From contig CAJOCL010000003.1 of NCBI GenBank assembly GCA_905233565.1, positions 124,001 through 188,000 of the forward strand: a stretch of 64,000 nt of DNA, in the 5' to 3' direction. The notes under the pieces were generated by a model, which worked only from the letters and a program-made list of their open reading frames with translations, ran no database searches and had not been told where the DNA came from. The translations under genes and the position numbers were made by a program. This document shows, one piece after another, positions 1-64,000 of this stretch (positions are counted from its first letter, which is position 1; the number at the start of each line of letters is the position of its first letter). This DNA comes from an uncultured Synergistales bacterium. GTDB lineage: Bacteria; Synergistota; Synergistia; Synergistales; Aminobacteriaceae.

Positions 1-545
1 GCATCTCCCCAGCCCATTCCGCCGCGTGAAAGAAATATTATCAGCGCGAAAATTCCCCAGCCTGCCAACGCACCTTCCAGACCGTCAAGAACTGCCGGAA
101 ATCCTCCCGCAATTCTGATAATCAGGCCTATAACTCCGGGCGTTGCGGCAAAAAGGTCAAAAACATCCCCCGTCTCATAATCAGTCAGAGAGTTCAAAAC
201 AAGTCCGCACGAACCCACAGAACAAATCAGGAACGCCCAAGAAATTTTGTATTTCAGAATTATCATCACGGCTAGAAAAGCGCAGATTATTTCTACAAGA
301 ATGTAACGTGCTGAAATTTTAGCTCCGCAGTTACGGCATTTTCCGCGCTGAATAAGCCACGATATTATCGGGATAAGTTCCGATGCACTCAAGACATGGC
401 CGCATGATTCGCAGACTGAACGCTCATTTTTCCCCCACCATGAACGCCCCTGAACGCTCCTGTGTGCAACTACGTTCAGAAATGAACCGAGTGAAGCTCC
501 GAATATTCCTGCTATTAATGCCTGTTGTATCATTATTATTGTCAT
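1..545 (-). CDS. Prepilin peptidase, A24 family (C-terminus beyond window)
   Basis: Inner-membrane bifunctional aspartic protease and N-methyltransferase that matures type IV prepilins or pseudopilins. Reading the minus strand from the ATG at 545 gives the family N-terminus GSFLNVVAHR. A four-cysteine zinc site follows (CESCG, then CRNCG), separated by the family segment ELIPIISWL. The first catalytic aspartate lies in LTDYETGDVFD. The last codons in the window encode GMGWGD, the second catalytic GxGD motif. Several hydrophobic segments lie between. A second in-frame ATG at 533 is also possible; neither has a strong ribosome site. The gene begins 11 nt after the zinc-ribbon gene, so the two are probably co-transcribed. 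The partial protein contains both catalytic motifs. Confidence 0.9.
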   Translation of the reverse strand, partial: MTIIMIQQALIAGIFGASLGSFLNVVAHRSVQGRSWWGKNERSVCESCGHVLSASELIPIISWLIQRGKCRNCGAKISARYILVEIICAFLAVMIILKYKISWAFLICSVGSCGLVLNSLTDYETGDVFDLFAATPGVIGLIIRIAGGFPAVLDGLEGALAGWGIFALIIFLSRGGMGWGD

Positions 546-556
546 TTTACTTTTTG

Positions 557-967
557 TTACTTTTTGCGCTGAATGTCAAAAACGTACTGCCTGCCATCGT
601 CCTTCTTGTCCCTGCTTTCGCGTGAATACAAGACACCGCCGTATGTCGTTATATTGCGCTTTAACTTTTCAACTTCGGCGTTTATTGCTTCCGCTAATTT
701 TTGACGCGTACCCTTCTTATCGCGGCTGTAAGTCTGCAAGTCCCTTTCAATATAGCCTAAATCAACAAGTGCCTGAATCTCAAGAGGGCTTATGTTCATT
801 TCATCGGCGAGCGTATCAAGGTCAAAATCCCTGTTCTGGTTATCGCGCATGTATTCATGAACATGGCCGTAAATATCTTCAAGCCTTCTTACACAGTTTC
901 CGCATATCCTCTGGCCTTCAAATCCGTTATAAAGTTTCTTGCATAACCTGCATTCAGTAAGTGCCAT
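557..967 (-). CDS. Zinc-ribbon protein resembling YvyF/TIGR03826 (copy 2)
   Basis: A 136-residue soluble protein. The N-terminal zinc ribbon has CRLCKKLY and CGNC. It is followed by a helical segment (EDIYGHVHEYMRDN) and a small helix-turn-helix-like stretch (LADEMNISPLEIQALVDLGYI). This layout matches the small 'flagellar operon protein' family TIGR03826 (YvyF of Bacillus), whose role is poorly defined. The C-terminal 50 residues are rich in Lys and Arg. The start at 967 has a GGAGG ribosome site. It is a clear paralogue of the gene just upstream (MALTEC versus MALREC starts), which suggests a local duplication. Family assignment comes from motif layout only. Confidence 0.65.
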   Translation of the reverse strand: MALTECRLCKKLYNGFEGQRICGNCVRRLEDIYGHVHEYMRDNQNRDFDLDTLADEMNISPLEIQALVDLGYIERDLQTYSRDKKGTRQKLAEAINAEVEKLKRNITTYGGVLYSRESRDKKDDGRQYVFDIQRKK

Positions 968-1005
968 TTTTTATACCTCCATGTTAATGTTAATTATTTA
1001 TGATT

Positions 1006-1416
1006 CTAATATCTTCGTCTTCTGCGGCTGTAATATCTTCCGCTGTAAGTATAATGAGCCTTCTTTCGTTCTATCATTTTCCCTAATTCATCAGAAAATT
1101 CGCCTGCCAATATCTGACGTGCCGAGAGTGCCAGACCGTAAGTCTGAATGTCGCGCTCAAACCAGCCCAGTTCAAAAAGCAATTGCAGTTCTTCAATATC
1201 CGTATCAGTATCCGCTGCCAATCTATGAGCAAGTTTCTTTATATCAGTAATATCTGTCGTAATTTGGTCTTCGTGATCTCTAATGTAATTATGTATTCTA
1301 TTATATGTCCCTTCAAGTTTCATGCGGCAGTTAGGGCAGACTGCATTTTTTTCTGAACGTATTTTACTCTTGTCATCGTAGAGTGAATTGCAGACTTTGC
1401 ATTCTCTAAGTGCCAT
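1006..1416 (-). CDS. Zinc-ribbon protein resembling YvyF/TIGR03826 (copy 1)
   Basis: A 136-residue paralogue of the next gene. It has the same N-terminal CKVCNSLY and CPNC ribbon, the helical segment YNRIHNYIRDHEDQ, and an HTH-like part ending ELQLLFELGWFERDIQTYG. The reading frame is open 30 codons further upstream, but the ATG at 1416 is preferred. It has GGGAAGGG just upstream, and its N-terminus MALREC aligns with the paralogue. The tail is basic (GRYYSRRRRRY). It is first in a three-gene minus-strand group that ends with a prepilin peptidase, and it diverges from ilvC. The function is not known. A zinc-bound regulatory or assembly role is a guess. Confidence 0.65.
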   Translation of the reverse strand: MALRECKVCNSLYDDKSKIRSEKNAVCPNCRMKLEGTYNRIHNYIRDHEDQITTDITDIKKLAHRLAADTDTDIEELQLLFELGWFERDIQTYGLALSARQILAGEFSDELGKMIERKKAHYTYSGRYYSRRRRRY

Positions 1417-1523
1417 AAAATCCCTTCCCGCTAAAATAAAATATATTGTGATAATTCTACATGTATTTACGACATTAATTATATGAAAATTTATATCTGT
1501 CTGCACAGTTTTTTTTCTGCTAA

Positions 1524-1538
1524 AATATCCAGAAAACT
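1524..1538. promoter_or_regulatory. Candidate CodY box upstream of ilvC
   Basis: The 15-mer AATATCCAGAAAACT matches the Firmicutes CodY consensus AATTTTCWGAAAATT at 12 of 15 positions. It sits 30 bp before the ilvC start and overlaps a TAAAAT that could be the -10 element. The CodY encoded at 38046-38861 keeps the recognition-helix sequence of Bacillus CodY, and ilv genes are classical CodY targets. AT-rich intergenic DNA can give such matches by chance. Confidence 0.45.
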
Positions 1539-1567
1539 TTTCATTTTCATAAAGGGGATATTTTTTT

Positions 1568-2587
1568 ATGGCAAAAGTTTATTACGAGAAGGATTGCGAT
1601 CTGGGGAAACTCACGGGAAAGAAAATAGCCATCATCGGTTACGGTTCACAGGGACATGCACACGCAATGAATCTGCGCGACTCCGGCTGTGATGTCATAG
1701 TCGGCCTCTATAAAGGCGGAAAATCCTGGCCTGTCGCGGAAAAAGACGGCTTCACTGTAATGACCGTAAGCGAGGCTACAAAAGCTGCTGACATAATCAT
1801 GATACTGATCAATGACGAAAAACAGGCAGATATGTACCGTTCCGAAATGCTCCCTTATTTGACAGAGGGAAAGACAATCGCATTTGCTCACGGTTTCAAC
1901 ATCAGGTACAAGCAGATCGTTGCTCCTGCCGGCGTTGATGTCTTCATGGCAGCCCCGAAAGGTCCGGGACACACGGTAAGAAGCCAGTACGTAGCAGGAA
2001 AGGGAGTTCCCTGCCTCGTTGCCGTTGAACAGGACGCGTCAGGAAAATGCCTCGATACCGCTCTCGCTTACATTGCAGGAATCGGCGGTGCAAGGGCAGG
2101 CATTCTTGAAACGACAATGCAGCAGGAAACAGAGACGGATCTCTTTGGTGAACAGACTGTACTTTGCGGAGGCGTTGTTGACCTGATGCAGTGCGGATTT
2201 GAAGTTCTCTGCGAAGCCGGTTATGACCCTGTAAACGCTTATTTCGAGTGTATCCACGAAATGAAGCTGATAATTGACCTTGTAAACAGGGGCGGAGTTG
2301 CAGCAATGAACTACTCAATTTCAGATACTGCGGAGTTCGGTGAATACGTTTCAGGCCCCCGCGTTCTGCCTCATGAGGAAATAAAAGCAAACATGCGCAA
2401 AGTTCTCGCTGACATTCAGGACGGTACATTTGCAGGACGCTGGATCGCAGAAAACAAAAACGGCCGTACATTCTTCAACTCAAAGCGCGACCAGTTAGCA
2501 AAGCACCCAATGGAAACAATCGGGAAACAGCTGCGTGAACAGATGCTTTGGAAGGACGGTTCAAGCCTCGATGAAGTATCGAAGTGA
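1568..2587 (+). CDS. ilvC: Ketol-acid reductoisomerase
   Basis: Catalyses the NADPH- and Mg-dependent isomerisation and reduction of acetolactate or acetohydroxybutyrate, the second common step of isoleucine and valine synthesis. At 339 residues it is the short class I form. The Rossmann motif [10 protein letters not shown] lies near residue 25. The loop LYKGGKSW ends in Ser, as in NADPH-dependent members. FAHGFNI and [10 protein letters not shown] carry the catalytic His and the metal-binding Asp and Glu. The ATG at 1568 has AAAGGGG upstream. Its 3' end overlaps ilvD by 17 nt, and the two form one operon. It is possibly repressed by CodY through the box at 1524-1538. Confidence 0.97.
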
Positions 2588-4238
2588 TAACATCAAATCC
2601 GGTGTTGAACGCACTCCGAATTTAAGCCTGTTATATGCTCTGGGACTGACAAAAGAAGAGATTTCACGTCCCATAATCGGTGTAGTAAACTCATTCAGCG
2701 AAGTCGTACCCGGTCATATGCACCTGGACAAAATAGCTCAGGCCGTTAAAGAAGGAATTTACGCCGCAGGTGGAACGCCGATGATGTTTCCTGCTATTGC
2801 TGTCTGTGACGGTATTGCAATGGGTCATGTTGGAATGAAATACTCTCTCGTTTCGCGTGATTTAGTTGCTGACAGCACGGAGGCAATGGCTATAGCTCAT
2901 CAGTTTGACGGCCTTGTACTGATTCCGAACTGCGACAAGAACGTACCCGGAATGTTAATGGCTGCAGCAAGGCTGAACATTCCCGCAATATTCTGCGCAG
3001 GAGGGCCGATGCTTGCAGGTCATCTGAAAGACGGAAGGCGTACCTGCCTAAGTCATATGTTTGAGGCTGTCGGGGCATATCACGCAGGAAAACTCGACGA
3101 AGCTGGAGTTGACGATTACACGGAAAACGCCTGCCCTTCATGCGGTTCATGCTCAGGAATGTACACGGCAAATTCAATGAATTGTCTGACTGAAGCCATA
3201 GGCATGTCATTGCGCGGAAACGGAACGATCCCGGCTCCTTATTCAGCAAGAATAAGACTTGCTAAATTAACGGGCATGAAGATTATGGAACTCGTGAAAA
3301 ATAACATACGTCCGAGAGACATAATGACATCAGACGCTTTCAACAATGCAGAAGCGGTTGATATGGCTTTGGGCTGTTCAACAAATACGATGCTGCACCT
3401 TCCTGCCATTGCACATGAAGCCGGAGTAAAAATAGATTTGAGCCACGCAAACGAAATCAGCGAGAGAACGCCGAATTTATGCCATTTAGCTCCTGCCGGT
3501 GATACTTTCATGGAAGACCTGGACAGAGCCGGAGGAGTTTACGCCGTTATGAATGAGCTTGCAAAGAACGGACTTATTAAAACTGACCTGATTACTGCAA
3601 CGGGTAAGACGGTCGGCGAAAACATTTCAGGGATTGAAATTCTTGACAATGAGATAATCCGGCCTGTAAGCAATCCTTATTCAAAGACGGGAGGAATTGC
3701 GGTACTCAAAGGGAATTTGGCACCGGACGGCTGTGTTGTCAAACGTTCGGCAGTTGCACAGGAAATGATGAAACATGAAGGGCCTGCAAGGGTGTTTGAC
3801 AGCGAGGACGAAGCTATTTCGACGATTTACGCGGGAGGAATTAAAGCCGGCGATGTTGTAGTAATACGCTACGAAGGGCCTAAAGGCGGTCCGGGTATGC
3901 GTGAGATGCTGAATCCGACAAGCGCAATCTGCGGAATGGGACTCGACACGAGCGTTGCGCTGATTACTGACGGGAGATTTTCAGGAGCTACGAGGGGCGC
4001 AAGTATCGGCCATGTAAGCCCTGAAGCTGCGTCAGGCGGTAATATTGCGCTCGTTCATGAGGGCGATATAATCAGCATTGACATAAATAACTACAGCATA
4101 ACGCTTAAAGTTTCTGATGAGGAATTAGCGAAGAGGCGCGCCGAATGGACTGCACCTGAACCGAAGATTAAGACGGGTTATCTTGCAAGATATGCGAAAC
4201 TCGTTACAAGTGCGGATAAAGGAGCAATCTTGGAGTAA
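2571..4238 (+). CDS. ilvD: Dihydroxy-acid dehydratase
   Basis: An iron-sulfur enzyme that dehydrates dihydroxyvalerate and dihydroxymethylvalerate in valine and isoleucine synthesis. The protein has 555 residues. The start at 2571 gives [16 protein letters not shown], matching the family N-terminus; an in-frame upstream start at 2535 would add 12 unlike residues. Cluster and active-site motifs are visible: [27 protein letters not shown], and the C-terminal [10 protein letters not shown]. The gene overlaps the end of ilvC by 17 nt, which implies coupled translation. A strong intrinsic terminator follows immediately. Confidence 0.97.
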
Positions 4239-4248
4239 GTCAGTCAAA

Positions 4249-4286
4249 AAATACCTTCAGCGTAAAAACTGAGGGTATTTTTTTTT
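4249..4286 (+). terminator. Intrinsic terminator of ilvCD
   Basis: AATACCTTCAG and CTGAGGGTATT form an 11-bp stem with one G-T wobble and an 8-nt loop. A run of T residues follows directly. It lies 11 nt after the ilvD stop. Confidence 0.85.
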
Positions 4287-4303
4287 GTGATTATATTGTA
4301 TTT

Positions 4304-4588
4304 TTACCCTAACGCCTTTTCAAGAACTTTCTTGACGTTCTCCCTGCACTCCTCGTATTTTTCGCCCTTGTGAGACTCATACACCTTCACGCCGTCAACG
4401 AACATGGCCGGAACATGATAGTAATCATATTTTTCTGAAATTTCCGGGTGCTGATTCTCCTCAATCCATTCAAACGGAACGGATGAATATTCCGCATTAC
4501 CAGATGATAATTCTTTCAGTGCCTCTTTTGCCTGTCTGCAATAAGGGCAACCCTCAATGTAAAACGCCGTAACTTTTTTCGTACTCAT
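4304..4588 (-). CDS. Glutaredoxin-like protein
   Basis: A small cytoplasmic thiol-disulfide protein of 94 residues with the thioredoxin fold. The active site CPYC lies near residue 14. The family cis-Pro region is YHVPAMFVDG, and a C-terminal helix follows. The ATG at 4588 is preferred because AAAGGTAAA lies upstream; the longer reading uses a TTG seven codons earlier. It is convergent with ilvD and divergent from the isochorismatase gene, so it is probably its own transcription unit. The partner protein is unknown. The CPYC motif would support reduction of mixed disulfides. Confidence 0.85.
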   Translation of the reverse strand: MSTKKVTAFYIEGCPYCRQAKEALKELSSGNAEYSSVPFEWIEENQHPEISEKYDYYHVPAMFVDGVKVYESHKGEKYEECRENVKKVLEKALG

Positions 4589-4691
4589 AATCAAAAATTT
4601 ACCTTTCAAATTTTAATGTAATAACAATTTCACTGAATAGTATATAATAACTTCACGAAAATTTTTTCATACTGAGAGAGGTCGTTTCAAT

Positions 4692-5264
4692 TTGCACAAG
4701 TCTATCAATGCTATGTCATCGTTTCTGTTAATGATTGACATTCAGGAGCGTTTGATACCGGCTATCTATAATAAAGATGAAGTACTCGAAAATTCTACCA
4801 GGCTTCTAAAAGCTGCAAAAGAACTTTCATTGCCCGTCATATTCTCAGAACAATACCCGAAGGGAATCGGTTCGACTGTTCCTGAACTCAAAACTTTAAT
4901 TCCTGAAGGTTCAGAGATGATTGAAAAAACAGAGTTTTCCTGCTGTAAAAATTCCAGCTTCGGCGATGCGTTCCTGAATATGCGTTTCAATTCAGGCACT
5001 AAGGACACGGCAGTATTATTCGGCGTTGAAACTCATATTTGTGTCTTGGGAACAGCCATAGACATGATTGAAAAATATCATCTCAATGTAGTAATAGCCG
5101 CTGATGCCTGCGGAAGCCGTACACCTGAAAATCATAATCTCGCTCTTGAGGCCATGAGGTCAATCGGCTGTCTTGTCGTTCCTTCTGAAACGGTTATATA
5201 TCATATGCTAAGGAAGGCAGGTACTCCGCAGTTCAAAGCCCTTCTGCCTCTTTTTAAGCAGTAG
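4692..5264 (+). CDS. Isochorismatase-family cysteine hydrolase
   Basis: A cysteine hydrolase of the isochorismatase/nicotinamidase superfamily, 190 residues, cytoplasmic. The catalytic Asp lies in LLMIDIQERL, the Lys in IEKTEFSC, and the nucleophilic Cys in GVETHICVLGTA. Overall it resembles the YcaC-like branch, whose substrates are mostly undefined. The TTG at 4692 is chosen as start because AGAGAGG ends 10 nt before it, whereas the next ATG (4713) lies 31 nt away from that site. It heads a plus-strand run through rsmA. The substrate cannot be told from sequence. Confidence 0.85.
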   Translation: MHKSINAMSSFLLMIDIQERLIPAIYNKDEVLENSTRLLKAAKELSLPVIFSEQYPKGIGSTVPELKTLIPEGSEMIEKTEFSCCKNSSFGDAFLNMRFNSGTKDTAVLFGVETHICVLGTAIDMIEKYHLNVVIAADACGSRTPENHNLALEAMRSIGCLVVPSETVIYHMLRKAGTPQFKALLPLFKQ

Positions 5265-5275
5265 AAGTTGAGTTC

Positions 5276-6859
5276 ATGCGCAATAAACGTGCATTTTTAT
5301 TCGCCCTTATCCTGTCATATTTATACTTCAGGGGCATCGGAGATCACGGACTTATAGATCCTCTTGAGGGCGTTAATGCTTCTGTTGCAGTCCACATGGC
5401 CGGAGGCGGTAATTATTTCGTCCCGAAAATCGGCGAGGCTCTGACTTCAGGCAGTACAATGGGTTCATGGTGGCTTTCTGTAATTGCCATAAAGCTCATC
5501 GGCTGGAGCGAGTTCGCTGTACGTTTCTTTTCAGCTCTTTCAGGCTTGGGAATGATTTTCGTTTCTGCAATATCAGCAAGGCCGTACAGTGATGATCCAA
5601 TGCGTAAATCCTGGCTTGCTGCATGTATATGTGCGGCGATGACTTTGTGTTTTGTCGTATCTCAGTCGGCATCTTCACACGCCCTTTATTCATTCCTTAC
5701 GGGGCTTGCAATGACGGGGATAATTCTTTCAGGCGAGAACAAGAAAAGATTAATCATTGCACATTCAGCGATAACTCTTGCTTTTATTGCTCACGGCTTT
5801 GAGGGGTTATTATTGCCGTTCCTTGCCGTAATAGTATATTGCGTAATTTCTGAAGACTGGGACTTGATGCGCGATTTTTTCACATGGCCGGGAGGAATTA
5901 TTATAACCGTTGCAGTGTCGGGATTATATTTCGTCATTCTGATGATAACTAATCCTGAAATAATTCATTTCATGAGGTGCCAGAATCACAGTTACACATT
6001 CGGCGGATTTGCAGGGATAATTACGTTTATATTCATAAGTTTTGTACCTTTTCACGGCTTTATAGCCCGTGCGTTTTATGAAGTCTTTCCGCGCAGTTAT
6101 CCTGCTGAAAAATCATACGATTTATTTATATTGACATGGGCCTGTGTATTCGCGCTTGCTTCTTTGATTTCAGGTGATATTTTTGCGTTATGTTCATGTA
6201 TTCCGGCAGTGTCGGCACTTCTCGGGCGCAAGATAGATATATGGCTGACTCAGGGCAGTTTCACTTCACTGCGTTATGCCGTAATGATTAACACTCTGAT
6301 ACTTGTGCCGGTTCTTTATATGTTACTTCCTTTTACGGCCAGGAAATTCCCGTTAGTCAAAGCCTCAATGATGTCATTAATTCCATGGGGGCTTACTGAA
6401 GGTTTGTTTCTTTTCGCCTGCTGGTATTACACAAAGACAAGGCAGCCTTCAAAATGGGCCCGCAACGTTCCGGCGGCGGCGTTAATATGTCTCATGCCTC
6501 TTGCAGGAGTTTTCAATCTGACCGCTGAAATTTATTCGGCACATGACACGGGAATGCAGCTCCGCGATGCCGTCAGGGGAAATGATATTATTTTGCAGTA
6601 CGGCGTTAATCACCCTTCAATTTATTTTTATACTCTAAGAAATTCAAGAATAATAAGTGCTGATTTCACGCCGGGCGTTTCTGAAAAAAAGTATAATGCT
6701 CCTGAAAGCGTTATAAATTCATTATGGGACGGAAGTACAAGAGTATTCATGATTATGCCGTCCGATATGACCCTTGAGAATCGTCTTCCTGCTGATATTA
6801 TTCAGATTGATGAAGGTCAGGGATTGTTATTGTTGAGTAATCAGTCAAGTAATCAATAG
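5276..6859 (+). CDS. ArnT-like membrane glycosyltransferase
   Basis: A 527-residue polytopic inner-membrane protein with about a dozen hydrophobic segments. The N-terminal part DPLEGVNASVAVHM, followed by a GNYFVPKIG stretch, matches the GT-C fold of ArnT/PMT enzymes. Those enzymes transfer a lipid-linked sugar to lipid A or protein on the periplasmic face. The acidic residues after the first membrane segment (DPLEG) are the usual catalytic site region. A short soluble C-terminal domain is present. It starts 11 nt after the preceding gene. If it modifies lipid A it implies an outer membrane, but the acceptor is inferred only. Confidence 0.7.
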   Translation: MRNKRAFLFALILSYLYFRGIGDHGLIDPLEGVNASVAVHMAGGGNYFVPKIGEALTSGSTMGSWWLSVIAIKLIGWSEFAVRFFSALSGLGMIFVSAISARPYSDDPMRKSWLAACICAAMTLCFVVSQSASSHALYSFLTGLAMTGIILSGENKKRLIIAHSAITLAFIAHGFEGLLLPFLAVIVYCVISEDWDLMRDFFTWPGGIIITVAVSGLYFVILMITNPEIIHFMRCQNHSYTFGGFAGIITFIFISFVPFHGFIARAFYEVFPRSYPAEKSYDLFILTWACVFALASLISGDIFALCSCIPAVSALLGRKIDIWLTQGSFTSLRYAVMINTLILVPVLYMLLPFTARKFPLVKASMMSLIPWGLTEGLFLFACWYYTKTRQPSKWARNVPAAALICLMPLAGVFNLTAEIYSAHDTGMQLRDAVRGNDIILQYGVNHPSIYFYTLRNSRIISADFTPGVSEKKYNAPESVINSLWDGSTRVFMIMPSDMTLENRLPADIIQIDEGQGLLLLSNQSSNQ

Positions 6860-6896
6860 TTATTTGTTAATTATTATTGAAAGAAGGTTTTATATA

Positions 6897-7634
6897 ATGC
6901 GTAAAATTTTAATTGCTTTAATCTCTTTATTAATCGTCAGCACTCCGGCCATGTCAGCCGAAATCAACCCCGATTCTGAAATTCACAGGGTAATCGGCGG
7001 AATGTACTCGCTTGTTTCGTCCCTCGCAATGAACGGAAATATCAATCCTGAACTGAATCAGTTAAGGAAATATTTTTCCGATGTCCCGAATAACTGGGCT
7101 GATGATAATCGTATCTCGGTCGTAAAAAATGAAATCTGGGCGGGCGTTTCAGTCAGCAAATTTTCAACGTCAAAAAGTTTTCTGCGTTCACATGCTCAGG
7201 AACTCGGAATAATGGACTCACCCGGCGGAGATTACTGGTTCAGCGGTGAATTTGCCTGGATTAAGGCCGCAGATATTGCGGGCGGAAAGTTAAAACCCGT
7301 AACTCTCAGGGCTGCCAAAGGTTCAGGAGATGACAAGGATATATTGTTTTTCAGCACTAAAGGCCAGAATACATGGTGGCAGGAGTATCCGGTTTTCACG
7401 AAAAAAGCAGCAGCCGAAATTCTCAGGTTATGGGGCGAAAATCAGGCAGGACTGCACAAGCCCAAGGGAGTATCACACAGTATCTATGAATCCGTGAAGC
7501 CCTCAGCAGTCAGAAAGCCGGCAGATATTCACACAAAAAGAGATAAAACTTTCCAAGAAGAGCTTGATATGGATATGGGTGACGTAATATTCAGGCCGAT
7601 TCCTAATACTACATACAGGGATAATAGAAATTAA
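6897..7634 (+). CDS. Exported protein of unknown function
   Basis: I do not recognise a family. The ATG at 6897 has GAAAGAAGG upstream and gives a clean signal peptide (MRKILIALISLLIVSTPAMSA), so the 245-residue product is exported. An open frame continues 11 codons upstream, but that would bury the signal sequence. The mature part is rich in Trp and aromatic residues in the middle (WFSGEFAWIKAADI, NTWWQEYPVF). It ends in a polar, charged tail (EELDMDMGDVIF then TTYRDNRN). It sits between the ArnT-like gene and galE, so an envelope role is plausible. No catalytic motif or repeat was seen. Confidence 0.6.
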   Translation: MRKILIALISLLIVSTPAMSAEINPDSEIHRVIGGMYSLVSSLAMNGNINPELNQLRKYFSDVPNNWADDNRISVVKNEIWAGVSVSKFSTSKSFLRSHAQELGIMDSPGGDYWFSGEFAWIKAADIAGGKLKPVTLRAAKGSGDDKDILFFSTKGQNTWWQEYPVFTKKAAAEILRLWGENQAGLHKPKGVSHSIYESVKPSAVRKPADIHTKRDKTFQEELDMDMGDVIFRPIPNTTYRDNRN

Positions 7635-7673
7635 TTAATTAATATAAACAATAAACGGGAAGGAGAATAAAGC

Positions 7674-8663
7674 ATGTCAGTATTAATCTGCGGAGGAGCC
7701 GGGTATATCGGTTCACACAACGTAAGGGCATTCAAGGCACACGGCGATGATGTTATAGTCGTTGACAGCTTAGAGACAGGACACAGGGCATCAGTTCCCA
7801 ATGATGTTAAATTCTATGAGGGCGATATAAGAAATTCCGAAATACTCGACAAGATTTTCACTGAAAACAATATCGAGGCAGTAATACATTTCTGCGCTTA
7901 TTCGCTTGTCGGTGAGAGTGTTGAAAAGCCTTTGAAGTATTTCGACAACAACGTGGGCGGTATGATCTCACTTCTTGAGGCAATGCAGAGGCATGATGTA
8001 AAACGTATAATATTCTCGTCAACAGCTGCAACTTACGGCGAGCCGAAAAAAGTACCCATTCTTGAGACAGATCCCACTGAGCCGACTAATCCTTACGGTG
8101 AAAGCAAGCGCATAATGGAAAAAATGATGCACTGGGTAAGCAGCCGTTATGATATCCGTTATGTATCACTTAGATATTTCAATGTCGCTGGAGCATGGCA
8201 TGACGGTTCAATCGGAGAAGATCACAAATGCGAAACCCATTTAATCCCGCTGATTTTGCAGGTACCGTTAGGAAAGCGGAATCACATCACGATTTACGGC
8301 GATGATTACCCGACAAAAGACGGCACATGTATACGCGATTATATTCACGTTGAGGACTTGGCAAGAGCTCACATACTTGCGCTTGAATATCTGCGTTCAG
8401 GCGGTGAGAGCAATATTTTCAACTTGGGAAGCGGTGACGGTTATTCAGTCATGGAAATGATAAACGCTGCCAGAAAAGTTACGGGACACCCTATACCTGC
8501 ACAGATAGGAGAGCGGAGAGCAGGAGACCCGGCGAGATTAATTGCAGACAGCACGAAAGCACAGAATATTCTCCGTTGGAAGCCGGAAATTACGCGCATG
8601 GAGGATATTATTTCGACGGCTTGGAAGTGGCACCAGTCCCACCCTGACGGCTATATGGATTAA
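7674..8663 (+). CDS. galE: UDP-glucose 4-epimerase
   Basis: An NAD-dependent short-chain dehydrogenase that interconverts UDP-glucose and UDP-galactose for sugar use and envelope polysaccharides. The protein has 329 residues, close to the family length. The N-terminal GGAGYIGSH binds NAD. SSTAATYG holds the catalytic Ser/Thr, and PYGESKRIME holds the Tyr-xxx-Lys pair. DDYPTKDGTCIRDYIHVEDLA is the usual GalE segment. The start has GGGAAGGAG upstream. The neighbouring ArnT-like gene suggests an envelope sugar context. Confidence 0.93.
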   Translation: MSVLICGGAGYIGSHNVRAFKAHGDDVIVVDSLETGHRASVPNDVKFYEGDIRNSEILDKIFTENNIEAVIHFCAYSLVGESVEKPLKYFDNNVGGMISLLEAMQRHDVKRIIFSSTAATYGEPKKVPILETDPTEPTNPYGESKRIMEKMMHWVSSRYDIRYVSLRYFNVAGAWHDGSIGEDHKCETHLIPLILQVPLGKRNHITIYGDDYPTKDGTCIRDYIHVEDLARAHILALEYLRSGGESNIFNLGSGDGYSVMEMINAARKVTGHPIPAQIGERRAGDPARLIADSTKAQNILRWKPEITRMEDIISTAWKWHQSHPDGYMD

Positions 8664-8669
8664 TAAACG

Positions 8670-9971
8670 ATGAGTATATGGTCCGGAGTCTTGGACAGTT
8701 GTCCGGGACTTCTTTGCTGTGTCATAAACATTCACGGGAAATTACTTCACGCAACTCACGGCTACAAGGCTGTAGCTTTTCGATTATTCGGCCATAAGTG
8801 CGAGGAAGGTAAAAATTACCCCCCTATGATTACGGAGCTTGACAGGGGGATACATGAGGCGCTGACCGCTGCATGTCTGGGCGATACGAACGCAATCGAA
8901 TTTTCAGAGAACGGAAAAATATGGGAACTGACGGCATCACCGCTTAAAGTTGATGAGAGCGGAATAGCAGGAGTTGTCATTAAAATTTCGTCTGAATTAC
9001 AGCAGCCGGCAGCAAAAAATGATGATGATAAAAACGGTACACAGACCGTTACGATTCAGAACAGCCCTGAAATTTTGAACTCAATACCTTTCAGGGCAGG
9101 TATTGTTGACTCTCACGGCGTATTTATGGCGGTGAATAAGTTTTTAGCGTCATGCGTGAGGGCTGATTTAGTCGGGCGCAATGTCATAGAACTTGTTGAC
9201 CCTGTTGTCAATTCTGACCTTCTGCACATAATCGTGAAACGTTCAGGCAATGTTGAATGTACAATGCCGGATATTTCAGCCTGCGAAAATTTTTACCCGT
9301 CAGGTCTTGAACCGTATCTCGATGAGGAATTTAACGAGCCTTCAAGAGATACGGAAATCGAAATCGATAACGATGTATTGAGGCGCGTAAAACTTCACGC
9401 AACTCCTTCCGAATGGAACGGAGAAGAAGCCGTAATGCTGACTTTCGAGGACGTTACGGAATTTCAGCGCAATCATGAACAGTTAAGACGATTGCTGACT
9501 GTTGACCGCCATACGGGAATATTGAACAGGCTCGGAATTGAACAGGTTACGGGCCGTCTTCTCAGCGAAAAGATACAGGAATACGGACATTTGAGCATTA
9601 TTCTGATAAGGATAGAGAACTACAGGGAACTTAACGAGGCTTTAGGCTATGTTCCTTCAAACAGGATTTTACGGTCTTTCGTAAGGACAATGCAGAGATT
9701 TCTTTCCGAAGACAAGAAAGAGATGAAATGCGTTATAGGCCGCTGGTATCATGACGAATTTATCATAGCCGCTCAGTGTTCGGGAGCTGCTGCCGTTGTT
9801 GCTGCAAACGAAATTCGCGGAAGATCAAAGAGCGTGAAATTAAGCTGCGGAGTTTCAGATTTGACTGACGGATATGCGAGCGTCAGTGAATTTATCGGGG
9901 CTGCTTACGGGGCAATGGCGGAAGCTGTTAAATCGGGCGGAAGTATCACCGTCCTTGCGGGGCATAAGTGA
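8670..9971 (+). CDS. PAS-PAS-degenerate GGDEF protein
   Basis: A 433-residue cytoplasmic protein without membrane segments. Residues about 8-107 and 132-265 look like two PAS domains; the second ends in the hallmark TFEDVTEFQ. Residues 275-430 follow the GGDEF fold (DRHTGILNRLGIE, LRSFVRTMQRFL). At the active-site position the motif is WYHDEF (359-364) instead of GGDEF. Without the two glycines, cyclic-di-GMP synthesis is unlikely, so it is probably a sensor or binding domain. The stop overlaps the GTG start of rsmA by 4 nt, so the two genes are translationally coupled. The ligand is unknown. Confidence 0.75.
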   Translation: MSIWSGVLDSCPGLLCCVINIHGKLLHATHGYKAVAFRLFGHKCEEGKNYPPMITELDRGIHEALTAACLGDTNAIEFSENGKIWELTASPLKVDESGIAGVVIKISSELQQPAAKNDDDKNGTQTVTIQNSPEILNSIPFRAGIVDSHGVFMAVNKFLASCVRADLVGRNVIELVDPVVNSDLLHIIVKRSGNVECTMPDISACENFYPSGLEPYLDEEFNEPSRDTEIEIDNDVLRRVKLHATPSEWNGEEAVMLTFEDVTEFQRNHEQLRRLLTVDRHTGILNRLGIEQVTGRLLSEKIQEYGHLSIILIRIENYRELNEALGYVPSNRILRSFVRTMQRFLSEDKKEMKCVIGRWYHDEFIIAAQCSGAAAVVAANEIRGRSKSVKLSCGVSDLTDGYASVSEFIGAAYGAMAEAVKSGGSITVLAGHK

Positions 9972-10726
9972 AGGCGTTAAAGCGTTACGGTCAGAATTTC
10001 CTGACTGATAAAAATATATTGTCGTGCATTATAAGACGGGCTGAAATTTCGCATAATGATGTAATTCTCGAAATCGGGCCGGGTCATGGAGTTTTGACGC
10101 GTTCACTTCTTTCTGAAAAAGTAAAATGTCTTCATGCCGTTGAAATTGATGACAGGCTGCGCCCTGAGCTTGAGGAATTAGCTTCTGATAATCCGTCTTT
10201 GAAACTTCACTGGGGCGATGCGGTCAGGTTTGATTATTCGACGCTTCAGCCGTTCCCCAACAAAGTTATAGCAAATATTCCGTATAACATAACAACGCCG
10301 TTAATCTGGGAGCTGCTTAAATTTTCAGGTCATGGCCTTACGTATCATTTATACATGTTACAGAAAGAGGCCGCAATGAGGATTACTGCACCGCCCGACA
10401 CAAAAGAGCGTTATCCTCTGGGCGTTACTGTTCAGGCAATGGGGAGGGCTTCAATCGTCCGGAATGTTTCGCGTGAATGTTTCAGGCCGGTACCTGAAGT
10501 TGATTCGGCATTAACTGAAATAATAACAGATAAAAATTTTGAGTTGATGAACGATTCTTTATGGAGCGATATTCTGCACAGGGGATTTTTTCACAGGCGC
10601 AAGACGCTTGCAAATAACCTGAAGGGTTTTGCTGACGTTTTGGAATACGGGAAAATGAGGGCTGAAGACCTCAGCTGTTCTGAGTGGCTGGAGATTTATA
10701 ATAATGCAAGAAAGTTCCTCCGTTAA
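9968..10726 (+). CDS. rsmA: 16S rRNA dimethyladenosine transferase
   Basis: SAM-dependent methyltransferase (KsgA) that dimethylates two adjacent adenosines near the 3' end of 16S rRNA during 30S assembly. The protein has 252 residues. N-terminal RYGQNFL and motif I EIGPGHGVLT bind substrate and SAM. NIPYNITTPL is the catalytic motif IV. The C-terminal FFHRRKTLANNLKG matches the rRNA-binding part. The GTG start at 9968 overlaps the upstream stop codon (GTGA arrangement). It is slightly shorter than the usual 265-275 residues because of a compact C-terminus. Confidence 0.95.
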   Translation: MKALKRYGQNFLTDKNILSCIIRRAEISHNDVILEIGPGHGVLTRSLLSEKVKCLHAVEIDDRLRPELEELASDNPSLKLHWGDAVRFDYSTLQPFPNKVIANIPYNITTPLIWELLKFSGHGLTYHLYMLQKEAAMRITAPPDTKERYPLGVTVQAMGRASIVRNVSRECFRPVPEVDSALTEIITDKNFELMNDSLWSDILHRGFFHRRKTLANNLKGFADVLEYGKMRAEDLSCSEWLEIYNNARKFLR

Positions 10727-10748
10727 TGTCCTGCATTTCACGGAGGAA
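10715..10748. repeat. Inverted repeat at the rsmA stop
   Basis: TTCCTCCGT and ACGGAGGAA form a perfect 9-bp stem with a 16-nt loop that spans the rsmA stop codon. On the plus strand it is followed by A residues, not T. On the minus strand it is followed by only a weak T-rich stretch. It may stabilise or end transcripts, but it does not look like a standard terminator. Confidence 0.5.
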
Positions 10749-10769
10749 AAAAATTAATCCGTCAGACAT

Positions 10770-11981
10770 TTATTTTTCAGGGTCGGGCATCACTTCAACT
10801 TCTTTATTCTCGTCATCATCAACGCCGTATTCCTCAGGCTCTTGAATAATGATAGTCTCTGCTTCATCGTCATCGGATGCGTTGTGAATTTTCGTACTGT
10901 CCGTTAATGTTCCGTCAAAATCTGAGCCGTCAAAAACTTCATCATCATCAAGCTCATCAGGGAGCGTTATTTCTGGTTCAATTACTTCCGCCGGTTCAGA
11001 TTCGTTTACGTCCTCTATATCCTTAAAATTCATAGCTTCGCCGTCAGTTTCAACGTCATCTTCAACGTCAACGTCATCAATGGCAGGCAGTTCCTCCTGA
11101 AGTTCTTCAGGTTCACCGATTTCTGATGTAATTATTTCCTGTTCCTGTTCCTGTTCATGTTCATGAGCTTCCTGAATACTTTCGTCCAGCTTCTCTTCCA
11201 TTTCCCTGAATGCCTCTGCAAGTTCAGGGTCAGGCGTTTCCTGCGGTTCAGGAAGAAGGTTAAAATCCTCACTTAACGGAACTTCCTGCTCTTGTTCCTG
11301 TTCGTCATGTGTTTCGGGAACTTCAGCAATATCGGGCAGATCCGGCAAATCTTCGTGTTCCGGCTCAGTCATCTTCTCTTCCTGAAGGTCAGAAATCTCA
11401 GAAATTTCTGCTGCTTCAGGCACTTCGGGTACTGCTTCGGGTTCTTCGAGTTCTTCAGCTTCCATAATTTCGGGTTCATTTTCGGGCTCAGGCACTGCGA
11501 TAACATTCGAGTCTTCTTCGCTGACCGATGAAAGTGTTACGGTCTCATCAGCCGGGAGGTCTTGAAATTCTTTGCCGTTTTGGATGACAGGAATAAATAC
11601 GGCGATTATCTTCGTGTTCTTTCTGTCTTTTGCCGCGTCATTAATCGCTTTCATGACTTCATTGTAAAGCCATGAGTGCCGGCCGTCATTTGACTTTATG
11701 ACCTCGACAGCCTCAACCTGCGGCTCTGTTTCAGGGATTGCGGCTTCCGTTATCTCTAATTGAGGTTCAGGCTTAGGCTCGGACTTCCCGTTAAGAAAGC
11801 GATCCGCTGAAAATCTCCCGCTCCCTGCATCGGGCTGTGCGGTCAGCCTCCTTCTTACAGCTTCTTCAAGGCTTATGCGGTCTGGGCGTTCTGAGGGTTC
11901 TTCACCCTGTTCCCTGCGCCATTCTGCCTCGTGGCGTTCAATCACTGAGTGTATGTTCTCAAGTCCCCTAAATATCCGCAT
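10770..11981 (-). CDS. Highly acidic protein partnered with ParA
   Basis: A 403-residue protein I cannot place in a family. Residues 1-60 are charged and helical (HEAEWRREQGEEP, LEEAVRRRL). A short conserved-looking segment, DGRHSWLYNEVMKAIND and KIIAVFIPVIQNG, lies near residues 98-137. The rest, over 250 residues, is extremely rich in Glu, Asp and Pro and is probably disordered, with runs such as EHEQEQEQE. Its start overlaps the 3' end of parA by 14 nt, so it is translated with parA and is likely its partner. There is no ParB-like HTH. A DNA-mimic or scaffold role is speculation. Confidence 0.7.
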   Translation of the reverse strand: MRIFRGLENIHSVIERHEAEWRREQGEEPSERPDRISLEEAVRRRLTAQPDAGSGRFSADRFLNGKSEPKPEPQLEITEAAIPETEPQVEAVEVIKSNDGRHSWLYNEVMKAINDAAKDRKNTKIIAVFIPVIQNGKEFQDLPADETVTLSSVSEEDSNVIAVPEPENEPEIMEAEELEEPEAVPEVPEAAEISEISDLQEEKMTEPEHEDLPDLPDIAEVPETHDEQEQEQEVPLSEDFNLLPEPQETPDPELAEAFREMEEKLDESIQEAHEHEQEQEQEIITSEIGEPEELQEELPAIDDVDVEDDVETDGEAMNFKDIEDVNESEPAEVIEPEITLPDELDDDEVFDGSDFDGTLTDSTKIHNASDDDEAETIIIQEPEEYGVDDDENKEVEVMPDPEK

Positions 11982-12657
11982 CTTCCGAACCTTCTTCTTT
12001 TCTGTCTGTCCAGACCTCGTTAATGTCAGTTACGCCATTATTTAACTTGTCAACTGCCTTTATGAGTTTTTCGTAAAGTCTTTCATAAGGCTGCCTTGAA
12101 CGCGCAATCAGACCGGTTGACCAGACGCGCCCTGATGTTATGTTGTAAGGTATGAGCTTATGAAGGGGCAGATCTTCGGCAACAGGGTAATCACGTTCGG
12201 AAATGAGCTGATTTGCTATTTTCGTCATCACTGAGCTGTCATAGCCGACTTTTACGAGGGGTAACTGTGCTTTTTCCTTTTCAGATTTCTTTGCCGTTGA
12301 GTACATTATTCCCAAGTTCGAGAGCGAAAAGAAATCCGGCCTTACGGGAACTACGACAATATCAGCAAAATCAATTGCGAATTTCGAGTCATCGCCCAGA
12401 TTTGGGGGGCAGTCTATAACTATCCATTCTTCCGGCGAATCAGCATCTGATTCTTCAAGTGTATGCTTTACGCGCAGTGAATTGCGGAAGTAATTTTTCA
12501 TGAAACCGAGAGCATCCGAAAAGTTCCGCGAGGGGTCAAGGTCTACAGCCAGAACTCTGTTATGCCTCACTAATGCTATTTCTGCAAGTATTACCGCTAT
12601 GGTTGTCTTTCCTACTCCGCCTTTGCGGTTCAGAACTGCCACTGCAATTTTAGACAT
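11968..12657 (-). CDS. ParA-family ATPase
   Basis: A deviant Walker-type ATPase that positions a cargo such as DNA or protein complexes. The protein has 229 residues. The Walker A motif KGGVGKTT has the signature first Lys. Walker A' is DLDPSRN, where DxDPQ is more usual. Walker B is VIDCPP. The C-terminus is acidic and overlaps the next gene. No parB or parS is seen nearby, so this is not the chromosome partition locus in this window. The adjacent acidic protein is the natural candidate partner. It is in a minus-strand run after an EamA transporter gene. Confidence 0.85.
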   Translation of the reverse strand: MSKIAVAVLNRKGGVGKTTIAVILAEIALVRHNRVLAVDLDPSRNFSDALGFMKNYFRNSLRVKHTLEESDADSPEEWIVIDCPPNLGDDSKFAIDFADIVVVPVRPDFFSLSNLGIMYSTAKKSEKEKAQLPLVKVGYDSSVMTKIANQLISERDYPVAEDLPLHKLIPYNITSGRVWSTGLIARSRQPYERLYEKLIKAVDKLNNGVTDINEVWTDRKEEGSEDADI

Positions 12658-12681
12658 TCTTTTATCACCTGTAAGTTAAAA

Positions 12682-13539
12682 TTATTTTTCTTTTGCCATT
12701 ATGATAATTGAAATTAACACAACTGCAACCCCTATAAGATTTGCAGCTCCGATACTTTCATTATATATCATTGTTCCTATAAGCACCGCCGTAACCGGTT
12801 CAACTGATGCTATTACAGGGACTTTTGACGTGTCATGTATCACCTTCAGGGCGTTATAATACACCAGATATGCAAGTGCCGTAGGAATAAGCCCGTAAAG
12901 GAAGCCCAAGCCCATAATCCTTGCATCACTGAAAGCAAAGTTTACATCAGGTTTCATGAAAATTACAAGGAAGATAAACGCGAAAAAATAACTGTATACG
13001 CTTACCGTTATGCTGTCAGCCCTTTCACCCGCAAGCCTCCCGAACACCGCCGCCATTCCATAGCCGAAGCCTGAGCCGAGACCGGCAAGTATACCCGTTA
13101 AAGATATATTGCTGCCTGAAAAATCACCGCCGGTTACGGTTAAAATACAGCCCGTTATATTTAAGGCTAACGCAAATATTTTCAGTGCCGTAAATCTCTC
13201 ATGAAATATAAGCCTTGATGCGGCTGCCGTGAAAATCGGAGCCGTATACATCAGGACGCAGGCTATACCCATTCCGTTAATTTTTATTGATGACGTGTAA
13301 AATATATTGAAAAGGCCGTTGCAGATAATACCGAGAAGAGCGCAGAATAATACCGTCCTGAAATCATGAATTATTATTTTACGGCCATGTCTGAACAGCG
13401 CAAAGACAAGCATAATCACGAAAGCCGAGAACATTCTAAGAAAACTGGTTAAAGCACCGTCAGCACCCAGTGAAGCCAAGCCCTTTACGAATATGCCGAT
13501 AAATCCCCAGAGTATTCCGGCCGTAAAAATCTGTATCAT
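12682..13539 (-). CDS. EamA/DMT-family transporter
   Basis: A ten-helix inner-membrane carrier of the drug/metabolite transporter superfamily, 285 residues. The two EamA repeats are visible: the first starts ILWGFIGIFVKGL, the second near ISLTGILAGLGSGFGYGMAAVFGRL. The conserved ending ASVEPVTAVLIGTMIYNES is present. The N-terminus is short, but the gene begins 5 nt after the trpF stop, so little room exists upstream. Substrates in this family are usually amino acids or other metabolites and cannot be assigned here. Confidence 0.85.
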   Translation of the reverse strand: MIQIFTAGILWGFIGIFVKGLASLGADGALTSFLRMFSAFVIMLVFALFRHGRKIIIHDFRTVLFCALLGIICNGLFNIFYTSSIKINGMGIACVLMYTAPIFTAAASRLIFHERFTALKIFALALNITGCILTVTGGDFSGSNISLTGILAGLGSGFGYGMAAVFGRLAGERADSITVSVYSYFFAFIFLVIFMKPDVNFAFSDARIMGLGFLYGLIPTALAYLVYYNALKVIHDTSKVPVIASVEPVTAVLIGTMIYNESIGAANLIGVAVVLISIIIMAKEK

Positions 13540-13544
13540 CTTTT

Positions 13545-14168
13545 TTATCTTACGCCTGATTTTTTGAAACTCTTAACGCCCAGAATGAATTTCATTACTT
13601 TCCGGAAGTCCTTCATTCTGTTCGCTTCAAGTCCTGAACTTGCATTCAGCGCATACGGCTGCGGTTCAAGTTCAAGAGCTTTCTGCATGTTTTCGGGGTT
13701 CAGGCCGCCTGAAAGAAAGAATTTACGCCTTACACGTCCGAGCAGTGACCAGTCAAAAGTCTTTCCGTCCCCTGAATTTCCGCCGTCAAGCATGACATAA
13801 TCAGCCGTTGAATACATGGCCTTTTCAGCGTCAATAGGCTTTGAAATCTTGTAGACTTTCATTATCGGGCAGCGTATATATTCGCGCAAAGCAGCAACAT
13901 ATTCGCCCGTTTCGTCGCCGTGAAGCTGTACCATATTGAGGCCGGCAGTTTCAACACAAAGAGCAACACTCTTTAATGATTCGTTGGCAAAAACCCCGAC
14001 TGATTTTATGCCGTCACGTAATTTCGAGCGCAGATAACCGGCATGTTCGGGAGCGATAAAATGACGGCTCTTTTTAACGAACACAAAGCCGACATAATCA
14101 GGGACTAACTCGTTCATTATTCCTATTTCTGCTTCATGACATATACCGCAGATTTTCACTTTTACCAT
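13545..14168 (-). CDS. trpF: Phosphoribosylanthranilate isomerase
   Basis: A TIM-barrel enzyme that converts phosphoribosylanthranilate to CdRP in tryptophan synthesis. The protein has 207 residues. The N-terminal KICGI carries the catalytic Cys. QLHGDE and LDGGNSGDGKTFDW (with the catalytic Asp) follow. SGGLNPEN binds phosphate. Near the end the usual DVSSGVE reads NASSGLE, replacing a conserved Asp by Asn. No other trp gene is present in the window; the neighbours are an antiporter and an EamA carrier. The assignment rests on several motifs, but activity could be altered. Confidence 0.88.
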   Translation of the reverse strand: MVKVKICGICHEAEIGIMNELVPDYVGFVFVKKSRHFIAPEHAGYLRSKLRDGIKSVGVFANESLKSVALCVETAGLNMVQLHGDETGEYVAALREYIRCPIMKVYKISKPIDAEKAMYSTADYVMLDGGNSGDGKTFDWSLLGRVRRKFFLSGGLNPENMQKALELEPQPYALNASSGLEANRMKDFRKVMKFILGVKSFKKSGVR

Positions 14169-14187
14169 TTTTAATATTGCCTCAATG

Positions 14188-14225
14188 AATAAAATAAAAG
14201 CAGAGCCGTAAAAATTAAGCCCTGC
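14188..14225 (-). terminator. Intrinsic terminator after nhaC-type gene
   Basis: Read on the minus strand, GCAGGGC and GCTCTGC pair with one wobble. A T-rich run, TTTTATTTTATT, follows. It lies between the antiporter stop and the trpF start, so trpF probably has its own promoter. Confidence 0.7.
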
Positions 14226-14257
14226 TAAGATTATATCAGGTTAGATTTTGTCCTGCG

Positions 14258-15718
14258 TTATTCTTTCGCTTTAATCAGTTCGACTTCAGGTTCAGAAGGA
14301 AGCCTGAACAACGGTATAAACCTGTCAAGCCCCGTAACAGTCAAAATAAGCATTGAAAGAACGGCGATCCAAGCTAGATAATTGTGCATGATAATATCAG
14401 CTATTGTTATTGTGCTTTCATCTATAGGGTAAACAGCATAGGCAATGCCTACGAAAAACGCTAGGTAAACGTGCCACGGGATTAACTGGGAGCCGAATAC
14501 GCCCATAGCGTCAGCAAATGTAGCGTTTCTCAGCGCAAGTTTATACATGGCCTTCGGGCTGCCTTTAACGTTTCTTTCAGTCAGGTCTTTGATTATCGGG
14601 CTTATTGTTACGATTTGAGCCATCTCGTCAGCGAGTGCAGCGTTACCGATGAGGCATAATAAACCGTTAGCAAACATCAGCTGTTTTACGCTGCGTACAC
14701 ACTTCATTACAACAACGGCTATTGCATCAAAAGCATTCATACGCCTCATTACTCCTCCGAATGCTCCGATCCACATCATCATTACGATAACCCAGCTTCC
14801 TGCATCGGCAAAACTTGACTGTACCATTTCAAGAAATTTCATAATGTCCGTAACGGTTCCTGCAAAGTAACCGCAGATTAATGAGCATAAAATACCTGTA
14901 CCCAAGCAGACTAAAGTATTAGTTCCCATTCCTGCGAGAACAAGAACGGCCACTAACGGCAGAACCATGTACCATGACAAACCGCCGGCCTGTACCTGCT
15001 TCAATAACGTAACGGCAGCAGCCCTCTTTTCAGCAAGTGCTGTCCATACTGATTCCGGAATCTGTCCGATTGCATCACTGGCTTTGCCGACCGTGTCGGG
15101 AAGTCCCATGCTGACGGCCGCAAAGTAAAACGCTGCAGCAGCACACGCAAGGCACAGGAACGACCATACACCCTGATGACGTACCCTGTCTGTTATGACT
15201 ACACCCTGAAGGCTTGAGCTTACGACCGTGGTATCAGAAATTAAGCCGATGTTATCGCCGAAACATGAGCCCCCTGCGATTGCCGAGACTGTCAGAACTA
15301 TACTTCCTCCGACAATGTGATTGAGCCATAAGAATATCGGCGCACATGCCGCGAAAGTTCCCCATGAAGTCCCCGTAGCGATTGAAAGTATGGCCGTAAC
15401 CAATAAAGCTACCACTGCGACAAGTTTTGCCGTAAGTCCCAGTGATAATGCAATAGTGATGATCTCAGCGGCTACTCCCGTCTCCATGAAACACGTAGCA
15501 ACAGCATAAGCCATCTGCAAAATCAAAAATACTACAAGAACATGCTTTAAGTTTTCTATTGCTGCATCCATGAGATCGTTGAAGCGGACGTGCGCGAAGA
15601 TCATTCCGACTAATATCGCATAGACCATCGCAAGCGGGGCGGCGAGGAGAATATCAAGCCCCAGCCTCATCAGTATGCCCAAGACAAGTACGGGGCTTAA
15701 CTTAATTAACGCTAACAT
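14258..15718 (-). CDS. NhaC-family Na+/H+ antiporter
   Basis: A 486-residue polytopic inner-membrane protein. Family hallmarks are SIATGTSWGTFAACAPI and GGSCFGDNIGLISDTTV, followed by DRVRHQ. These match the NhaC/MleN-type ion-transporter fold. Members exchange Na+ for H+, and some couple malate/lactate exchange. Conserved Asp residues (FGDN, ISDT) probably bind the cation. The gene is monocistronic, with a terminator after it and the fliD terminator before it. The exact substrate pair is not predictable. Confidence 0.88.
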   Translation of the reverse strand: MLALIKLSPVLVLGILMRLGLDILLAAPLAMVYAILVGMIFAHVRFNDLMDAAIENLKHVLVVFLILQMAYAVATCFMETGVAAEIITIALSLGLTAKLVAVVALLVTAILSIATGTSWGTFAACAPIFLWLNHIVGGSIVLTVSAIAGGSCFGDNIGLISDTTVVSSSLQGVVITDRVRHQGVWSFLCLACAAAAFYFAAVSMGLPDTVGKASDAIGQIPESVWTALAEKRAAAVTLLKQVQAGGLSWYMVLPLVAVLVLAGMGTNTLVCLGTGILCSLICGYFAGTVTDIMKFLEMVQSSFADAGSWVIVMMMWIGAFGGVMRRMNAFDAIAVVVMKCVRSVKQLMFANGLLCLIGNAALADEMAQIVTISPIIKDLTERNVKGSPKAMYKLALRNATFADAMGVFGSQLIPWHVYLAFFVGIAYAVYPIDESTITIADIIMHNYLAWIAVLSMLILTVTGLDRFIPLFRLPSEPEVELIKAKE

Positions 15719-15801
15719 TTTGAAATTGTGCCTCCTGTAATCTGTAATAAAAAAAATTAAGTACAGAAATTTTCAGTTAATTTTACCAGAATTTTTATCA
15801 C

Positions 15802-15832
15802 AAAAAAACAGACCCCGTTAAAAAAGGGTCTG
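15802..15832 (-). terminator. Intrinsic terminator of fliD
   Basis: On the minus strand CAGACCC pairs with GGGTCTG across a 10-nt loop and is followed by seven T residues. It lies about 20 nt after the fliD stop. Confidence 0.85.
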
Positions 15833-15853
15833 CAAAAAATCTCAAAGTGCGTT

Positions 15854-18800
15854 TTATGAGCCTGATGAAGAGTTATTATTACCGCCCATACCGTTGAGCT
15901 GATTCAGTATTGCCGCGATCGAACTTGCCTGCTGATTCAATCTTGCGAGGCTCGTTTCAGTGTTTGCGTATCTTGTTCTCAGGCTCTCTTCCATTCTGTC
16001 CAGTCTTTCCTGATATTTTTCAAGATATTCATTAATATCATCAACCTGAGACTGTATGTTATTGATTTCACGCGTCAATGTTCCCGGAGTTTCGCCGGAA
16101 GCAGAACTGTTTAACATTCCTCTTGTCCATGTGCTGAACTGTTCAACGAATTTCAGCATTAACGTCTGAACTTCATCGGGGTTGTTTTCAAGAGCCTCCA
16201 TGAACTCGCCGGAATTAAATACAAGTTCTCCGCTCTTTCCGTAATCCTCAGATGTTGACTCAATGCCTATCTGATACAGGCCCTTATATGTGTAATTCAT
16301 TTTCAGGGCATTCATGGCCGCAGTTCCTGACATTGTGATCTCTTCATTTGAGCTTGAAGTTATGACTAACTTGTCATTCTCAACGCTGGCCTTGAGCAAT
16401 GCTGTCGGCAGTTTGTTGCCGTTGTCGTCGTAATAAATGTCGTTCATTGCTCCGCCCTTTGTGTCATCGCTTATCTTTTTAACGATCGTTTCAAGAGTAT
16501 CTGTCGGATCAATCGTAACATCAACATACTTTGTCCCTATACGGAGCCTTAAAGTTGACGATGTTTTGAGGCCGTTGAATCCCATTGTCCCGTAAACTTC
16601 CTCTGAACTTTTACGCTGAGTGAATGAAAATGTGAAGTTCTGGGACGTTATATTACGCATCTGGCTTTTAGTCTGACGTAAAAGCGAATTTCCGTGAAGC
16701 AGTCCCCACCTCATTCTGAAGTCATCGCTGTCAACCGTCGCTTTTGTGTCTTTATCGACCTGGTTCTCAGTCATTCGGGTATTCATCCAGGTCATGAGGT
16801 CATTATAATTGTCAACGAAAGTTTGAATCGATTCGACAGCCTTTTCAGCGTCATGCGAAATATCGAGAGAAACCTCGCCTACTCCTTTAAGGTGCAGCGT
16901 TATGCCCTCCATGCCTTTAATCTCGTTGTTGTAGTCAGCCCCTATATCATTTGAAGCGGGCGTTATTGTCTGACCGTCGATTACAAGTTCAGCGTTCTGT
17001 GCTGCCGTAACATCATCGTTAAGGCCGAGAAGGTCAACTAATCCGTCGCCGTCATCAGTTAGTGTGTAAACGTTAGCGTCATAATCATATGTAACGGTCA
17101 ATTCTTCGTTAAGCGAGGGCAGGTCAGTTCTTGATGTCAGAGTAGGAGTTACCCATTTGAAATTAAACGTTCCGCTTGTTGTCGGAGTGATGTCAATTCC
17201 GTAAGTACCTTTGATTACGGTTCTCCCGTCGCCCACACCGCTATCAGGGGCATCGAGCTTGTATGAATGTCCGTCGCCGTACTGAACGCTTATTGAACCT
17301 GTTGCAGTGGTCATTCCGTAATCGGCCATGTTAAGGGAAGCGTTTGAATCTCGTGTACCCGTGTAAGTTGTAGTGTTTCCGTTATCGTCAGTGTGATTAA
17401 TCGTGTACGTTGAGCCGGGATTAGGGTAATACCATTCCGTACCGCCGTCAGAGCCGCTTATCCATTCTATTTGTGCCTTGCTGTCGCTGTCCTTTGTTAT
17501 GTTGAAGTCAACACCCTCATAGAATGTCTTTGAACCCTGAGTAATAGTTGTAGTTCCTCCGCTTAAATCTGAATATGCGGGAGTTCCTGTGATTGAATCT
17601 GTTGCCGAACGTTTTACGCCCTTTGTTGTGAGAGCTTCGCCTGAACCTCCTGTGAATGTCAGAGTAAACGGACTCGTTGGAGTTGCTCCGCCGGAAATCC
17701 ATTCGATAAGCGGTGAATATTCGCCTGATTTGCTGTCTGCCGTACCGCTGCTGTTTTCTATAATACGGTAATCTTTGCCGTATTCATAAGTTTTAGTGCC
17801 GTCAGTGAGCTTGAAATACGGAGAGAGAGAGCTGTCAATCTTTGACTGTTCTTCCTGCGATATATTTGCGTATGTGCATATCTGCTTATAGCTCAACTTG
17901 TTACCGCCTATATTGCCGTAGCCTTCGGCTGTTTCAAACTCTGCTGCCTGAGTTGTTGTGCCTGCGGTGTATGTTCCTGTAAGCTCGTAAGGGTCAAACG
18001 CCTTATATGTCAGAGTGTAAGCGCCTGCCGGGTGTTTCGGGGCTGTGGCTGTACTGTTCCAAGTTATCGCACCTGTTGTCGAGTCAAGCGTGTAATCAGT
18101 TCCAGCAGTGTAAGCATTGCCGTCAATGTCAGTTATTGAGAGTTTTGAGTAATTTGACGGGATAAAGCCTATTGCGTCCTCAACGGTCTCAGATGAAATT
18201 ACGGTGCGTGAAACTGAATTGTTGTATGTCAGGGTGAGACCTGATTTCGGCATTGAGGTTGAAGAGTCCCTATTAGTTAAAGCGGAAGGCCAGTTGTATC
18301 CTTCTTTCGCACTGACTACGGTTAAATATTTAGCTCCTGCACCGGTAGTTGAATACCGTACAGCGTAATCCTTGCCGTATTCATAAGTGTTGCCGTTGCT
18401 ATCGGTGAGTGTGAATGCCGCTTTGCCTTCATTTTCGTCAACATATGTATAACTGCCGTCCGTGAATGTCTTAGTTCCCAAGCCGTTGATTGATATAGGA
18501 CTTGCAATCGTGTTAATACCGTTGCTGTTGAGTGTGGGGACAGTCATGGATACTGAAGGATTACTGCTGAAAGTGTAATTTGCCGTATATGCTGCAGGGG
18601 TATCGCTGTTCTGATTGAGCCACGTTATTGTCCCTGACTTGTCAATGACGTAATCTTTGCCGTAAGTGTAAGTTTTCGAGCCGCTTGTTATGGTTATTGC
18701 CGAAGAGTAATCGGAACTATTCACGGTTGTACCGCTGAGGACGTGAGCGAGTGTTTTGTCGGCGTCGGAGGAATTAACATCTCCTGAGTCTGTTTTTGTG

Positions 18801-20986
18801 CTTGTTCCGGTGAACGTGAGATTATAACTATTTCCGCTGTCCGGAGCTTTCTTCATATCGTAGGTGGTGAGTTTTTTGTACTGCGTGTAGGTCGTAACTA
18901 CTGTAGTTGCATCGTTGATGTCATAATTTGTGTCACCGTTGACATCGTTTGATACTGCCCACGAAATTGTGTAGCCTTTATGGTCATCATTGACGCGGAT
19001 AACGTAATCCTTTCCGTACTCATACGTTTTCCCCCCTGAAGTCATCTTGAACAGCGATGAATCCGCAGGGTCAAGGTATGTTCTGAGTACGCCGTCACCG
19101 TCAGTGAGTGTTACGGTAGGAATTGATGTTGTGCCGTATGTCTGGTTGTAAGCGTTCTGAAGTGCCGTGAAGTCAGAAGCACTCAGAGGAACGTCATCAA
19201 TCGATGATGAGGTTGCTGTCTTGTCTATCCACTGTATTTCGCCGTAGTCGGGGCTTGTTGTGTCAATATTTACGGTGAAATCAGTTCCGTACGTGTAGCC
19301 TCTAATTTTCAGCATGTTTTGGTCGAAATTGGACATATCAAAATCAGAGCCGAATATCGTTGTCAGTAATTTGTCGTTGTCCGATGCGCTGACTCTTCCC
19401 ATTCTGGTGTAGTCGTAATCATAGGCCATGCTGAAGGTCATTGACGTACCGTTTGAAGGAGCCGTCTGGGGTGTAGCTGATATGCTTTTAGAATTCCTAT
19501 ACTCAGTGACAATATTACCGCCAGCCCAGACAATTTGCCAGTTTCCGTTTGAAGTGTTTGATGTATTGTCTGTTGTCTTAATGACAAAATCTCTTCCGTA
19601 TTCGTAAGTTGTTCCCCCTGCTGTTATATTGAGAGCTGAACGGTCAGGAGGATCAAGGTAATATATCATCCTGCTCGGGTCGGAAGATAAGGGTACATTT
19701 TTCGAGAAAAGTTGTATATCATCACCTGTAGTATTCTTGTAAAGCTCGCAGAGTTTGGTGTAATCAATACTGATAGGGTCATAAACTCCTGAAATTTTTG
19801 ACTGCGTTACATCATAGCTTCCCTTAGCCTTGTCATCATACCTGACAATATATGAATCCGGCTCATCAGTATATGTTACAGTTGATGTGCCTTTTGTGCC
19901 GTTTATCGAAGTGCTTACGGTCTCGGTCTTGTTGTAACTGACATTGTAAGAACTGGGTTCGTTAGTTTTTTCGCCTGCCTCTTCGAGCCAAACTACTTTC
20001 CCGGTAGTTTTATTAATCGTGAAGTCTTGGCCGTATTTATATGTATCCGTGCCGTCAGTAATCTTCAGCCTTGAAGCCAAAGTCCCTTTGTCAACCCAGC
20101 TCAATTTCGAAAGATCGACCTCGTTTGTCCCGTAAGTTCCCGAAGCCGTGTAGACATCATTAGCGGCCATTGTGTATTTAACGTTCACTGTATCATTAAG
20201 GGCTACTTCCGCGCTCCTGTCGTACTGTTTCCAACGTATTTCATTGCCGTTGACTATCGTATAATCCTTATGGATTGTGTATTTTTTGCTGCCGCTGGTA
20301 ATTGAAAGGTTATCGAGATTGTTCTCGTCAACCGTAAAATTTGACAGCGTATTAACGCCTGAAATATTGTAATTTATTTTCTCTTCGTTCGTGTAAGTTC
20401 CCAGACCCGTATTATCGCTCTTTAGTATTAACTTGTTGTCAAGCACTAAAGCCGTTACGTGTATGGGATTGTCAAGCGTCTTCAATGTCGTGTTAATGCG
20501 TGATTTCAGGGATTCAAGGGAATCCGTTGCTTTAACTTCAATTCCTACCTGCTGCCCTCCCGCGTTGACATAAAGAGTTGAACTCGTAAGGCCGCCTAAT
20601 GTGCTTGCAAGTGTCGATGATGTAATCTGTTTCGACCTGTTAATCTGTGCGGTTGCAATCTGATTTACTTTTATATCATAAACGTTTACTTCAGCATCAG
20701 CGTTTACCGTTGCCGTCAAAACTCCCTTGTAAGAGCTTGAACTGTCTATCCGTTCAATATCAACCTGTTTAGCTTTGTATGTTGACGGTAATTTCAGCGG
20801 CGATAATGAGGACTGAAGGCTGTTCATTGTTACCTTCATTTCCTCAAAGAGTGATTTCTTGTTGAGCAGGTCAGTTTTCTTGCTTACTTTGGGCTGTGCA
20901 GGAGCTGAGGCAGATTCGATTATGCTGTCGATCATGCTGTCCCAGTCCATGCCGGAAACTACACCTGATACGCTCATTGATGCCAT
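15854..20986 (-). CDS. fliD: Giant flagellar filament cap protein FliD
   Basis: Hook-associated protein 2, the pentameric cap that folds flagellin onto the filament tip. It is secreted by the flagellar export apparatus. Residues 1-225 contain the FliD N-terminal domain (VSGMDWDSMIDSIIE, a FliD hallmark). Residues 1303-1710 contain the C-terminal domain (ELVIDGQTI, VESIQTFVDNYNDLMTW) and the terminal coiled coil (LEKYQERLDRMEESLR, then LARLNQQASSIAAIL). Between them lie about 1080 residues of degenerate repeats, listed separately. FliD is usually 450-700 residues, so this is unusually large. The ATG at 20986 has AGGAGG 9 nt upstream, and a sigma-28-like promoter lies at 21027-21054. It is monocistronic. 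Confidence 0.93.
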   Translation of the reverse strand: MASMSVSGVVSGMDWDSMIDSIIESASAPAQPKVSKKTDLLNKKSLFEEMKVTMNSLQSSLSPLKLPSTYKAKQVDIERIDSSSSYKGVLTATVNADAEVNVYDIKVNQIATAQINRSKQITSSTLASTLGGLTSSTLYVNAGGQQVGIEVKATDSLESLKSRINTTLKTLDNPIHVTALVLDNKLILKSDNTGLGTYTNEEKINYNISGVNTLSNFTVDENNLDNLSITSGSKKYTIHKDYTIVNGNEIRWKQYDRSAEVALNDTVNVKYTMAANDVYTASGTYGTNEVDLSKLSWVDKGTLASRLKITDGTDTYKYGQDFTINKTTGKVVWLEEAGEKTNEPSSYNVSYNKTETVSTSINGTKGTSTVTYTDEPDSYIVRYDDKAKGSYDVTQSKISGVYDPISIDYTKLCELYKNTTGDDIQLFSKNVPLSSDPSRMIYYLDPPDRSALNITAGGTTYEYGRDFVIKTTDNTSNTSNGNWQIVWAGGNIVTEYRNSKSISATPQTAPSNGTSMTFSMAYDYDYTRMGRVSASDNDKLLTTIFGSDFDMSNFDQNMLKIRGYTYGTDFTVNIDTTSPDYGEIQWIDKTATSSSIDDVPLSASDFTALQNAYNQTYGTTSIPTVTLTDGDGVLRTYLDPADSSLFKMTSGGKTYEYGKDYVIRVNDDHKGYTISWAVSNDVNGDTNYDINDATTVVTTYTQYKKLTTYDMKKAPDSGNSYNLTFTGTSTKTDSGDVNSSDADKTLAHVLSGTTVNSSDYSSAITITSGSKTYTYGKDYVIDKSGTITWLNQNSDTPAAYTANYTFSSNPSVSMTVPTLNSNGINTIASPISINGLGTKTFTDGSYTYVDENEGKAAFTLTDSNGNTYEYGKDYAVRYSTTGAGAKYLTVVSAKEGYNWPSALTNRDSSTSMPKSGLTLTYNNSVSRTVISSETVEDAIGFIPSNYSKLSITDIDGNAYTAGTDYTLDSTTGAITWNSTATAPKHPAGAYTLTYKAFDPYELTGTYTAGTTTQAAEFETAEGYGNIGGNKLSYKQICTYANISQEEQSKIDSSLSPYFKLTDGTKTYEYGKDYRIIENSSGTADSKSGEYSPLIEWISGGATPTSPFTLTFTGGSGEALTTKGVKRSATDSITGTPAYSDLSGGTTTITQGSKTFYEGVDFNITKDSDSKAQIEWISGSDGGTEWYYPNPGSTYTINHTDDNGNTTTYTGTRDSNASLNMADYGMTTATGSISVQYGDGHSYKLDAPDSGVGDGRTVIKGTYGIDITPTTSGTFNFKWVTPTLTSRTDLPSLNEELTVTYDYDANVYTLTDDGDGLVDLLGLNDDVTAAQNAELVIDGQTITPASNDIGADYNNEIKGMEGITLHLKGVGEVSLDISHDAEKAVESIQTFVDNYNDLMTWMNTRMTENQVDKDTKATVDSDDFRMRWGLLHGNSLLRQTKSQMRNITSQNFTFSFTQRKSSEEVYGTMGFNGLKTSSTLRLRIGTKYVDVTIDPTDTLETIVKKISDDTKGGAMNDIYYDDNGNKLPTALLKASVENDKLVITSSSNEEITMSGTAAMNALKMNYTYKGLYQIGIESTSEDYGKSGELVFNSGEFMEALENNPDEVQTLMLKFVEQFSTWTRGMLNSSASGETPGTLTREINNIQSQVDDINEYLEKYQERLDRMEESLRTRYANTETSLARLNQQASSIAAILNQLNGMGGNNNSSSGS
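17081..20311 (-). repeat. Eleven degenerate protein repeats inside FliD
   Basis: Residues 226-1302 of FliD carry about eleven copies of a unit 80-145 residues apart. The core is a Thr-Tyr-x-Tyr-Gly-x-Asp-Tyr-x-Ile turn followed by an Ile-x-Trp strand, for example TYEYGKDYVI and TITWLN. Cores begin near residues 236, 316, 460, 563, 655, 773, 868, 959, 1067, 1154 and 1241; the first and last are weak. Most units are introduced by a TSG or TDG turn and end in a Tyr-Thr-x-x-Tyr strand, so a beta-sandwich fold is likely. The copies are diverged at DNA level. Confidence 0.85.
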
Positions 20987-21026
20987 GAATAATAACCTCC
21001 TGTCTTTAACGAATATCCTGTAATTC

Positions 21027-21054
21027 TTATCGGCGGATTTTTTGGTTAATATTA
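21027..21054 (-). promoter_or_regulatory. Sigma-28 (FliA)-type promoter of fliD
   Basis: On the minus strand a perfect GCCGATAA -10 element (21034 to 21027) is preceded, after 16 bp, by TAAT (21054 to 21051). The sigma-28 consensus is TAAA-N15-GCCGATAA. It lies about 40 bp before the fliD start and overlaps the lysA stop codon. Confidence 0.75.
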
Positions 21055-22338
21055 GAGTGTCTGACCCCTTATTAAATCTTTCATGCTCTGACGTTCGCAG
21101 ACAATTCTTGATTTCCCGTCTTCAGCAAAAATTACTGCAGGTCTGGGCAGACAGTTATAGTTGCTTGACATGCTGAAGTTATAAGCTCCCGTGTTGAACA
21201 AAGCGATAACATCACCTGCTTTTACTTCCTGAATTTCAGCGTCATCAATCAAAATATCGCCCGACTCGCAGCACTTCCCGACGATTGAGACCTTTCCGCC
21301 TGATTTATGATGATATATAGCCCCGTCAGTGTCATCAACTTTTACGGCGTTGTATTCAGCCTGATAAAGGGCAAATCTCGGATTGTCAGTCATTCCTCCG
21401 TCAACGGCAATATAAGTTATTTCGGGAAGTTCGCGGACGTTTTCGACGGTATACAGGGTTATGCCGGCTTCGGAGACTATCCAGCGTCCTGGCTCAAGTA
21501 CAACTCTTGGAATTTCAAGGCCGTATTTTTTGCAGTTGTCAATCAGCGCATTCATCATCGCATCCGTATAAAAAGCTGATTTCATGGCCGGGATTTTAGG
21601 GTTTATGACGGCCCCGAATCCGCCGCCCATGTTAAGCTCATTAACGGTGAAATTGAGATTGTCTTTCAGCCCCTTCATTAACTCCGAAATTTTTTCGATT
21701 GATTTTATGTAATCATCAGTATCAAAAAGCTGTGAACCTACATGAAAATGAAGACCGCGAAGATTAATATATTTGCTGCTGACCGCGTATTTTACGGCTT
21801 CGCTTAACATTGAGCCTTCACGGTAATCGGCAGGGACTCCGAATTTGCTGTCGGTCTGGCCTGTAGCAATATACTTGTGTGTATGTGCATCAACGCCGGG
21901 CGCAACACGAATCGTAACTTTCTGAACAATTCCGGCTTCTTTCGCGTAATTCTCAATAATTTTCAATTCGTCAGGATGATCAACGATTATTCGTCCGACC
22001 TTTGAATTTATTGCATATTGAATTTCTTTATGGCTTTTAGCGTTGCCGTTCATTTCGATTCTTTCGGGCGGAAAATCCGCGCTCAATGCCGTATAAAGCT
22101 CGCCCATTGATACAACGTCAAGCCCCAAGCCCTCGTCAGCAATTAATTTTGCTATTGCTCTTGTCAAAAATGCTTTTCCTGCGTAACGTACTCTTGTATT
22201 CTCCCAGCGTTTAAGGAACGTTTCAGAAAGTTCCCTGCACCTTGCCTTTATCATTCCCGAGTCGAAAACGTAAAGCGGTGTGCCGAATTTTTCTGCTAAT
22301 TCGCGGCAGTCAACGCCGCCCCATGTTAAACGTGAAAT
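21052..22338 (-). CDS. lysA: Diaminopimelate decarboxylase, probable AUU start
   Basis: A PLP enzyme that decarboxylates meso-diaminopimelate to lysine. YAGKAFLT holds the PLP lysine. HFHVGSQLFD, ELNMGGGFG, EPGRWIV and CCESGD (catalytic Cys) are family motifs. The first standard start codon is ATG 22254. However, 28 further in-frame codons upstream encode the conserved family N-terminus (GGVDCRELAEKFGTPLYVFD), which forms part of the barrel. That frame has no ATG, GTG or TTG. It opens after a stop at 22356, and the only plausible start is ATT at 22338, preceded by GGGGAG with 7-nt spacing. The full length would be 428 residues. The fliD promoter overlaps its stop codon. Confidence 0.9.
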   Translation of the reverse strand: MSRLTWGGVDCRELAEKFGTPLYVFDSGMIKARCRELSETFLKRWENTRVRYAGKAFLTRAIAKLIADEGLGLDVVSMGELYTALSADFPPERIEMNGNAKSHKEIQYAINSKVGRIIVDHPDELKIIENYAKEAGIVQKVTIRVAPGVDAHTHKYIATGQTDSKFGVPADYREGSMLSEAVKYAVSSKYINLRGLHFHVGSQLFDTDDYIKSIEKISELMKGLKDNLNFTVNELNMGGGFGAVINPKIPAMKSAFYTDAMMNALIDNCKKYGLEIPRVVLEPGRWIVSEAGITLYTVENVRELPEITYIAVDGGMTDNPRFALYQAEYNAVKVDDTDGAIYHHKSGGKVSIVGKCCESGDILIDDAEIQEVKAGDVIALFNTGAYNFSMSSNYNCLPRPAVIFAEDGKSRIVCERQSMKDLIRGQTL

Positions 22339-22420
22339 TTTTGAACTCCCCTTTTACTTTCTCATGATATTATTTAATGCAAAATTATATAAAAACTTTC
22401 TGAAAAGGTATCACGCTATT

Positions 22421-24652
22421 ATGATTAACCTGACTGAATGGGAACGCAATAATTTCATAAATACAGCCCATATGCCCGACATAACCGTAATATTTCCCTC
22501 AAGGGAGATATATTTTTCGCCCGAAATATTAAACGTCATGCGCCTGAATATCGAGACATGCCCGAAAACTTTGGATCAATGGTACGAATTGTGCCACCCT
22601 GAAGATCACATGAAACTTTCAAAACTTGAAAGCATTATTTACGGCCATGAAAGCACGTTCACCCTTACAAGAAAACTTTACTGCGGAGACGGATATTACA
22701 GAAATTTCAGGCTTGACGGTTTTGTTCAGAGGCAGGACGGGAAACCCGTAAAAATAACGGGGACGGAAACGCTTGCATTAAGTGCATGGCTTGCGAACGC
22801 TCAGGAGGGCGACAGGATAGAATGCACTGACAATAACGGGATTATCAGGACGCTTGAGGCTTTCAGGGTTCAGGGCGTAATGATGCTCAGGGATATAGGC
22901 GAAATTGAGGACATGCAGCAGGAAAATTTGAGACTGAGGCGTGAAATTCAGCGCAGAATTTTTTCACGTTCAACATTTCCCGTAATTCTCCCTGAAGATT
23001 ACACGGAAGGGACGTTAATACATAATAAACTTGAAGACTGCATAAATTCAGCCTTGAACGTAATGACGGGTAACAGCCAGTTAAAAGCGCTGAGGCGTTC
23101 GCTTAACGAGACAAGTTTAATGATAGGAATTGCAGGGCTTACGAGCAGCGGTAAATCATCATTTGTCAATGCACTTTTAGGGGAGAGATTAATCCCCGAA
23201 CAGACGAGGGCAACTACAAATATCCCGATAATATGCCGTGAGGGTGAATTTCGTTCAGCAAAAATATTTTATCAGGACGGGCGTTCAGAAGAAATAAGGG
23301 GGGCTGAATTAACGGGCGTATACATGAAAAATGCGGCTTCAGAGAGTTTCAATCCGGGCAACAAGTCAGGGATTTCACGGATTGAAATAACAATACCCGG
23401 CGCGATGATACCTTCGGGGATATGTTTTGTTGACACTCCGGGATTTGACGCACTCGCAAGTTCAGGGGGCGCGGCTTTGAGGAATGTCCTGCCTGAACTC
23501 GACATGATGATTTACGTTACACCCGTAAGAGCAAGATTAAAGGGAGCGGATTACGAATATTTAAGGCTGTTGATGAACATGAACGGGAGAATCGTTTTTG
23601 TTCTTTCACAGATTGATTTAGAACGTGATGATTCAGAAGCAGGACAGGTCATACATTCAGCACACGATAAAATTTTAGGGGATATTAATGCGATACGTCA
23701 GGACATGAGGAATTTTTGCGGGACTGATTTCGACGTTATACCGGTGTCGTCAAAAAATGCCCTTGAAAATTTCTACGACAAAAAATCTCAATCTTGGATA
23801 GATTCAAATCTTGAAGATGCTGTTAATTATTTTGAACCTTTGGGGCGTGATTCATTTACGCGTGCTTTGATGATGAGGGCTGAAAGAATATTAAAACTTG
23901 TTGACGGTGTAATATCGAGAAGGGAAGTTACAGGCTCATCGCGCTGGAGACTGCAGGAAGTTGCCGGGAAGCTGCGTAAAATTCTGTCGGTAAATTCCGG
24001 ACTTTCTGAGATTCCGTCAGGCTATTCATTTTCAGAGAGCGTCATAACTCCAAAAAATCAGGGTAAAAATTTATTGTCATCGCTTATAACGTCAATGCGT
24101 GAACGTGAATTTAAGACGAGATTTTTCGAGCTTGAGGCATTCAGGAACAAGAAAAAAGCTGTTTTATTAGGCGCGGAAAAAATACAGAGCATGAAACTTT
24201 TTTCGAGGCTGTCTCATAACTTAATGCTTGAAACTATGCCTGACGGGGGCGTAATTCCGTCTGAATGGCTCTGCACCGGCCATGTAATGCCGTTCGGCTG
24301 CGTCCGTGTACCTGTTACGGGAGGGGCTGAAAATATTTTGATTGCGCCGTCGAACGTTAATATAACTCAGAATGTTGACTGGCATAAATTATTTAATGAA
24401 TATGTCCCTGTTGTCAGCGTTGACCTTGCGAGGGTTGATTCGGGGCTGTCGGATCTTGTAAATTCGCCGTATATAACCGGCCTTGCGCTGAACAAGTGGG
24501 TTTTATCGTTCGGGAATGCAGGATTATTCGACACAAGGCAGATTGATTTAGTCTCGCAGGTTCCGAAGAGGGTTAATGAATTTGTTGAACTTAACGGCCT
24601 TAAATCTCCTGACTGGTTCATATTTGAGAACTACAAAATATTTTCGGTTTAA
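22421..24652 (+). CDS. PAS domain-dynamin-like GTPase fusion
   Basis: A 743-residue cytoplasmic or membrane-peripheral protein. Residues about 20-115 look like a PAS_3-type sensor (WYELCHPEDHMKL, YRNFRLDGF, GKPVKITG). A helical linker (about 160-180) follows. A dynamin-type GTPase starts near 230: the P-loop GLTSSGKSS (239-247), a TT-containing switch (RATTNIP), G3 VDTPGFD (337-343), and a G4-like SQID (396-399) where NKxD is usual. The C-terminal half has no recognised motif. The ATG at 22421 has AAAAGG upstream; an upstream open stretch would overlap lysA. It is divergent from lysA and tail-to-tail with nudC. The role is unknown. Confidence 0.7.
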   Translation: MINLTEWERNNFINTAHMPDITVIFPSREIYFSPEILNVMRLNIETCPKTLDQWYELCHPEDHMKLSKLESIIYGHESTFTLTRKLYCGDGYYRNFRLDGFVQRQDGKPVKITGTETLALSAWLANAQEGDRIECTDNNGIIRTLEAFRVQGVMMLRDIGEIEDMQQENLRLRREIQRRIFSRSTFPVILPEDYTEGTLIHNKLEDCINSALNVMTGNSQLKALRRSLNETSLMIGIAGLTSSGKSSFVNALLGERLIPEQTRATTNIPIICREGEFRSAKIFYQDGRSEEIRGAELTGVYMKNAASESFNPGNKSGISRIEITIPGAMIPSGICFVDTPGFDALASSGGAALRNVLPELDMMIYVTPVRARLKGADYEYLRLLMNMNGRIVFVLSQIDLERDDSEAGQVIHSAHDKILGDINAIRQDMRNFCGTDFDVIPVSSKNALENFYDKKSQSWIDSNLEDAVNYFEPLGRDSFTRALMMRAERILKLVDGVISRREVTGSSRWRLQEVAGKLRKILSVNSGLSEIPSGYSFSESVITPKNQGKNLLSSLITSMREREFKTRFFELEAFRNKKKAVLLGAEKIQSMKLFSRLSHNLMLETMPDGGVIPSEWLCTGHVMPFGCVRVPVTGGAENILIAPSNVNITQNVDWHKLFNEYVPVVSVDLARVDSGLSDLVNSPYITGLALNKWVLSFGNAGLFDTRQIDLVSQVPKRVNEFVELNGLKSPDWFIFENYKIFSV

Positions 24653-25386
24653 TTATGCTTGGCTAAAAAGCTGTCGATTAACTTTCTTGCAATGCTGGCC
24701 TTATCGGGTATATTCATGTTATTTATTTCATCAGGCGTGAAAAATCCTGCCTTTGAAATTTCTCCGCCGTCTGGAGCTATACAGCCTGATTCATATTCTG
24801 CCGTGAAGCCTAACATTAAACTGTTCGGGAACGGCCATGTCTGACTTCCGAAATATTTTATATTTTTTACGCTGATATTTACTTCTTCATTTATTTCACG
24901 TTCAACGGCCTCTTCAAGCCTTTCACCGGGTCTGTATCTGTCATCAGGCCATGCAGTATTATGAGCGAGTAGCAGTTTTCCGTTATTTTCAACAGCCGTA
25001 ATTACTGCAGGGGAAATCGGAGCATAGAAAACGGCTCCGCAGGATTCGCATTCACGGCCAAAATCATTTTTTCTGGGTTTTATTTTTCCTCCGCAGTGTG
25101 AACAGTAATGAACATTTCTGAACCATGAGGCAAACTGCAAAGCTCCTGATGCCTCACTGAATGCCTTATCGCCTGCAATGTGCCATAATTCACGCAGCCC
25201 GGTTAATTCCGTACCTTCAGGAAGTGTTTTAATATCACGGACATTGACCCATGATGTTAAATTCTGCCATGCTTCGGGCAAATCACTCGAACGGTTAATA
25301 ACTTCAAAATTTGATATATAGCCGTCATCGTCAAAGCTGTAATTTTTATCGCGCAGCAATATTTTATTTCCGCAAAATATTAACAT
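24649..25386 (-). CDS. nudC: NudC-like NAD(H)/NAD-RNA pyrophosphatase
   Basis: A zinc-containing Nudix hydrolase that cleaves NADH and can remove NAD caps from RNA. The protein has 245 residues. Two CxxC pairs (CSHCGG and CESCGA) bind zinc. The NudC signature SQTWPFPNSLMLGF is present. The Nudix box keeps PGERLEEAVEREINEEV with its catalytic glutamates. The strand before it is about seven residues shorter than in E. coli NudC and lacks the usual LAGFVE with the box's first Gly. The stop overlaps the preceding plus-strand gene's stop by 4 nt (convergent). Activity is plausible but may be changed. Confidence 0.85.
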   Translation of the reverse strand: MLIFCGNKILLRDKNYSFDDDGYISNFEVINRSSDLPEAWQNLTSWVNVRDIKTLPEGTELTGLRELWHIAGDKAFSEASGALQFASWFRNVHYCSHCGGKIKPRKNDFGRECESCGAVFYAPISPAVITAVENNGKLLLAHNTAWPDDRYRPGERLEEAVEREINEEVNISVKNIKYFGSQTWPFPNSLMLGFTAEYESGCIAPDGGEISKAGFFTPDEINNMNIPDKASIARKLIDSFLAKHN

Positions 25387-25481
25387 TAATGTACTCCGTC
25401 TGCTTTTTTAATATTATTCATTCTAGCACTATAATATTCACCCTGAAAAGTTTTACGATTTTATGAAAGGTAAAAATTGAC

Positions 25482-28310
25482 ATGGATAACAAGATTTCAA
25501 TCAGGGGCGCAAGGGAACATAACCTGAAAAATATTAACATAGACATTCCGCGAGGAAAATTAATCGTAATAACCGGCCCTTCAGGTTCGGGGAAATCATC
25601 GTTAGCTTTTGATACTCTTTACGCTGAAGGGCAGAGAAGATATGTTGAATCGCTTTCAGCATATGCCCGTCAGTTCTTGGGCGTTCAGAAAAAACCTGAT
25701 GTCGATGAAATTTCTGGCTTGTCTCCTGCAATCTCAATTGAACAAAAAGGAACGGGGCATAATCCGCGCTCAACTGTCGGAACGGTTACGGAAATTTATG
25801 ATTATTTCAGGCTCTTATTCGGAAGAATCGGAATACCTCACTGCCCTAAATGCGGAAAACCCGTTCAGCGTCATTCAATAGATGAAATACTTGATTATAT
25901 TCTCGGACATGAGGACGGTTTGAAAACTGAAATATTCTCGCCGTTAGTTAAAAACAAAAAAGGCGAGTTCAAGAATTTATTTAATCAGACAAGAACTCAG
26001 GGTTATACACGTGCAAGGGTTGACGGGACAATATATTATCTTGAGGAAAAAATAGAACTTGACAAGAATAAACGCCATAATATCGAAATCGTAATCGACC
26101 GTCTTAAAATTTCAAAGGACAAAAGAAGCCGTATTGCCGAGAGTGTTGAAGCTGCTTTGAAACTTTCAGGGGGTTATGTATTAATTCATGCAGAAGGACA
26201 TGAAGAGTATACGATGACTGAAAATTATTCCTGTCCTGACTGCGAAATCGGAATGCCTGAGATTGAACCGCGTTTATTTTCGTTTAATAACCCTGTCGGC
26301 GCGTGTCCTGACTGCGGAGGCCTGGGAAGTCATGAGCATTTTTCCAGAGAACTGGCAATCGACCCCGAACGCTCTGTCCTTGACGGCGCAATAATCCCGT
26401 GGCGTTCAAAGCCCTACTCAATAACAAAATTAAACATGTTTGCTGAAAAACACGGCTGGGATTTGAGCGTCCCGTTCAAAGATTTAGATCCTGAAATTCA
26501 GGATTTCATCTGGAACGGCTCAGGTGATGAAAAGATTCCCATGATTTTTGACGAAAAGGGAATCGCTCGGCCTTACATGGGGCGTTTTGAGGGCGTAACG
26601 GGCTGGCTTGAGGCAAAATTGAAATGGTTCGCGGAAAATGAGAATGTTACGGAGGAAGTAGCATCTTACAGGGAAGAGGACATCTGCAAAACCTGCGGAG
26701 GCTTGAGGCTCAGGAAGGAGGCACTGAACGTTAAAGTTTCAGGTTACGGGATAGGCGATTTTCTCGTTATGCCTATAGAGAGGCTTGTTAAAGTTATGAA
26801 ATCTTTGACTTTGACAAAATCAGAGGCTTCAATTGTTGAGCAGTTAATGCCTGAGATTATAAGGCGGCTTGAATTTCTGAACGATGTAGGAGTGGGCTAT
26901 CTGTCATTATTGAGGAGGGCTGATACACTTTCGGGCGGTGAAACTCAGAGAATAAGGCTTGCAACTCAGATAGGCTCGAATTTGAGCGGAGTATTGTACG
27001 TTCTTGATGAGCCTACAATCGGCCTTCATTCACGCGACACTGAGAAATTGATACGTTCATTGAAATCAATTCAGGAATTGGGCAACACGGTTATAGTTGT
27101 TGAACATGACAGGGAAACAATGCAGGCTGCCGACGAATTAATCGAACTTGGCCCCGAAGCAGGAGAGAACGGCGGGGAAATACTTTATTCAGGGAGCTAT
27201 GACGAAGTAATAAAATCAGACGGGAAGACCGGCAAATATCTTCGCGGTGATGAGACGGGAATAGTTAAGCCAGAAAAAAGGCGCAAACCTTCAAACTGGG
27301 TAAAGGTCTTGGGTGCTGAACACAATAACTTAAAGAATATTGACGTTGAAATACCTGCAGGGGTTTTTACATGTATAAGCGGGGTATCAGGTTCGGGGAA
27401 AAGCAGCTTTCTTTATGACGTTCTGTATAAGGGAATGAAGAGGATACTTGACAGGGATTTCAGGGAGAAGCCGGGAAAGTTCCGGGAGATTAAGGGGGCT
27501 GAACTTTTCGACAACATAATACTTGTTGACCAGTCGCCGATCGGACGTACACCGCGTTCAAACCCTGCAACATATACGGGTGTATTCTCAATAATACGGG
27601 AGTTTTTTGCCGGACTTCCAGAGGCAAAAATTCGCGGATATAACGCAGGACGCTTCAGCTTCAACGTAAAGGGCGGAAGGTGCGAGGCCTGCGGAGGTGC
27701 AGGGAGCGTTAAAACGTCAATGCTTTTTCTGCCCGATATATATTCAGACTGTGAAGTATGCAGGGGAACGCGCTACAATCATGAAACACTTGAAGTTAAG
27801 TTCAAAGGGAAAAATATAGCTGACGTTCTTAACATGACGGTTGACGAGGCAGAAACATTTTTCCATGATATACCGAAAATTGCAGGAAAATTAAAACTCA
27901 TTCACGATGCAGGACTGGGGTATATAAGGCTTGGACAGTCTGCACTGACTCTTTCAGGCGGCGAGGCTCAAAGGGTGAAACTTGCGAAAGAACTTTCAAA
28001 AAAATTTACCGGCAGGACGCTTTATCTTCTTGATGAGCCTACAACGGGATTATTCTATACGGATATAAGAAAACTTCTCGAAATTGTACACCGGATAACT
28101 GACAATAATAATACGGTTATATTCATTGAACATAATCTCGATGTTCTTTTGTCGGCTGATTATATTATTGATTTAGGGCCTGAAGGCGGTGAAGGAGGCG
28201 GAAGAGTCGTAACTTTCGGAACTCCTGAAGAAGTAATAAAGAAAAGTAAGGGCTACACGTCAAAATTTCTGAAAGAGTATTTCACTAAAGAAAAAAAACA
28301 ACTCAAATAA
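25482..28310 (+). CDS. uvrA: Excinuclease ABC subunit A
   Basis: DNA-damage recognition ATPase of nucleotide excision repair. At 942 residues it is full length. The first Walker A is GPSGSGKSSLAFDT and the second GVSGSGKSSFLYDV. ABC signatures LSGGETQRIRL and LSGGEAQRVKL are both present. Zinc-binding cysteines appear at CPKCGK, CPDCGG, CEACGG and CEVCRG. The start at 25482 follows GAAAGG. It is followed 70 bp later by dnaN and recF, so this is a DNA-repair and replication neighbourhood. It is probably transcribed from its own promoter, with TATAAT near 25431. Confidence 0.97.
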   Translation: MDNKISIRGAREHNLKNINIDIPRGKLIVITGPSGSGKSSLAFDTLYAEGQRRYVESLSAYARQFLGVQKKPDVDEISGLSPAISIEQKGTGHNPRSTVGTVTEIYDYFRLLFGRIGIPHCPKCGKPVQRHSIDEILDYILGHEDGLKTEIFSPLVKNKKGEFKNLFNQTRTQGYTRARVDGTIYYLEEKIELDKNKRHNIEIVIDRLKISKDKRSRIAESVEAALKLSGGYVLIHAEGHEEYTMTENYSCPDCEIGMPEIEPRLFSFNNPVGACPDCGGLGSHEHFSRELAIDPERSVLDGAIIPWRSKPYSITKLNMFAEKHGWDLSVPFKDLDPEIQDFIWNGSGDEKIPMIFDEKGIARPYMGRFEGVTGWLEAKLKWFAENENVTEEVASYREEDICKTCGGLRLRKEALNVKVSGYGIGDFLVMPIERLVKVMKSLTLTKSEASIVEQLMPEIIRRLEFLNDVGVGYLSLLRRADTLSGGETQRIRLATQIGSNLSGVLYVLDEPTIGLHSRDTEKLIRSLKSIQELGNTVIVVEHDRETMQAADELIELGPEAGENGGEILYSGSYDEVIKSDGKTGKYLRGDETGIVKPEKRRKPSNWVKVLGAEHNNLKNIDVEIPAGVFTCISGVSGSGKSSFLYDVLYKGMKRILDRDFREKPGKFREIKGAELFDNIILVDQSPIGRTPRSNPATYTGVFSIIREFFAGLPEAKIRGYNAGRFSFNVKGGRCEACGGAGSVKTSMLFLPDIYSDCEVCRGTRYNHETLEVKFKGKNIADVLNMTVDEAETFFHDIPKIAGKLKLIHDAGLGYIRLGQSALTLSGGEAQRVKLAKELSKKFTGRTLYLLDEPTTGLFYTDIRKLLEIVHRITDNNNTVIFIEHNLDVLLSADYIIDLGPEGGEGGGRVVTFGTPEEVIKKSKGYTSKFLKEYFTKEKKQLK

Positions 28311-28380
28311 AACATGCTAACTTGCATAAGGCGTTATAATTAACATTCAAATCATAAAAAGATAAAAAGGAAAGTTAATT

Positions 28381-29658
28381 ATGAAATTAGAATTAGAACG
28401 TCAGGACTTCCTAAAAGCATGGCAGACAGCAGGAAAATTTGCAAATTCAAAAACCCCGAAAGAATCAGCCGGCGGAATATTAATCACGGCAGCTGAAGAC
28501 AATTCAGTAATACTTGAAGCTACCGACCTGAAGACATCAATACGCTGCAGGGCTCAGGGTGCGAACGTCTTAGAGGCCGGATTTGCCGTAGTCCCTGCCT
28601 CAATGCTCGGGGATATGCTCAGGAAATTAGAAGCAAATGATCTGATTCTTGAAGTCAATTCAGAGCGCGGACTTCTCAACGCAGGAAGCAACAAGATGCG
28701 TTTTTCCGTCATTTCTGCCGATGAGTTCCCGAAAATACCTGAAAGCTCAGGGGCTGAAACGGTCTGCGAAGTTCCTGCGTCAATACTCGGAAAGATTATC
28801 GCCGAAGGAAGTTCGGCATCTTCACAGCCTCAGGATTTCCCGAAATATCTCGGAACTTGTCTTTTACGGACGGGACAGGGCGCAATCATGGCCGTATCGA
28901 CTGACGGGAAGCGTTTATCACTTTCAAAATATCCCTGTGAAACTACCAAAGAAGAAGATCTGTTAATCCCTGCACCTGCCTTAAAGGAATTAGGGAAGAC
29001 AATAACGTCAAATTACGGCGGAGAAGACAGCGTTAAAATACTTTCGGACGGCTCAACAGTATGGTTTGCGCTTAATGATATAGAGTTTTCAATAAGGCGC
29101 GTTGAGTCGGCGTTCCCGAAATTTGAGAGGATACTGAATGATGAATTAAAGACAACGCTGCGCATTCAGTCGGGCGAATTGTCATCGGCTCTCGATCGCA
29201 TAGACATAATCGCAAGGACTACGCCGGCGCACATAATGGCAATGTCCCTTAATCCTTCAGACGGAGAAGTGATAATAACTGCACGCGCTCCCGAATTAGG
29301 CACGGCAAGCGAAAGATTACAGGCCAATATTGAAGGGGAATATTTACAGCTGGGCTTCAACGTTGCATTCTTTCAGGACGGCTTAAAAGCACTCGGAGCA
29401 GGCGGAGCGTTAATAGAGTTCAGCGGCGAGGAAGGACAGACGAGAATGAAACGCTCAGAGGGCGATGATTTTCTTTACATGCTCATGCCGGCAAGACTGA
29501 CATCTCAGGACACAATAACAGACGAGGAAATGGGAGACTTCAGAGTAAATTCTGAAACTCAAGAACTAACGGAAATTCAGGAAGTTCAAGAGAATCAGGA
29601 TAATCAAGAGTATCAAGATAATCAGCAAAATCAAGAAAATCAGGAAAACCCGTTTTAG
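28381..29658 (+). CDS. dnaN: DNA polymerase III beta sliding clamp with long tail
   Basis: A ring-shaped processivity clamp of replication. At 425 residues it exceeds the usual 365-375. The canonical C-terminal end YMLMPARL lies at 366-373. A 52-residue extension follows, rich in Gln, Asn and Glu, and is probably disordered. It finishes QENPF at the C-terminus. The tail is encoded by near-repeats of CAAGA/AATCAG type. The ATG has AAGGAAAG upstream. recF begins 2 nt after the stop, which fits the usual dnaN-recF pair, but dnaA and gyrB are not next to it here. Confidence 0.96.
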   Translation: MKLELERQDFLKAWQTAGKFANSKTPKESAGGILITAAEDNSVILEATDLKTSIRCRAQGANVLEAGFAVVPASMLGDMLRKLEANDLILEVNSERGLLNAGSNKMRFSVISADEFPKIPESSGAETVCEVPASILGKIIAEGSSASSQPQDFPKYLGTCLLRTGQGAIMAVSTDGKRLSLSKYPCETTKEEDLLIPAPALKELGKTITSNYGGEDSVKILSDGSTVWFALNDIEFSIRRVESAFPKFERILNDELKTTLRIQSGELSSALDRIDIIARTTPAHIMAMSLNPSDGEVIITARAPELGTASERLQANIEGEYLQLGFNVAFFQDGLKALGAGGALIEFSGEEGQTRMKRSEGDDFLYMLMPARLTSQDTITDEEMGDFRVNSETQELTEIQEVQENQDNQEYQDNQQNQENQENPF

Positions 29659-29660
29659 CT

Positions 29661-30683
29661 TTGAGATTTGATTACAGCATAATACGAAACTTCAGGAATT
29701 TTTCAGGCCCGGATCTAAAAATAAACTGGGATCCGGGTATTAATTTGATTTTAGGCAAAAACGGATCAGGAAAAACAAACCTTCTTGAATCTCTCAGCAT
29801 TTTGACGGGCTGGGGGGCATTTTCACGGACATCAAACGTCATATCATGGTCAGGAAAAAATCTCAGGGCATATGCTGCAGCGCGTTTGTCGGGCGAGGAA
29901 ACTTTCAGCGTAAGTTCTGAAATATCCTCAAGAATTTCATTGAGGCTCAACGACAAGACAATATCATTCACAGATCTTAGGCTTTCCATACCGTCAATAA
30001 TATTTCTGACGGGAAATCTGAATTTGATTGACGGTTCGCCGTCTTCACGCAGATTATTTATAGACAGGCTCTGCGCGCTGTTCATACCGCCGTATGCAAA
30101 GAGGCTTGCGGATTTCAGGAACGTAACGAGGACGCGTTCTTTATTGCTGAGGCAGGGAAAATCACCGTCCATGACTACCGAGCCTTACTGTGATTTGGGA
30201 GGCTGGATAATGGACATGAGGCGCGAAGTTCTGAAGCAGTTAATAAGCGTGTCAAAATCATCAAAATTCAAACTTGAATTTATCCCTTCCCTTGTAATTT
30301 CTGGAAGGGAATATCTTTCAGAAATGCTTGAACGTGAAAGAAAAAGGGAAATTTACGCGCAGAGACCGCTTTTCGGGCCCGGATATGATGAGATTTCAAT
30401 AACCATGACGGAAAACGGCAGACCTGCATCAGAATCTTTAAGCAGGGGACAGAAACGCAGGCTTATACTTTACATGATAATAATTTCAGGCAGATTAATT
30501 AAGCATAGAATGAAGCGCGATCCTGTGCTGCTTTTTGACGATCTGACGGCAGAACTTGATTCCGAAGGCCGCGAATGGACGTATCAGAGGCTGAAGGAAA
30601 CAAAATGGCAGGTCTTTATAACCGCGCCTGAAAAACCCTTTTCATCAAGAAAGAAATTCGGCGGAATTAACCTGCCATGTTAG
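29661..30683 (+). CDS. recF: DNA replication and repair protein RecF
   Basis: An SMC-like ATPase that helps load RecA at gaps, in the cytoplasm on DNA. The protein has 340 residues. Walker A is GKNGSGKTNLLES. The ABC-type signature is LSRGQKRRL. Walker B plus D-loop is LLFDDLTAELD. The start is TTG at 29661, two nt after the dnaN stop, and no separate strong ribosome site is seen, so translation is probably coupled to dnaN. It is convergent with the ABC transporter operon, with only a 3-nt gap between stop codons. Confidence 0.92.
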   Translation: MRFDYSIIRNFRNFSGPDLKINWDPGINLILGKNGSGKTNLLESLSILTGWGAFSRTSNVISWSGKNLRAYAAARLSGEETFSVSSEISSRISLRLNDKTISFTDLRLSIPSIIFLTGNLNLIDGSPSSRRLFIDRLCALFIPPYAKRLADFRNVTRTRSLLLRQGKSPSMTTEPYCDLGGWIMDMRREVLKQLISVSKSSKFKLEFIPSLVISGREYLSEMLERERKREIYAQRPLFGPGYDEISITMTENGRPASESLSRGQKRRLILYMIIISGRLIKHRMKRDPVLLFDDLTAELDSEGREWTYQRLKETKWQVFITAPEKPFSSRKKFGGINLPC

Positions 30684-30686
30684 AAT

Positions 30687-31811
30687 TCACTTGCTGCCCT
30701 GAAGTACTATGTCAATGCTGTTAAGCCCTTTAACATAACTGTAATTTATATTTCCGTCAGCTATTTTCTTGAGCATTGAGATACCCAAGTGAATATCATC
30801 GTTATCATCAGCTTCTAATTCAAAAGGATTAAATTTTTTGCCTGAACTTGTCAGATTTATTATCGTTGATGAGTCAGATTCAGAATATGAAATCCCTATA
30901 TCAATTTTCACGCCTTTGCCGTCAGGATAGCAGCCTGAAATCATTTCGTAAATTAATTCCTCGCAGCTGAGTTCGAGCCTGTATGCAAGCCGTGAATTAA
31001 TCCCGTATTTTTCGGCGAAGTTATGAATTTTTCCCTGCATTTCGAGAAGGTCAAAATATCTGTCTTTTATTTCATAACTGAAGTATTTTAACTTTCTGAT
31101 AAATGCTATCGTCTTCTCGCCCTTAGGATTATCGAAAATTTCTGAGGGCGTTCCCTGTTCATAAATCCCCCTGTCGGCAAAGAATAACACCCTGTCGGCA
31201 ACTTCACGCGCAAAATTCATCTCATGCGTAACTATAATCATGGTCATGTCCTGTTTAGTCAGCATTCTTATCATTGCGAGGACTTCACCGACCATTGTAG
31301 GATCTAACGCGCTTGTCGGCTCATCGAATAACAGAACTTTCGGATTCATCATGAGAGAGCGGCATATTGCTATTCTCTGCTGTTGTCCTCCTGAAAGCAT
31401 ATCTGGCATTGAATGAGCTTTTGAAGTGAGACCGACTTTTGAGAGCCATTCCATAGCGTGCTTTTCTGCGTCCTGCCTTGACATTCCTGAGAGCTTGACG
31501 GGGGCGAGACACAAATTATCAAGTACGTTCATATGCGAGAATAAATAAAACTTCTGGTAAACCATTCCCATTTTCCGGCGTATTCTGTTTACGTCAGCAC
31601 CTTTTGCCGTAATTTCGTCGCCGTCGATTAAGATTTGACCGCTGTCAGGCTTTTCAAGAAGTTCAAGGGAACGGAGGAAAACGCTTTTTCCGCAGCCTGA
31701 ACCGCCGATTATCGCTATTCTCTCTCCTTCTTCAACGTTCAAGCTGACATCATGAAGTACGCTTAAATTCCCGAATGATTTGCAGAGTTTCTTTACTTCT
31801 ATAAGGCTCAT
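30687..31811 (-). CDS. Polar amino acid ABC ATPase fused to a HATPase-like domain
   Basis: A 374-residue fusion. Residues 1-240 form a GlnQ-type ABC ATPase: Walker A GGSGCGKS (36-43), signature LSGGQQQR (139-146), Walker B with LLFDEP, and switch His 196. Residues about 245-374 look like a GHKL ATPase of the RsbW/anti-sigma kind (LSCEELIYEM as N-box region, FNPFE, HLGISMLKKIADG, then the final GLNSIDIVLQG). The N-box Asn and the Asp of the DxG box are replaced, so ATP binding there is doubtful. The ATG at 31811 overlaps the permease stop (ATGA). A 92-codon upstream open stretch only overlaps the permease. No binding-protein gene is adjacent. Confidence 0.82.
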   Translation of the reverse strand: MSLIEVKKLCKSFGNLSVLHDVSLNVEEGERIAIIGGSGCGKSVFLRSLELLEKPDSGQILIDGDEITAKGADVNRIRRKMGMVYQKFYLFSHMNVLDNLCLAPVKLSGMSRQDAEKHAMEWLSKVGLTSKAHSMPDMLSGGQQQRIAICRSLMMNPKVLLFDEPTSALDPTMVGEVLAMIRMLTKQDMTMIIVTHEMNFAREVADRVLFFADRGIYEQGTPSEIFDNPKGEKTIAFIRKLKYFSYEIKDRYFDLLEMQGKIHNFAEKYGINSRLAYRLELSCEELIYEMISGCYPDGKGVKIDIGISYSESDSSTIINLTSSGKKFNPFELEADDNDDIHLGISMLKKIADGNINYSYVKGLNSIDIVLQGSK

Positions 31812-32485
31812 GATAACGCTTCCTTTCTGTGCTGCATGTAATCGGACAAGGCGAAAAGTCCGTGAACTATGTACGCGAGCGCAAGATATATCAGCATTCC
31901 GATTATTATCGTAATCATGGGCTGCATTGTCCTTGAAGCTATGTTGTTTATTACGCGTGTTAAATCGGTGATTGAGACGTAACCGACAACGCTTGTCCAC
32001 TGAATAAGATTTATAACTGTTGACTGATAGACCGGCTTTGCGATTCTCACGACCTGAGGAAGTGTTACCAGCCTGAAAGCCTGCCACGCTGAGAAGCCCA
32101 AAGTCCTTGCTGCCTCAACCTGTCCTTTATCCGTTGCGTTTACTGAGGCTCTGAGAAGTTCGGCAACATGGGCTGCAGTGTTCATTGAAAAAGTAATTAT
32201 TGCTATTGTGTTTGCTTCGAGCGGACTTCTTGCAAATACGCCGTAATACATCAGCATTAAGAGCATAAGAACCGGCGAGCCTCTTAATATGACAATATAT
32301 ATTTTTGCCGGAATGCTGAAGATTTTCAGGCTTGACATTCTCAGGAGACATATAAACGCCCCGAGCAGTGTACCGAATATCAGCGAGAATAATGAGATTT
32401 GAACTGTAGCATTAAGACCTTTCAGAATGGTTATGTAAGAACCGCCCTGAATTAGTATCCTGTAGAGGATTTCACTTAAAGGCAA
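31808..32485 (-). CDS. Polar amino acid ABC transporter permease
   Basis: An inner-membrane permease of the HisM/GlnP family, 225 residues with about five hydrophobic helices. The coupling helix region AARTLGFSAWQAFRLVTLPQ matches the EAA loop that docks on the ATPase. The start at 32485 has GAAAGGAG upstream. The stop overlaps the ATPase start by 4 nt. The system should import an amino acid, but its substrate-binding protein is not encoded nearby; the gene before it is an unrelated protease. Confidence 0.92.
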   Translation of the reverse strand: MPLSEILYRILIQGGSYITILKGLNATVQISLFSLIFGTLLGAFICLLRMSSLKIFSIPAKIYIVILRGSPVLMLLMLMYYGVFARSPLEANTIAIITFSMNTAAHVAELLRASVNATDKGQVEAARTLGFSAWQAFRLVTLPQVVRIAKPVYQSTVINLIQWTSVVGYVSITDLTRVINNIASRTMQPMITIIIGMLIYLALAYIVHGLFALSDYMQHRKEALS

Positions 32486-32541
32486 GAAAATTTACTCCTT
32501 TCATTTTGTTTATTTCATTTGAAATTATATTATATATTTAT

Positions 32542-34029
32542 TTATGTCCTGTCTAAATACTTTCTGAGAGCGTTAATCAGGTCATTAATCCTGCTTCCTT
32601 CCGAAGGAGTTTCCCATTTATACTGGCTTTGCGGCCTTACGTAATCCCTTGCGATGCTCCCGTCAGTATAGAGATTAACAGTCCTCAAATGAAGATAAGT
32701 ATTATCCGTGAAATCGACGGCATAAAGCAGTATGCAAGGTCCGAAGTTCTTGCCCTGACGCGCCCTGAAATTAGGATCTCTTTTCATCTGTCTGTTGGTC
32801 TTCTCGGTCGGAAACCATACAGTAACAAATGCTGCCTGTGAATTAATGCTGTCATATTCTATATAATCAGCAGCTAAATACATTTCGTAACTGTCGTCTT
32901 TGCGTATAAATATCATGCTTTCTGATTCGCTGCGTTCGTTACGTTCATTGCGTATGTTTTCGCCCGCTACTCTCGGAAGGCTGCGTGGAGATTTATTTTT
33001 TGCGGACATGAAAAATTTTGATAGTATATCAGGGGCGATTGCAAAATTAAGATTCTGCCCGTCAGTCCTTAATTTCGTCGGCATTCCGACAACTTCGCCT
33101 TTAAGATTTATTAAAGCCCCTCCGCTTGAACCCGGCGAAATCGGCGCGGTAAACTGAACCCACGTATTATTTTCCCTGAACGCCGAAACAATCCCGTTAG
33201 AAACAGTGCCGCTTAAACCTTTGGGATTCCCTATTGCTATTACTGCCTCACCCTGTCTTGGCAGAGTACGGCTTATATTCAGAAATTTAACCGGGTAAGG
33301 TGAATTGATCGTCAGCAGTGCCATGTCCCTTTTTACGTCATAATCCTTCAGGCTTGCGCTTAGGCTGCGGCCGTTCTGGGGAGTTACGGTTATGTAGCTT
33401 GCCTCGCGTATGACATGATAATTAGTGAGAATGTCCCCTGCTGAACTGACGAAAAAGCCGCTTCCCGTTCCTGCGTCAGTTTTTATGAGAACGATCGAAG
33501 GCATTACGCGTTCAACTAAATCTGCATAATCAGGCATTCTGCTATTATTAGCAGCCGGGATTTCTGTTCTTGCCCTTAACTGCTCAAGTTCCTGCAAAAC
33601 TCTTGCATAATCGTTAGCATCTTTTGAAATATCGCTTTCATTCTTTGAGCTGTATACTGAATACGCAAAAAACGCAAGGCACAGCGCAGTTATTGCGGTC
33701 ATGGAAAACGCCAGCTTCAGAATTATATTGCCGTGCTTCCCCGTATCACTTTCAATATTTTTATTTTCATCATTATCATTATTATCATCATTTTCATGGC
33801 CGTAAAGTTCGTTATACGCGTCAGTTAAATATTCATATGCTTCGTCAATATTAGCCCTCATTCTTTTAGCTTCTTTGTATTCCGGCGTGTCATACATGAA
33901 ACGTGAGGGGTCATAAATTGACGTTTTAGTTTTATAATTCCGTTCTATCTGTTCAATATCCAAGTCCTCGTCATCGGGTGAAATGCCAAGATATAAACAT
34001 GCTTCCTCAGGGGTCATCAAAAAATTCAT
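32542..34029 (-). CDS. J-like domain, TM helix and trypsin-like protease
   Basis: A 495-residue membrane-anchored protein. Residues 5-76 resemble a J domain (EACLYLGIS, IDEAYEYLTDAYNELY), but the essential HPD is YDP (39-41), so it should not stimulate DnaK. An Asn/Asp-rich linker follows. A single TM helix lies at 102-127. A trypsin/DegP-like protease follows with His 205 (TNYHVI), Asp 235 (KRDMALL) and Ser 302 (GSSGGAL). The last 150 residues form a further domain with ITW-like aromatic strands. No PDZ is seen. The start at 34029 has AAAGGAG upstream. The protease part should face the periplasm. Confidence 0.75.
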   Translation of the reverse strand: MNFLMTPEEACLYLGISPDDEDLDIEQIERNYKTKTSIYDPSRFMYDTPEYKEAKRMRANIDEAYEYLTDAYNELYGHENDDNNDNDENKNIESDTGKHGNIILKLAFSMTAITALCLAFFAYSVYSSKNESDISKDANDYARVLQELEQLRARTEIPAANNSRMPDYADLVERVMPSIVLIKTDAGTGSGFFVSSAGDILTNYHVIREASYITVTPQNGRSLSASLKDYDVKRDMALLTINSPYPVKFLNISRTLPRQGEAVIAIGNPKGLSGTVSNGIVSAFRENNTWVQFTAPISPGSSGGALINLKGEVVGMPTKLRTDGQNLNFAIAPDILSKFFMSAKNKSPRSLPRVAGENIRNERNERSESESMIFIRKDDSYEMYLAADYIEYDSINSQAAFVTVWFPTEKTNRQMKRDPNFRARQGKNFGPCILLYAVDFTDNTYLHLRTVNLYTDGSIARDYVRPQSQYKWETPSEGSRINDLINALRKYLDRT

Positions 34030-34055
34030 CTCCTTTGATACTGCGGAATTATAAC

Positions 34056-34090
34056 AAAAAATCCCCCGCCAATTCCTGAACAGGGGATTT
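34056..34090 (-). terminator. Intrinsic terminator after rplS
   Basis: On the minus strand AAATCCCC and GGGGATTT form an 8-bp stem and are followed by a run of T residues. It closes the ylxM-ffh-rpsP-khpA-trmD-rplS run, 24 nt after the rplS stop. Confidence 0.8.
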
Positions 34091-34114
34091 AATTTTTTCA
34101 CTTTATATTTTCTG

Positions 34115-34474
34115 TTATGCTTCAGCGAACTTTCTGCGTTCCTTAATTCTCGCAGCCTTTCCGCTGAGCTTACGCAGATAATAGAGCTTTGCGCGCCTGA
34201 CTTTGCCTTTGCGCTGGACATCAACGTGATCAATACTCGGGCAGTGTACCGGGAAAATTCTTTCGACGCCGACACCGTTTGAGATTTTCCGTACGGTGAA
34301 CGTCTCATCAAGTCCGCCGTGCTGCTTGGCTATCACTATTCCTTCAAAGACCTGTATACGCTCGCGGGTTCCTTCCTTAATTTTTACATGTACCCTAAGG
34401 GTATCGCCCGGCCTGAAATCAGGTAAAGGCTCAGTCCTGTAGTATTTTTTCTGAACTAAATCTACTGCGTTCAA
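34115..34474 (-). CDS. rplS: 50S ribosomal protein L19
   Basis: A large-subunit ribosomal protein at the interface of 30S and 50S. The protein has 119 residues, the usual length. The hallmark [22 protein letters not shown] and the C-terminal [20 protein letters not shown] are present. The start has GAAGGAGG upstream. It follows trmD by 38 nt, the standard order, and ends the operon at an intrinsic terminator. Confidence 0.97.
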
Positions 34475-34512
34475 CTTTTATATTTCCTCCTTCATTAAAA
34501 ATTAATTTTAAT

Positions 34513-35649
34513 TCAGCGATTCCCTAGAAATCTGTCAAGTGCTGCCCCAATTTCAACGCATATCGGGAGTTTTATATCATTCCCGTAAAGATAACCGCAA
34601 ATTCCTTCAAGGCCTTCAAAACTCTCATAATTCTGCGAAAAAACAAATAATATTTTTTTATCGCTGTTCTCAAGGCACCTGCGTTTTACCTCAAGGCTGT
34701 GCAGGGAGTTTTCACGGGACACTGCCGAAACCTTAACAATGAACGTCTCATCTTCTCCAAGATGCTCAATGATTTTTGCGACACTGCCCAAGATTTTAGC
34801 TTCAGGGAACAATTCCTTCATTTTTTCCCTGAGTTCCTTAGTACGGGCGATAATATACGGCCTGCCCAAGTTATAGACTCTGCAAAGTTCATTAAGCCCC
34901 GAGAGGTTAATTTCTTCATTGTCCGCGATTACTGCAACATTCACACCTGAAATGTATTCACGCAGCGATGCACGTGATAACAAATCCGGCCTCCGTGAAA
35001 GTGTCCTTTTTACTGCCTCTTTTCTGCGCCAGCGCGATATTTCATGCCCGTTTCCGCTTAACAGAACTTCCGGAACGCTCATATTCTCCCATAATGCCGG
35101 ACGGGTGTAATTCGGGTTATCCAGCATTCCGCGATAAAATGAGTCCTCAATTACTGCCTTTGTCTTTCCGACAACTCCAGGAACAAGCCTCGACATTGCA
35201 TCTACAATGAGCATTGCGGGAATTTCACCGCCCGTAAGAACGCAGTCCCCTATACTGACTTCAAGATCTACGTACTTTTCGACAAAGCGTTCGTCTATTC
35301 CCTCGTAATGCCCGCAGATTATTATCACGTGTTCCTGGTGCGAAAGCGTCTCGATTATCTCCTGACTGATTAACACTCCCTGAGGAGACGGGTAAACTAC
35401 GTAAGGCCTTGCGCCTTTATATCCGGCTGCGGCGAAGTCCAACGCATCTTTCAACTGTGGAGCTGCGAATAACACTCCGCCCGAACCAAACGCATAATCA
35501 TCAAGTTTCTTGTAGTTACCTCTTCCGAAATCACGGAGATTTACGGGATTTACGCCGACAAGTCCTCCTGATACAGCACGTCCCGGAATGCTTGTATGAA
35601 GAAAAGCCGCGAATAATTCCGGGAATGCCGTTATTATGCTTACGTTAAT
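34513..35649 (-). CDS. trmD: tRNA (guanine-37-N1)-methyltransferase fused to a TM1570-like domain, probable AUU start
   Basis: A SPOUT methyltransferase that forms m1G37 in tRNA. Motifs GHYEGIDERF and SIGDCVLTGGEIPAMLIVDAMSR are intact. The first standard start (GTG 35475) would delete 58 residues, including the family N-terminus. The same frame continues up to ATT at 35649, giving NVSIITAFPELF, with GAGGA 6 nt before it inside the end of khpA. No ATG, GTG or TTG exists in that stretch. The usual YGGGxGM loop reads FGSGGV. The last 145 or so residues resemble a second SPOUT-like domain (NLSGLNELCRVYNLGRPYIIA), encoded separately next to trmD in Thermotoga (TM1570). Total length is 378 residues. 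Confidence 0.9.
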   Translation of the reverse strand: MNVSIITAFPELFAAFLHTSIPGRAVSGGLVGVNPVNLRDFGRGNYKKLDDYAFGSGGVLFAAPQLKDALDFAAAGYKGARPYVVYPSPQGVLISQEIIETLSHQEHVIIICGHYEGIDERFVEKYVDLEVSIGDCVLTGGEIPAMLIVDAMSRLVPGVVGKTKAVIEDSFYRGMLDNPNYTRPALWENMSVPEVLLSGNGHEISRWRRKEAVKRTLSRRPDLLSRASLREYISGVNVAVIADNEEINLSGLNELCRVYNLGRPYIIARTKELREKMKELFPEAKILGSVAKIIEHLGEDETFIVKVSAVSRENSLHSLEVKRRCLENSDKKILFVFSQNYESFEGLEGICGYLYGNDIKLPICVEIGAALDRFLGNR

Positions 35650-35651
35650 GG

Positions 35652-35894
35652 CTAGTCCTCTACTATATCGACTTCAACTCGCTCTCCGGCCTTGACTGCT
35701 GCCGCTTTGGCCAACAGCCGGATAGCGTTGATCGTGGCCCCCCTCTTCCCGATTACTCGCCCCACGTCCTCATGGGCAACCCGAATCAGGATCTTACTCC
35801 CGCCGTCTTCTTCCTTCTCTTCAACCCCAACAGAGTCAGGCTGAGTAACAAGGCGTTTGACGATAAACTCTACAAGCTCTTTGTAATTGACCAT
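35652..35894 (-). CDS. khpA: KH-domain RNA-binding protein KhpA
   Basis: A small cytoplasmic RNA-binding protein of 80 residues with one KH domain. The GxxG loop lies in GRVIGKRGATINAIR. It usually pairs with KhpB (Jag) to bind RNA. The start at 35894 has AGGAGGTGCC upstream, a strong ribosome site. It sits between rpsP and trmD, the usual place. Its last codons also contain the ribosome site of the AUU-started trmD, 2 nt before that gene. rimM, which normally lies between khpA and trmD, is absent. Confidence 0.93.
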   Translation of the reverse strand: MVNYKELVEFIVKRLVTQPDSVGVEEKEEDGGSKILIRVAHEDVGRVIGKRGATINAIRLLAKAAAVKAGERVEVDIVED

Positions 35895-35971
35895 TAAAGT
35901 GGCACCTCCTGTTTTATTCGCGGTCTACGATGAAATTATTTTTATTAAGATTATTTTAAGGAATGCTCTTT

Positions 35972-36241
35972 TTACTGAGCTTCCTTAGTGCTGAACTTCT
36001 CCCAGATTCCCTGCTTCTTCAAAAGCCCGCGCGCCGTGTCTGAAGGGATTGCTCCATTCTTCAGCCAATATAAGGCCCGCTCCTCGTTAATATTCACTGA
36101 AGCCGGATCCGTCATGGGATTATACGTCCCTATAAGCTCTATAAACTTACCGTCTCTCGGTGAACGCTCATCAGCTACAACAAGCCTGTAAAAAGGAGCT
36201 TTCTTCCTGCCCTGACGCGACAAACGAATCTTTACCGCCAT
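35972..36241 (-). CDS. rpsP: 30S ribosomal protein S16
   Basis: A small-subunit assembly protein of 89 residues. The N-terminus [24 protein letters not shown] is the family signature in slightly varied form. The middle [14 protein letters not shown] and the end [16 protein letters not shown] are typical. The start has AGGAGGTGC upstream. It follows ffh by 34 nt and precedes khpA, matching the widespread ffh-rpsP-khpA order. Confidence 0.97.
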
Positions 36242-36275
36242 TCTTGTGTTTGCACCTCCTGTTAGATTTTTGCTG

Positions 36276-37619
36276 CTACCTTCCGAAACCGAACAACGAT
36301 TTCAGCTTTCTGCTTCCCCCTGAACCCGTAAACGATTTGAACATTTTACGCATCTGTTCATACTGGGCAAGCAGCTGATTAACGCTCTGGACTGAAGTTC
36401 CGGATCCCTCCGCAATGCGCCGCCTTCTTGAGCCTTTTATTATTCTTGGATTGCGTCTCTCTTCGTGCGTCATTGACTGGATTATTGCCTTGCTGCGCTT
36501 TAATGCTCCTGCGTCAGCGTCTTCAGCCCTGAAATTTTTTATCTTGTCGAAACCCGGAATCATTCCAGCAATTTTTTCAATCGGCCCTAATTTTTCAAGC
36601 TGTTCAAACTGTTTTAATAACATTTCAAGGTCGAAATTCTTTGCGATTTTTCCGGGCGACTTGATTTCAGTATCATTAATTCCCGCTGCCTTAACTTTTT
36701 CGACGAGTCCCTGAATATCGCCCATTCCCATAATCCTTCCGGCCATTCTTTCAGGGCTGAAGATTTCGAGAGCGTCAGTGTTCTCGCCTACTCCGGCAAA
36801 TTTCACGGGTACGCCCGTAACCGTTCTGATTGACAGCGCACTTCCTCCGCGTGCGTCTCCGTCAAGTTTCGTGAGTATCAGTCCCGTAAGATTGAGAAGC
36901 TCATGAAAAGCCTTTGCAGAGTTGACGGCCTCTTGTCCTGTCATTGCATCGACAACCAATATTTTTTCGTGCGGGGGCAGAATTTCGGCGATGCTTTTCA
37001 GCTCGTTCATTAACTCGTCATCAATATGCAATCTTCCTGCGGTGTCGAGTATTATAACGTCATTCATGTGATCTTCTGCGTATTTGACCGCACCTTTAAC
37101 GACTTTCAGAACGTCTGTGTCATTTTTGCCCTTTTTATTTTCGGGGCCGAAAAATGAAACTTTTGCGCCCTCAGCAAGGACTTTCAGCTGTTCGACCGCT
37201 GCCGGCCTGCGTAAATCACACGCAACGACTAAAGGATTATGAGAATTTTTGAGAAGACGAGCAAGCTTTACGGTGCTTGTTGTCTTTCCTGAACCCTGAA
37301 GACCTGCCATGAGTATTACGGTCGGCGGCTTCGGCGAAATTATGAGGGGTGCCGGTTTGCCCATGAGTGATATTAACTCTTCATAGACGATTGCCGAAAT
37401 CCTTTCGCTTGGAGTTATTGACTGGAGGACTTCAACGCCTGATGCCCTTTCGCGGATTTTTGCTATCAGGTCTTTTGCGGCGCGGAAATCTACATCGGCT
37501 TCAAGAAGCGAGCGCCTTAATTCACGCATTGCCGTATCAATATCTTCCTGTGATAATCTGCCTTTGCTCCCAAGTTTTGAGAACAGGGACGATAATTTTT
37601 CTTTCAGGGCATCAAACAT
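36276..37619 (-). CDS. ffh: Signal recognition particle protein Ffh
   Basis: The GTPase of the signal recognition particle that targets membrane proteins to FtsY and SecYEG. The protein has 447 residues. The N domain is followed by the G domain with [18 protein letters not shown] and [10 protein letters not shown]. The M domain at the C-terminus has a Met-rich end ([10 protein letters not shown]) and the SRP-RNA-binding [10 protein letters not shown]. The C-terminal tail is short. The ATG overlaps the ylxM stop by 8 nt, so both are translated together. The 4.5S RNA gene is not visible in this window. Confidence 0.97.
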
Positions 37620-37962
37620 AATTTTTTCCTTCCTCCTTCTCGTTTAATTTCAAGCGAAGTGCTTCATTTTCCGCCTCAAGCTCCCTGATTCTCGCTTCCA
37701 GCTGACGGATATTAACAGCAAAACGCAATTCGTTTTCAATCCCTTCAAGTTTCTTCATTACGTTGCGGGCCAGAACATAGACGGCCTGCCTGCTTACGCC
37801 CAGAACTTTAGCGGCTTCAGAAAGCGTAAGATCCGAAAAACATAATGTCTCGTAAACTTTCCTCTGCCTCTCGGTCAGTAAAGGCGAGTAGAAATCATAA
37901 AGAAGATTGAAATGTATTCTACGTTTCAATATTTCATTGTCGTTATCTTCGCTGCCAATCAT
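37612..37962 (-). CDS. ylxM: YlxM-like regulator of the SRP operon
   Basis: A small HTH protein of the UPF0122/YlxM family that accompanies ffh. The region YDFYSPLLTERQRKVYETL and the sigma-70-region-4-like HTH AAKVLGVSRQAVYVLARNV are clear. A C-terminal coiled coil (ARIRELEAENEALRLKL) follows. The 116-residue reading begins at ATG 37962, which has no ribosome site. The near-perfect promoter at 37970-37998 would place the transcription start at that ATG, so the message may be leaderless. A TTG at 37929, giving MKRRIHFNLLYDFY, is the alternative start. An upstream in-frame TTG at 37998 lies inside the promoter and is unlikely. Confidence 0.9.
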   Translation of the reverse strand: MIGSEDNDNEILKRRIHFNLLYDFYSPLLTERQRKVYETLCFSDLTLSEAAKVLGVSRQAVYVLARNVMKKLEGIENELRFAVNIRQLEARIRELEAENEALRLKLNEKEEGKNYV

Positions 37963-37969
37963 GATTATG

Positions 37970-37998
37970 ATTATATGAAACGCGTTTTTACCTGTCAA
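37970..37998 (-). promoter_or_regulatory. Consensus sigma-70 promoter of ylxM-ffh operon
   Basis: On the minus strand a perfect TTGACA (37998-37993) and a perfect TATAAT (37975-37970) are separated by exactly 17 bp. The expected start of transcription is 37963 or 37962. The latter is the A of the ylxM ATG, so little or no 5' leader would exist. Confidence 0.85.
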
Positions 37999-38045
37999 GT
38001 GTTTTTGCTTTACATTTGCTGAATGTTCGGCTTCGTAATTTAAGT

Positions 38046-38861
38046 TTAAGAAAGGTTTTCGCTTGCTGTTCTCTTGTCAAGATATTCCATAAGCAGCGGG
38101 CTTAATACCTTTATGTAAGTTCCCTTCATGCCGAGACTGCGGCTCTCAATAAGCCCTGCACTCTCAAGTTTGCGCAGAGCGTTCACGATTACGCTGCGTG
38201 TTACGCCTACCCTGTCGGCAACTTTTGAGGCAATCGCAACGCCTTCAAAGCCGTTAATTTCAGCGATTATATGCCTCATGCTCTCCAGTTCCGAGTATGA
38301 AAGCGCACGCATTGCCATTTGAACGCTGAGACGGTTTCTTGAAGTCTCTTCAAAAATTTTTGCACGTTCGTTGAGCATTTCAATACCTGCAAGCATTCCG
38401 AGATATTCGGCAAGCAGGACATCATCGACTATGAACGGGATTTTTTCGCGTACGAGCATTATTGTACCCAGCCTCTCTGCACTTGCCCCGATTATCGGAA
38501 CATACATCAGGTGCTTGTCGGGTTTTTCGCCCTCGTAATCGTCATCAAACAAAGAGGCATCCTCGTCATGAATTTCCGAATCCCTGCATCTGTTCATTCT
38601 GATTACAAATTCATCAGGCATAACACCGTCTTTGAAACTTTCTGACAGTGCCTTTGACGTGTACTCGGGCACCCAGTTATAACCCAGAAGCTGCCCGGAC
38701 TTGTCAACGATGTAGACATTAGCGGTTGAAAACTCCGAGAGCATTTTAGCGAGGTGCGAATAATTCAGCGGTTCGCCCTCATGTTTTGCCTGCATGGCAC
38801 GGCCTACGCGCCTCGTCTTTTCGAGAAGCGCATTCATTCTTTTATCTGTATCATTTTTCAT
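38046..38861 (-). CDS. codY: GTP/branched-chain amino acid-sensing regulator CodY
   Basis: A global regulator that binds DNA when isoleucine, leucine, valine and GTP are plentiful. The protein has 271 residues. The N-terminal GAF domain senses ligand (residues about 10-165, with NVYIVDKSGQLLGYNW). The C-terminal winged helix ASKVADRVGVTRSVIVNALRKLESAG is almost identical to Bacillus CodY (GITRSVIVNALRKLESAG), so the same operator AATTTTCWGAAAATT is expected. It is third in hslV-hslU-codY, the Bacillus order. Candidate targets in the window are ilvC and ilvB. Confidence 0.96.
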   Translation of the reverse strand: MKNDTDKRMNALLEKTRRVGRAMQAKHEGEPLNYSHLAKMLSEFSTANVYIVDKSGQLLGYNWVPEYTSKALSESFKDGVMPDEFVIRMNRCRDSEIHDEDASLFDDDYEGEKPDKHLMYVPIIGASAERLGTIMLVREKIPFIVDDVLLAEYLGMLAGIEMLNERAKIFEETSRNRLSVQMAMRALSYSELESMRHIIAEINGFEGVAIASKVADRVGVTRSVIVNALRKLESAGLIESRSLGMKGTYIKVLSPLLMEYLDKRTASENLS

Positions 38862-38881
38862 TTTTTGATCCTCCTAAAAAT

Positions 38882-40330
38882 TTATAGCAAGTAACGTCTA
38901 ATATCGCGGTTTTCAACAAGACCGCTTAATTTTTCCCTTACGACATCGCCTGTAATTTCAATTTTTTCTTTGTCCGTATCGGAAACGTTGAAACTGATTT
39001 CCTCAAGTAACTGCTCCATCATTGTATGAAGTCTTCTTGCTCCTATATCTTCCATTTCTGAGTTCATTTTGTGCGCCAGGCGGGCAATTTCCTGAGTGGC
39101 CTCGTCCGTGAACGTCAATTCAGTGCCTTCTGTTGAGATTAAAGCCTCGTACTGTTTAGTAAGGCTGTTTTCAGGTTCCGTTAAAATGCGCTGAAGATTT
39201 TCAATCGTGAGCGGCTCAAGTTCAACCCTTATCGGAAATCTTCCCTGTAATTCTGGGATTAAGTCCGACGGTTTAACGCCGCTGAATGCGCCTGCAGCGA
39301 TGAAAAGTATATGATCCGTCTTGACGGGGCCGTAACGTGTCTGGACTACAGAGCCTTCAACAATGGGCAGCAAGTCCCTCTGAACACCTTCTCGGCTTAC
39401 GTCAGGGCCGTGAGAACTTCCGCCCTTGACTACGACTTTATCTATCTCATCAAGGAATACAATTCCGTCCTCCTGCGCGAGGTCAAGAGCTTCTTTAGCC
39501 ATTGCCTCAGAATCGATAAGTTTTTCTGCTTCTTCCTGCTGAAGAACTCTGAGAGCCTCTTTAATATTCATGCTGCGTTTTTTTGTCTTCTTGGGCATTA
39601 TTCCGCCTAACATTTCATTAATATTTATGCCCATGCCCATTATGTCCATGCCGGGCGCGCCGAATATTGAGATAGGCGACGTGCTGTCGTTGACTTCAAT
39701 TTCAACATCGCGGTCGTCGAGCTTTCCTTCACGCATCATTTTGAGGAAACGTTTTCTTGTTTTGTTATATTTCTCCTCAGCAAGTGCAGCTTCTTCGGGG
39801 TTTTCGGATTTGCTTTCATTGTCATCATCTTTTGCTGCTCCCGTAAAAGCCTTCATGAACTCAGGCATTGAGAACTTTTTTTCGCGTCTTGGGAGAATAA
39901 CATCGAGTAATCTCTGTTCAGCGCGCTCAAGTGCCGGCTGCTGAACTTCAGAAATCATTCTCTTTCTTACCATTGAGACGGCAAATTCAGTCAAATCACG
40001 TATTATCGTCTCGACATCACGGCCTACATAACCGACTTCAGTAAATTTAGTGGCTTCGACTTTTACGAACGGAGCATTTGAGAGGGTTGCGAGCCTTCTT
40101 GCGATTTCAGTTTTTCCGACACCCGTAGGGCCGACCATGAGAATATTCTTCGGCATTATCTCGTGGGCTATTTCGGGAGGCAATGCGCGTCTTCGTATTC
40201 TGTTCCTGAGTGCTATTGACACGGATCTTTTAGCTTTTTCCTGACCTACGATATAGCGGTTCAGGTGTTCGATGATTTTTGCCGGAGTTAATTCCGGGCT
40301 GAGCTTGTTTTCATTTTTTGCTGCTATCAT
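38882..40330 (-). CDS. hslU: HslUV protease ATPase subunit
   Basis: An AAA+ hexamer that unfolds substrates and feeds them to HslV in the cytoplasm. The protein has 482 residues. Walker A is GPTGVGKTE, Walker B FLDEIDKV. The pore loop region is EVGYVGRDVE. The C-terminal end DIRRYLL matches the tail that docks into HslV. The start at ATG 40330 gives the family N-terminus (LTPAKIIEHLNRYIVGQEKAK) and lies within the last 20 nt of hslV. A longer open reading upstream only overlaps hslV. The I domain insertion carries an acidic stretch (DDDNESKSENPEE). Confidence 0.96.
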   Translation of the reverse strand: MIAAKNENKLSPELTPAKIIEHLNRYIVGQEKAKRSVSIALRNRIRRRALPPEIAHEIMPKNILMVGPTGVGKTEIARRLATLSNAPFVKVEATKFTEVGYVGRDVETIIRDLTEFAVSMVRKRMISEVQQPALERAEQRLLDVILPRREKKFSMPEFMKAFTGAAKDDDNESKSENPEEAALAEEKYNKTRKRFLKMMREGKLDDRDVEIEVNDSTSPISIFGAPGMDIMGMGININEMLGGIMPKKTKKRSMNIKEALRVLQQEEAEKLIDSEAMAKEALDLAQEDGIVFLDEIDKVVVKGGSSHGPDVSREGVQRDLLPIVEGSVVQTRYGPVKTDHILFIAAGAFSGVKPSDLIPELQGRFPIRVELEPLTIENLQRILTEPENSLTKQYEALISTEGTELTFTDEATQEIARLAHKMNSEMEDIGARRLHTMMEQLLEEISFNVSDTDKEKIEITGDVVREKLSGLVENRDIRRYLL

Positions 40331-40871
40331 TATTATCCAGTACCTCAACTGTAATATTATTATTAGTGTAAATACAGATTTCAGATGCAAGTTCGATTGA
40401 ACGCCTTGCGATGTCTTCGGGCTGCATGTCTGTAGCCTCACACAATGCCCGTGCCGCCGCGAGTGCATAGCCTGAGCCTGAGCCTATAGATGCTGCATTG
40501 CCTTCAGGTTCAAGGACATCACCGGCACCGCTGAGCAGGAGCGTCATTTCAGTATTTGCCGCCAACATCATTGCTTCGAGCCTGCGTAATGCCTTATCTA
40601 GCCGCCATTCACGGACGAGCTTTACTGCACCGCGCATTAAGTCGCCTTTTTCCTGTTCGAGGCAGTCTTCAAACTTTTCAAGAAGCGTCATTGCATCAGC
40701 CGTTGAACCTGCAAAGCCCGTTAATATTTTGCCGCCCAGAAGAGTTCTGACTTTCCGCGCTCCTGATTTTATGACCTGAGAGCCTAAAGTTACCTGACCG
40801 TCTCCGGCCATTGCAACGCGTGAGCCCCTGCGTACACAAATTATTGTAGTTCCGTTAAACAGTGTTATCAT
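40311..40871 (-). CDS. hslV: HslUV protease peptidase subunit
   Basis: An N-terminal threonine peptidase forming the proteolytic chamber of HslUV. The protein has 186 residues. The active-site segment FNGTTIICVRR matches HslV of Thermotoga (FHGTTI), where short leader residues are removed to expose Thr. GDGQVTLGSQVIKSGARKVR and GSGSGYALAAARAL are family signatures. AAGGA touches the ATG at 40871 with no spacing, whereas a CTG three codons later would sit 9 nt from it and give MFNGTTI. The CTG start is an alternative. A promoter lies at 40889-40917. Confidence 0.95.
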   Translation of the reverse strand: MITLFNGTTIICVRRGSRVAMAGDGQVTLGSQVIKSGARKVRTLLGGKILTGFAGSTADAMTLLEKFEDCLEQEKGDLMRGAVKLVREWRLDKALRRLEAMMLAANTEMTLLLSGAGDVLEPEGNAASIGSGSGYALAAARALCEATDMQPEDIARRSIELASEICIYTNNNITVEVLDNNDSSKK

Positions 40872-40888
40872 TCCTTCCAGAATTTTAA

Positions 40889-40917
40889 TTAATAACGCTA
40901 AATGTATATTATCTCAA
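40889..40917 (-). promoter_or_regulatory. Sigma-70-type promoter of hslV-hslU-codY
   Basis: On the minus strand TTGAGA (40917-40912) and TATTAA (40894-40889) are 17 bp apart. Transcription would start near 40882, leaving a leader of about 11 nt before the hslV ATG. Confidence 0.55.
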
Positions 40918-40989
40918 TTTGTATTTATTTTGTGAATATATGTTATAAGTAAAAAATAAAAAATTTATGTATATAAAGAGGCAATTAAT

Positions 40990-41631
40990 ATGATACCAGA
41001 CCCGGACAAGATTTTTCCCATTCCTAATTTTGACAGTTTGACTTACATTAAGCCGACAATAACGAGGCCGAATATAATAGTCGGTGATTTTTCGTATTAC
41101 AGCGGGCGTAATTTTGAGGAACATGTAACTCATCATTATGAATTTATAGGCGACAAATTAATAATAGGTAAATTTTGCCAGATAGGTGAGGGCGTTGAAT
41201 TTGTCATGAACGGCGCGAATCATCAAATGAACTGTGCAACGACATTTCCGTTCTATATCTTTGAGGGCTGGAATGAACAGCAAAGGGAGCCTGAACTTTC
41301 AGATTTGCCGCTTAAAGGTGATACAGTTATCGGCAATGACGTATGGATCGGCCAGAATGTTACTATTATGCCCGGTATTCATATCGGAGACGGGGCTGTT
41401 GTAGGGCTGAATAGTACGGTAACACGAAATATTCCGCCGTATTCTGTAGCTGCGGGCAATCCGGCAGTGATTATAAGAAAGCGGTTTGATGATGAATTTA
41501 TCGAATTAATGCTGAGGCTTAAATGGTGGGATAAGAATATTGAGGAAGTGCGGAAATTAATTCCTGTACTGACGTGTTCAGACTTGGAAAAAGTAAGGAA
41601 TGATATAAAGGTTTATCTTGACATAATATAA
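40990..41631 (+). CDS. Vat/XAT-type hexapeptide O-acetyltransferase
   Basis: A left-handed beta-helix acetyltransferase of 213 residues. The N-terminal part (PNIIVGDFSYYSG, FIGDKLIIGKFCQIGEG, FVMNGANHQMN) matches the xenobiotic acetyltransferase group that includes streptogramin A acetyltransferases, with the catalytic His in NGANH. Hexapeptide repeats (VIGNDVWIGQNVTIMPG, IHIGDGAVVGLNSTV) follow, and GNPAVIIRKRF is the family end. Acetyl-CoA is the donor. The acceptor may be a drug, sugar or other metabolite, so resistance should not be assumed. It is divergent from hslV and precedes a PARG gene by 41 nt. Confidence 0.8.
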   Translation: MIPDPDKIFPIPNFDSLTYIKPTITRPNIIVGDFSYYSGRNFEEHVTHHYEFIGDKLIIGKFCQIGEGVEFVMNGANHQMNCATTFPFYIFEGWNEQQREPELSDLPLKGDTVIGNDVWIGQNVTIMPGIHIGDGAVVGLNSTVTRNIPPYSVAAGNPAVIIRKRFDDEFIELMLRLKWWDKNIEEVRKLIPVLTCSDLEKVRNDIKVYLDII

Positions 41632-41672
41632 CGCTGTATAATTTCATAAAAATTTAAGGGGGATTTTGAAAT

Positions 41673-42479
41673 ATGCCGGAAAGATATGAACTTGTTGAAA
41701 TCTTCAAAGACACATTGAATTTTCTTGATGAAAATGAAATTTTGCGGGAAGCGGTAAAGAAAAGCACAGAGGGAACAAAATTTTACCCGTCCGATTTTGC
41801 CAAAGAAGTAAACCTAAAAAAGAAGGGCAATATCTGCGTAATTGAGGGCAGGACACTTCAAACGGCAATAAAACTCAGCAATAAATTTCCAGAACAAAAA
41901 ATTACCGTTCTGAATTTCGCGTCATCAACAAAGCCGGGCGGAGGAGTTTGGCACGGAAGCAGAGCGCAGGAAGAGAGCATCTGCCGAAGTTCGAGCCTTT
42001 ACCCTGCAATTAACACTGAGGCCATGAAAGAAGCATATTACAGCCCTCACAATGAAAATTACAACTTCAGGGGCTGGGACGACTGTATATATACGCCTGA
42101 CGTTATTGTATGCCGTGATGATTCTGACGAAATACCGAAAAGATTAACGCCTGATAAATTCGTGAAAATCGATGTAGTTACATGTGCCGCTCCGCACATC
42201 AGAGACGACATTATAAAAGCTGAGGAACTTTTCAACATTCATGTTAAGCGTGCAAAACACATTTTAAGAGTATCAGCTTTCAATGATACGGATATTTTTA
42301 TCGGAGGAGCATTCGGCTGCGGAGCGTTTCACAATGACCCGTATATTGTAGCGTGGGCATGGCGCGATGCTCTGAAGGAATACGGGGAAAAATTCAACAT
42401 GACAGCTTTTGCGATATATTCACGAGGGGATAATGAATTAAACAGTTTAAGTGCATTCAGAAACGAGTTTGCGGGATAA
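41673..42479 (+). CDS. Bacterial-type poly(ADP-ribose) glycohydrolase (TIGR02452)
   Basis: A macrodomain-related enzyme expected to remove ADP-ribose chains from proteins. The protein has 268 residues. The PARG signature GGG-X6-QEE is present as GGGVWHGSRAQEE, including the two adjacent catalytic glutamates. Other family points are ITVLNFASSTKPGGG and FIGGAFGCGAFHNDP, the latter forming the C-terminal ADP-ribose-binding loop. The start has AAGGGGGA upstream. A 41-nt gap separates it from the acetyltransferase and 44 nt from thrC. No ADP-ribosyltransferase partner is seen in the window. Confidence 0.85.
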   Translation: MPERYELVEIFKDTLNFLDENEILREAVKKSTEGTKFYPSDFAKEVNLKKKGNICVIEGRTLQTAIKLSNKFPEQKITVLNFASSTKPGGGVWHGSRAQEESICRSSSLYPAINTEAMKEAYYSPHNENYNFRGWDDCIYTPDVIVCRDDSDEIPKRLTPDKFVKIDVVTCAAPHIRDDIIKAEELFNIHVKRAKHILRVSAFNDTDIFIGGAFGCGAFHNDPYIVAWAWRDALKEYGEKFNMTAFAIYSRGDNELNSLSAFRNEFAG

Positions 42480-42523
42480 CCGTTATAATGTCAACATAAA
42501 AATAACAGGAGGAATAATAAGAA

Positions 42524-43567
42524 ATGGGAGTAATGAAACATTATCGGGAATTATTGCCCGTAACAGACAAAACGCCTGAAGTAAATTTGGAGGAAGGCAA
42601 CACGCCGTTAATCTATCTTCCGAGAGTAAGTTCAAGGCTCGGCATAAAGTTATACGGAAAATTTGAGGGCTGCAACCCTTCAGGATCATTCAAGGACAGA
42701 GGAATGTTTCTTGCTGTTGCTAAGGCTCTCGAAGACGGAAAACGCGCAGTAATATGTGCGTCAACCGGCAACACAAGCGCAAGCGCGGCAGCTTACGCGG
42801 CATCACAGGGCATTCCGTGCTTTGTTTTACTGCCGGCCGGAAAAGTCGCACTCGGAAAACTTGCCCAAGCCCTCATGTACGGCGCAAAAGTCATCGCCGT
42901 TAAGGGAAATTTCGACCGCGCTCTTGAACTTGCCAGAGAAGGTGCGGAGAAGACGGGCTGCGCAATGGTAAACAGTGTCAACCCTTACAGGCTCATCGGC
43001 CAGCGTTCGGGAGCATGGGAGATCTGCGACGTTCTGGGAAAAGCCCCCGACTGGCACGCAATCCCCGTCGGAAACGCAGGGAACATCAGCGCATACTGGG
43101 CAGGTTACAACGAGTACAAGCGCATCGGAAAAATTGACAAATTGCCGAGAATGATGGGATTTCAGGCTGAAGGTGCGGCACCTCTCGTATATAACAGGCC
43201 ATGTCCTAACCCTGAGACGGTCGCGACGGCAATAAGAATCGGCAACCCCGTGAGCGCACATCTGGCACGTGCTGCGGTCAGCGAGTCGGGCGGGGAGTTC
43301 AACGCCGTAACTGATGAGCAGATTTTAGAGGCTCAGAGGATTTTAGCGGCTGAAGGGGGAGTTTTTGCCGAGCCTGCGTCATGCGCGCCGCTTGCGGGAC
43401 TTCTCAAACTTCAGAGAGCAGGAAAACTTCCCGAAGGCATAACAGTAACAATGATTCTCACCGGCAACGGCCTTAAAGACCCCGACACGGCCATGTCTCA
43501 GGTTGGAAGGCCGACAGAAATTAATGATAATCTTGAAGATTTGATGCGCGTACTTGAAGGAAAATAA
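42524..43567 (+). CDS. thrC: Threonine synthase
   Basis: A PLP enzyme that converts O-phosphohomoserine to threonine. At 347 residues it is the short form. PSGSFKDRGM holds the PLP lysine. CASTGNTSASAAAYAA binds the cofactor phosphate region. SVNPYRLIGQRSGAWEI and ILTGNGLKDPD are family motifs. The start has ACAGGAGGA upstream. thrB follows after 3 nt, so they form an operon that ends at the terminator at 44503-44530. A TATAAT near 42487 could be the -10 element. Confidence 0.95.
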   Translation: MGVMKHYRELLPVTDKTPEVNLEEGNTPLIYLPRVSSRLGIKLYGKFEGCNPSGSFKDRGMFLAVAKALEDGKRAVICASTGNTSASAAAYAASQGIPCFVLLPAGKVALGKLAQALMYGAKVIAVKGNFDRALELAREGAEKTGCAMVNSVNPYRLIGQRSGAWEICDVLGKAPDWHAIPVGNAGNISAYWAGYNEYKRIGKIDKLPRMMGFQAEGAAPLVYNRPCPNPETVATAIRIGNPVSAHLARAAVSESGGEFNAVTDEQILEAQRILAAEGGVFAEPASCAPLAGLLKLQRAGKLPEGITVTMILTGNGLKDPDTAMSQVGRPTEINDNLEDLMRVLEGK

Positions 43568-43570
43568 CGG

Positions 43571-44482
43571 ATGATACGGTTAAAAGTTCCTGCTACAACG
43601 GCAAATTTAGGCTCAGGCTTTGACACTCTGGGAATGGCATTGAGCCTCTATAACATTTTTACGGTCAAAGAAATCCTGCCCGAAGGCGAGTATACGTGCG
43701 AAGTATGGGGCGAGGGTGTCGACATTTTGAAGGACGCGAAAAAGAACATGCTGGTTACAAGCTACCTTAAAGCCTGTGAAATTTGGGACATTAAACCGAA
43801 GGGCTTTGCATTCGAGAGCTGTAACGCCGTTCCGTTAAATCGCGGTCTAGGCAGTTCATCAACAGCTGTAGTAGCCGGAGTAATGATAGCTAATATCCTG
43901 TCAGGCTCAAAATTCCAGGAGGCCGAATTACTGCGTGTAATGACGAAAATTGAGGGACACCCTGATAATGTTGTTCCGTGCTGTATCGGCGGTATGACTG
44001 TATCATGCTGGGACGGTGAGTCGCTGCGTTATGTTAGGCTGCCTGCTTTGCCCGATGATTTGAATGTTATTGCTGCGGTTCCTGATTTCGAGGTTCACAC
44101 GGAAGATGCAAGACGTATTCTGCCTGAAAATGTCCCGTTCCGCGATGCTGTTTTCAATGTAAGCCACGCGAGTATACTTTGCGCCGCTTGGGCAATGGGT
44201 AGATGGGATCTGCTGAGGGTTGGAATGGAAGACAGGCTGCATCAGGCACACAGGGCGAAACTTTTTCCGGGCAGTACGGGCGAGAAGTTTTTGAGTGAGA
44301 TAGCTAATCACCCTGATTGTGTCGCTACGGCAATATCAGGGTCAGGGCCTACGATGATTGCGATAGTTCACGGGAAGGCCGGGAAACTCTCTCAGGCAAT
44401 GTGCAGGATTTTCACGGAGGGCGGATCGGCTTCACACTTTTTTGTCTTGAACTGTTCAAGTTACGGGACTGTTGAGGAATAA
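43571..44482 (+). CDS. thrB: Homoserine kinase
   Basis: A GHMP kinase that phosphorylates homoserine, giving the substrate of ThrC. The protein has 303 residues. The N-terminal ATTANLGSGFDTLG is typical, as is the GHMP phosphate-binding loop PLNRGLGSSSTAVVAGV. The C-terminal ISGSGPTMIAI matches the family. It starts 3 nt after thrC, and a G-rich stretch before the stop of thrC (GAAGGAAAA) can serve as ribosome site. It is followed by an intrinsic terminator. Confidence 0.95.
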   Translation: MIRLKVPATTANLGSGFDTLGMALSLYNIFTVKEILPEGEYTCEVWGEGVDILKDAKKNMLVTSYLKACEIWDIKPKGFAFESCNAVPLNRGLGSSSTAVVAGVMIANILSGSKFQEAELLRVMTKIEGHPDNVVPCCIGGMTVSCWDGESLRYVRLPALPDDLNVIAAVPDFEVHTEDARRILPENVPFRDAVFNVSHASILCAAWAMGRWDLLRVGMEDRLHQAHRAKLFPGSTGEKFLSEIANHPDCVATAISGSGPTMIAIVHGKAGKLSQAMCRIFTEGGSASHFFVLNCSSYGTVEE

Positions 44483-44502
44483 AAAACGAACTTGAAATAA
44501 TT

Positions 44503-44530
44503 ACCGCCGGTTTTAAGCCGGTGTTTTTTT
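44503..44530 (+). terminator. Intrinsic terminator of thrCB
   Basis: CGCCGG pairs with CCGGTG (one G-T wobble) around a 7-nt loop and is followed by seven T residues. It lies about 20 nt after the thrB stop. Confidence 0.75.
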
Positions 44531-44978
44531 ATTATTATCATTGAGATGGTGAATGCTTTGCAGACATTACTTTTAATATTGAAGCCGTCAGTCCAGTTTT
44601 TCCCCGTCATAGGGATAATTAAACATAATTATTATTCTGATGTTTCAAATACTCTATCGCTTATGTATTTGCTGAACTCATCAGCAGCCGCAGGTTTTAG
44701 ATGTGTAATATAGTCAAAGCACTTGAAAAAGCATAAAATTTATTGTCCACTTTTGAAGCGCTTACGAAATGGCAATATTTAAATTAGAACAGAATTTAAG
44801 ACAATCGGCTGTAGTTTTCTTTAGCCAATGCCAGAAATGTTCTATTATTCGTAATTTTTTACAATTATTATTAACAAATTTTATCACATGATATATAAAT
44901 TTCGTAGGATTTAATCACAAAGTTCATGTTATAATCTTAACATTCTAAATTTATAAAATCAGGTGGCTGTAGTTAATT
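44531..44978. other. Gene-free interval between thrB and recO-like gene
   Basis: About 450 bp of AT-rich DNA. It holds the minus-strand gene remnant listed separately and a probable recO promoter region (TATAAT-like runs near 44930). No RNA gene, tandem repeat or insertion element was recognised. Confidence 0.5.
44632..44745 (-). pseudogene. C-terminal remnant of an SGNH-like protein
   Basis: On the minus strand about 34 codons remain open and end in TAA at 44632. They encode FDYITHLKPAAADEF then SKYISDRVFETSE. The segment has the Asp-x-x-x-His-Leu-x-Pro pattern typical of the last catalytic block of SGNH/GDSL-type esterases and DUF1574-like proteins. Upstream of it the frame is closed by a stop near 44745 and no start or further domain is found. 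It looks like the tail of a deleted gene. Confidence 0.4.
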
Positions 44979-45611
44979 ATGTTCAACGGTGAAAATTTCA
45001 TCACTGCAAAAGGCGTAACCCTATCGCGGGAACAGTCAGGCGAAAATAATTTGTGGGTCAGGCTCTTTCTGAAAGATGAAGGAATGGTCAGCCTGTCATC
45101 GAGAAATTTCAAGGGCGATTCAGAACCTTTCTTGTGGTGCATATATAAAATACAAAAAAAATCCAGAAGTACAAAATATTTTGTTCAGGATATTGAAGTT
45201 AAAGATGACATGCTTTCACTGAAAAGAAGCATCACAACCCTGAAAACCGTATTAAAATGGCAAAAATTGCTTATAAGATACCTTCCTCATGAGCAGCCTG
45301 ACAATGAACTATTGACATCTTTATATTTTAATATGAAATTATTATCTTTATCGTCAATTCCTGATTATGTTGCCGGTTGGAGATTTCTATGGCAGTGGCT
45401 TATGTTATGGGGAATTGCTCCCGATATTGTAGACTTTTTTCAATCAAGGAATTTTAATAATGACGAAATATCGTTGCTTATAAAAACCGTAAATCTTACC
45501 GCTGCAGGAGTAACTAAACTTTTTGCCGAGCCAATGAGTACAAATATACGTGAAAATATCTTCAAAATTGCTGCAAAATTAGCTCCGCAAAGGCTAATCT
45601 ATATAATTTGA
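44979..45611 (+). CDS. recO: Divergent RecO-like protein
   Basis: A 210-residue protein whose first 80 residues look like the RecO OB-fold domain (TAKGVTLSREQSGENNLWVRLFLKDEGMVSL matches the RecO start pattern GxVLxxRxxxENDxxVxLxTxxxG). The remainder is helical, as in RecO (LLTSLYFNMKLLSL, WRFLWQWLMLWGI), but the zinc-binding cysteines are absent. RecO helps RecF and RecR load RecA. The start at 44979 has AGGTGG upstream. The similarity is weak, and an unrelated repair protein is possible. Confidence 0.6.
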   Translation: MFNGENFITAKGVTLSREQSGENNLWVRLFLKDEGMVSLSSRNFKGDSEPFLWCIYKIQKKSRSTKYFVQDIEVKDDMLSLKRSITTLKTVLKWQKLLIRYLPHEQPDNELLTSLYFNMKLLSLSSIPDYVAGWRFLWQWLMLWGIAPDIVDFFQSRNFNNDEISLLIKTVNLTAAGVTKLFAEPMSTNIRENIFKIAAKLAPQRLIYII

Positions 45612-45619
45612 GTATAAAT

Positions 45620-45659
45620 CAAGCCCCTGACGCTTTTATTTATCAGAGGCTTTTATTTT
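45620..45659 (+). terminator. Intrinsic terminator of recO-like gene
   Basis: AAGCCCCTGA pairs with TCAGAGGCTT, with one mismatch, followed by TTATTTTAT. It separates the gene from the convergent ilvN. Confidence 0.65.
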
Positions 45660-45663
45660 ATCA

Positions 45664-46176
45664 TTACATTTCGCCGCGCTCAATCGCAACAATTCCCGTC
45701 CTCGCAAGCTCAATTATCCCGAACTCTTTCAAGAGTTCCTCAAAAGCCTGAGTCTTCTGGTCATCTCCCGTTACTGAAAGCGTAATAGTATCCGGCGTAA
45801 TATCAATAACCGAGCCTCTGAATATATTACCGATCTGTATAATCTCATTTCTTGAGGCCCTGTCAGCAGCATGGACACGGACGAGCATTAATTCACGCCT
45901 TATTGACTTTGACGGATCGAGAATCTCAACGTAATGTATCGGGACAAGTTTCCTTAACTGGCTGCAAAGAAGTTTTATTCTTTCCTCATCTGAATAAATC
46001 TCAATCGTAAATCTCGTTACGTTCTGATCAACCGTCCAGCCTGCAGCGATCGTCTCAATGTTATAGCCCTTTCGTGAAAACAGGTGCGCCAGCTGTGATA
46101 ATACCCCTGCTTCGTTGTCCATTGCCGTAACTATCGTGTAACGCTTCAAATTCTTGTTATTCTCTTTTGCCTGCAT
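45664..46176 (-). CDS. ilvN: Acetolactate synthase small subunit
   Basis: The regulatory subunit of acetohydroxyacid synthase, which gives valine feedback control and activates the catalytic subunit. The protein has 170 residues. The N-terminal ACT domain shows MDNEAGVLSQLAHLFSRKGYNIETI. The second half (IELARTGIVAIERGE) matches the family end. It follows ilvB by 20 nt, with a TGCCTTT-rich gap and GGGAGGGGAG ribosome site, and is co-transcribed with it. Confidence 0.95.
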   Translation of the reverse strand: MQAKENNKNLKRYTIVTAMDNEAGVLSQLAHLFSRKGYNIETIAAGWTVDQNVTRFTIEIYSDEERIKLLCSQLRKLVPIHYVEILDPSKSIRRELMLVRVHAADRASRNEIIQIGNIFRGSVIDITPDTITLSVTGDDQKTQAFEELLKEFGIIELARTGIVAIERGEM

Positions 46177-46196
46177 GTCTTTAACTCCCCTCCCGT

Positions 46197-47936
46197 CTAG
46201 TACAGCATGAAGTTTGTAATAAAACTGTTCCCGCCGACCATCGGCCTCACCATCTCATCAATATCTATACGGCAGTCAATTACCCAGCCTAAACCGTCAG
46301 ACCTTGAGTTCACTGCGTCTGTTAATGCCTTTCTTAATGCCGTCTCATCTCTGACTATAACTCCGTGTACCCCGTAAGCTCCGGCAAGTTTCGCAAAGTC
46401 CGGCCCTCTGTCTAACGTCGTCTGTGAATATCTTTCCTTGTAGATTAAGTGCTGCCACTGTCTGACCATTCCTAATGTCGAATTGTTGAAAATCAGCGTT
46501 ATTATGGGCATCTTGTAATATTCTTCAGTTGAAAGCTCATTGCAGTTCATTCTGAAACTTCCGTCCCCCGTAACATGCAGGACGGTCTTTTCAGGATTCC
46601 CGGCCTGTACTCCTATCGCTGCCCCAAGTCCGAAGCCCATTGTCCCGAACCCTCCCGAAGTTATCAATTGTCCGGGATAATCAAACTTGAAGTGCTGTAT
46701 TGCCCACATCTGATGCTGTCCGACATCGGTTGTAACAATTGTATCCTGCGGCAAAATCTCTGCTGCTGCCGACAAAATCTGTTTGGGCGTTAATGTCCCG
46801 TTTTCAGGATCATCGTATTCAGTTTCGCGCCTGAAAGAAAATACGTAATTTTTCCACGCGTCATTTTTCTTGTCGTTCTTTAATTTTGATAAAAGAAGCG
46901 TCAGTATTTCCTTCGCATCGCCTATTATGTGCAAGTCTGTTTTTATGTTCTTGTCAATTTCTGAAGGGTCAATGTCAATATGTACGATTTTTGCATTCTT
47001 TGCGAAACCTGCAGGATTAAGCGTTACCCTGTCCGAAAACCTGCAGCCTACAGCGATTAAAAGATCACACGCATCACAGGCCATGTTTGACGCCTGCGAG
47101 CCGTGCATTCCTATCATGCCCGTTTTAAGAGGATCATAGCCCCCGAAAGCTCCTCCGCCCATTACCGTAATTGCAACAGGTGAATCCATTCTGTTTGCAA
47201 GCGTCCTGAACTCTTCGGAAGCGTTGGCACGGACAACACCGCCCCCGCATATTAACAGCGGCTTTTCTGAAGCGTCTATCATTTCTGCAAGTTTTTCTAC
47301 TGCTTTTATGTCAATCTCAGGATAGCCGATACTGGGGTGATGGGTTTCAATAAGCCGTGAAATTCTTTTGTTCAAACCTGATCTGTATTCGTCAGGAGTT
47401 ACGGGTGAATATTCGTATTCATCAGCCGTTGCATTTTTCTGAATGTCAATCAGAACAGGGCCCGGCCTCCCTGAACGCGCTATGGTAAAAGCCTCTCTTA
47501 CAGTATCCGCAAGATTTTTAACATCGCTTACAGTGTATGTGCATTTAGTGATCGGAAGCGTTACGCCCGTAATATCAACTTCCTGAAACGAATCGCGCCC
47601 GATTAAATCAGAATTTACGTTGCATGTTATGAACACAACAGGTGAACTGTCCATGTAAGCAGTTGCAACGCCCGTAGTTAAATTTGTTGAACCCGGCCCC
47701 GATGTTGCGAAACAAACGCCGACTTTTCCCGTTGAACGTGCGTAACCGTCAGCAGCGTGAGATGCTCCCTGTTCGTGTGCCGTCAGTATATGGCGTATTT
47801 CAGGGTGATCGTATAATTTGTCGTAAACATTTAGTATTGCTCCTCCGGGATAGCCGAATATAGTATCTACTCCCTGCTCAAGGAGACATTGTATTAAAAT
47901 CTCTGAACCGTCAAGTTTCCTTGTAATTTTATCCAT
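46197..47936 (-). CDS. ilvB: Acetolactate synthase large subunit
   Basis: A ThDP-dependent enzyme for the first common step of branched-chain synthesis, condensing pyruvate with pyruvate or 2-oxobutyrate. The protein has 579 residues. The N-terminal ILIQCLLEQGVDTIFGYPGGAI holds the start of the Pyr domain, and the catalytic Glu is in TAHEQGASHAADGYAR. The ThDP-binding motif GDGSFRMNCNELSTEEYYKMPIITLIFNN lies near 440-470. The start at 47936 has AGAGGGG upstream. A weak CodY-like site and TATAAT lie just upstream. ilvN follows. Confidence 0.96.
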   Translation of the reverse strand: MDKITRKLDGSEILIQCLLEQGVDTIFGYPGGAILNVYDKLYDHPEIRHILTAHEQGASHAADGYARSTGKVGVCFATSGPGSTNLTTGVATAYMDSSPVVFITCNVNSDLIGRDSFQEVDITGVTLPITKCTYTVSDVKNLADTVREAFTIARSGRPGPVLIDIQKNATADEYEYSPVTPDEYRSGLNKRISRLIETHHPSIGYPEIDIKAVEKLAEMIDASEKPLLICGGGVVRANASEEFRTLANRMDSPVAITVMGGGAFGGYDPLKTGMIGMHGSQASNMACDACDLLIAVGCRFSDRVTLNPAGFAKNAKIVHIDIDPSEIDKNIKTDLHIIGDAKEILTLLLSKLKNDKKNDAWKNYVFSFRRETEYDDPENGTLTPKQILSAAAEILPQDTIVTTDVGQHQMWAIQHFKFDYPGQLITSGGFGTMGFGLGAAIGVQAGNPEKTVLHVTGDGSFRMNCNELSTEEYYKMPIITLIFNNSTLGMVRQWQHLIYKERYSQTTLDRGPDFAKLAGAYGVHGVIVRDETALRKALTDAVNSRSDGLGWVIDCRIDIDEMVRPMVGGNSFITNFMLY

Positions 47937-47954
47937 AAATACCCCTCTATGAAA

Positions 47955-47969
47955 AATTTTCCTGCAATT
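47955..47969. promoter_or_regulatory. Weak CodY-like site upstream of ilvB
   Basis: On the minus strand AATTGCAGGAAAATT matches the CodY consensus at 11 of 15 positions, with all mismatches in the centre. It lies about 20 bp upstream of the ilvB start, downstream of a TATAAT element, where a bound repressor could block elongation. On its own this match is poor. Confidence 0.25.
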
Positions 47970-48026
47970 TTAGCACAGTAATTATAGAATATACTAAATA
48001 TTAACATTGTAATTGGAGATGAAATA

Positions 48027-49931
48027 ATGCAAAGAAAAATTTTAACGTTAATATTATGTCTGTTAATATCATCGTCGGCAGGTGCATATGACATCATAAT
48101 TGCAGGCGGAGGAATGGGAGGAGTTTCAGCGGCAATTCAGGCTGAACGAATGGGAACAAGCGTACTCATAATCGAACCTACGGGAATGCTGGGCGGTCAG
48201 GCAACGGCTGCGGGCGTTTCGACAATGGACGACATGAGCAGATTAAATGACAGCGGAATATACCGTGAATTTATTGAGCTTGTCCGCGAACATTACAGAG
48301 GAAAAAGAAAATCAATCGGGACTGCTTACTGGAAAACTAACTGGAAAGCTTTCGAGCCCGTTATCGGTCATCAGATACTCTCAGACATGGCCGAAAGTGC
48401 TGATATTCTGTTTCATTCAGAAATTTTGAGTGTTGATATTAATTCTCAGGACAAAGGGCGCGTTGTAACCGTAAAAACTCCCGAAGGCGTTCAGAATTTC
48501 ACCTGCAGAATATTAATTGATGCTACTGAATACGGGGATATTATACCTATGGCAGGATTGAGATACCGTTCAGGAAATTCAATATCGCCCGACATTAACC
48601 AAAACTCAATGATTCAGGATATAACATGGACGGCAGTAATACGGAAATATCCAAAGGGAGTGCCTGAAAATTTACGGCCTAAAAATCCCCTTCCCGATTA
48701 CGAAAGGGCAAGAAAGAATTACATGAATTATGTAATCCGCGATCAGTTCAGCAAAAATAACAGATCTCCTTTCAAACTGCCTGCAGAGTTTTCAACCCAC
48801 AACGCTTACAGAGCAATACCAGATTCATATCTTCCGGGAAGTTACACGGGAGCGCGCAAGGACTGGAAGAGAATTACAAAAACCGGCGTAAACTGGGGAA
48901 ATGATTATCCAGGCCAGTACAAATGGGAAGGAAGATACGGCCTTCCGACAGCTTATCTTGAGGACAAAGATTTAAGGTTTGAAATTAACCGTCAGGCATT
49001 AATAAAGACATTGAATTTCATATATTATGTTCAAAACGAACTGGGCGAGTCATGGTCAGTTGATGACAGGGAATATAACGCTCTTCCCGACGAAGCTAAA
49101 GACCTTCCGCCCGAATGGCAGGAAATTGCAAAGCACATGCCCCCGATCCCTTATGTCCGAGAATGCCGCAGGATTTTAGGCGGATACACGTACAACGCAA
49201 AGGCAATCTACGAAAATTCACGAAGTTACAGGGAGGGCAAAAAGAATCAGGAACTTCAGGATTCAATAGCAATAGGAGGATATATATTAGATCTTCATAC
49301 CGGTGATGATGATGATGATTTTGAACACGAGCTTGGCGAATGGCAGTCATCAATGAGGACTGATGAACCATGCGGAGCTTTTCAGGTGCCTATGAGAATA
49401 TTAATCCCTGAAAGTGCCGATGATTTTCTTGCTGCTGAAAAGAATTTGTCAATGTCAAGGCTTGCTTCAGGGGCTTTGAGGCTTCAGCCGATCTGTATGA
49501 TGACCGGTCAGGCTGTCGGAGCATTAGCGGCACTGTCAGTTAAAACGGGGATTAAGCCGCGAGATATTCACGCCCTTCATGTTCAGCGTGTACTTTCTGA
49601 TTCAGGCGTAAGATTATCGCTTGCTGATTATTCGGATGTTCCTGAAGGAAATAAATATTACGGTGCAGTACAGATTGCGACACTCTACAGGCTTATTGAA
49701 CCTGAAAAATATCCCGTTTACCCTAAACAGAGAATCAGCACCCCTTCAAAGAGTAAAAGCGTTTCGGGACGTTTCGGAGTGAACAGCATAGTTAAGAAAA
49801 AGGAACTTGAAGACATGATTAAACGCGCAGAAGAAGTAATGAATAAAAAATTAACTCTGCCAGTTTTAAGCAGAGACATAAAGCGCGGAGAAGCTGTTGA
49901 AGTTATAATCAAAGCAATGGACAATGTATAA
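48027..49931 (+). CDS. Exported FAD-dependent oxidoreductase
   Basis: A 634-residue protein of the FAD_oxidored type (Pfam PF12831). A signal peptide MQRKILTLILCLLISSSAGA comes first, so it should act outside the cytoplasm. The FAD-binding GGGMGGVSAAIQAERMG and EPTGMLGGQATAAGVSTMDDM motifs follow directly. The middle holds long Tyr/Asp-rich stretches, and GALRLQPICMMTGQAVGALAAL is a family C-terminal block that contacts FAD. An acidic DDDDDF run is seen near 430. The substrate is unknown; relatives occur with carbohydrate or glycan use. It is divergent from ilvB and ends at a bidirectional terminator. Confidence 0.85.
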   Translation: MQRKILTLILCLLISSSAGAYDIIIAGGGMGGVSAAIQAERMGTSVLIIEPTGMLGGQATAAGVSTMDDMSRLNDSGIYREFIELVREHYRGKRKSIGTAYWKTNWKAFEPVIGHQILSDMAESADILFHSEILSVDINSQDKGRVVTVKTPEGVQNFTCRILIDATEYGDIIPMAGLRYRSGNSISPDINQNSMIQDITWTAVIRKYPKGVPENLRPKNPLPDYERARKNYMNYVIRDQFSKNNRSPFKLPAEFSTHNAYRAIPDSYLPGSYTGARKDWKRITKTGVNWGNDYPGQYKWEGRYGLPTAYLEDKDLRFEINRQALIKTLNFIYYVQNELGESWSVDDREYNALPDEAKDLPPEWQEIAKHMPPIPYVRECRRILGGYTYNAKAIYENSRSYREGKKNQELQDSIAIGGYILDLHTGDDDDDFEHELGEWQSSMRTDEPCGAFQVPMRILIPESADDFLAAEKNLSMSRLASGALRLQPICMMTGQAVGALAALSVKTGIKPRDIHALHVQRVLSDSGVRLSLADYSDVPEGNKYYGAVQIATLYRLIEPEKYPVYPKQRISTPSKSKSVSGRFGVNSIVKKKELEDMIKRAEEVMNKKLTLPVLSRDIKRGEAVEVIIKAMDNV

Positions 49932-49934
49932 AAT

Positions 49935-49980
49935 AGAAAAAGCCGCCAAACTCACACGGGAATACGGCGGCTTTTCTTTT
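49935..49980. terminator. Bidirectional intrinsic terminator
   Basis: AAGCCGCC and GGCGGCTT form a perfect 8-bp GC-rich stem with an 18-nt loop. A run of A residues precedes it and a run of T residues follows, so it serves both the FAD oxidoreductase gene and the convergent P-type ATPase gene. Confidence 0.85.
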
Positions 49981-49997
49981 AGCATTTCTAATTCAGC

Positions 49998-52556
49998 TTA
50001 TTTTTTCAGGACTTGAGGAAGGTATTTAGCGACTAAATATTTCCCTGCCCACCTGAACGGTACTACAAGAACCGCAAGGACAATGCAGTTAAGCCACGAA
50101 TCAAGGCTCAAAGCCTCAACGCTCAGAACTTCACCGCCAAACTCAACAAATGCCCACTGCATAATGAATATAAACAGCATAACTATAACGCAGTTTTTCG
50201 ATGTTGCCATTGCAAGCCCGTTGAAAGTTATCGACATCATGAAAACGGCGAATACTGCGGATCTCAGGTAAACAATATCGGCAGCCCCGAATAATCCCCT
50301 TACCTTCGGAACAAAAAGAACGGCAAGGCATATCACGGTTATATATGCTGCACCCGTAAGAATCTCGCTGAGCATTTCAGGCGTTATTATATTTGCGTCT
50401 CTCGGTATGGGCTTCTCGTTCATGTATTCATTTCTCGGAGGCTCTGAGCCGAAAGCTATCGCCGCTAACGTGTCCATTGCAAGATTAATCAGCAGCAGCT
50501 GTATTACGGTGAGTACGACATTCTGCCCGAACAGCGGCCCCAAGAAACATATCAGAACGGCAGCAACATTAACAGTAAGCTGGAAGACCAAGAATTTACG
50601 TATGCTCTTGAACATCGTACGGCCATAGAGTATTGCTTTTGCGATTGACTTGAAATTGTCGTCAAGTATCGTTATGTCTCCTGCCTCTTTCGCAACTTCA
50701 GTCCCTGAACCCATTGCGAAACCGACATCAGCTTTTTTCAGTGCAGGCGAGTCATTAACCCCGTCTCCCGTCATTCCGACAACAAGGTTTAATTCCTGTG
50801 CAATCTTGACAAGTCTGCTCTTGTCTGACGGCAAGGCTCTCGATATAACTCTGAGATTAGGAAGGATCGCTTTTAATTCCTCGTCAGTTTTTTCGGCCAT
50901 TTCTGCGCTCGTCATTGCGATTTCTTCAGGCTTTGAGATTAACCCGGCTTCTTTTGCAATTGCTACAGCCGTTTCTTTTCTGTCGCCCGTTACCATTACA
51001 ACCTGAATACCTGCGTTGCGAACCTGCCTGATTGCGTCAACAGCTTCTTTTCTTACGTTATCCCTTATGCTGAGAACACATACAAGCTCCATTCCTGAGC
51101 CTGAGTCTTTAGCTACGGCAAGAAGACGCATTGCACGTTCAGCCTGAGCGTTAATGTAACTGTCAATTTTCTTTTTTGAAGTTACGTTGACGCACTGAGG
51201 GATGATTTTTTCAGGCGCACCCTTAACGTAAACGGTGCCGTTATTTAGTGTCATCGTTGACATTTTGTTATCTGAATTGAAAGCCGTGAACTCTTTTACT
51301 TCGCGTTTCTTTGCCTCAATGTTCCTGATAATGTCATCACGTCCCATAAAGAACGACATTAAAGCCCTGTCCGTACTGTTACCGCCGATTACAGAACCGT
51401 CTCCGACACTTGCACTGTTGTTCACGCCCGCACCGATTACAATATCTTCAAGGCTCTCTGAATCAAGTTCATCAATTGACTTGCACACCTGCATACTCGG
51501 AAGTGCAATCTCGGCGATCGTCAGTCTTCCTTCTGTTATTGTCCCCGTCTTGTCGCTGAAAAGAAGGTTAAGGCTTCCTGCAGTTTCAAGGCCGTTAATC
51601 TTTCTGACTAAAACATTATCGCCGGCCATCTGCATTGACTGAAACGACATCAGCATTGATGTAAGCATCGGCAGACCTTCAGGGACGGCACAGACAACTA
51701 TAGTTACGGCTACAGTTATAGCGTCAACGATTAAACGTATCCAGGCGTAACCGTCAGGGGGTAAATTTCCCGTTATGAAAGTACGCGCTAGAATGCCGAC
51801 AACAATAGCCGTTGCGCCGGTGTAACCGAAGACTGAAATTTGATGAGCAAGTTTGCCGAGTTTAACCTGAAGGGGAGTTTTCCTCTGTGCTTCCTGAACT
51901 TCAAGGGCAAGTTCACCGAACAAAGTTTTATCGCCGACAACTATAATCTTCATGTAACCTTCGCCGGAACATACAACAGTACCCCTGTAAGCGTAAAACT
52001 TGTTAAGAAGGTCTTTCGTGTCGTAGGCTTCGCTATTTTGATTCGGGAGTTTTTCAGCTTCTTCAGTTTCGCCGTTCAGTGCTGACTGGTCAACTTTTAT
52101 TGAACCGCTGATAATTTCACCGTCAGCCGGAATTTTGTCTCCTGCCTGAAGGTAAATGACATCGCCCGTAACTACCTCGCTTACGTGGATTTCGTGAATT
52201 GTCCCGTTGCGTATGACTTTTGTAGTTTCGCCGGCTTCCTGCTGTGATTTCAGGAGTGAGGCTTTCTGTTCCTGCCTGTACTCAGTGAAAGATGATACGC
52301 CGCCCGCGATTAAAACCGCTATTAGTATTCCGACCGGCTCGAACCATTCCGCACGTCCCATAAAGAACAGTACGAGCTGAATCGCCAATGCACACAGGAG
52401 AATTATTATCATCGGGTCTTTGAGGCTTTCGAGGAACTTTGCGCCTAATGATTCTCCAGGCAGTTCGGTGAGGGAATTTGAGCCGTATTTTTCGCGGCTT
52501 TCTTGGACTTGTGAATCTGTGAGACCTTTAATATCAATCAATGTAAATTCCTCCAA
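49998..52556 (-). CDS. Calcium-type P-type ATPase
   Basis: A type II cation pump of 852 residues in the inner membrane. The phosphorylated Asp is in DKTGTITEGR. The TGES-equivalent loop reads LNGETEEAEK. The Ca-binding helix 4 has VPEGLPM. MTGDGVNDSPALKKADVGFAMGSGTEVAKEAGD is the hinge motif. The N-terminus has the family LTDSQVQESREKYGSNSL, and the C-terminal six helices are intact. It probably extrudes Ca2+ for H+, as in SERCA/PMCA-like bacterial pumps. The start has GGAGGAA upstream. The flagellin terminator lies just before it. Confidence 0.92.
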   Translation of the reverse strand: MEEFTLIDIKGLTDSQVQESREKYGSNSLTELPGESLGAKFLESLKDPMIIILLCALAIQLVLFFMGRAEWFEPVGILIAVLIAGGVSSFTEYRQEQKASLLKSQQEAGETTKVIRNGTIHEIHVSEVVTGDVIYLQAGDKIPADGEIISGSIKVDQSALNGETEEAEKLPNQNSEAYDTKDLLNKFYAYRGTVVCSGEGYMKIIVVGDKTLFGELALEVQEAQRKTPLQVKLGKLAHQISVFGYTGATAIVVGILARTFITGNLPPDGYAWIRLIVDAITVAVTIVVCAVPEGLPMLTSMLMSFQSMQMAGDNVLVRKINGLETAGSLNLLFSDKTGTITEGRLTIAEIALPSMQVCKSIDELDSESLEDIVIGAGVNNSASVGDGSVIGGNSTDRALMSFFMGRDDIIRNIEAKKREVKEFTAFNSDNKMSTMTLNNGTVYVKGAPEKIIPQCVNVTSKKKIDSYINAQAERAMRLLAVAKDSGSGMELVCVLSIRDNVRKEAVDAIRQVRNAGIQVVMVTGDRKETAVAIAKEAGLISKPEEIAMTSAEMAEKTDEELKAILPNLRVISRALPSDKSRLVKIAQELNLVVGMTGDGVNDSPALKKADVGFAMGSGTEVAKEAGDITILDDNFKSIAKAILYGRTMFKSIRKFLVFQLTVNVAAVLICFLGPLFGQNVVLTVIQLLLINLAMDTLAAIAFGSEPPRNEYMNEKPIPRDANIITPEMLSEILTGAAYITVICLAVLFVPKVRGLFGAADIVYLRSAVFAVFMMSITFNGLAMATSKNCVIVMLFIFIMQWAFVEFGGEVLSVEALSLDSWLNCIVLAVLVVPFRWAGKYLVAKYLPQVLKK

Positions 52557-52600
52557 TTTTTGTTTGTTAGAATGTAATATTGATTATATCGTTATGGCTG

Positions 52601-52648
52601 AAAAAAAGAAATTAAGCGGCCGGTCTTTTTTTGTAATTAACCAACCGC
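52601..52648 (-). terminator. Intrinsic terminator of flagellin gene
   Basis: On the minus strand GCGGTTGGT pairs with ACCGGCCGC (two G-T wobbles) across a 15-nt loop. A T-rich tail (TTAATTTCTTTTTTT) follows. It lies about 20 nt after the flagellin stop. Confidence 0.5.
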
Positions 52649-52665
52649 CTTTGATTTTGTTACCG

Positions 52666-54465
52666 TTAAAAGTTCAATATGCTCATTATTGATTGTGAGT
52701 TTTGATTTGCCTGTGAAAGCATTGAAGTACCTGACTGGCTCAATATCTGCAGCTTGACGAAATCCATATATTCAAGTGCCATATCAGTATCCCTTATCCT
52801 GCTTTCCGATGCCTGTAAGTTCTGGCTTGTCTGAGTGAGGCTGTTTGAGTTGTATTCGAGTTCATTCTGGTATGAGCCGAGTTTTGATCTTTGAACGTTG
52901 ACTTTGTGAATTGCCCTGTCAAGAAGGGTTATTGATTTTGAGGCGTTCTCCCTTGTCGAAACATCAACACTGTCAAGCTCCAATGCCTCAGAGCCCATAT
53001 CAGCTATGTTGATGTATATGTCCTCACCCTCTCTCTGGCCGATCTGAAATGCCGTACTCCTGTCATGTATATGAAGTGTCGTAGTGTATGGCTGTGATTC
53101 GCTGTTCAGTACGTAGCATTTTGAGCCTTCATCCCATGCTGCTTTGACATTGGCCATGCCGTCAAATTCTATGCTTGCGTTAGGGTGGATTGCTCCGTTT
53201 ATGATATTTCCGTCAGTTGCGATATTCTTGGCCAGAACTTTGCCTGAATGGGCATCAAAGATTGACGCGGTGAAAGTATTTTCCTCAGCTTCAGTAATTG
53301 TATTCAGTCCCAGAGCGTTTATTAATCCTTCATTTTCGGAACTGAATGTAAGTTTTCCTGCCTCTCCTGCAATTGCGCTGCGTATTAATATGGTTCCTTT
53401 TGCTATCTGTACAGGAGTTCGAATTTCAACGGGGGAATTAGTATCAGGGTCAAGAATTAAATTCCCGTCTGAATCTCTCTGGTATGTAACTTCTTCAGCG
53501 TCAGTATACGGCGTAAGTGTAGGATTATTTGTTGAAACTGATTCGGAAGTTCCCGGCGTTCCGTCAGAAATCGTGCAGAAGTTTTCGCGGTTATCGACAT
53601 AAGCAGCCTGCCCCAAGTCGTCAGCAATTGCATCGTTTATTTTCTTTCTGACATCGTAGACCGTATCGCCTCCGTATACAACTATGTCTGCTGTTTTCCC
53701 GTCACCCTGAGTTATTCTTATCATTTGTGGTTCAGTGAAGTATGATACTCCGCTGGCAGATCTGAAGGCTTTTATGTTCTCAAGCGTTGCCGGCTGAAGT
53801 CTCTTTTCGGTTACTATTCTTGTCTCGGTTGAGCCTGAAACTTTTTCTTTTGTCGTCTCCTCCTGCAATACTTCAAGATCGATTATGCTGCTTTTCTGAA
53901 CTTGTCCCTGTCCTGCCTTCGCACGAATTTCAATCTTGTAATTCCCTTCAGTTGCTTTTTTCTGGCCGTAACTGTCAATTGCCGTAATTGCTCCTGAAAG
54001 TTTGAGCTTTGTGCTTGCCTCATCAGAAGACCATTGAGCCGTTGAGCTCCCGTCAAGAAGTCTTTTGCCGTTGAATGTAGTAGTTGATGCAACGCTGTCA
54101 ACGTTTTTTCTGATTTCGTCAATTTCGTTCTGAATATAGCTTCTGTCCTGCTGGGTAAGTGTATCGTTGGCTGCCTGAACTGAAAGCTCCCTCATTCTCT
54201 GCAGCATTGAAGTAATCTGGCTTAACCCGCCCTCTGCCGTCTGAAGCATTGAGATTCCGTCCTGCGTGTTACGTATTGCCCTGTTCACGCCCGCAACCTG
54301 AGCCGAAATGTTCAGCCCCATTGCGAAAGCTGACGCATCATCGGCCGCCGTAGCAGCCTTTAGACCGGTTGACAACGCGCGCGCTGTCTTCTCCATAGCT
54401 TTATTCGTGGCAGTCAGGGCGTTATATGTAGTGTTAATGATGTTGCCGTTATTGCCTATCATCAT
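52666..54465 (-). CDS. fliC: Flagellin
   Basis: The filament subunit, secreted by the flagellar type III system. At 599 residues it is larger than most (about 280-500). The N-terminal D0/D1 region is clear (ALSTGLKAATAADDASAFAMGLNISAQVAG in part, QTAEGGLSQITSMLQRMRELSVQAAND). The C-terminal D0/D1 ends DMALEYMDFVKLQILSQSGTSMLSQANQNSQSI in part. The middle 300 residues are a variable exposed region. The start at 54465 or the next ATG (54462) follows AGGAGG. A sigma-28-like promoter lies at 54509-54536. It is monocistronic. Confidence 0.96.
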   Translation of the reverse strand: MMIGNNGNIINTTYNALTATNKAMEKTARALSTGLKAATAADDASAFAMGLNISAQVAGVNRAIRNTQDGISMLQTAEGGLSQITSMLQRMRELSVQAANDTLTQQDRSYIQNEIDEIRKNVDSVASTTTFNGKRLLDGSSTAQWSSDEASTKLKLSGAITAIDSYGQKKATEGNYKIEIRAKAGQGQVQKSSIIDLEVLQEETTKEKVSGSTETRIVTEKRLQPATLENIKAFRSASGVSYFTEPQMIRITQGDGKTADIVVYGGDTVYDVRKKINDAIADDLGQAAYVDNRENFCTISDGTPGTSESVSTNNPTLTPYTDAEEVTYQRDSDGNLILDPDTNSPVEIRTPVQIAKGTILIRSAIAGEAGKLTFSSENEGLINALGLNTITEAEENTFTASIFDAHSGKVLAKNIATDGNIINGAIHPNASIEFDGMANVKAAWDEGSKCYVLNSESQPYTTTLHIHDRSTAFQIGQREGEDIYINIADMGSEALELDSVDVSTRENASKSITLLDRAIHKVNVQRSKLGSYQNELEYNSNSLTQTSQNLQASESRIRDTDMALEYMDFVKLQILSQSGTSMLSQANQNSQSIMSILNF

Positions 54466-54508
54466 GATAAATTCCTGCCTCCTGCTTTAACTTGTAAATC
54501 TGCTTTGA

Positions 54509-54536
54509 TTTTCGGCGCATTGAGATATAATGCTTA
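54509..54536 (-). promoter_or_regulatory. Sigma-28 (FliA)-type promoter of flagellin
   Basis: On the minus strand TAAG (54536-54533) and GCCGAAAA (54516-54509) are 16 bp apart, close to the consensus TAAA-N15-GCCGATAA. The 16-bp spacing is the same as at the fliD promoter. It is about 45 bp upstream of the flagellin start. Confidence 0.7.
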
Positions 54537-54576
54537 ATGTTAATTATGAAAATTATAAAGGAGAATGATTTTTATT

Positions 54577-56043
54577 ATGATGAGGTACCTTCAGAAAATA
54601 GGAAGATCTCTGATGCTCCCAGTAGCGTGTCTTCCTGCTGCAGGAATACTCTACGGGATAGGTTACTGGATTGACCCGGTCGGATGGGGTACTAACAGCA
54701 TTATTGCTGCATTCTGCATAAAAGCGGCTTCAGCAATAATTGACCAGATACCGTTGTTATTTGCTATCGGCGTTTCTATCGGCATGGCCTCAGAACAGGA
54801 CGGCGCGCCGGCTCTTGCAGGTCTCGTCTCATGGCTCATGCTGACGACCCTCCTGTCGCCCGGTGCCGTAGCAATGTATGAGGGCGTTGACCCTTCACAG
54901 GTTCCGGCGGCTTTCGGGAAAATACAGAACGCCTTTATCGGTATACTTTCCGGCTTAATCGGTGCAGGCTGTTACAACAGGTTCAAAGACGCAATGGCTC
55001 CCGAATGGCTTTCATTTTTCAGCGGGAAAAGGTGCGTTGCAATAGTTACGGCGTTTACGTCAGCGATTGCAGCTGCAATCCTGTATTATGTGTGGCCCGT
55101 AGCGTACAACGGACTTGAAAAATTCGGAATTTCAATCGCTAAGCTCGGCCCTATAGGTGCAGGGGTTTACGGAATTTTCAACAGGGCTTTAATACCTCTC
55201 GGACTTCATCACGCATTGAACGCCGTATTCTGGTTCGATACTATAGGCATTAACGACTTGGGTAAATTCTGGTCGGGAACGGGAGAACTCGGAGTAACGG
55301 GAATGTACATGACCGGATTCTTCCCCGTTATGATGTTCGGACTTGTCGCAGGGGCTCTCGCAATGTACAAGGCCGCAAAGCCTGAACGCAAGCCGATAGC
55401 TGCAAGCCTTCTTCTTGCCGGATCATTCGCGGCGTTTTTCACGGGAATAACTGAGCCTCTTGAATTTTCGTTCATGTTCCTTGCGCCGGGACTGTATTTA
55501 ATTCACTCTCTGCTTACGGGGATAAGCATGACCGTATGCGCCTATCTCCCTGTAAGAAGCGGTTTCAATTTCAGTGCAGGAATGGTTGACTGGATACTGA
55601 GTTTCCGCGCTCCTATGGCCGTTAATCCCTGGCTCATTATCCCGATCGGTCTAGTTTTTGCGGTTATATATTACGTAGTCTTCAGCTGGGCAATAAAGAC
55701 TTTTGACCTGAAGACTCCCGGCCGTGAAGATGATGACAGTTCAGTCCCCGACAGTGAGTTAATCGTCCCTGTAAAGAAAGCTGACAAGAAAGACTACACT
55801 CACGCAGCGGCAGCAATTCTTGAGGGACTCGGAGGCGTTGAAAACCTGAAAGATTATGATTACTGCGCAACGAGAATAAGAGTTGAAGTCAAAGACGGCT
55901 CGCAGGTTGACGAACACAAAATCAAATCAGCCGGCATTCTCGGCATAACAAGACTTTCAGCAACAAATATTCAGGTCGTAATAGGCACAAAGGTACAGTT
56001 TGCCTATGACGCAATGAGGAAAATTATCGAAGCAGCAAAATAA
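54577..56043 (+). CDS. nagE: PTS N-acetylglucosamine-type EIICB permease
   Basis: An inner-membrane phosphotransferase component that imports and phosphorylates a sugar, most likely GlcNAc. The protein has 488 residues. The EIIC domain spans about 1-370 (LMLPVACLPAAGILYGIGYW, the hallmark FFTGITEPLEFSFMFLAPGLY). The EIIB domain lies at the end with the phosphorylated Cys in DYDYCATRIRVEV. No EIIA is fused. The ATG at 54577 is preferred; the in-frame ATG at 54565 lies only 1 nt from GGAG. It is divergent from flagellin, ends with a terminator, and nagA follows it, supporting GlcNAc. Confidence 0.88.
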   Translation: MMRYLQKIGRSLMLPVACLPAAGILYGIGYWIDPVGWGTNSIIAAFCIKAASAIIDQIPLLFAIGVSIGMASEQDGAPALAGLVSWLMLTTLLSPGAVAMYEGVDPSQVPAAFGKIQNAFIGILSGLIGAGCYNRFKDAMAPEWLSFFSGKRCVAIVTAFTSAIAAAILYYVWPVAYNGLEKFGISIAKLGPIGAGVYGIFNRALIPLGLHHALNAVFWFDTIGINDLGKFWSGTGELGVTGMYMTGFFPVMMFGLVAGALAMYKAAKPERKPIAASLLLAGSFAAFFTGITEPLEFSFMFLAPGLYLIHSLLTGISMTVCAYLPVRSGFNFSAGMVDWILSFRAPMAVNPWLIIPIGLVFAVIYYVVFSWAIKTFDLKTPGREDDDSSVPDSELIVPVKKADKKDYTHAAAAILEGLGGVENLKDYDYCATRIRVEVKDGSQVDEHKIKSAGILGITRLSATNIQVVIGTKVQFAYDAMRKIIEAAK

Positions 56044-56058
56044 GAAAACATGAAATAT

Positions 56059-56097
56059 TCCGCTCTCTTAATAAATATCAGGGGAGCGGATTTTTTT
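56059..56097 (+). terminator. Intrinsic terminator between nagE and nagA
   Basis: TCCGCTC and GAGCGGA form a 7-bp stem followed by seven T residues. The readthrough fraction would set nagA expression unless nagA has its own promoter. Confidence 0.75.
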
Positions 56098-56111
56098 ACA
56101 CTCAGAAAATC

Positions 56112-57263
56112 ATGAAAGACATAATAATTTCAAACGGAATAATCTTCATGCCTGATAATGAATTTCACAAAGGCACAATAGCAATTAAAAACGGGAAAAT
56201 AACGAATGACATTCAGAATATTAACAATGACGATACGGAGATAATAAACTCTGAAAATTTATATGTCATTCCGGGATTGACTGATATACATTTTCACGGA
56301 TGCAAAGGTCATGACTTCTGCGAGGGAACGAGAGAAGCATTTCATGCAATAACCGATTATCAGGCCGTTAACGGAATCACTACGATATGCCCGGCAACAA
56401 TGACACTTCCCGAAAATGAACTGACACGGATAATGAAAGCCGCAAAATCTTTCAGTGAAGAATCCCCGTCATTAATCGGCATAAATTTAGAAGGCCCGTT
56501 CATTTCACAGAAAAAAAAAGGCGCACAGAATCCGAAATATATAACCCCTCCTGATGTAAACATGCTCAGGCGTTTACAGGACGAATCGGGAGGATTGATA
56601 AAAATTGCAACTGTCGCGCCTGAAACTGAAGGGGCAATGAAATTCATCCGTGAAGCAAAAGAAATCGCAAAAATTTCAATCGCTCATACTGCCTGTAATT
56701 ATGAAACCGCAAAGAAAGCATTCACTGAGGGTGCAGAACATGTTACACATCTTTTCAACGCAATGAATCCCATAAATCACAGAGAACCGGGTCCGGTTAT
56801 TGCCGCACTTGATGATGATAACGCTGAAATTGAGATTATCTGCGACGGAGTACACATTCACCCTGCTGTTATAAGAAGTACCATGAAATCTTTCGGCTCT
56901 GACAGGGTAATATTCATCAGCGATTCTCTTGAAGCTGCGGGAATGCAGGACGGTTATTACACTCTCGGCGGTCAGAAAGTCATCAAGAAGGGCAGAATTG
57001 CAACGCTTGAAGACGGCGTTACGATTGCAGGGAGCGTTACAAATTTAATGGAATGTATGAGACTTGCCGTACGTGAAATGAATATCAGGCTTGAAGATGC
57101 CGTTAAATGTTCAGCCGTAAATCCTGTAAAATCTATAGGGCTTGAAGATTTTTACGGTTTCATAAAGGAAGGCAGAACGGCTAATCTCTCAATGCTTGAT
57201 AAAGAGTTAAACCTTGTCTGTGTAGTAAACAGGGGAAAAATAATTTTCAGGAGGAAGGACTGA
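56112..57263 (+). CDS. nagA: N-acetylglucosamine-6-phosphate deacetylase
   Basis: An amidohydrolase that removes acetate from GlcNAc-6-phosphate, allowing use by NagB. The protein has 383 residues. HFHGCKGHD holds the HxH-like metal site. NLEGPF has the metal Glu, AHTACN and THLFNAMN give further His residues, and FISDSLEAAG has the catalytic Asp. The start is at 56112; the upstream region has TCAGAAAATC with no strong ribosome site. It lies 68 nt after nagE across a terminator, and a WG-repeat gene follows 9 nt later. Confidence 0.94.
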   Translation: MKDIIISNGIIFMPDNEFHKGTIAIKNGKITNDIQNINNDDTEIINSENLYVIPGLTDIHFHGCKGHDFCEGTREAFHAITDYQAVNGITTICPATMTLPENELTRIMKAAKSFSEESPSLIGINLEGPFISQKKKGAQNPKYITPPDVNMLRRLQDESGGLIKIATVAPETEGAMKFIREAKEIAKISIAHTACNYETAKKAFTEGAEHVTHLFNAMNPINHREPGPVIAALDDDNAEIEIICDGVHIHPAVIRSTMKSFGSDRVIFISDSLEAAGMQDGYYTLGGQKVIKKGRIATLEDGVTIAGSVTNLMECMRLAVREMNIRLEDAVKCSAVNPVKSIGLEDFYGFIKEGRTANLSMLDKELNLVCVVNRGKIIFRRKD

Positions 57264-57272
57264 TTTTAATTC

Positions 57273-58202
57273 ATGAAATTAAAATATATTGCACTGTTTC
57301 TTTTATTGCTTGCATTAACCGGCCATGCTCAGGCAGCAAACACGCGCGCCCCCTTCATAGTTATAGAACCTCAGTATCAGGCTGCAGGGGACTTTCACGA
57401 GGGATTGGCAGCCGTAAAATCAAATGACCGCTGGGGTTATATTGACTATTTGGGAAGGATAGCGATTCCCTTTGTTCACCGTGTCCCCGAAGCAGGCGAT
57501 TTTTCCGAAGGTTTCGCGTTCGTCGGGGATCACTACATCGACACTGAAGGGAGGCCGGCTTTTGTCCGAATTGATCCTGATACTGATGAAAGAATAGAAA
57601 GATTTTTCAATAACGGTCTTCCTTTTTCTGAAGGAATGGCAGCCGTTCAGGTCGGGGGTCAGTGGGGATATATTGACTTAATGGGTAATTATCTCATTGC
57701 CCCGTCATTCGAGAGAGCAGGGCAGTTTGTTGACGGCATTGCACCGGCACGGCAGAAAGGCTTATGGGGTTACATCGACACACGCGGACGCTGGGTAATT
57801 GAACCTAAATACCTGAGAGCAAGAGAGTTTCACGAGGGATTGGCAGCCGTTTTTATTCGCGGCCTCTGGGGCTATATCAACAGAGAGGGAAAATACGCAA
57901 TAAAGCCGCAGTATTATGAAGCCGGAGATTTCTATGACGGTGTTGCGCCCGTCAGAAAGCGGACAAGCTATCGGGGCTGGGGATATATAGGACACTGGAA
58001 TAACTTTTCGATTCCCGTACGTTACAACAACGCAGGGAATTTCAGCGAAGGCCTTGCTCCTGTTGCTGCCGATACAAGATGGGGTTATGTCAATGTCCGT
58101 GCCGACTGGGAAGTTACAGGGCAGTATGAAGACGCAAGGTCATTAAGCGAAGGTCTTGCTGCCGTCAAAATCGAAAATAAATGGGGATATATAAGGCCGT
58201 GA
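57273..58202 (+). CDS. Exported WG-repeat protein
   Basis: A 309-residue exported protein with signal peptide MKLKYIALFLLLLALTGHAQA. About seven WG repeats fill the mature part, each following W-G-Y-I-D...G...I-x-P-x-Y/F...A-x-x-F-x-E/D-G-x-A-x-V. Examples are WGYIDYLGRIAIP, WGYIDTRGRWVIEPKY and WGYINREGKYAIKPQYYEA. Such proteins are thought to be beta-rich, and their functions are unknown. The start has AGGAGGAAGG upstream, 9 nt after nagA, so it is probably co-transcribed. A GlcNAc or cell-surface role is only suggested by context. Confidence 0.85.
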   Translation: MKLKYIALFLLLLALTGHAQAANTRAPFIVIEPQYQAAGDFHEGLAAVKSNDRWGYIDYLGRIAIPFVHRVPEAGDFSEGFAFVGDHYIDTEGRPAFVRIDPDTDERIERFFNNGLPFSEGMAAVQVGGQWGYIDLMGNYLIAPSFERAGQFVDGIAPARQKGLWGYIDTRGRWVIEPKYLRAREFHEGLAAVFIRGLWGYINREGKYAIKPQYYEAGDFYDGVAPVRKRTSYRGWGYIGHWNNFSIPVRYNNAGNFSEGLAPVAADTRWGYVNVRADWEVTGQYEDARSLSEGLAAVKIENKWGYIRP

Positions 58203-58410
58203 AGATTTACGGAAATTCTCAGGTTAAGCATACTTAATCATACTTATTAATAGAAATTCTCTTTGCGTGTTATAATTTCTATACAAAATTTTAGTATTCA
58301 TTCGCAAATTTACAAAAAAATTTCAGGGGAAACGGCGGGGATATACGCCGACAATGCAATCGCTGACCTGAAAAATAATAAAAATATTTATGAGGGGGTA
58401 TATTCAGAAT

Positions 58411-60687
58411 ATGATTAAACTTTATGATGAAGGCGTTTATCTCGTCAACGGATCTAAAGTAGTACCTGAAAGCCAGGCAGGCAACCAGTACAACAAGGCT
58501 GAAGCAAAGAAAGGCACAATCGCTTACGGTATCCTGAAGTCACACAACACGGCAGGCGATATGGATCACCTGAGAATCAAATTCGACTCAATGGCATCAC
58601 ATGACATTACGTTTGTCGGCATAATCCAGACAGCAAGAGCATCAGGAATGAAAAAATTCCCGCTTCCCTACGTAATGACGAACTGCCATAACTCACTCTG
58701 TGCAGTCGGCGGAACAATCAACGATGACGACCACTATTTCGGCCTCAGCGCAGCGAAAAAATACGGCGGTATCTATGTCCCTCCGCATATCGCAGTAATT
58801 CACCAGTTCATGCGCGAGATGTTCGCGGGCTGCGGAAAAATGATTCTCGGCTCGGACAGCCACACCCGTTACGGCGCACTCGGGACAATGGCAATCGGTG
58901 AGGGCGGCGGTGAACTTGTCAAACAGCTCCTCGAAGATACGTATGACGTAGCATATCCCGGTGTCGTTGCAATCTACATGACCGGTAAGCCTGCACCTTA
59001 CGTAGGGCCTCACGATATAGCACTTGCAATCGTAAAGGCAGTGTTTGAAAAAGGCTACGTAAAGAACAAAGTTATGGAATTCGTAGGGCCGGGCGTTGCG
59101 TCAATGACGACTGACTACAGAAACGGCGTTGATGTTATGACGACCGAGACTACATGCCTCTCATCAGTCTGGAAGACGGACAATGACACAAAGGCATTCC
59201 TTGCCGAGCATGGCCGCGAGGGTGATTACAAGGAACTTAACCCGGCTGATGTAGCATACTATGACGGCTGCGTTGAGATCGACCTTTCATCAATCAAGCC
59301 GATGATCGCCTTACCGTTCCACCCGTCAAACGCTTACACAATTTCAGAGTTCTACGAGAACATGAAGGACATTCTCGCAGACACTGAAAAGAGAGCCGAA
59401 AAAGTTGCAGGAGGACGCGCACACTTCACACTCATGGACAAGATTACGCCCGACGGGAAATTAATGGTACAGCAGGGAGTTATCGGAGGCTGCGCAGGCG
59501 GAAACTACACGAACGTTGTAGAGGCTGCACACGCTCTCAAGGGCAAGACATGCGGAGTTGACGAATTTTATCTCAGCGTTTACCCGTCGTCACAGCCCGT
59601 ATTTATCGACCTCGACAGAAAAGGCCTTCTTGCTGACCTCATGGACGCAGGCGCAATCATCAGGACTGCATTCTGCGGACCTTGCTTCGGAGCTGGCGAC
59701 ACACCTGCAAACAACGCACTTTCAATCCGTCACACAACACGTAACTTCCCGAACCGTGAAGGCTCAAAGCCCGGCAACGGCCAGATGTCAGCAGTTGCAC
59801 TCATGGACGCACGTTCAATCGCGGCAACGGCAGCAAACGGCGGAAAACTTACATCAGCAGAAGAGCTTGACTGCTGGGGCGATATTCCTGCATACCACTA
59901 TGACGACAAAGCCTATAAGTCAAGAGTTTACTGGGGATTCGGCAAGGCAGACGCAAGCAAAGATATCCGCTTCGGCCCGAATATTAAGGACTGGCCGGAA
60001 CAGGAAGCACTCGCAGAGAATATATTACTGCGCGTAGTTTCAAAGATTCTTGACGAGGTTACGACAACTGACGAGCTTATACCGTCAGGCGAAACGTCTT
60101 CATTCCGTTCAAATCCGTTAGGGCTTGCAGAGTTCACGCTCTCACGCAGAGACCCTGAATATGTCGGACGCGCTAAGGAAGTCCAGAAGATCGAATATGC
60201 ACGTCTCAAGGGTGAGAACCCGGCAAAAGGCGAACTTGCCGAAGTCTATGCTGCAATCAAGACAATACCCGGACAGGAAGGCGTAAACCCGATGGAAATC
60301 GAGTTCGGTTCAACGATTTACGCGAACAAGCCCGGCGACGGTTCAGCACGTGAACAGGCTGCATCATGCCAGAGGGTACTCGGCGCACTTGCAAATATCA
60401 CTCAGGAATACGCTACAAAGCGTTACCGTTCAAACTGCATGAACTGGGGAATGATTCCTTTCCACCTTAAGGGTCAGCCTGATTTTGAAGTGGGCGATTA
60501 CGTATACGTTCCCGGAATACGTTCAGCACTCGACAAGAACGAACTGAAGAGCATCAAGGCATATGTAATTAAAGGCGGAAAAGTCAGCGAGGCAGAACTT
60601 TACATTCAGGATATGACGGGCAATGAGCGCGACATAGTAAAGGCCGGCTGCTTAATCAACTTCAACCGCAACAAGAAAAAAGCATAA
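58411..60687 (+). CDS. Aconitase-family hydratase
   Basis: A 4Fe-4S hydro-lyase of the aconitase superfamily, 758 residues. The [4Fe-4S] ligands are in [11 protein letters not shown] and [21 protein letters not shown] is the hallmark substrate-binding segment. [13 protein letters not shown] matches the aconitase active-site loop region, and the C-terminal swivel domain ends about 758. The N-terminus resembles YbhJ-type hydratases more than AcnA or AcnB. Because icd follows, it probably makes isocitrate from citrate. The ATG at 58411 has GAGGGGG upstream; an in-frame upstream start at 58390 is less likely. Confidence 0.88.
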
Positions 60688-60701
60688 GCATTAAAGGCAA
60701 A

Positions 60702-60735
60702 AATTCCCCCTGACGCAAAAATCGGGGGGATTTTC
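60702..60735 (+). terminator. Hairpin between aconitase-like gene and icd
   Basis: ATTCCCCC pairs with GGGGGGAT with one G-T wobble, loop about 13 nt, and is followed by TTTTC. A weak terminator or attenuator between the two TCA-cycle genes. Confidence 0.6.
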
Positions 60736-60778
60736 AGATAATAAAAATTAAAAATTCTGAAGGGAGATTGATTCACCA

Positions 60779-61978
60779 ATGGGCAAGATTAAAATGGCAA
60801 ACCCCATCGTAGAGATGGACGGCGACGAAATGACGAGAGTATTATGGCAGATTATCAAAGATGACCTGCTTTTGCCGTTCGTTGACCTCAACATGGAATA
60901 CTACGATTTAGGATTGCCGGAAAGAGACAAGACAGGCGACAAAGTAACATGGGCAGCCGCTGAAGCAATCAAGAAGCATCATGTCGGCGTAAAATGCGCA
61001 ACGATTACACCGAACAAGCAGCGCGTTGAAGAGTACAATCTTCATGAAATGTGGAAATCCCCGAACGGAACAATCAGGGCAGTCCTTGACGGTACAGTAT
61101 TCCGCGCTCCGATTCTGACGAACTGCATCAAGCCTGTTGTCAAAAACTGGAAAAAGCCCATAACGATTGCAAGACACGCATACGGTGACGTCTACAGGGG
61201 TACAGAGTACAGAGTCCCCGAACCGGGCAAGGCTGAATTACTTTTCACCGGCAAAGACGGCGCAACGTTCCGCGAGACAGTTTACGATTACGAGTGTCCC
61301 GGCGTTTTACAGGCCATGTACAACAAGGATACGTCAATAAAATCGTTTGCTCGTTCATGCTTTGAGTATGCTCTTTCAACAAAACAGGATCTCTGGTTCT
61401 CGTCAAAAGATACGATTTCAAAGCAGTATGACCAGACATTCAAGCTCTTATTCCAGGAAATATTCGAGAAGGAATACGAAGAGAAATTCAGGAAAGCCGG
61501 AATCACATACTTCTACACTCTTATCGATGACGCTGTAGCACGTGTAATGCGTTCAGAGGGCGGCTTTATCTGGGCCTGCAAGAACTATGACGGCGACGTC
61601 ATGAGCGACATGGTATCAACGGCTTTCGGCTCACTCGCAATGATGACAAGCGTACTCGTTTCACCTGACGGCAATTTCGAGTACGAGGCAGCTCACGGAA
61701 CTGTAACGAAGCATTATTACAGATACCGCGATGAGGGCAAAATGACATCAACGAACCCCGTTGCAACGATTTTCGCGTGGAGCGGTGCATTACGCAAGCG
61801 CGGAGAACTTGACGAAAACGGCGAACTTGTACTCTTCGCAAACAAACTTGAGAAAGCAACAATCTCAACGATTGAAGGCGGAGTTATGACGAAAGACCTT
61901 TCAGGGCTTTGCGAGGGAGTTGTTCCTCAGGTTGTCGACAGCAAAGAGTTCATAAAGGCAATCGCAGCAAAATTATAA
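60779..61978 (+). CDS. icd: NADP-dependent isocitrate dehydrogenase (eukaryotic-type)
   Basis: Oxidatively decarboxylates isocitrate to 2-oxoglutarate with NADP. The protein has 399 residues. The N-terminal MANPIVEMDGDEMTR and KSPNGTIRAVLDGTVFR are the pattern of the homodimeric IDH1/IDH2-like group found in animals and a subset of bacteria, unlike E. coli Icd. The conserved Lys-Asp pair (TLIDDAVARVMRSEGGFIWA) and AAHGTVTKHYYRY are seen. The start has GAAGGGAG upstream. It is downstream of the aconitase-like gene, so the pair probably feeds 2-oxoglutarate into glutamate synthesis. Confidence 0.95.
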   Translation: MGKIKMANPIVEMDGDEMTRVLWQIIKDDLLLPFVDLNMEYYDLGLPERDKTGDKVTWAAAEAIKKHHVGVKCATITPNKQRVEEYNLHEMWKSPNGTIRAVLDGTVFRAPILTNCIKPVVKNWKKPITIARHAYGDVYRGTEYRVPEPGKAELLFTGKDGATFRETVYDYECPGVLQAMYNKDTSIKSFARSCFEYALSTKQDLWFSSKDTISKQYDQTFKLLFQEIFEKEYEEKFRKAGITYFYTLIDDAVARVMRSEGGFIWACKNYDGDVMSDMVSTAFGSLAMMTSVLVSPDGNFEYEAAHGTVTKHYYRYRDEGKMTSTNPVATIFAWSGALRKRGELDENGELVLFANKLEKATISTIEGGVMTKDLSGLCEGVVPQVVDSKEFIKAIAAKL

Positions 61979-62009
61979 TCTTGATTCAAGCGTTATAATT
62001 AAATTACAG

Positions 62010-62039
62010 CCTCGCAGGACTTTTCGGGGTCTTGCGGGG
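62010..62039 (+). terminator. Strong hairpin after icd
   Basis: CCTCGCAGGAC pairs with GGTCTTGCGGGG over about 11 bp, with wobbles, and is followed by TTAATTTTATATT. It is probably the icd terminator, but a TATAAT at 61993 would place it at the very start of the next gene's leader. Confidence 0.5.
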
Positions 62040-62071
62040 TTAATTTTATATTAAGGGGTGAACTTTTCATC

Positions 62072-62365
62072 ATGGAAGCAAGAGCAGAAGATAGAGTAAC
62101 AGAGAGCATCGACTGGGCGCGCGCTCCGGCAGATACGCTTGTATGTCCTGAAAAAGAGATATATTTGCGCGACATAGTGCAGGGCATTCTTGACGGCTTC
62201 GAGACGAAAGAGGCCGTAATGGAAGAGTTATCGCTGATAGAAGATGACGAGGGTACGGAAGATATTCAGGCAATACTTGATATTTTCGTCCCCGTCATTA
62301 ACGCTTGGAAATCCGGAAGCTGCGGAATGGGCTGCGCAGGCTGTACGGGATCCTGCGGAGGTTAA
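62072..62365 (+). CDS. Small protein with a C-terminal Cys cluster
   Basis: I do not recognise a named family for this 97-residue protein. The middle (VCPEKEIYLRDIVQGILDGFETKEAVME) resembles the BFD-like helix pair Ixxx-GxxT-xxE of bacterioferritin-associated [2Fe-2S] domains, with only one Cys before it. The end is a compact cluster CGMGCAGCTGSCGG with four cysteines in twelve residues. A metal or Fe-S role is possible. The start has AAGGGGTGA upstream. The gene stands alone between two terminators. It may relate to Fe-S enzymes such as the nearby aconitase, but that is a guess. Confidence 0.6.
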   Translation: MEARAEDRVTESIDWARAPADTLVCPEKEIYLRDIVQGILDGFETKEAVMEELSLIEDDEGTEDIQAILDIFVPVINAWKSGSCGMGCAGCTGSCGG

Positions 62366-62371
62366 AGCCGT

Positions 62372-62428
62372 AAAAAAACTTCCCGTTCTCGTAAGTTTCT
62401 GCGATTGCGGGAAGTTCAATTTTTTTTA
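62372..62428. terminator. Bidirectional intrinsic terminator
   Basis: AACTTCCCG and CGGGAAGTT form a perfect 9-bp stem. A run of A residues precedes it and a run of T residues follows, so it ends both the small-protein gene and leuB. It overlaps the leuB stop codon by a few bases. Confidence 0.8.
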
Positions 62429-63487
62429 TAACTTTGCGATTATTGCATCTCTCATCTGTGAGCCTGTAATTAATTTCGTCCCCTCAGTGTAAATATCACC
62501 TGTTCTAAGACCGTCATTAAGAACTTCATCTACGGCGTTTTCGATTTTGTCGGCCTCTTTCGACATTCCGAATGAATATCTCAGCATCATTGCACCCGCG
62601 AGAATCGTACCGATCGGGTTTGCTTTGTCCTGACCTGCAATATCGGGGGCAGATCCGTGAATAGGCTCATACAGTCCGCGATTGTTATCGCCGAGACTTG
62701 CGCTCGGTATCATTCCGATTGAGCCGACAATCTGGCTTGCCTCGTCAGAAAGAATATCGCCGAACGTATTTTCAGTTACGATTACGTCAAATTCTGACGG
62801 AACGCGTATTAACTGCATTGATGCGTTGTCGACATAAAGATGATTTAAGCTGACTTCGGGATATTCTTTTGCTACATCTTCGACAACTTCACGCCATAAT
62901 CTCGATACCGTCAATATATTGGCCTTGTCTATTGATGTTACGATTTTGCGCCGTCCCATTGCTGCCTTGAAAGCTACGTGAGCAATGCGCCTGATTTCGT
63001 GTTCCGAATACTCCATGACATCGCGGGCAGCCCTTTCGCCTTCAGGTGTCGTGAAAGCCTCGTGCTTTCCGAAATATATTCCGCCCGTAAGCTCACGGAT
63101 AATCACGAAATCAATACCCTTGTCAGCAATATCTTTTCTTAACGGACATGCTGACGCTAACGGTGTAAATATTTTCGCCGGACGAATGTTAGCAAAAACT
63201 CCAAGACCCTTGCGAACTCCGAGCAATCCGCGTTCAGGGCGCAATTCAGGAGGCTGATTGTCCCATTTAGGGCCGCCGACTGCTCCGAGTAATGTAGCCT
63301 CAGCGTTCTGGCAGATTTTCAGGCTTTCAGCGGGTAAAGGTTCGCCGTATTTGTCGATTGCATTTCCGCCCATTGCGACACTCTGGAAATCAAAAACTTT
63401 GGGCGCAGCTTTTTCAAGAACTTCAAGGGCTGCTCCTATAACTTCAGGGCCTATTCCGTCGCCCGGTATTACTGCAACTTTTTTCAT
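62426..63487 (-). CDS. leuB: 3-isopropylmalate dehydrogenase
   Basis: An NAD-dependent enzyme that oxidises 3-isopropylmalate in leucine synthesis. The protein has 353 residues. The N-terminal IPGDGIGPEVI and the Asp-rich YVDNASMQLIRVP segment are typical. The dinucleotide end EPIHGSAPDIAGQDKANPIG matches LeuB. The start has ATGGAGC upstream. It follows leuD by 31 nt in the leuD-leuB order, so it belongs to the leuCDB operon running off the right edge of the window. Confidence 0.95.
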   Translation of the reverse strand: MKKVAVIPGDGIGPEVIGAALEVLEKAAPKVFDFQSVAMGGNAIDKYGEPLPAESLKICQNAEATLLGAVGGPKWDNQPPELRPERGLLGVRKGLGVFANIRPAKIFTPLASACPLRKDIADKGIDFVIIRELTGGIYFGKHEAFTTPEGERAARDVMEYSEHEIRRIAHVAFKAAMGRRKIVTSIDKANILTVSRLWREVVEDVAKEYPEVSLNHLYVDNASMQLIRVPSEFDVIVTENTFGDILSDEASQIVGSIGMIPSASLGDNNRGLYEPIHGSAPDIAGQDKANPIGTILAGAMMLRYSFGMSKEADKIENAVDEVLNDGLRTGDIYTEGTKLITGSQMRDAIIAKL

Positions 63488-63518
63488 GATTTAAGCTCCA
63501 TTCTTTCTTTTATTTCTT

Positions 63519-64000
63519 TCATTTCTTTTCATTTTTTTTCTTTTTCAATGAGGCCATTAATCCGCCGTCAGCAATCATATTTTTAATGAACTCAGGGAAC
63601 GGCTCAGACTGATACGTTTTTCCTTTTGTTTCATTAGTGATCAAGCCCGTATCAAAATTAACGCTTACTTTGTCACCATCTGAAATATCTTCGGCAGCTT
63701 CAGGACATTCAAGAATTGCGAGGCCGATATTGATTGCGTTGCGGTAGAAAATCCGTGCGAAACTTTTTGCGATTACGCATGAAATCCCTGATGCCTTTAT
63801 TGCAACGGGAGCATGTTCGCGTGATGATCCGCAGCCGAAATTCAATCCTGCGACGATAATATCTCCGTTCCTGACTTTTGAGTGAAAGCCCGAGTCTATA
63901 TCTTCCATGCAGTGTGAAGCTAATTCCTTTTCGTCTTGGCTTGCGAGATAGCGCGCAGGTATTATTACGTCAGTGTCTACGTGATCGCCGTATTTGTGTG
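63519..64000 (-). CDS. leuD: 3-isopropylmalate dehydratase small subunit (N-terminus beyond window)
   Basis: The small swivel-domain subunit of isopropylmalate isomerase, acting with LeuC. In-frame codons run to the window edge and give [18 protein letters not shown], so only about 6 N-terminal residues are missing; the ATG at 63908 is internal. [37 protein letters not shown] (in part) is the family block. The C-terminus is basic and Lys-rich (LKKKKNEKK), slightly longer than usual. It precedes leuB, and leuC presumably lies beyond the right edge. Confidence 0.92.

What the first reader, a model, noticed from the sequence alone, without database searches (positions are those of the whole stretch)
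15854..20986. Giant FliD with about eleven inserted repeats
The filament cap is 1710 residues, roughly three times the usual size. The N- and C-terminal FliD domains are intact, and about 1080 residues between them are a string of degenerate beta-rich repeats. The cap is at the filament tip, so the insert would project outward, and an adhesin-like or mucin-contacting tip is plausible. Repeat copies are too diverged for slippage, implying long-term retention.
Basis: partly seen in the sequence, partly recalled or inferred. Interest (0 to 1): 0.8.

Follow-up and report, generated by a model that had tools for sequence, protein, structure and literature searches.

The report
Flagellar cap with swappable domain arms
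A rumen bacterium and all its close relatives carry a flagellum-tip protein two to four times the usual size, because one loop of it has grown into a chain of 4 to 14 small domains whose central pieces get exchanged between species, which suggests (but does not yet prove) that the flagellum tip is used to contact or evade something in the gut.

Summary
The ORF at 15854-20986 (-) is an intact, single-copy FliD of 1710 aa. About 1135 aa are inserted between the FliD_N and FliD_C cores, with 10 detectable repeats and a probable degenerate 11th. It is not an artefact: every complete FliD found in the genus (uncultured ruminant-gut Synergistaceae) is giant (about 1070-2120 aa).

Across the phylum the insert grows in steps with repeat number, from 0 copies (about 35 aa) through 1, 2 and 3 to 4-14 (slope 119 aa per copy, r = 0.99). 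The insertion point maps inside the D3 head domain. The repeats are individually recognisable modules kept in order between species (window: F A J A E G I C D B). End modules are conserved and the middle is variable. Two sister species with 93% identical FliD cores carry unrelated cassettes of about 170 aa in the middle.

The insert is under purifying selection (dN/dS 0.18-0.30), acidic and nearly cysteine-free. A sigma-28-like promoter is conserved upstream. The repeat is a distant relative of the DUF4815 / Ig-like module of phage tail proteins.

Most likely it is an out-and-back arm on the cap with an exchangeable apex, used for contact or evasion. No binding function was tested; mucin binding is speculation.

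The parts
15854..20986 (-). fliD, giant filament cap protein, 1710 aa
   Evidence: single copy in the genome
20417..20986 (-). FliD N-terminal core (aa 1-190: D0/D1 helix, first part of D2-D3)
   Evidence: Pfam FliD_N aa 11-114; conserved across genus; dN/dS 0.04-0.12
17009..20416 (-). Repeat array (aa 191-1326), 10 detectable modules, types F A J A E G I C D B, inserted in a D3 loop
   Evidence: dN/dS 0.18-0.30
20075..20314 (-). Module 1 (type F, aa 225-304), fixed first module
   Evidence: best matches are module 1 of other species, 57-68% identity; type F leads nearly all complete genus arrays
18152..18706 (-). Modules 6-7 (types G-I, aa 761-945), the central cassette that is replaced by M-N or G-K in relatives
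17267..17557 (-). Module 10 (type B, aa 1144-~1240), fixed last recognised module
   Evidence: 60-70% identity to the last modules of other species
15857..17008 (-). FliD C-terminal core (aa 1327-1710)
   Evidence: Pfam FliD_C in two stretches; alignment A1, 50-82% identity to genus members
16292..16624 (-). Second insertion (aa ~1455-1565) splitting FliD_C, Flagellin_IN-like in relatives, no repeat module
   Evidence: FliD_C split; PF07196 hit in a relative at the same place (L077 aa 1507-1567)
21027..21055 (-). Sigma-28-like promoter CTAAT...GCCGATAA upstream of fliD
   Evidence: CCGATA about 50 bp before the start in nearly all genus loci, also where the flanking gene differs. Not significant in the window alone, so it rests on conservation
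20996..21001 (-). Ribosome-binding site AGGAGG
   Evidence: conserved ACAGGAGG in genus loci

Best explanation
The gene encodes a filament cap whose D3 head domain carries a long insertion built from tandem small beta-domains. SHOWN: the FliD core is intact and conserved; the insert lies inside D3; it grew stepwise in this phylum to 4-14 modules in this genus; modules keep their order between species; the ends are conserved; the centre is exchanged as cassettes; the insert is under purifying selection. INFERRED: because both ends of the insert return to D3, each of the roughly five cap subunits carries an arm that leaves the cap and comes back. The conserved first and last modules form the base and the swappable central cassettes the apex. 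The arms project from the flagellum tip and the apex contacts something that differs between niches, such as host mucus glycans, feed or protozoan surfaces, or other cells. Contact (adhesion/recognition) is the preferred function; the identity of the target is unknown.
For: FliD domains and single copy. Predicted structure of the 1066-aa relative matches the E. coli FliD D1-D2-D3 crystal structure (Z 20.7, rmsd 4.3, 338 residues) and the Salmonella cap on its filament (Z 19.2, rmsd 4.4, 432 residues). Insertion point at Salmonella FliD ~193-201, inside D3, via a repeat-free relative (D3 = residues 104-230 in P. aeruginosa, PMC5072837). Stepwise growth, 78 FliDs, slope 119 aa per repeat, r 0.99. 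Module order and identity. Cassette swap between sister species: mostly 78-100% identity outside, 19-29% within aa ~800-960. Middle less conserved than ends in 18 of 18 nearest-neighbour pairs. dN/dS 0.18-0.30 in the insert against 0.04-0.14 in the cores. Promoter, pI ~4.1-4.4, 0-3 Cys. Precedents: P. aeruginosa and C. difficile FliD implicated in mucus/host adherence (PMC8306008, PMC7616799). The P. aeruginosa FliD head is dispensable and replaceable by the larger H. pylori head, so a large head need not block assembly (PMC8533109).
Against: No ligand, no binding motif, no significant match of the window protein to an adhesin or carbohydrate-binding family. The out-and-back geometry is an inference: multi-repeat models have low pTM (0.32 and 0.39) and the relative orientation of modules is unknown. 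Central variability would look the same if it served escape from phages or antibodies rather than binding. Hook, junction and flagellin proteins are also large in this phylum, so a general tendency to enlarge outer domains exists.
Confidence: 0.55

Rival explanations
1. Shield or antigenic variation: the array has no ligand of its own. It hides the conserved cap from flagellum-binding phages or host antibodies, and cassettes are swapped because attackers select for novelty.
For: Sharp cassette swaps in an otherwise ~90% identical protein; higher dN/dS than the cores; surface location in the head.
Against: Modules remain under purifying selection, and the same module types recur in fixed order across many species, which is more orderly than simple escape needs. 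No phage or antibody data.
Confidence: 0.22
2. Structural scaling: a wide filament made of large flagellins needs a wide cap, so the head grew to cover it.
For: Flagellins here are large (599 to ~960 aa); FlgK 1016, FlgL 1096, FlgE 859 aa; giant flagellins form thick filaments elsewhere (PMC6248924).
Against: Sizes are uncoupled across the phylum: genomes with flagellin frames of 1840-1963 aa have FliDs of only 655-695 aa, and flagellins of ~760-780 aa go with FliDs of 496 to 838 aa. Scaling does not explain cassette swapping.
Confidence: 0.06
3. Neutral ratchet: the head is dispensable for assembly (shown in P. aeruginosa), so module duplications accumulate and are tolerated with no function of their own; purifying selection only keeps modules folded and secretable.
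For: The head tolerates replacement by unrelated sequences (PMC8533109); the number of modules changes even between close sisters (L076 has 6, L077 has 10, core identity 95%).
Against: Every complete FliD in the genus keeps at least 4 modules; fixed end modules and module order; dN/dS well below 1 over about 1000 codons; cost of exporting several 180-kDa chains per flagellum (inference).
Confidence: 0.15
4. Assembly or binning artefact.
For: Most relatives are metagenome-assembled genomes.
Against: More than 20 complete genes from separate assemblies, with conserved flanking genes in many of them; continuous reading frames; positional orthology of modules.
Confidence: 0.02

Closest known systems
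Canonical FliD (E. coli, Salmonella, P. aeruginosa; PDB 5h5v, 9gnz, 5fhy)
   Same: FliD_N and FliD_C, D0-D1-D2-D3 core fold, single copy
   Different: Those are ~465-475 aa with one simple D3; here D3 carries a 1135-aa module array, and FliD_C has a second insertion
FliD of Helicobacter pylori and Campylobacter jejuni with extra head domains
   Same: Head enlarged by additional domains in a gut bacterium
   Different: H. pylori has two extra domains (D4, D5) described as similar in fold to D2/D3 (PMC8306008); C. jejuni FliD is about 640 aa. Here there are 4-14 copies of a different, DUF4815-like module with cassette exchange
DUF4815 (PF16075) / PHROG 877 and 807 Ig-like modules of phage tail and baseplate proteins (e.g. 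phage phi812, PDB 9eui chain Q)
   Same: Repeat motif Y-x-x-G-x-D-Y ... G-x-I-x-W ... P ... Y-x-V-x-Y; 11 of 21 test units match PF16075 and 17 of 21 match PHROG 877 (best 8.9e-7, 1.5e-8); L101 FliD matches PHROG 877 at 2.3e-11
   Different: Only the ~50-aa module is shared, not the phage protein; the window protein as a whole does not reach significance
Giant flagellins with expanded outer domains
   Same: Core axial domains plus enlarged, variable outer region; also reported from Synergistetes (PMC6248924)
   Different: Flagellin is the filament subunit; here it is the cap, with countable repeat modules
Multi-domain repeat adhesins of the bacterial surface
   Same: Tandem beta-domain arrays that extend a binding part away from a base (PMC7616799)
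   Different: Those are anchored at one end; this array is an internal loop anchored at both ends in the flagellum tip, and no ligand is known

Membership tests
FliD (filament cap) | FliD_N and FliD_C domains over curated cut-offs in one protein | tested here: met
   59.4 vs 24.8 bits; 90.8 vs 25.4 bits
FliD (filament cap) | D1-D2-D3 core fold | tested here: met
   model of the 1066-aa relative L101: Z 20.7, rmsd 4.3, 338 residues to 5h5v_C; 19.2 to 9gnz_R. The window protein itself is too long to fold whole with the tool
FliD (filament cap) | Encoded in a flagellated genome with hook, junction and flagellin genes | tested here: met
   flagellins, FlgK, FlgL, FlgE present
FliD (filament cap) | Located at the filament tip as an oligomer | not testable with these tools
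   needs microscopy
DUF4815 / phage tail Ig-like module | Profile match of the repeat module | tested here: met
   11 of 21 units to PF16075 (best 8.9e-7), 17 of 21 to PHROG 877; FliD of L067 34.5 bits, cut-off 30; L101 PHROG 877 E 2.3e-11
DUF4815 / phage tail Ig-like module | Window protein itself over the family cut-off | tested here: not met
   no PF16075 match at E 1; PHROG 877 E 0.015. So it is called a distant relative, not a member
DUF4815 / phage tail Ig-like module | Same fold | tested here: inconclusive
   VIA Z 5.0, rmsd 3.1, 64 residues, 28% identity to 9eui_Q; Z 5.5 to T7 and Kp9 tail proteins, within the range of chance; Foldseek E > 0.001
H. pylori-type D4/D5 head extension | Extra head domains resembling D2/D3 | tested here: inconclusive
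   the second insertion (aa ~1455-1565) is Flagellin_IN-like in relatives; the main array is a different module
Adhesin | Demonstrated ligand or a binding domain | not testable with these tools
   no significant binding-domain hit in Pfam or NCBIfam; function needs experiment

The most novel reading that the evidence does not exclude
In these rumen Synergistaceae the flagellar cap has become a multi-armed recognition device: about five looped arms per filament tip, built from phage-tail-like Ig modules, with a fixed base and an apex cassette that is exchanged between species to change what the tip binds.
Probability: 0.3. Interest if true: 0.85.

Novelty: new variant of a known kind. Interest (0 to 1): 0.62.

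Why it matters
Flagellar caps are usually treated as small assembly chaperones, and the head domain of P. aeruginosa FliD is dispensable for that job. Here one lineage has built the head up, module by module, into the largest part of the protein and exchanges its central parts between species. That gives a natural series (0, 1, 2, 3, 4-14 modules) for testing what the cap head is for, whether tip-located modules mediate contact in the rumen, and how a protein of up to about 220 kDa is exported and folded at a filament tip. It also links a cap protein with a domain type otherwise described from phage tails.

Tried and rejected
Sequence search of the window protein against PDB found nothing for the insert, only coiled-coil and filamin noise. 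Search with the repeat profile gave one marginal relevant hit, the DUF4815 protein of 9euf (E 0.0015). Foldseek of the two-repeat model had no hit below E 0.001; top rows are phage tailspikes and tail proteins, but VIA Z of 5.5 or less is not above background. tblastn against phages: best E 0.03, some hits annotated as adsorption or DUF4815 proteins, none significant alone. Idea that FliD size follows flagellin size: not supported. Idea that the repeat occurs in other surface proteins: only FliD in the own genome and in 21 genomes apart from one 700-aa frame and one weak hit. Apparently normal-size genus FliDs (G006, G014, G027, G084) are incomplete: contig end, frame break, or N-terminal core absent. 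The promoter pattern alone is not enriched in the window. Ten literature searches did not find a described FliD of this size or with such repeats, but the library holds open-licence papers only.

Full report
WHAT IS THERE. The minus-strand ORF 15854-20986 is 1710 aa. FliD_N matches aa 11-114 and FliD_C matches in two stretches, both above Pfam cut-offs. The genome has one FliD. Between the two cores lie about 1135 aa that no Pfam or NCBIfam family covers. Self-comparison gives 10 offsets above the maximum of 30 shuffles. A repeat HMM built from the window and iterated over the genus finds 10 copies in the window and none in 170 shuffled inserts; a degenerate 11th copy is likely at aa ~1240-1320 (by eye). 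Consensus: F-x-I-T-D-x-G-G-K-T-Y-T-Y-G-T-D-F-T-I ... I-x-W, followed in most units by P ... Y-x-V-x-Y, with a median spacing of 99 aa.

NOT AN ARTEFACT, AND GENUS-WIDE. Named relatives are MAGs from goat, sheep, deer, roe deer and reindeer guts, called Synergistaceae bacterium, Synergistales bacterium or Fretibacterium sp., plus two more distant relatives (L100, L102) that are probably from termite guts (the termite origin is inferred from isolate names). All complete FliDs of the genus are giant, about 1070-2120 aa, with 4-14 repeats. Shorter frames (G006, G014, G027, G084) lack the N-terminal core, end at a contig edge or change frame. In many loci fliD has the same neighbours as in the window: PLP-dependent decarboxylase, NhaC-type antiporter, trpF (gene names from my reading of the sequences).

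A STAIRCASE ACROSS THE PHYLUM. In 78 FliDs the gap between the N and C cores rises with repeat number: 0 copies, median 35 aa; 1, 114 aa; 2, 196 aa; 3, 394 aa; up to 13 counted at the stricter cut-off, 1540 aa. Slope 119 aa per copy, r 0.99. Species are related, so this p-value is not to be taken at face value; the point is the near-constant increment. Repeat-free FliDs of other families are mostly 481-503 aa. Genera of the own family have 1, 2, 3 or 4 copies; the termite-type relatives 2-4. The module was therefore probably present in small number before the genus arose and was then multiplied.

WHERE IT SITS. Aligning a repeat-free Synergistota FliD to solved structures puts the insertion point at about residue 193-201 of Salmonella FliD. 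In P. aeruginosa, D3 (head 2) is residues 104-230 (PMC5072837), so the array is a loop insertion of D3. The model of the 1066-aa relative L101 agrees: its core aligns to E. coli FliD with Z 20.7, and the E. coli D2-D3 fragment (72-267) spans model residues 72-725, which include the array. A second, unrelated insertion of about 110 aa splits FliD_C.

MODULES HAVE IDENTITIES. Of 271 units, 265 are most similar to a unit in another species; median identity is 61% to that unit and 31% to the best paralog. Relative positions correlate (rho 0.89). Clustering gives types with a recurring order: F A (J) A E, cassette, C D (L) B. The window reads F A J A E G I C D B. L059 reads F A J A E M N C D B, i.e. 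the same array with another central pair. L036 (14 units) reads F A - A E A E G I G K C D B, as if the A-E block and a G-x cassette had been duplicated. A duplication is visible in L038 (units 3 and 4, 62% identical).

CASSETTE EXCHANGE. L074 and L088 are sister species with FliD core identity 93%. Their FliDs are mostly 78-100% identical, but only 19-29% over aa ~800-960, with sharp edges in protein and DNA. The L074 cassette is 65% identical to that of L072; the L088 cassette is 65% identical to that of L093. L076 and L077 share 95% of the core but have 6 and 10 modules. In 18 of 18 nearest-neighbour pairs the middle of the array is less conserved than its ends (gaps count as mismatches, and anchoring at the ends can add a little to this pattern).

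SELECTION, EXPRESSION, EXPORT. dN/dS in the insert is 0.18-0.30, against 0.04-0.14 in the cores: constrained, but looser. Synonymous sites are saturated in the more distant pairs; the close pairs L082/L087 (0.20 vs 0.08 and 0.14) and L074/L088 (0.30 vs 0.09 and 0.10) carry the argument. Nearly all genus loci have a sigma-28-like element (CTAAT ... CCGATA) about 50 bp before the start, and ACAGGAGG. In the window CTAAT overlaps the stop codon of the upstream gene; loci with another upstream gene have it too. The insert has pI 4.05-4.43 and the whole protein 0-3 cysteines, as expected of a flagellar export substrate.

RELATIONSHIP OF THE MODULE. Single units match Pfam DUF4815 (11 of 21, best 8.9e-7), PHROG 877 (17 of 21, best 1.5e-8) and PHROG 807, 'major tail protein with Ig-like domain' (10 of 21). 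One order relative's FliD passes the DUF4815 cut-off and L101 matches PHROG 877 at 2.3e-11; the window protein as a whole does not. The best PDB sequence hit of the repeat profile is a DUF4815 protein (9euf/9eui series, E 0.0015); 9eui, phage phi812 baseplate, also appears in the structure comparison (Z 5.0, rmsd 3.1, 28% identity over 64 residues). This is a distant relationship of a small domain; direction of transfer is not shown, and the structural part is within noise.

CONTEXT. Other axial proteins are large too: FlgK 1016, FlgL 1096, FlgE 859, flagellins 599 and 961 aa. This holds across the phylum and is not tied to FliD size. The FliD module occurs almost only in FliD.

MECHANISM. Shown: an intact cap core with an old, ordered, selected module array in D3 whose centre is exchanged. 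Inferred: since both array ends return to D3, each subunit would carry a looped arm whose apex is the central cassette. Literature supports feasibility: the P. aeruginosa FliD head is dispensable and can be replaced by the larger H. pylori head (PMC8533109), and FliD has been implicated in mucin or mucus binding in P. aeruginosa and C. difficile (PMC8306008, PMC7616799). Contact or recognition is preferred (0.55); shield/antigenic variation (0.22) and a neutral ratchet (0.15) remain open.

Noticed in passing
L160:3283-9706; L161:2878-5457; L158:1548-4433; window 52666-54465: FlgK (1016 aa), FlgL (1096 aa), FlgE (859 aa) and flagellins (599 and 961 aa) of this genome are all far above textbook size; a phylum-wide trait.
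   Followed up: partly
window 22280-24652 (+): 790-aa protein with a dynamin-like GTPase region and a PAS-like N-terminal part (by eye), divergent from the decarboxylase-fliD pair and conserved next to it in many genus loci.
   Followed up: no
L074 versus L088 (also L076 versus L077): Sister species differ by a whole cassette or by four modules inside an otherwise nearly identical FliD.
   Followed up: yes
G023:C46:37552-37692: A FliD-type repeat module (E 5e-6) lies in a 700-aa frame outside the FliD gene of that genome.
   Followed up: no
L048 (G006:C17) 2393-4444: FliD-like frame with most of the C-terminal core but about 340 aa of unrelated sequence in front and no N-terminal core found; misassembly or rearranged gene.
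   Followed up: partly
Model m9873ac08a92c (L101 FliD) residues 111-681: Part of the FliD D2-D3 head resembles a domain of phage tail sheath/baseplate proteins (7kh1_A6, Z 10.4, rmsd 2.8, 109 residues).
   Followed up: no
L066/L017, L129, L130, L135: Some order relatives carry one repeat module inside the FliD_C half (e.g. L017 aa 622), a second integration site for the same module.
   Followed up: no
window 57273-58202 (+): 309-aa probably secreted protein made of WG-type repeats (by eye).
   Followed up: no

Follow-up and report, generated by a model that had tools for sequence, protein, structure and literature searches.

Natural bacterial genes with a known AUU or AUA start are few. The infC gene is reported to start at AUU in E. 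coli, AUC in Streptomyces and AUA in S. aureus (PMC5472188, PMC13009471), and for the AUU start of E. coli pcnB a limiting effect on output is stated in the title of Binns and Masters 2002, cited in PMC13009471. The non-canonical GUC start of Streptomyces sigR is described as repressed by IF3 (PMC5472188). In S. aureus, cvfC1 (AUU) and ccpN (AUA) are given a reporter output of about 10% of that of AUG, with up to 30% for ccpN (PMC13009471). For lepA of two species an AUU start has been put forward (PMC1780047). Concerning trmD, the E. coli protein is described as about 40-fold less abundant than RpsP and RplS, which are encoded on the same transcript, a difference attributed to a strongly structured mRNA around the start of trmD (PMC8643618, PMC3121790). 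The literature searched contained no report of trmD starting at AUU nor of non-AUG starts in Synergistetes, and mazG, lysA and hemC with AUU or AUA starts were not found in general searches on non-AUG starts. Near-cognate starts are already known; what is unusual in the genus described here, which consists of uncultured gut bacteria of the Synergistales, is the number of genes and their retention throughout the genus.

The window analysed in this work is the whole stretch of 64,000 nucleotides. Its minus strand carries, in this order, rpsP, a gene for a KH-domain RNA-binding protein, trmD and rplS. The rpsP gene for S16 (35972..36241) starts with ATG, and its congeners carry the 8-nt Shine-Dalgarno sequence AGGAGGTG. 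The TAG (35654-35652) of the KH gene (35652..35894) ends 2 nt before the ATT (35647..35649) which is the putative start of trmD, the gene for the essential tRNA (guanosine(37)-N1)-methyltransferase (34513..35649; 378 aa counted from ATT). A Shine-Dalgarno-like GAGGA (35656..35660) is found 6 nt 5' of this ATT, within the last codons of the KH gene. The trmD frame (34513-35673) extends just 8 open codons 5' of the ATT, and ATG, GTG and TTG are absent between the in-frame stop and a GTG (35473..35475) located 58 codons into the gene; a start at this GTG would cost the protein 58 residues. The coordinates, the spacing of the GAGGA and the 58-residue loss reported in the initial annotation were all correct when the sequence was read again. 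The protein is composed of a SPOUT domain (approximately residues 2-226) and a C-terminal extension of about 145 aa (34513-34950), which matches no Pfam model and is possibly related, as a guess, to the second domain of longer TrmDs such as the 436-aa 8b1n chain. The last gene, rplS for L19 (34115..34474, named by eye), starts with TTG behind a strong GAAGGAGG, and trmD is not the sole gene of the operon with a non-AUG start.

The proposal that trmD starts at AUU is upheld by the comparison with homologous genes. When the AUU product was used to search genome contigs of named genomes, 80 trmD loci were matched, and in the column of residue 1 a canonical codon was present in 72 of them (ATG 69, GTG 2, TTG 1). 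The remaining eight carry ATT in four cases, three of this lineage and one directly after an ATG, and CTT, AAA, TTA and ACG in the others, which by eye lie directly after ATG or GTG. Residue 3 of the solved TrmD 4mcb aligns with residue 3 of the AUU product. The same product matches both NCBIfam TrmD models over their full length, from profile position 2, and passes their cut-offs, with 256.0 bits for NF000648 (cut-off 220) and 242.1 bits for TIGR00088 (cut-off 195). Its predicted N-terminal peptide is MNVSIITAFPELF or NVSIITAFPELF.

Within the genus, trmD was detected in 32 of 37 genomes, including that of the window, and 28 of these genes align from residue 1, with ATT in 27 and ATA in one (G004). 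Four are divergent: at the front of the gene G024 and G036 have ATA and lack any canonical codon, in G014 a TTG is found a few codons upstream, and the start in G018 is ATG. A pattern search of 43 genus genomes gave ATT in 31, ATA in one (G004) and ATG, GTG or TTG in none; the 11 unmatched genomes include the four divergent ones, G007, G008, G017, G021, G027 (in which trmD was not found), G061 and G064. The position of the ATT at the conserved start column can be taken as confirmed at the level of sequence, as a real position and not a chance one. Two other Ile codons of trmD, in columns 5 and 21, are nearly as constant (the same codon in 26 of the 28 members), so that the constancy of the ATT is, when taken alone, weak evidence for a start or for selection for a weak start. 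Among the 28 aligned genes an ATG occurs eleven codons in for six members and a TTG for one, and G013 has a TTG two codons in; some members of the genus could start trmD at these early internal codons.

The initiation region of trmD is weak compared with those of its neighbours. Preceding the ATT or ATA, the Shine-Dalgarno match is of 3-4 nt in 27 of 28 genus members (at least 4 nt in 27 and 3 nt in one), the commonest spacings being 6 and 7 nt. The match is of 7-8 nt in all 25 readable rpsP genes of the genus, which all start with ATG, and of 8 nt in 23 of 24 KH genes, with ATG. Predicted mRNA structure over 70 nt at the trmD start (mean -11.6 kcal/mol) is slightly stronger than at KH (-7.7 kcal/mol) and rpsP (-10.8 kcal/mol) and is not distinctive. 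The start column of trmD shows a single change (ATT to ATA) among 28 species; one T-to-G change would turn the ATT into ATG, and this is seen in none of the 28. In the 16 species shared by both genes, for which lysA start states were assigned by eye and unclear species omitted, the start column requires six changes for lysA and two for trmD.

The explanation which we consider, as a whole, quite probable is that a weak but conserved AUU start throttles TrmD within a ribosomal-protein operon. Initiator fMet-tRNA would be placed at the near-cognate AUU with the help of the short GAGGA that lies within the last codons of the KH gene, and initiation would probably be coupled in part to termination at the adjacent KH stop. 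TrmD synthesis would be lowered in this way relative to S16 from what appears to be the same transcript. Sensitivity of this start to IF3 is very likely, judging from the Streptomyces and S. aureus papers, and selection would maintain the weak start. The AUU would have arisen in the lineage that lost the 30S maturation factor gene rimM from its former place between the KH gene and trmD. The explanation is favoured by the single loss of rimM, with the rimM-bearing, ATG-starting G018 as sister, and by starts of the same type in mazG and lysA. In E. coli gene, operon type and proposed outcome are the same, but there the start is AUG with inhibitory structure, while in the genus AUU with a short Shine-Dalgarno would do the job of the mRNA structure. 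This points to different means in the two bacteria of keeping TrmD low within a ribosomal-protein operon.

The other known cases compare in part. Like trmD, infC is a housekeeping gene of the translation apparatus with a conserved near-cognate start; unlike TrmD, a tRNA methyltransferase, its product IF3 represses its own gene. An output limited by AUU would be common to pcnB and trmD, which are different genes, and was measured for pcnB, while for trmD we infer it. The start of sigR is, as proposed for trmD, a genus-conserved non-canonical start which holds a protein below its operon partner, but the codon is GUC, and IF3 repression has been shown for sigR and is only presumed for trmD. The starts of cvfC1 and ccpN are likewise AUU or AUA conserved in the genus; these genes have extended Shine-Dalgarno motifs, as opposed to the 4-5 nt of trmD. 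The TTG of rplS indicates that low output does not necessarily follow from a non-AUG codon, and the AUU of trmD may be merely tolerated.

The latter reading, in which start-codon selection is relaxed in the genus and AUU or AUA drift in as tolerated codons without a regulatory role at trmD, is the most serious alternative, although we regard it as unlikely. It draws on the absence of the 30S maturation factor gene rimM, which by two independent models was not found in 36 of 37 genus genomes (the exception being G018) and is present in all 24 other members of the order. In each of the 25 genomes which have rimM, the coordinates put it immediately 5' of trmD. In the TrmD tree a branch (98/90) separates the rimM-less genomes from the others, and G018 is adjacent to them. 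The trmD of the rimM-bearing G018 starts with ATG, and from this and its tree position we place the loss of rimM and the departure from ATG on the same or on neighbouring branches. As the loss is a single event, the correlation has no replication, and the TTG of G014 indicates that loss of rimM is not always paired with AUU. The loss of a 30S maturation factor throughout a genus, with rbfA being kept, is worth noting in its own right.

Relaxed selection is also favoured by the use of AUU or AUA in several unrelated genes and by the swapping of the lysA start among ATT, ATG, TTG and GTG. The second AUU start proposed in the window, that of the diaminopimelate decarboxylase gene lysA (21052..22338, minus strand; TIGR01048, 427.9 bits), was confirmed by comparison with congeners: the column of its ATT (22336..22338) carries ATT, ATG, TTG or GTG in the genus. 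A canonical start is missing altogether in four of 22 members (G000, G004, G009 and G022), all with ATT; others have ATG, TTG or GTG. Such an exchange at one column is difficult to account for unless the ATT serves as a start. The lysA start is less certain in G001, G006 and G023, in which an ATG is present upstream of the Shine-Dalgarno sequence.

The strongest second candidate for a near-cognate start is mazG. Eleven of the 24 genus members lack any canonical codon from the in-frame stop to at least 48 codons into the conserved core, and by inspection these genes have ATT in eight cases and ATA in three; in G024 only AAA, ATT and CAT lie between stop and core. The likely starts of the remaining genes are ATT, ATA or TTG, with ATG in G018. 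A GTG five codons into the core, which could serve as a start, is present in six of the 24, and nine of the 24 (including G018) have some canonical codon further upstream. In hemC the species of the window has ATA, and its relatives have mostly TTG, with some ATG and GTG.

The initial annotation supposed from trmD and lysA that AUU starts are used more widely, and a scan blind to the start codon bears this out within limits. It was based on codon usage only, listing genes with a coding signal of at least 15 codons before the first ATG, GTG or TTG, without seeking near-cognate codons, and it covered the window and 20 stretches of 20 kb (464 kb, approximately 23% of the 2.02 Mb genome). Seventeen of 352 genes with closed 5' ends were listed, and the four with the highest scores were hemC, trmD, mazG and lysA; the 13 below them had scores of at most 5.0. 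Further candidates thus exist in mazG (ATT) and hemC (ATA), and near-cognate starts are shared within the genus, but they are a minority, with four of 352 genes or about 1.1% in this sample (rough Poisson range 0.3-2.9%), and comprise AUA as well as AUU. In G019 the same scan gave mazG and trmD as two clear cases among 193 genes, and in the outgroups G038, G044 and G048 one clear case (the infC ATA of G044) among 271 genes; the difference between genus and outgroups is small and would not be significant at these counts. A fourth outgroup, G049 (GC 0.65), was dropped, as 22 of 82 came from antisense frames. The genus, with trmD, mazG, lysA and in one species hemC, offers a comparative set for studying how much start selection tolerates and whether dosage is the reason for retaining weak starts.

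What speaks against relaxed selection is that drift should also yield ATG, yet none occurs at the start column of trmD or mazG in the rimM-less clade. The machinery of start selection also looks ordinary: the IF3 of the genus has merely five near-fixed, conservative differences, the initiator tRNA of G010 has the usual three G-C pairs, ksgA is present in the window and rbfA in 58 of 61 genomes. No cause of AUU tolerance was found among these four. The gene for IF3 itself, infC, starts with TTG in all 16 genus members read; in the 14 Synergistales read from outside the genus (L141-L149, L151-L153, L157 and L160) it always starts with ATA, which typically follows GGAGGTGA. Neither infC nor rplT was found in the window's own genome; as infC is present in 22 of the 24 congeners searched, we regard this as a gap in the assembly. 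Since non-AUG initiation is described as raised without KsgA (PMC7897474), 30S maturation may reasonably be linked to start selection; no comparable effect was found for RimM in the literature searched. A combined account is rather improbable. It supposes that loss of rimM in the ancestor of the genus removed the gene before trmD and at the same time loosened start-codon checking, so that AUU and AUA became ordinary starts for several housekeeping genes, after which selection held trmD and mazG at weak starts. If true, the genus would be a natural lineage with a wider set of start codons, and the natural loss of rimM in any event offers a case for testing initiation fidelity.

It is very improbable that translation of trmD begins at a downstream canonical codon, here the GTG at 35475, and yields a shorter protein. 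GTG is a standard start codon, and the ATG eleven codons in could serve six of the 28 genus members. However, the 58 residues lost belong to the SPOUT fold, their codons are conserved and score as coding, and the GTG product falls below both NCBIfam cut-offs (201.4 and 189.8 bits). The first canonical codon is moreover found anywhere from 2 to 77 codons in, depending on the species. Rules which accept only ATG, GTG and TTG as starts would truncate or lose such genes. A fusion of the KH protein and TrmD, produced through a frameshift or through readthrough of the KH stop codon, is less probable still. The stop and the ATT are only 2 nt apart and the trmD frame of the window is open upstream of the ATT, but seven of the 28 genus members have an in-frame stop 1-2 codons before the trmD start, and the distance between KH stop and trmD start varies from 2 to 19 nt across the 28, as does the relative frame, which excludes fusion as a general route. 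That the ATT is an assembly or sequencing error of ATG, conceivable in fragmented genomes (metagenome-assembled where titles are known), is refuted by its recurrence with differing flanks in 31 genomes of the genus and has practically no probability left.

Other approaches to finding near-cognate starts were less informative. A test for enrichment at the start column in 225 ortholog families of the genus loci listed no clear further AUU gene; its automatic choice of column fell inside the gene for trmD and mazG, as many as 170 families were represented by just two genomes, and it was abandoned as a test. When late starts were flagged by homology, 100 genes out of the 518 whose 5' end is closed were marked; most of these were conserved leader or antisense frames, and the marked genes were excluded from the counts. 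An Hsp70-like gene of G030 (L267:13632-15287, minus strand), listed by the codon-usage scan, with a likely ATT start and its first canonical codon, a GTG, 17 codons further on, is a further AUU candidate. A frame of G010 (L250:7211, plus strand) looks coding for 150 codons, has no canonical start and carries an ATT near its front.

One candidate, SelD, proved false, as an in-frame UGA lies upstream of its conserved part, which from knowledge of the family we take to be selenocysteine. The selD genes of L220 and L245 both have this probable selenocysteine codon just 5' of the conserved part and are adjoined by a selB-like gene, of which the copy in L220 looks frameshifted and contains N. A pyrH-like frame (L222:17686-18244, plus strand; named by eye) seems to begin in the middle of the gene, which suggests an indel or assembly error upstream.
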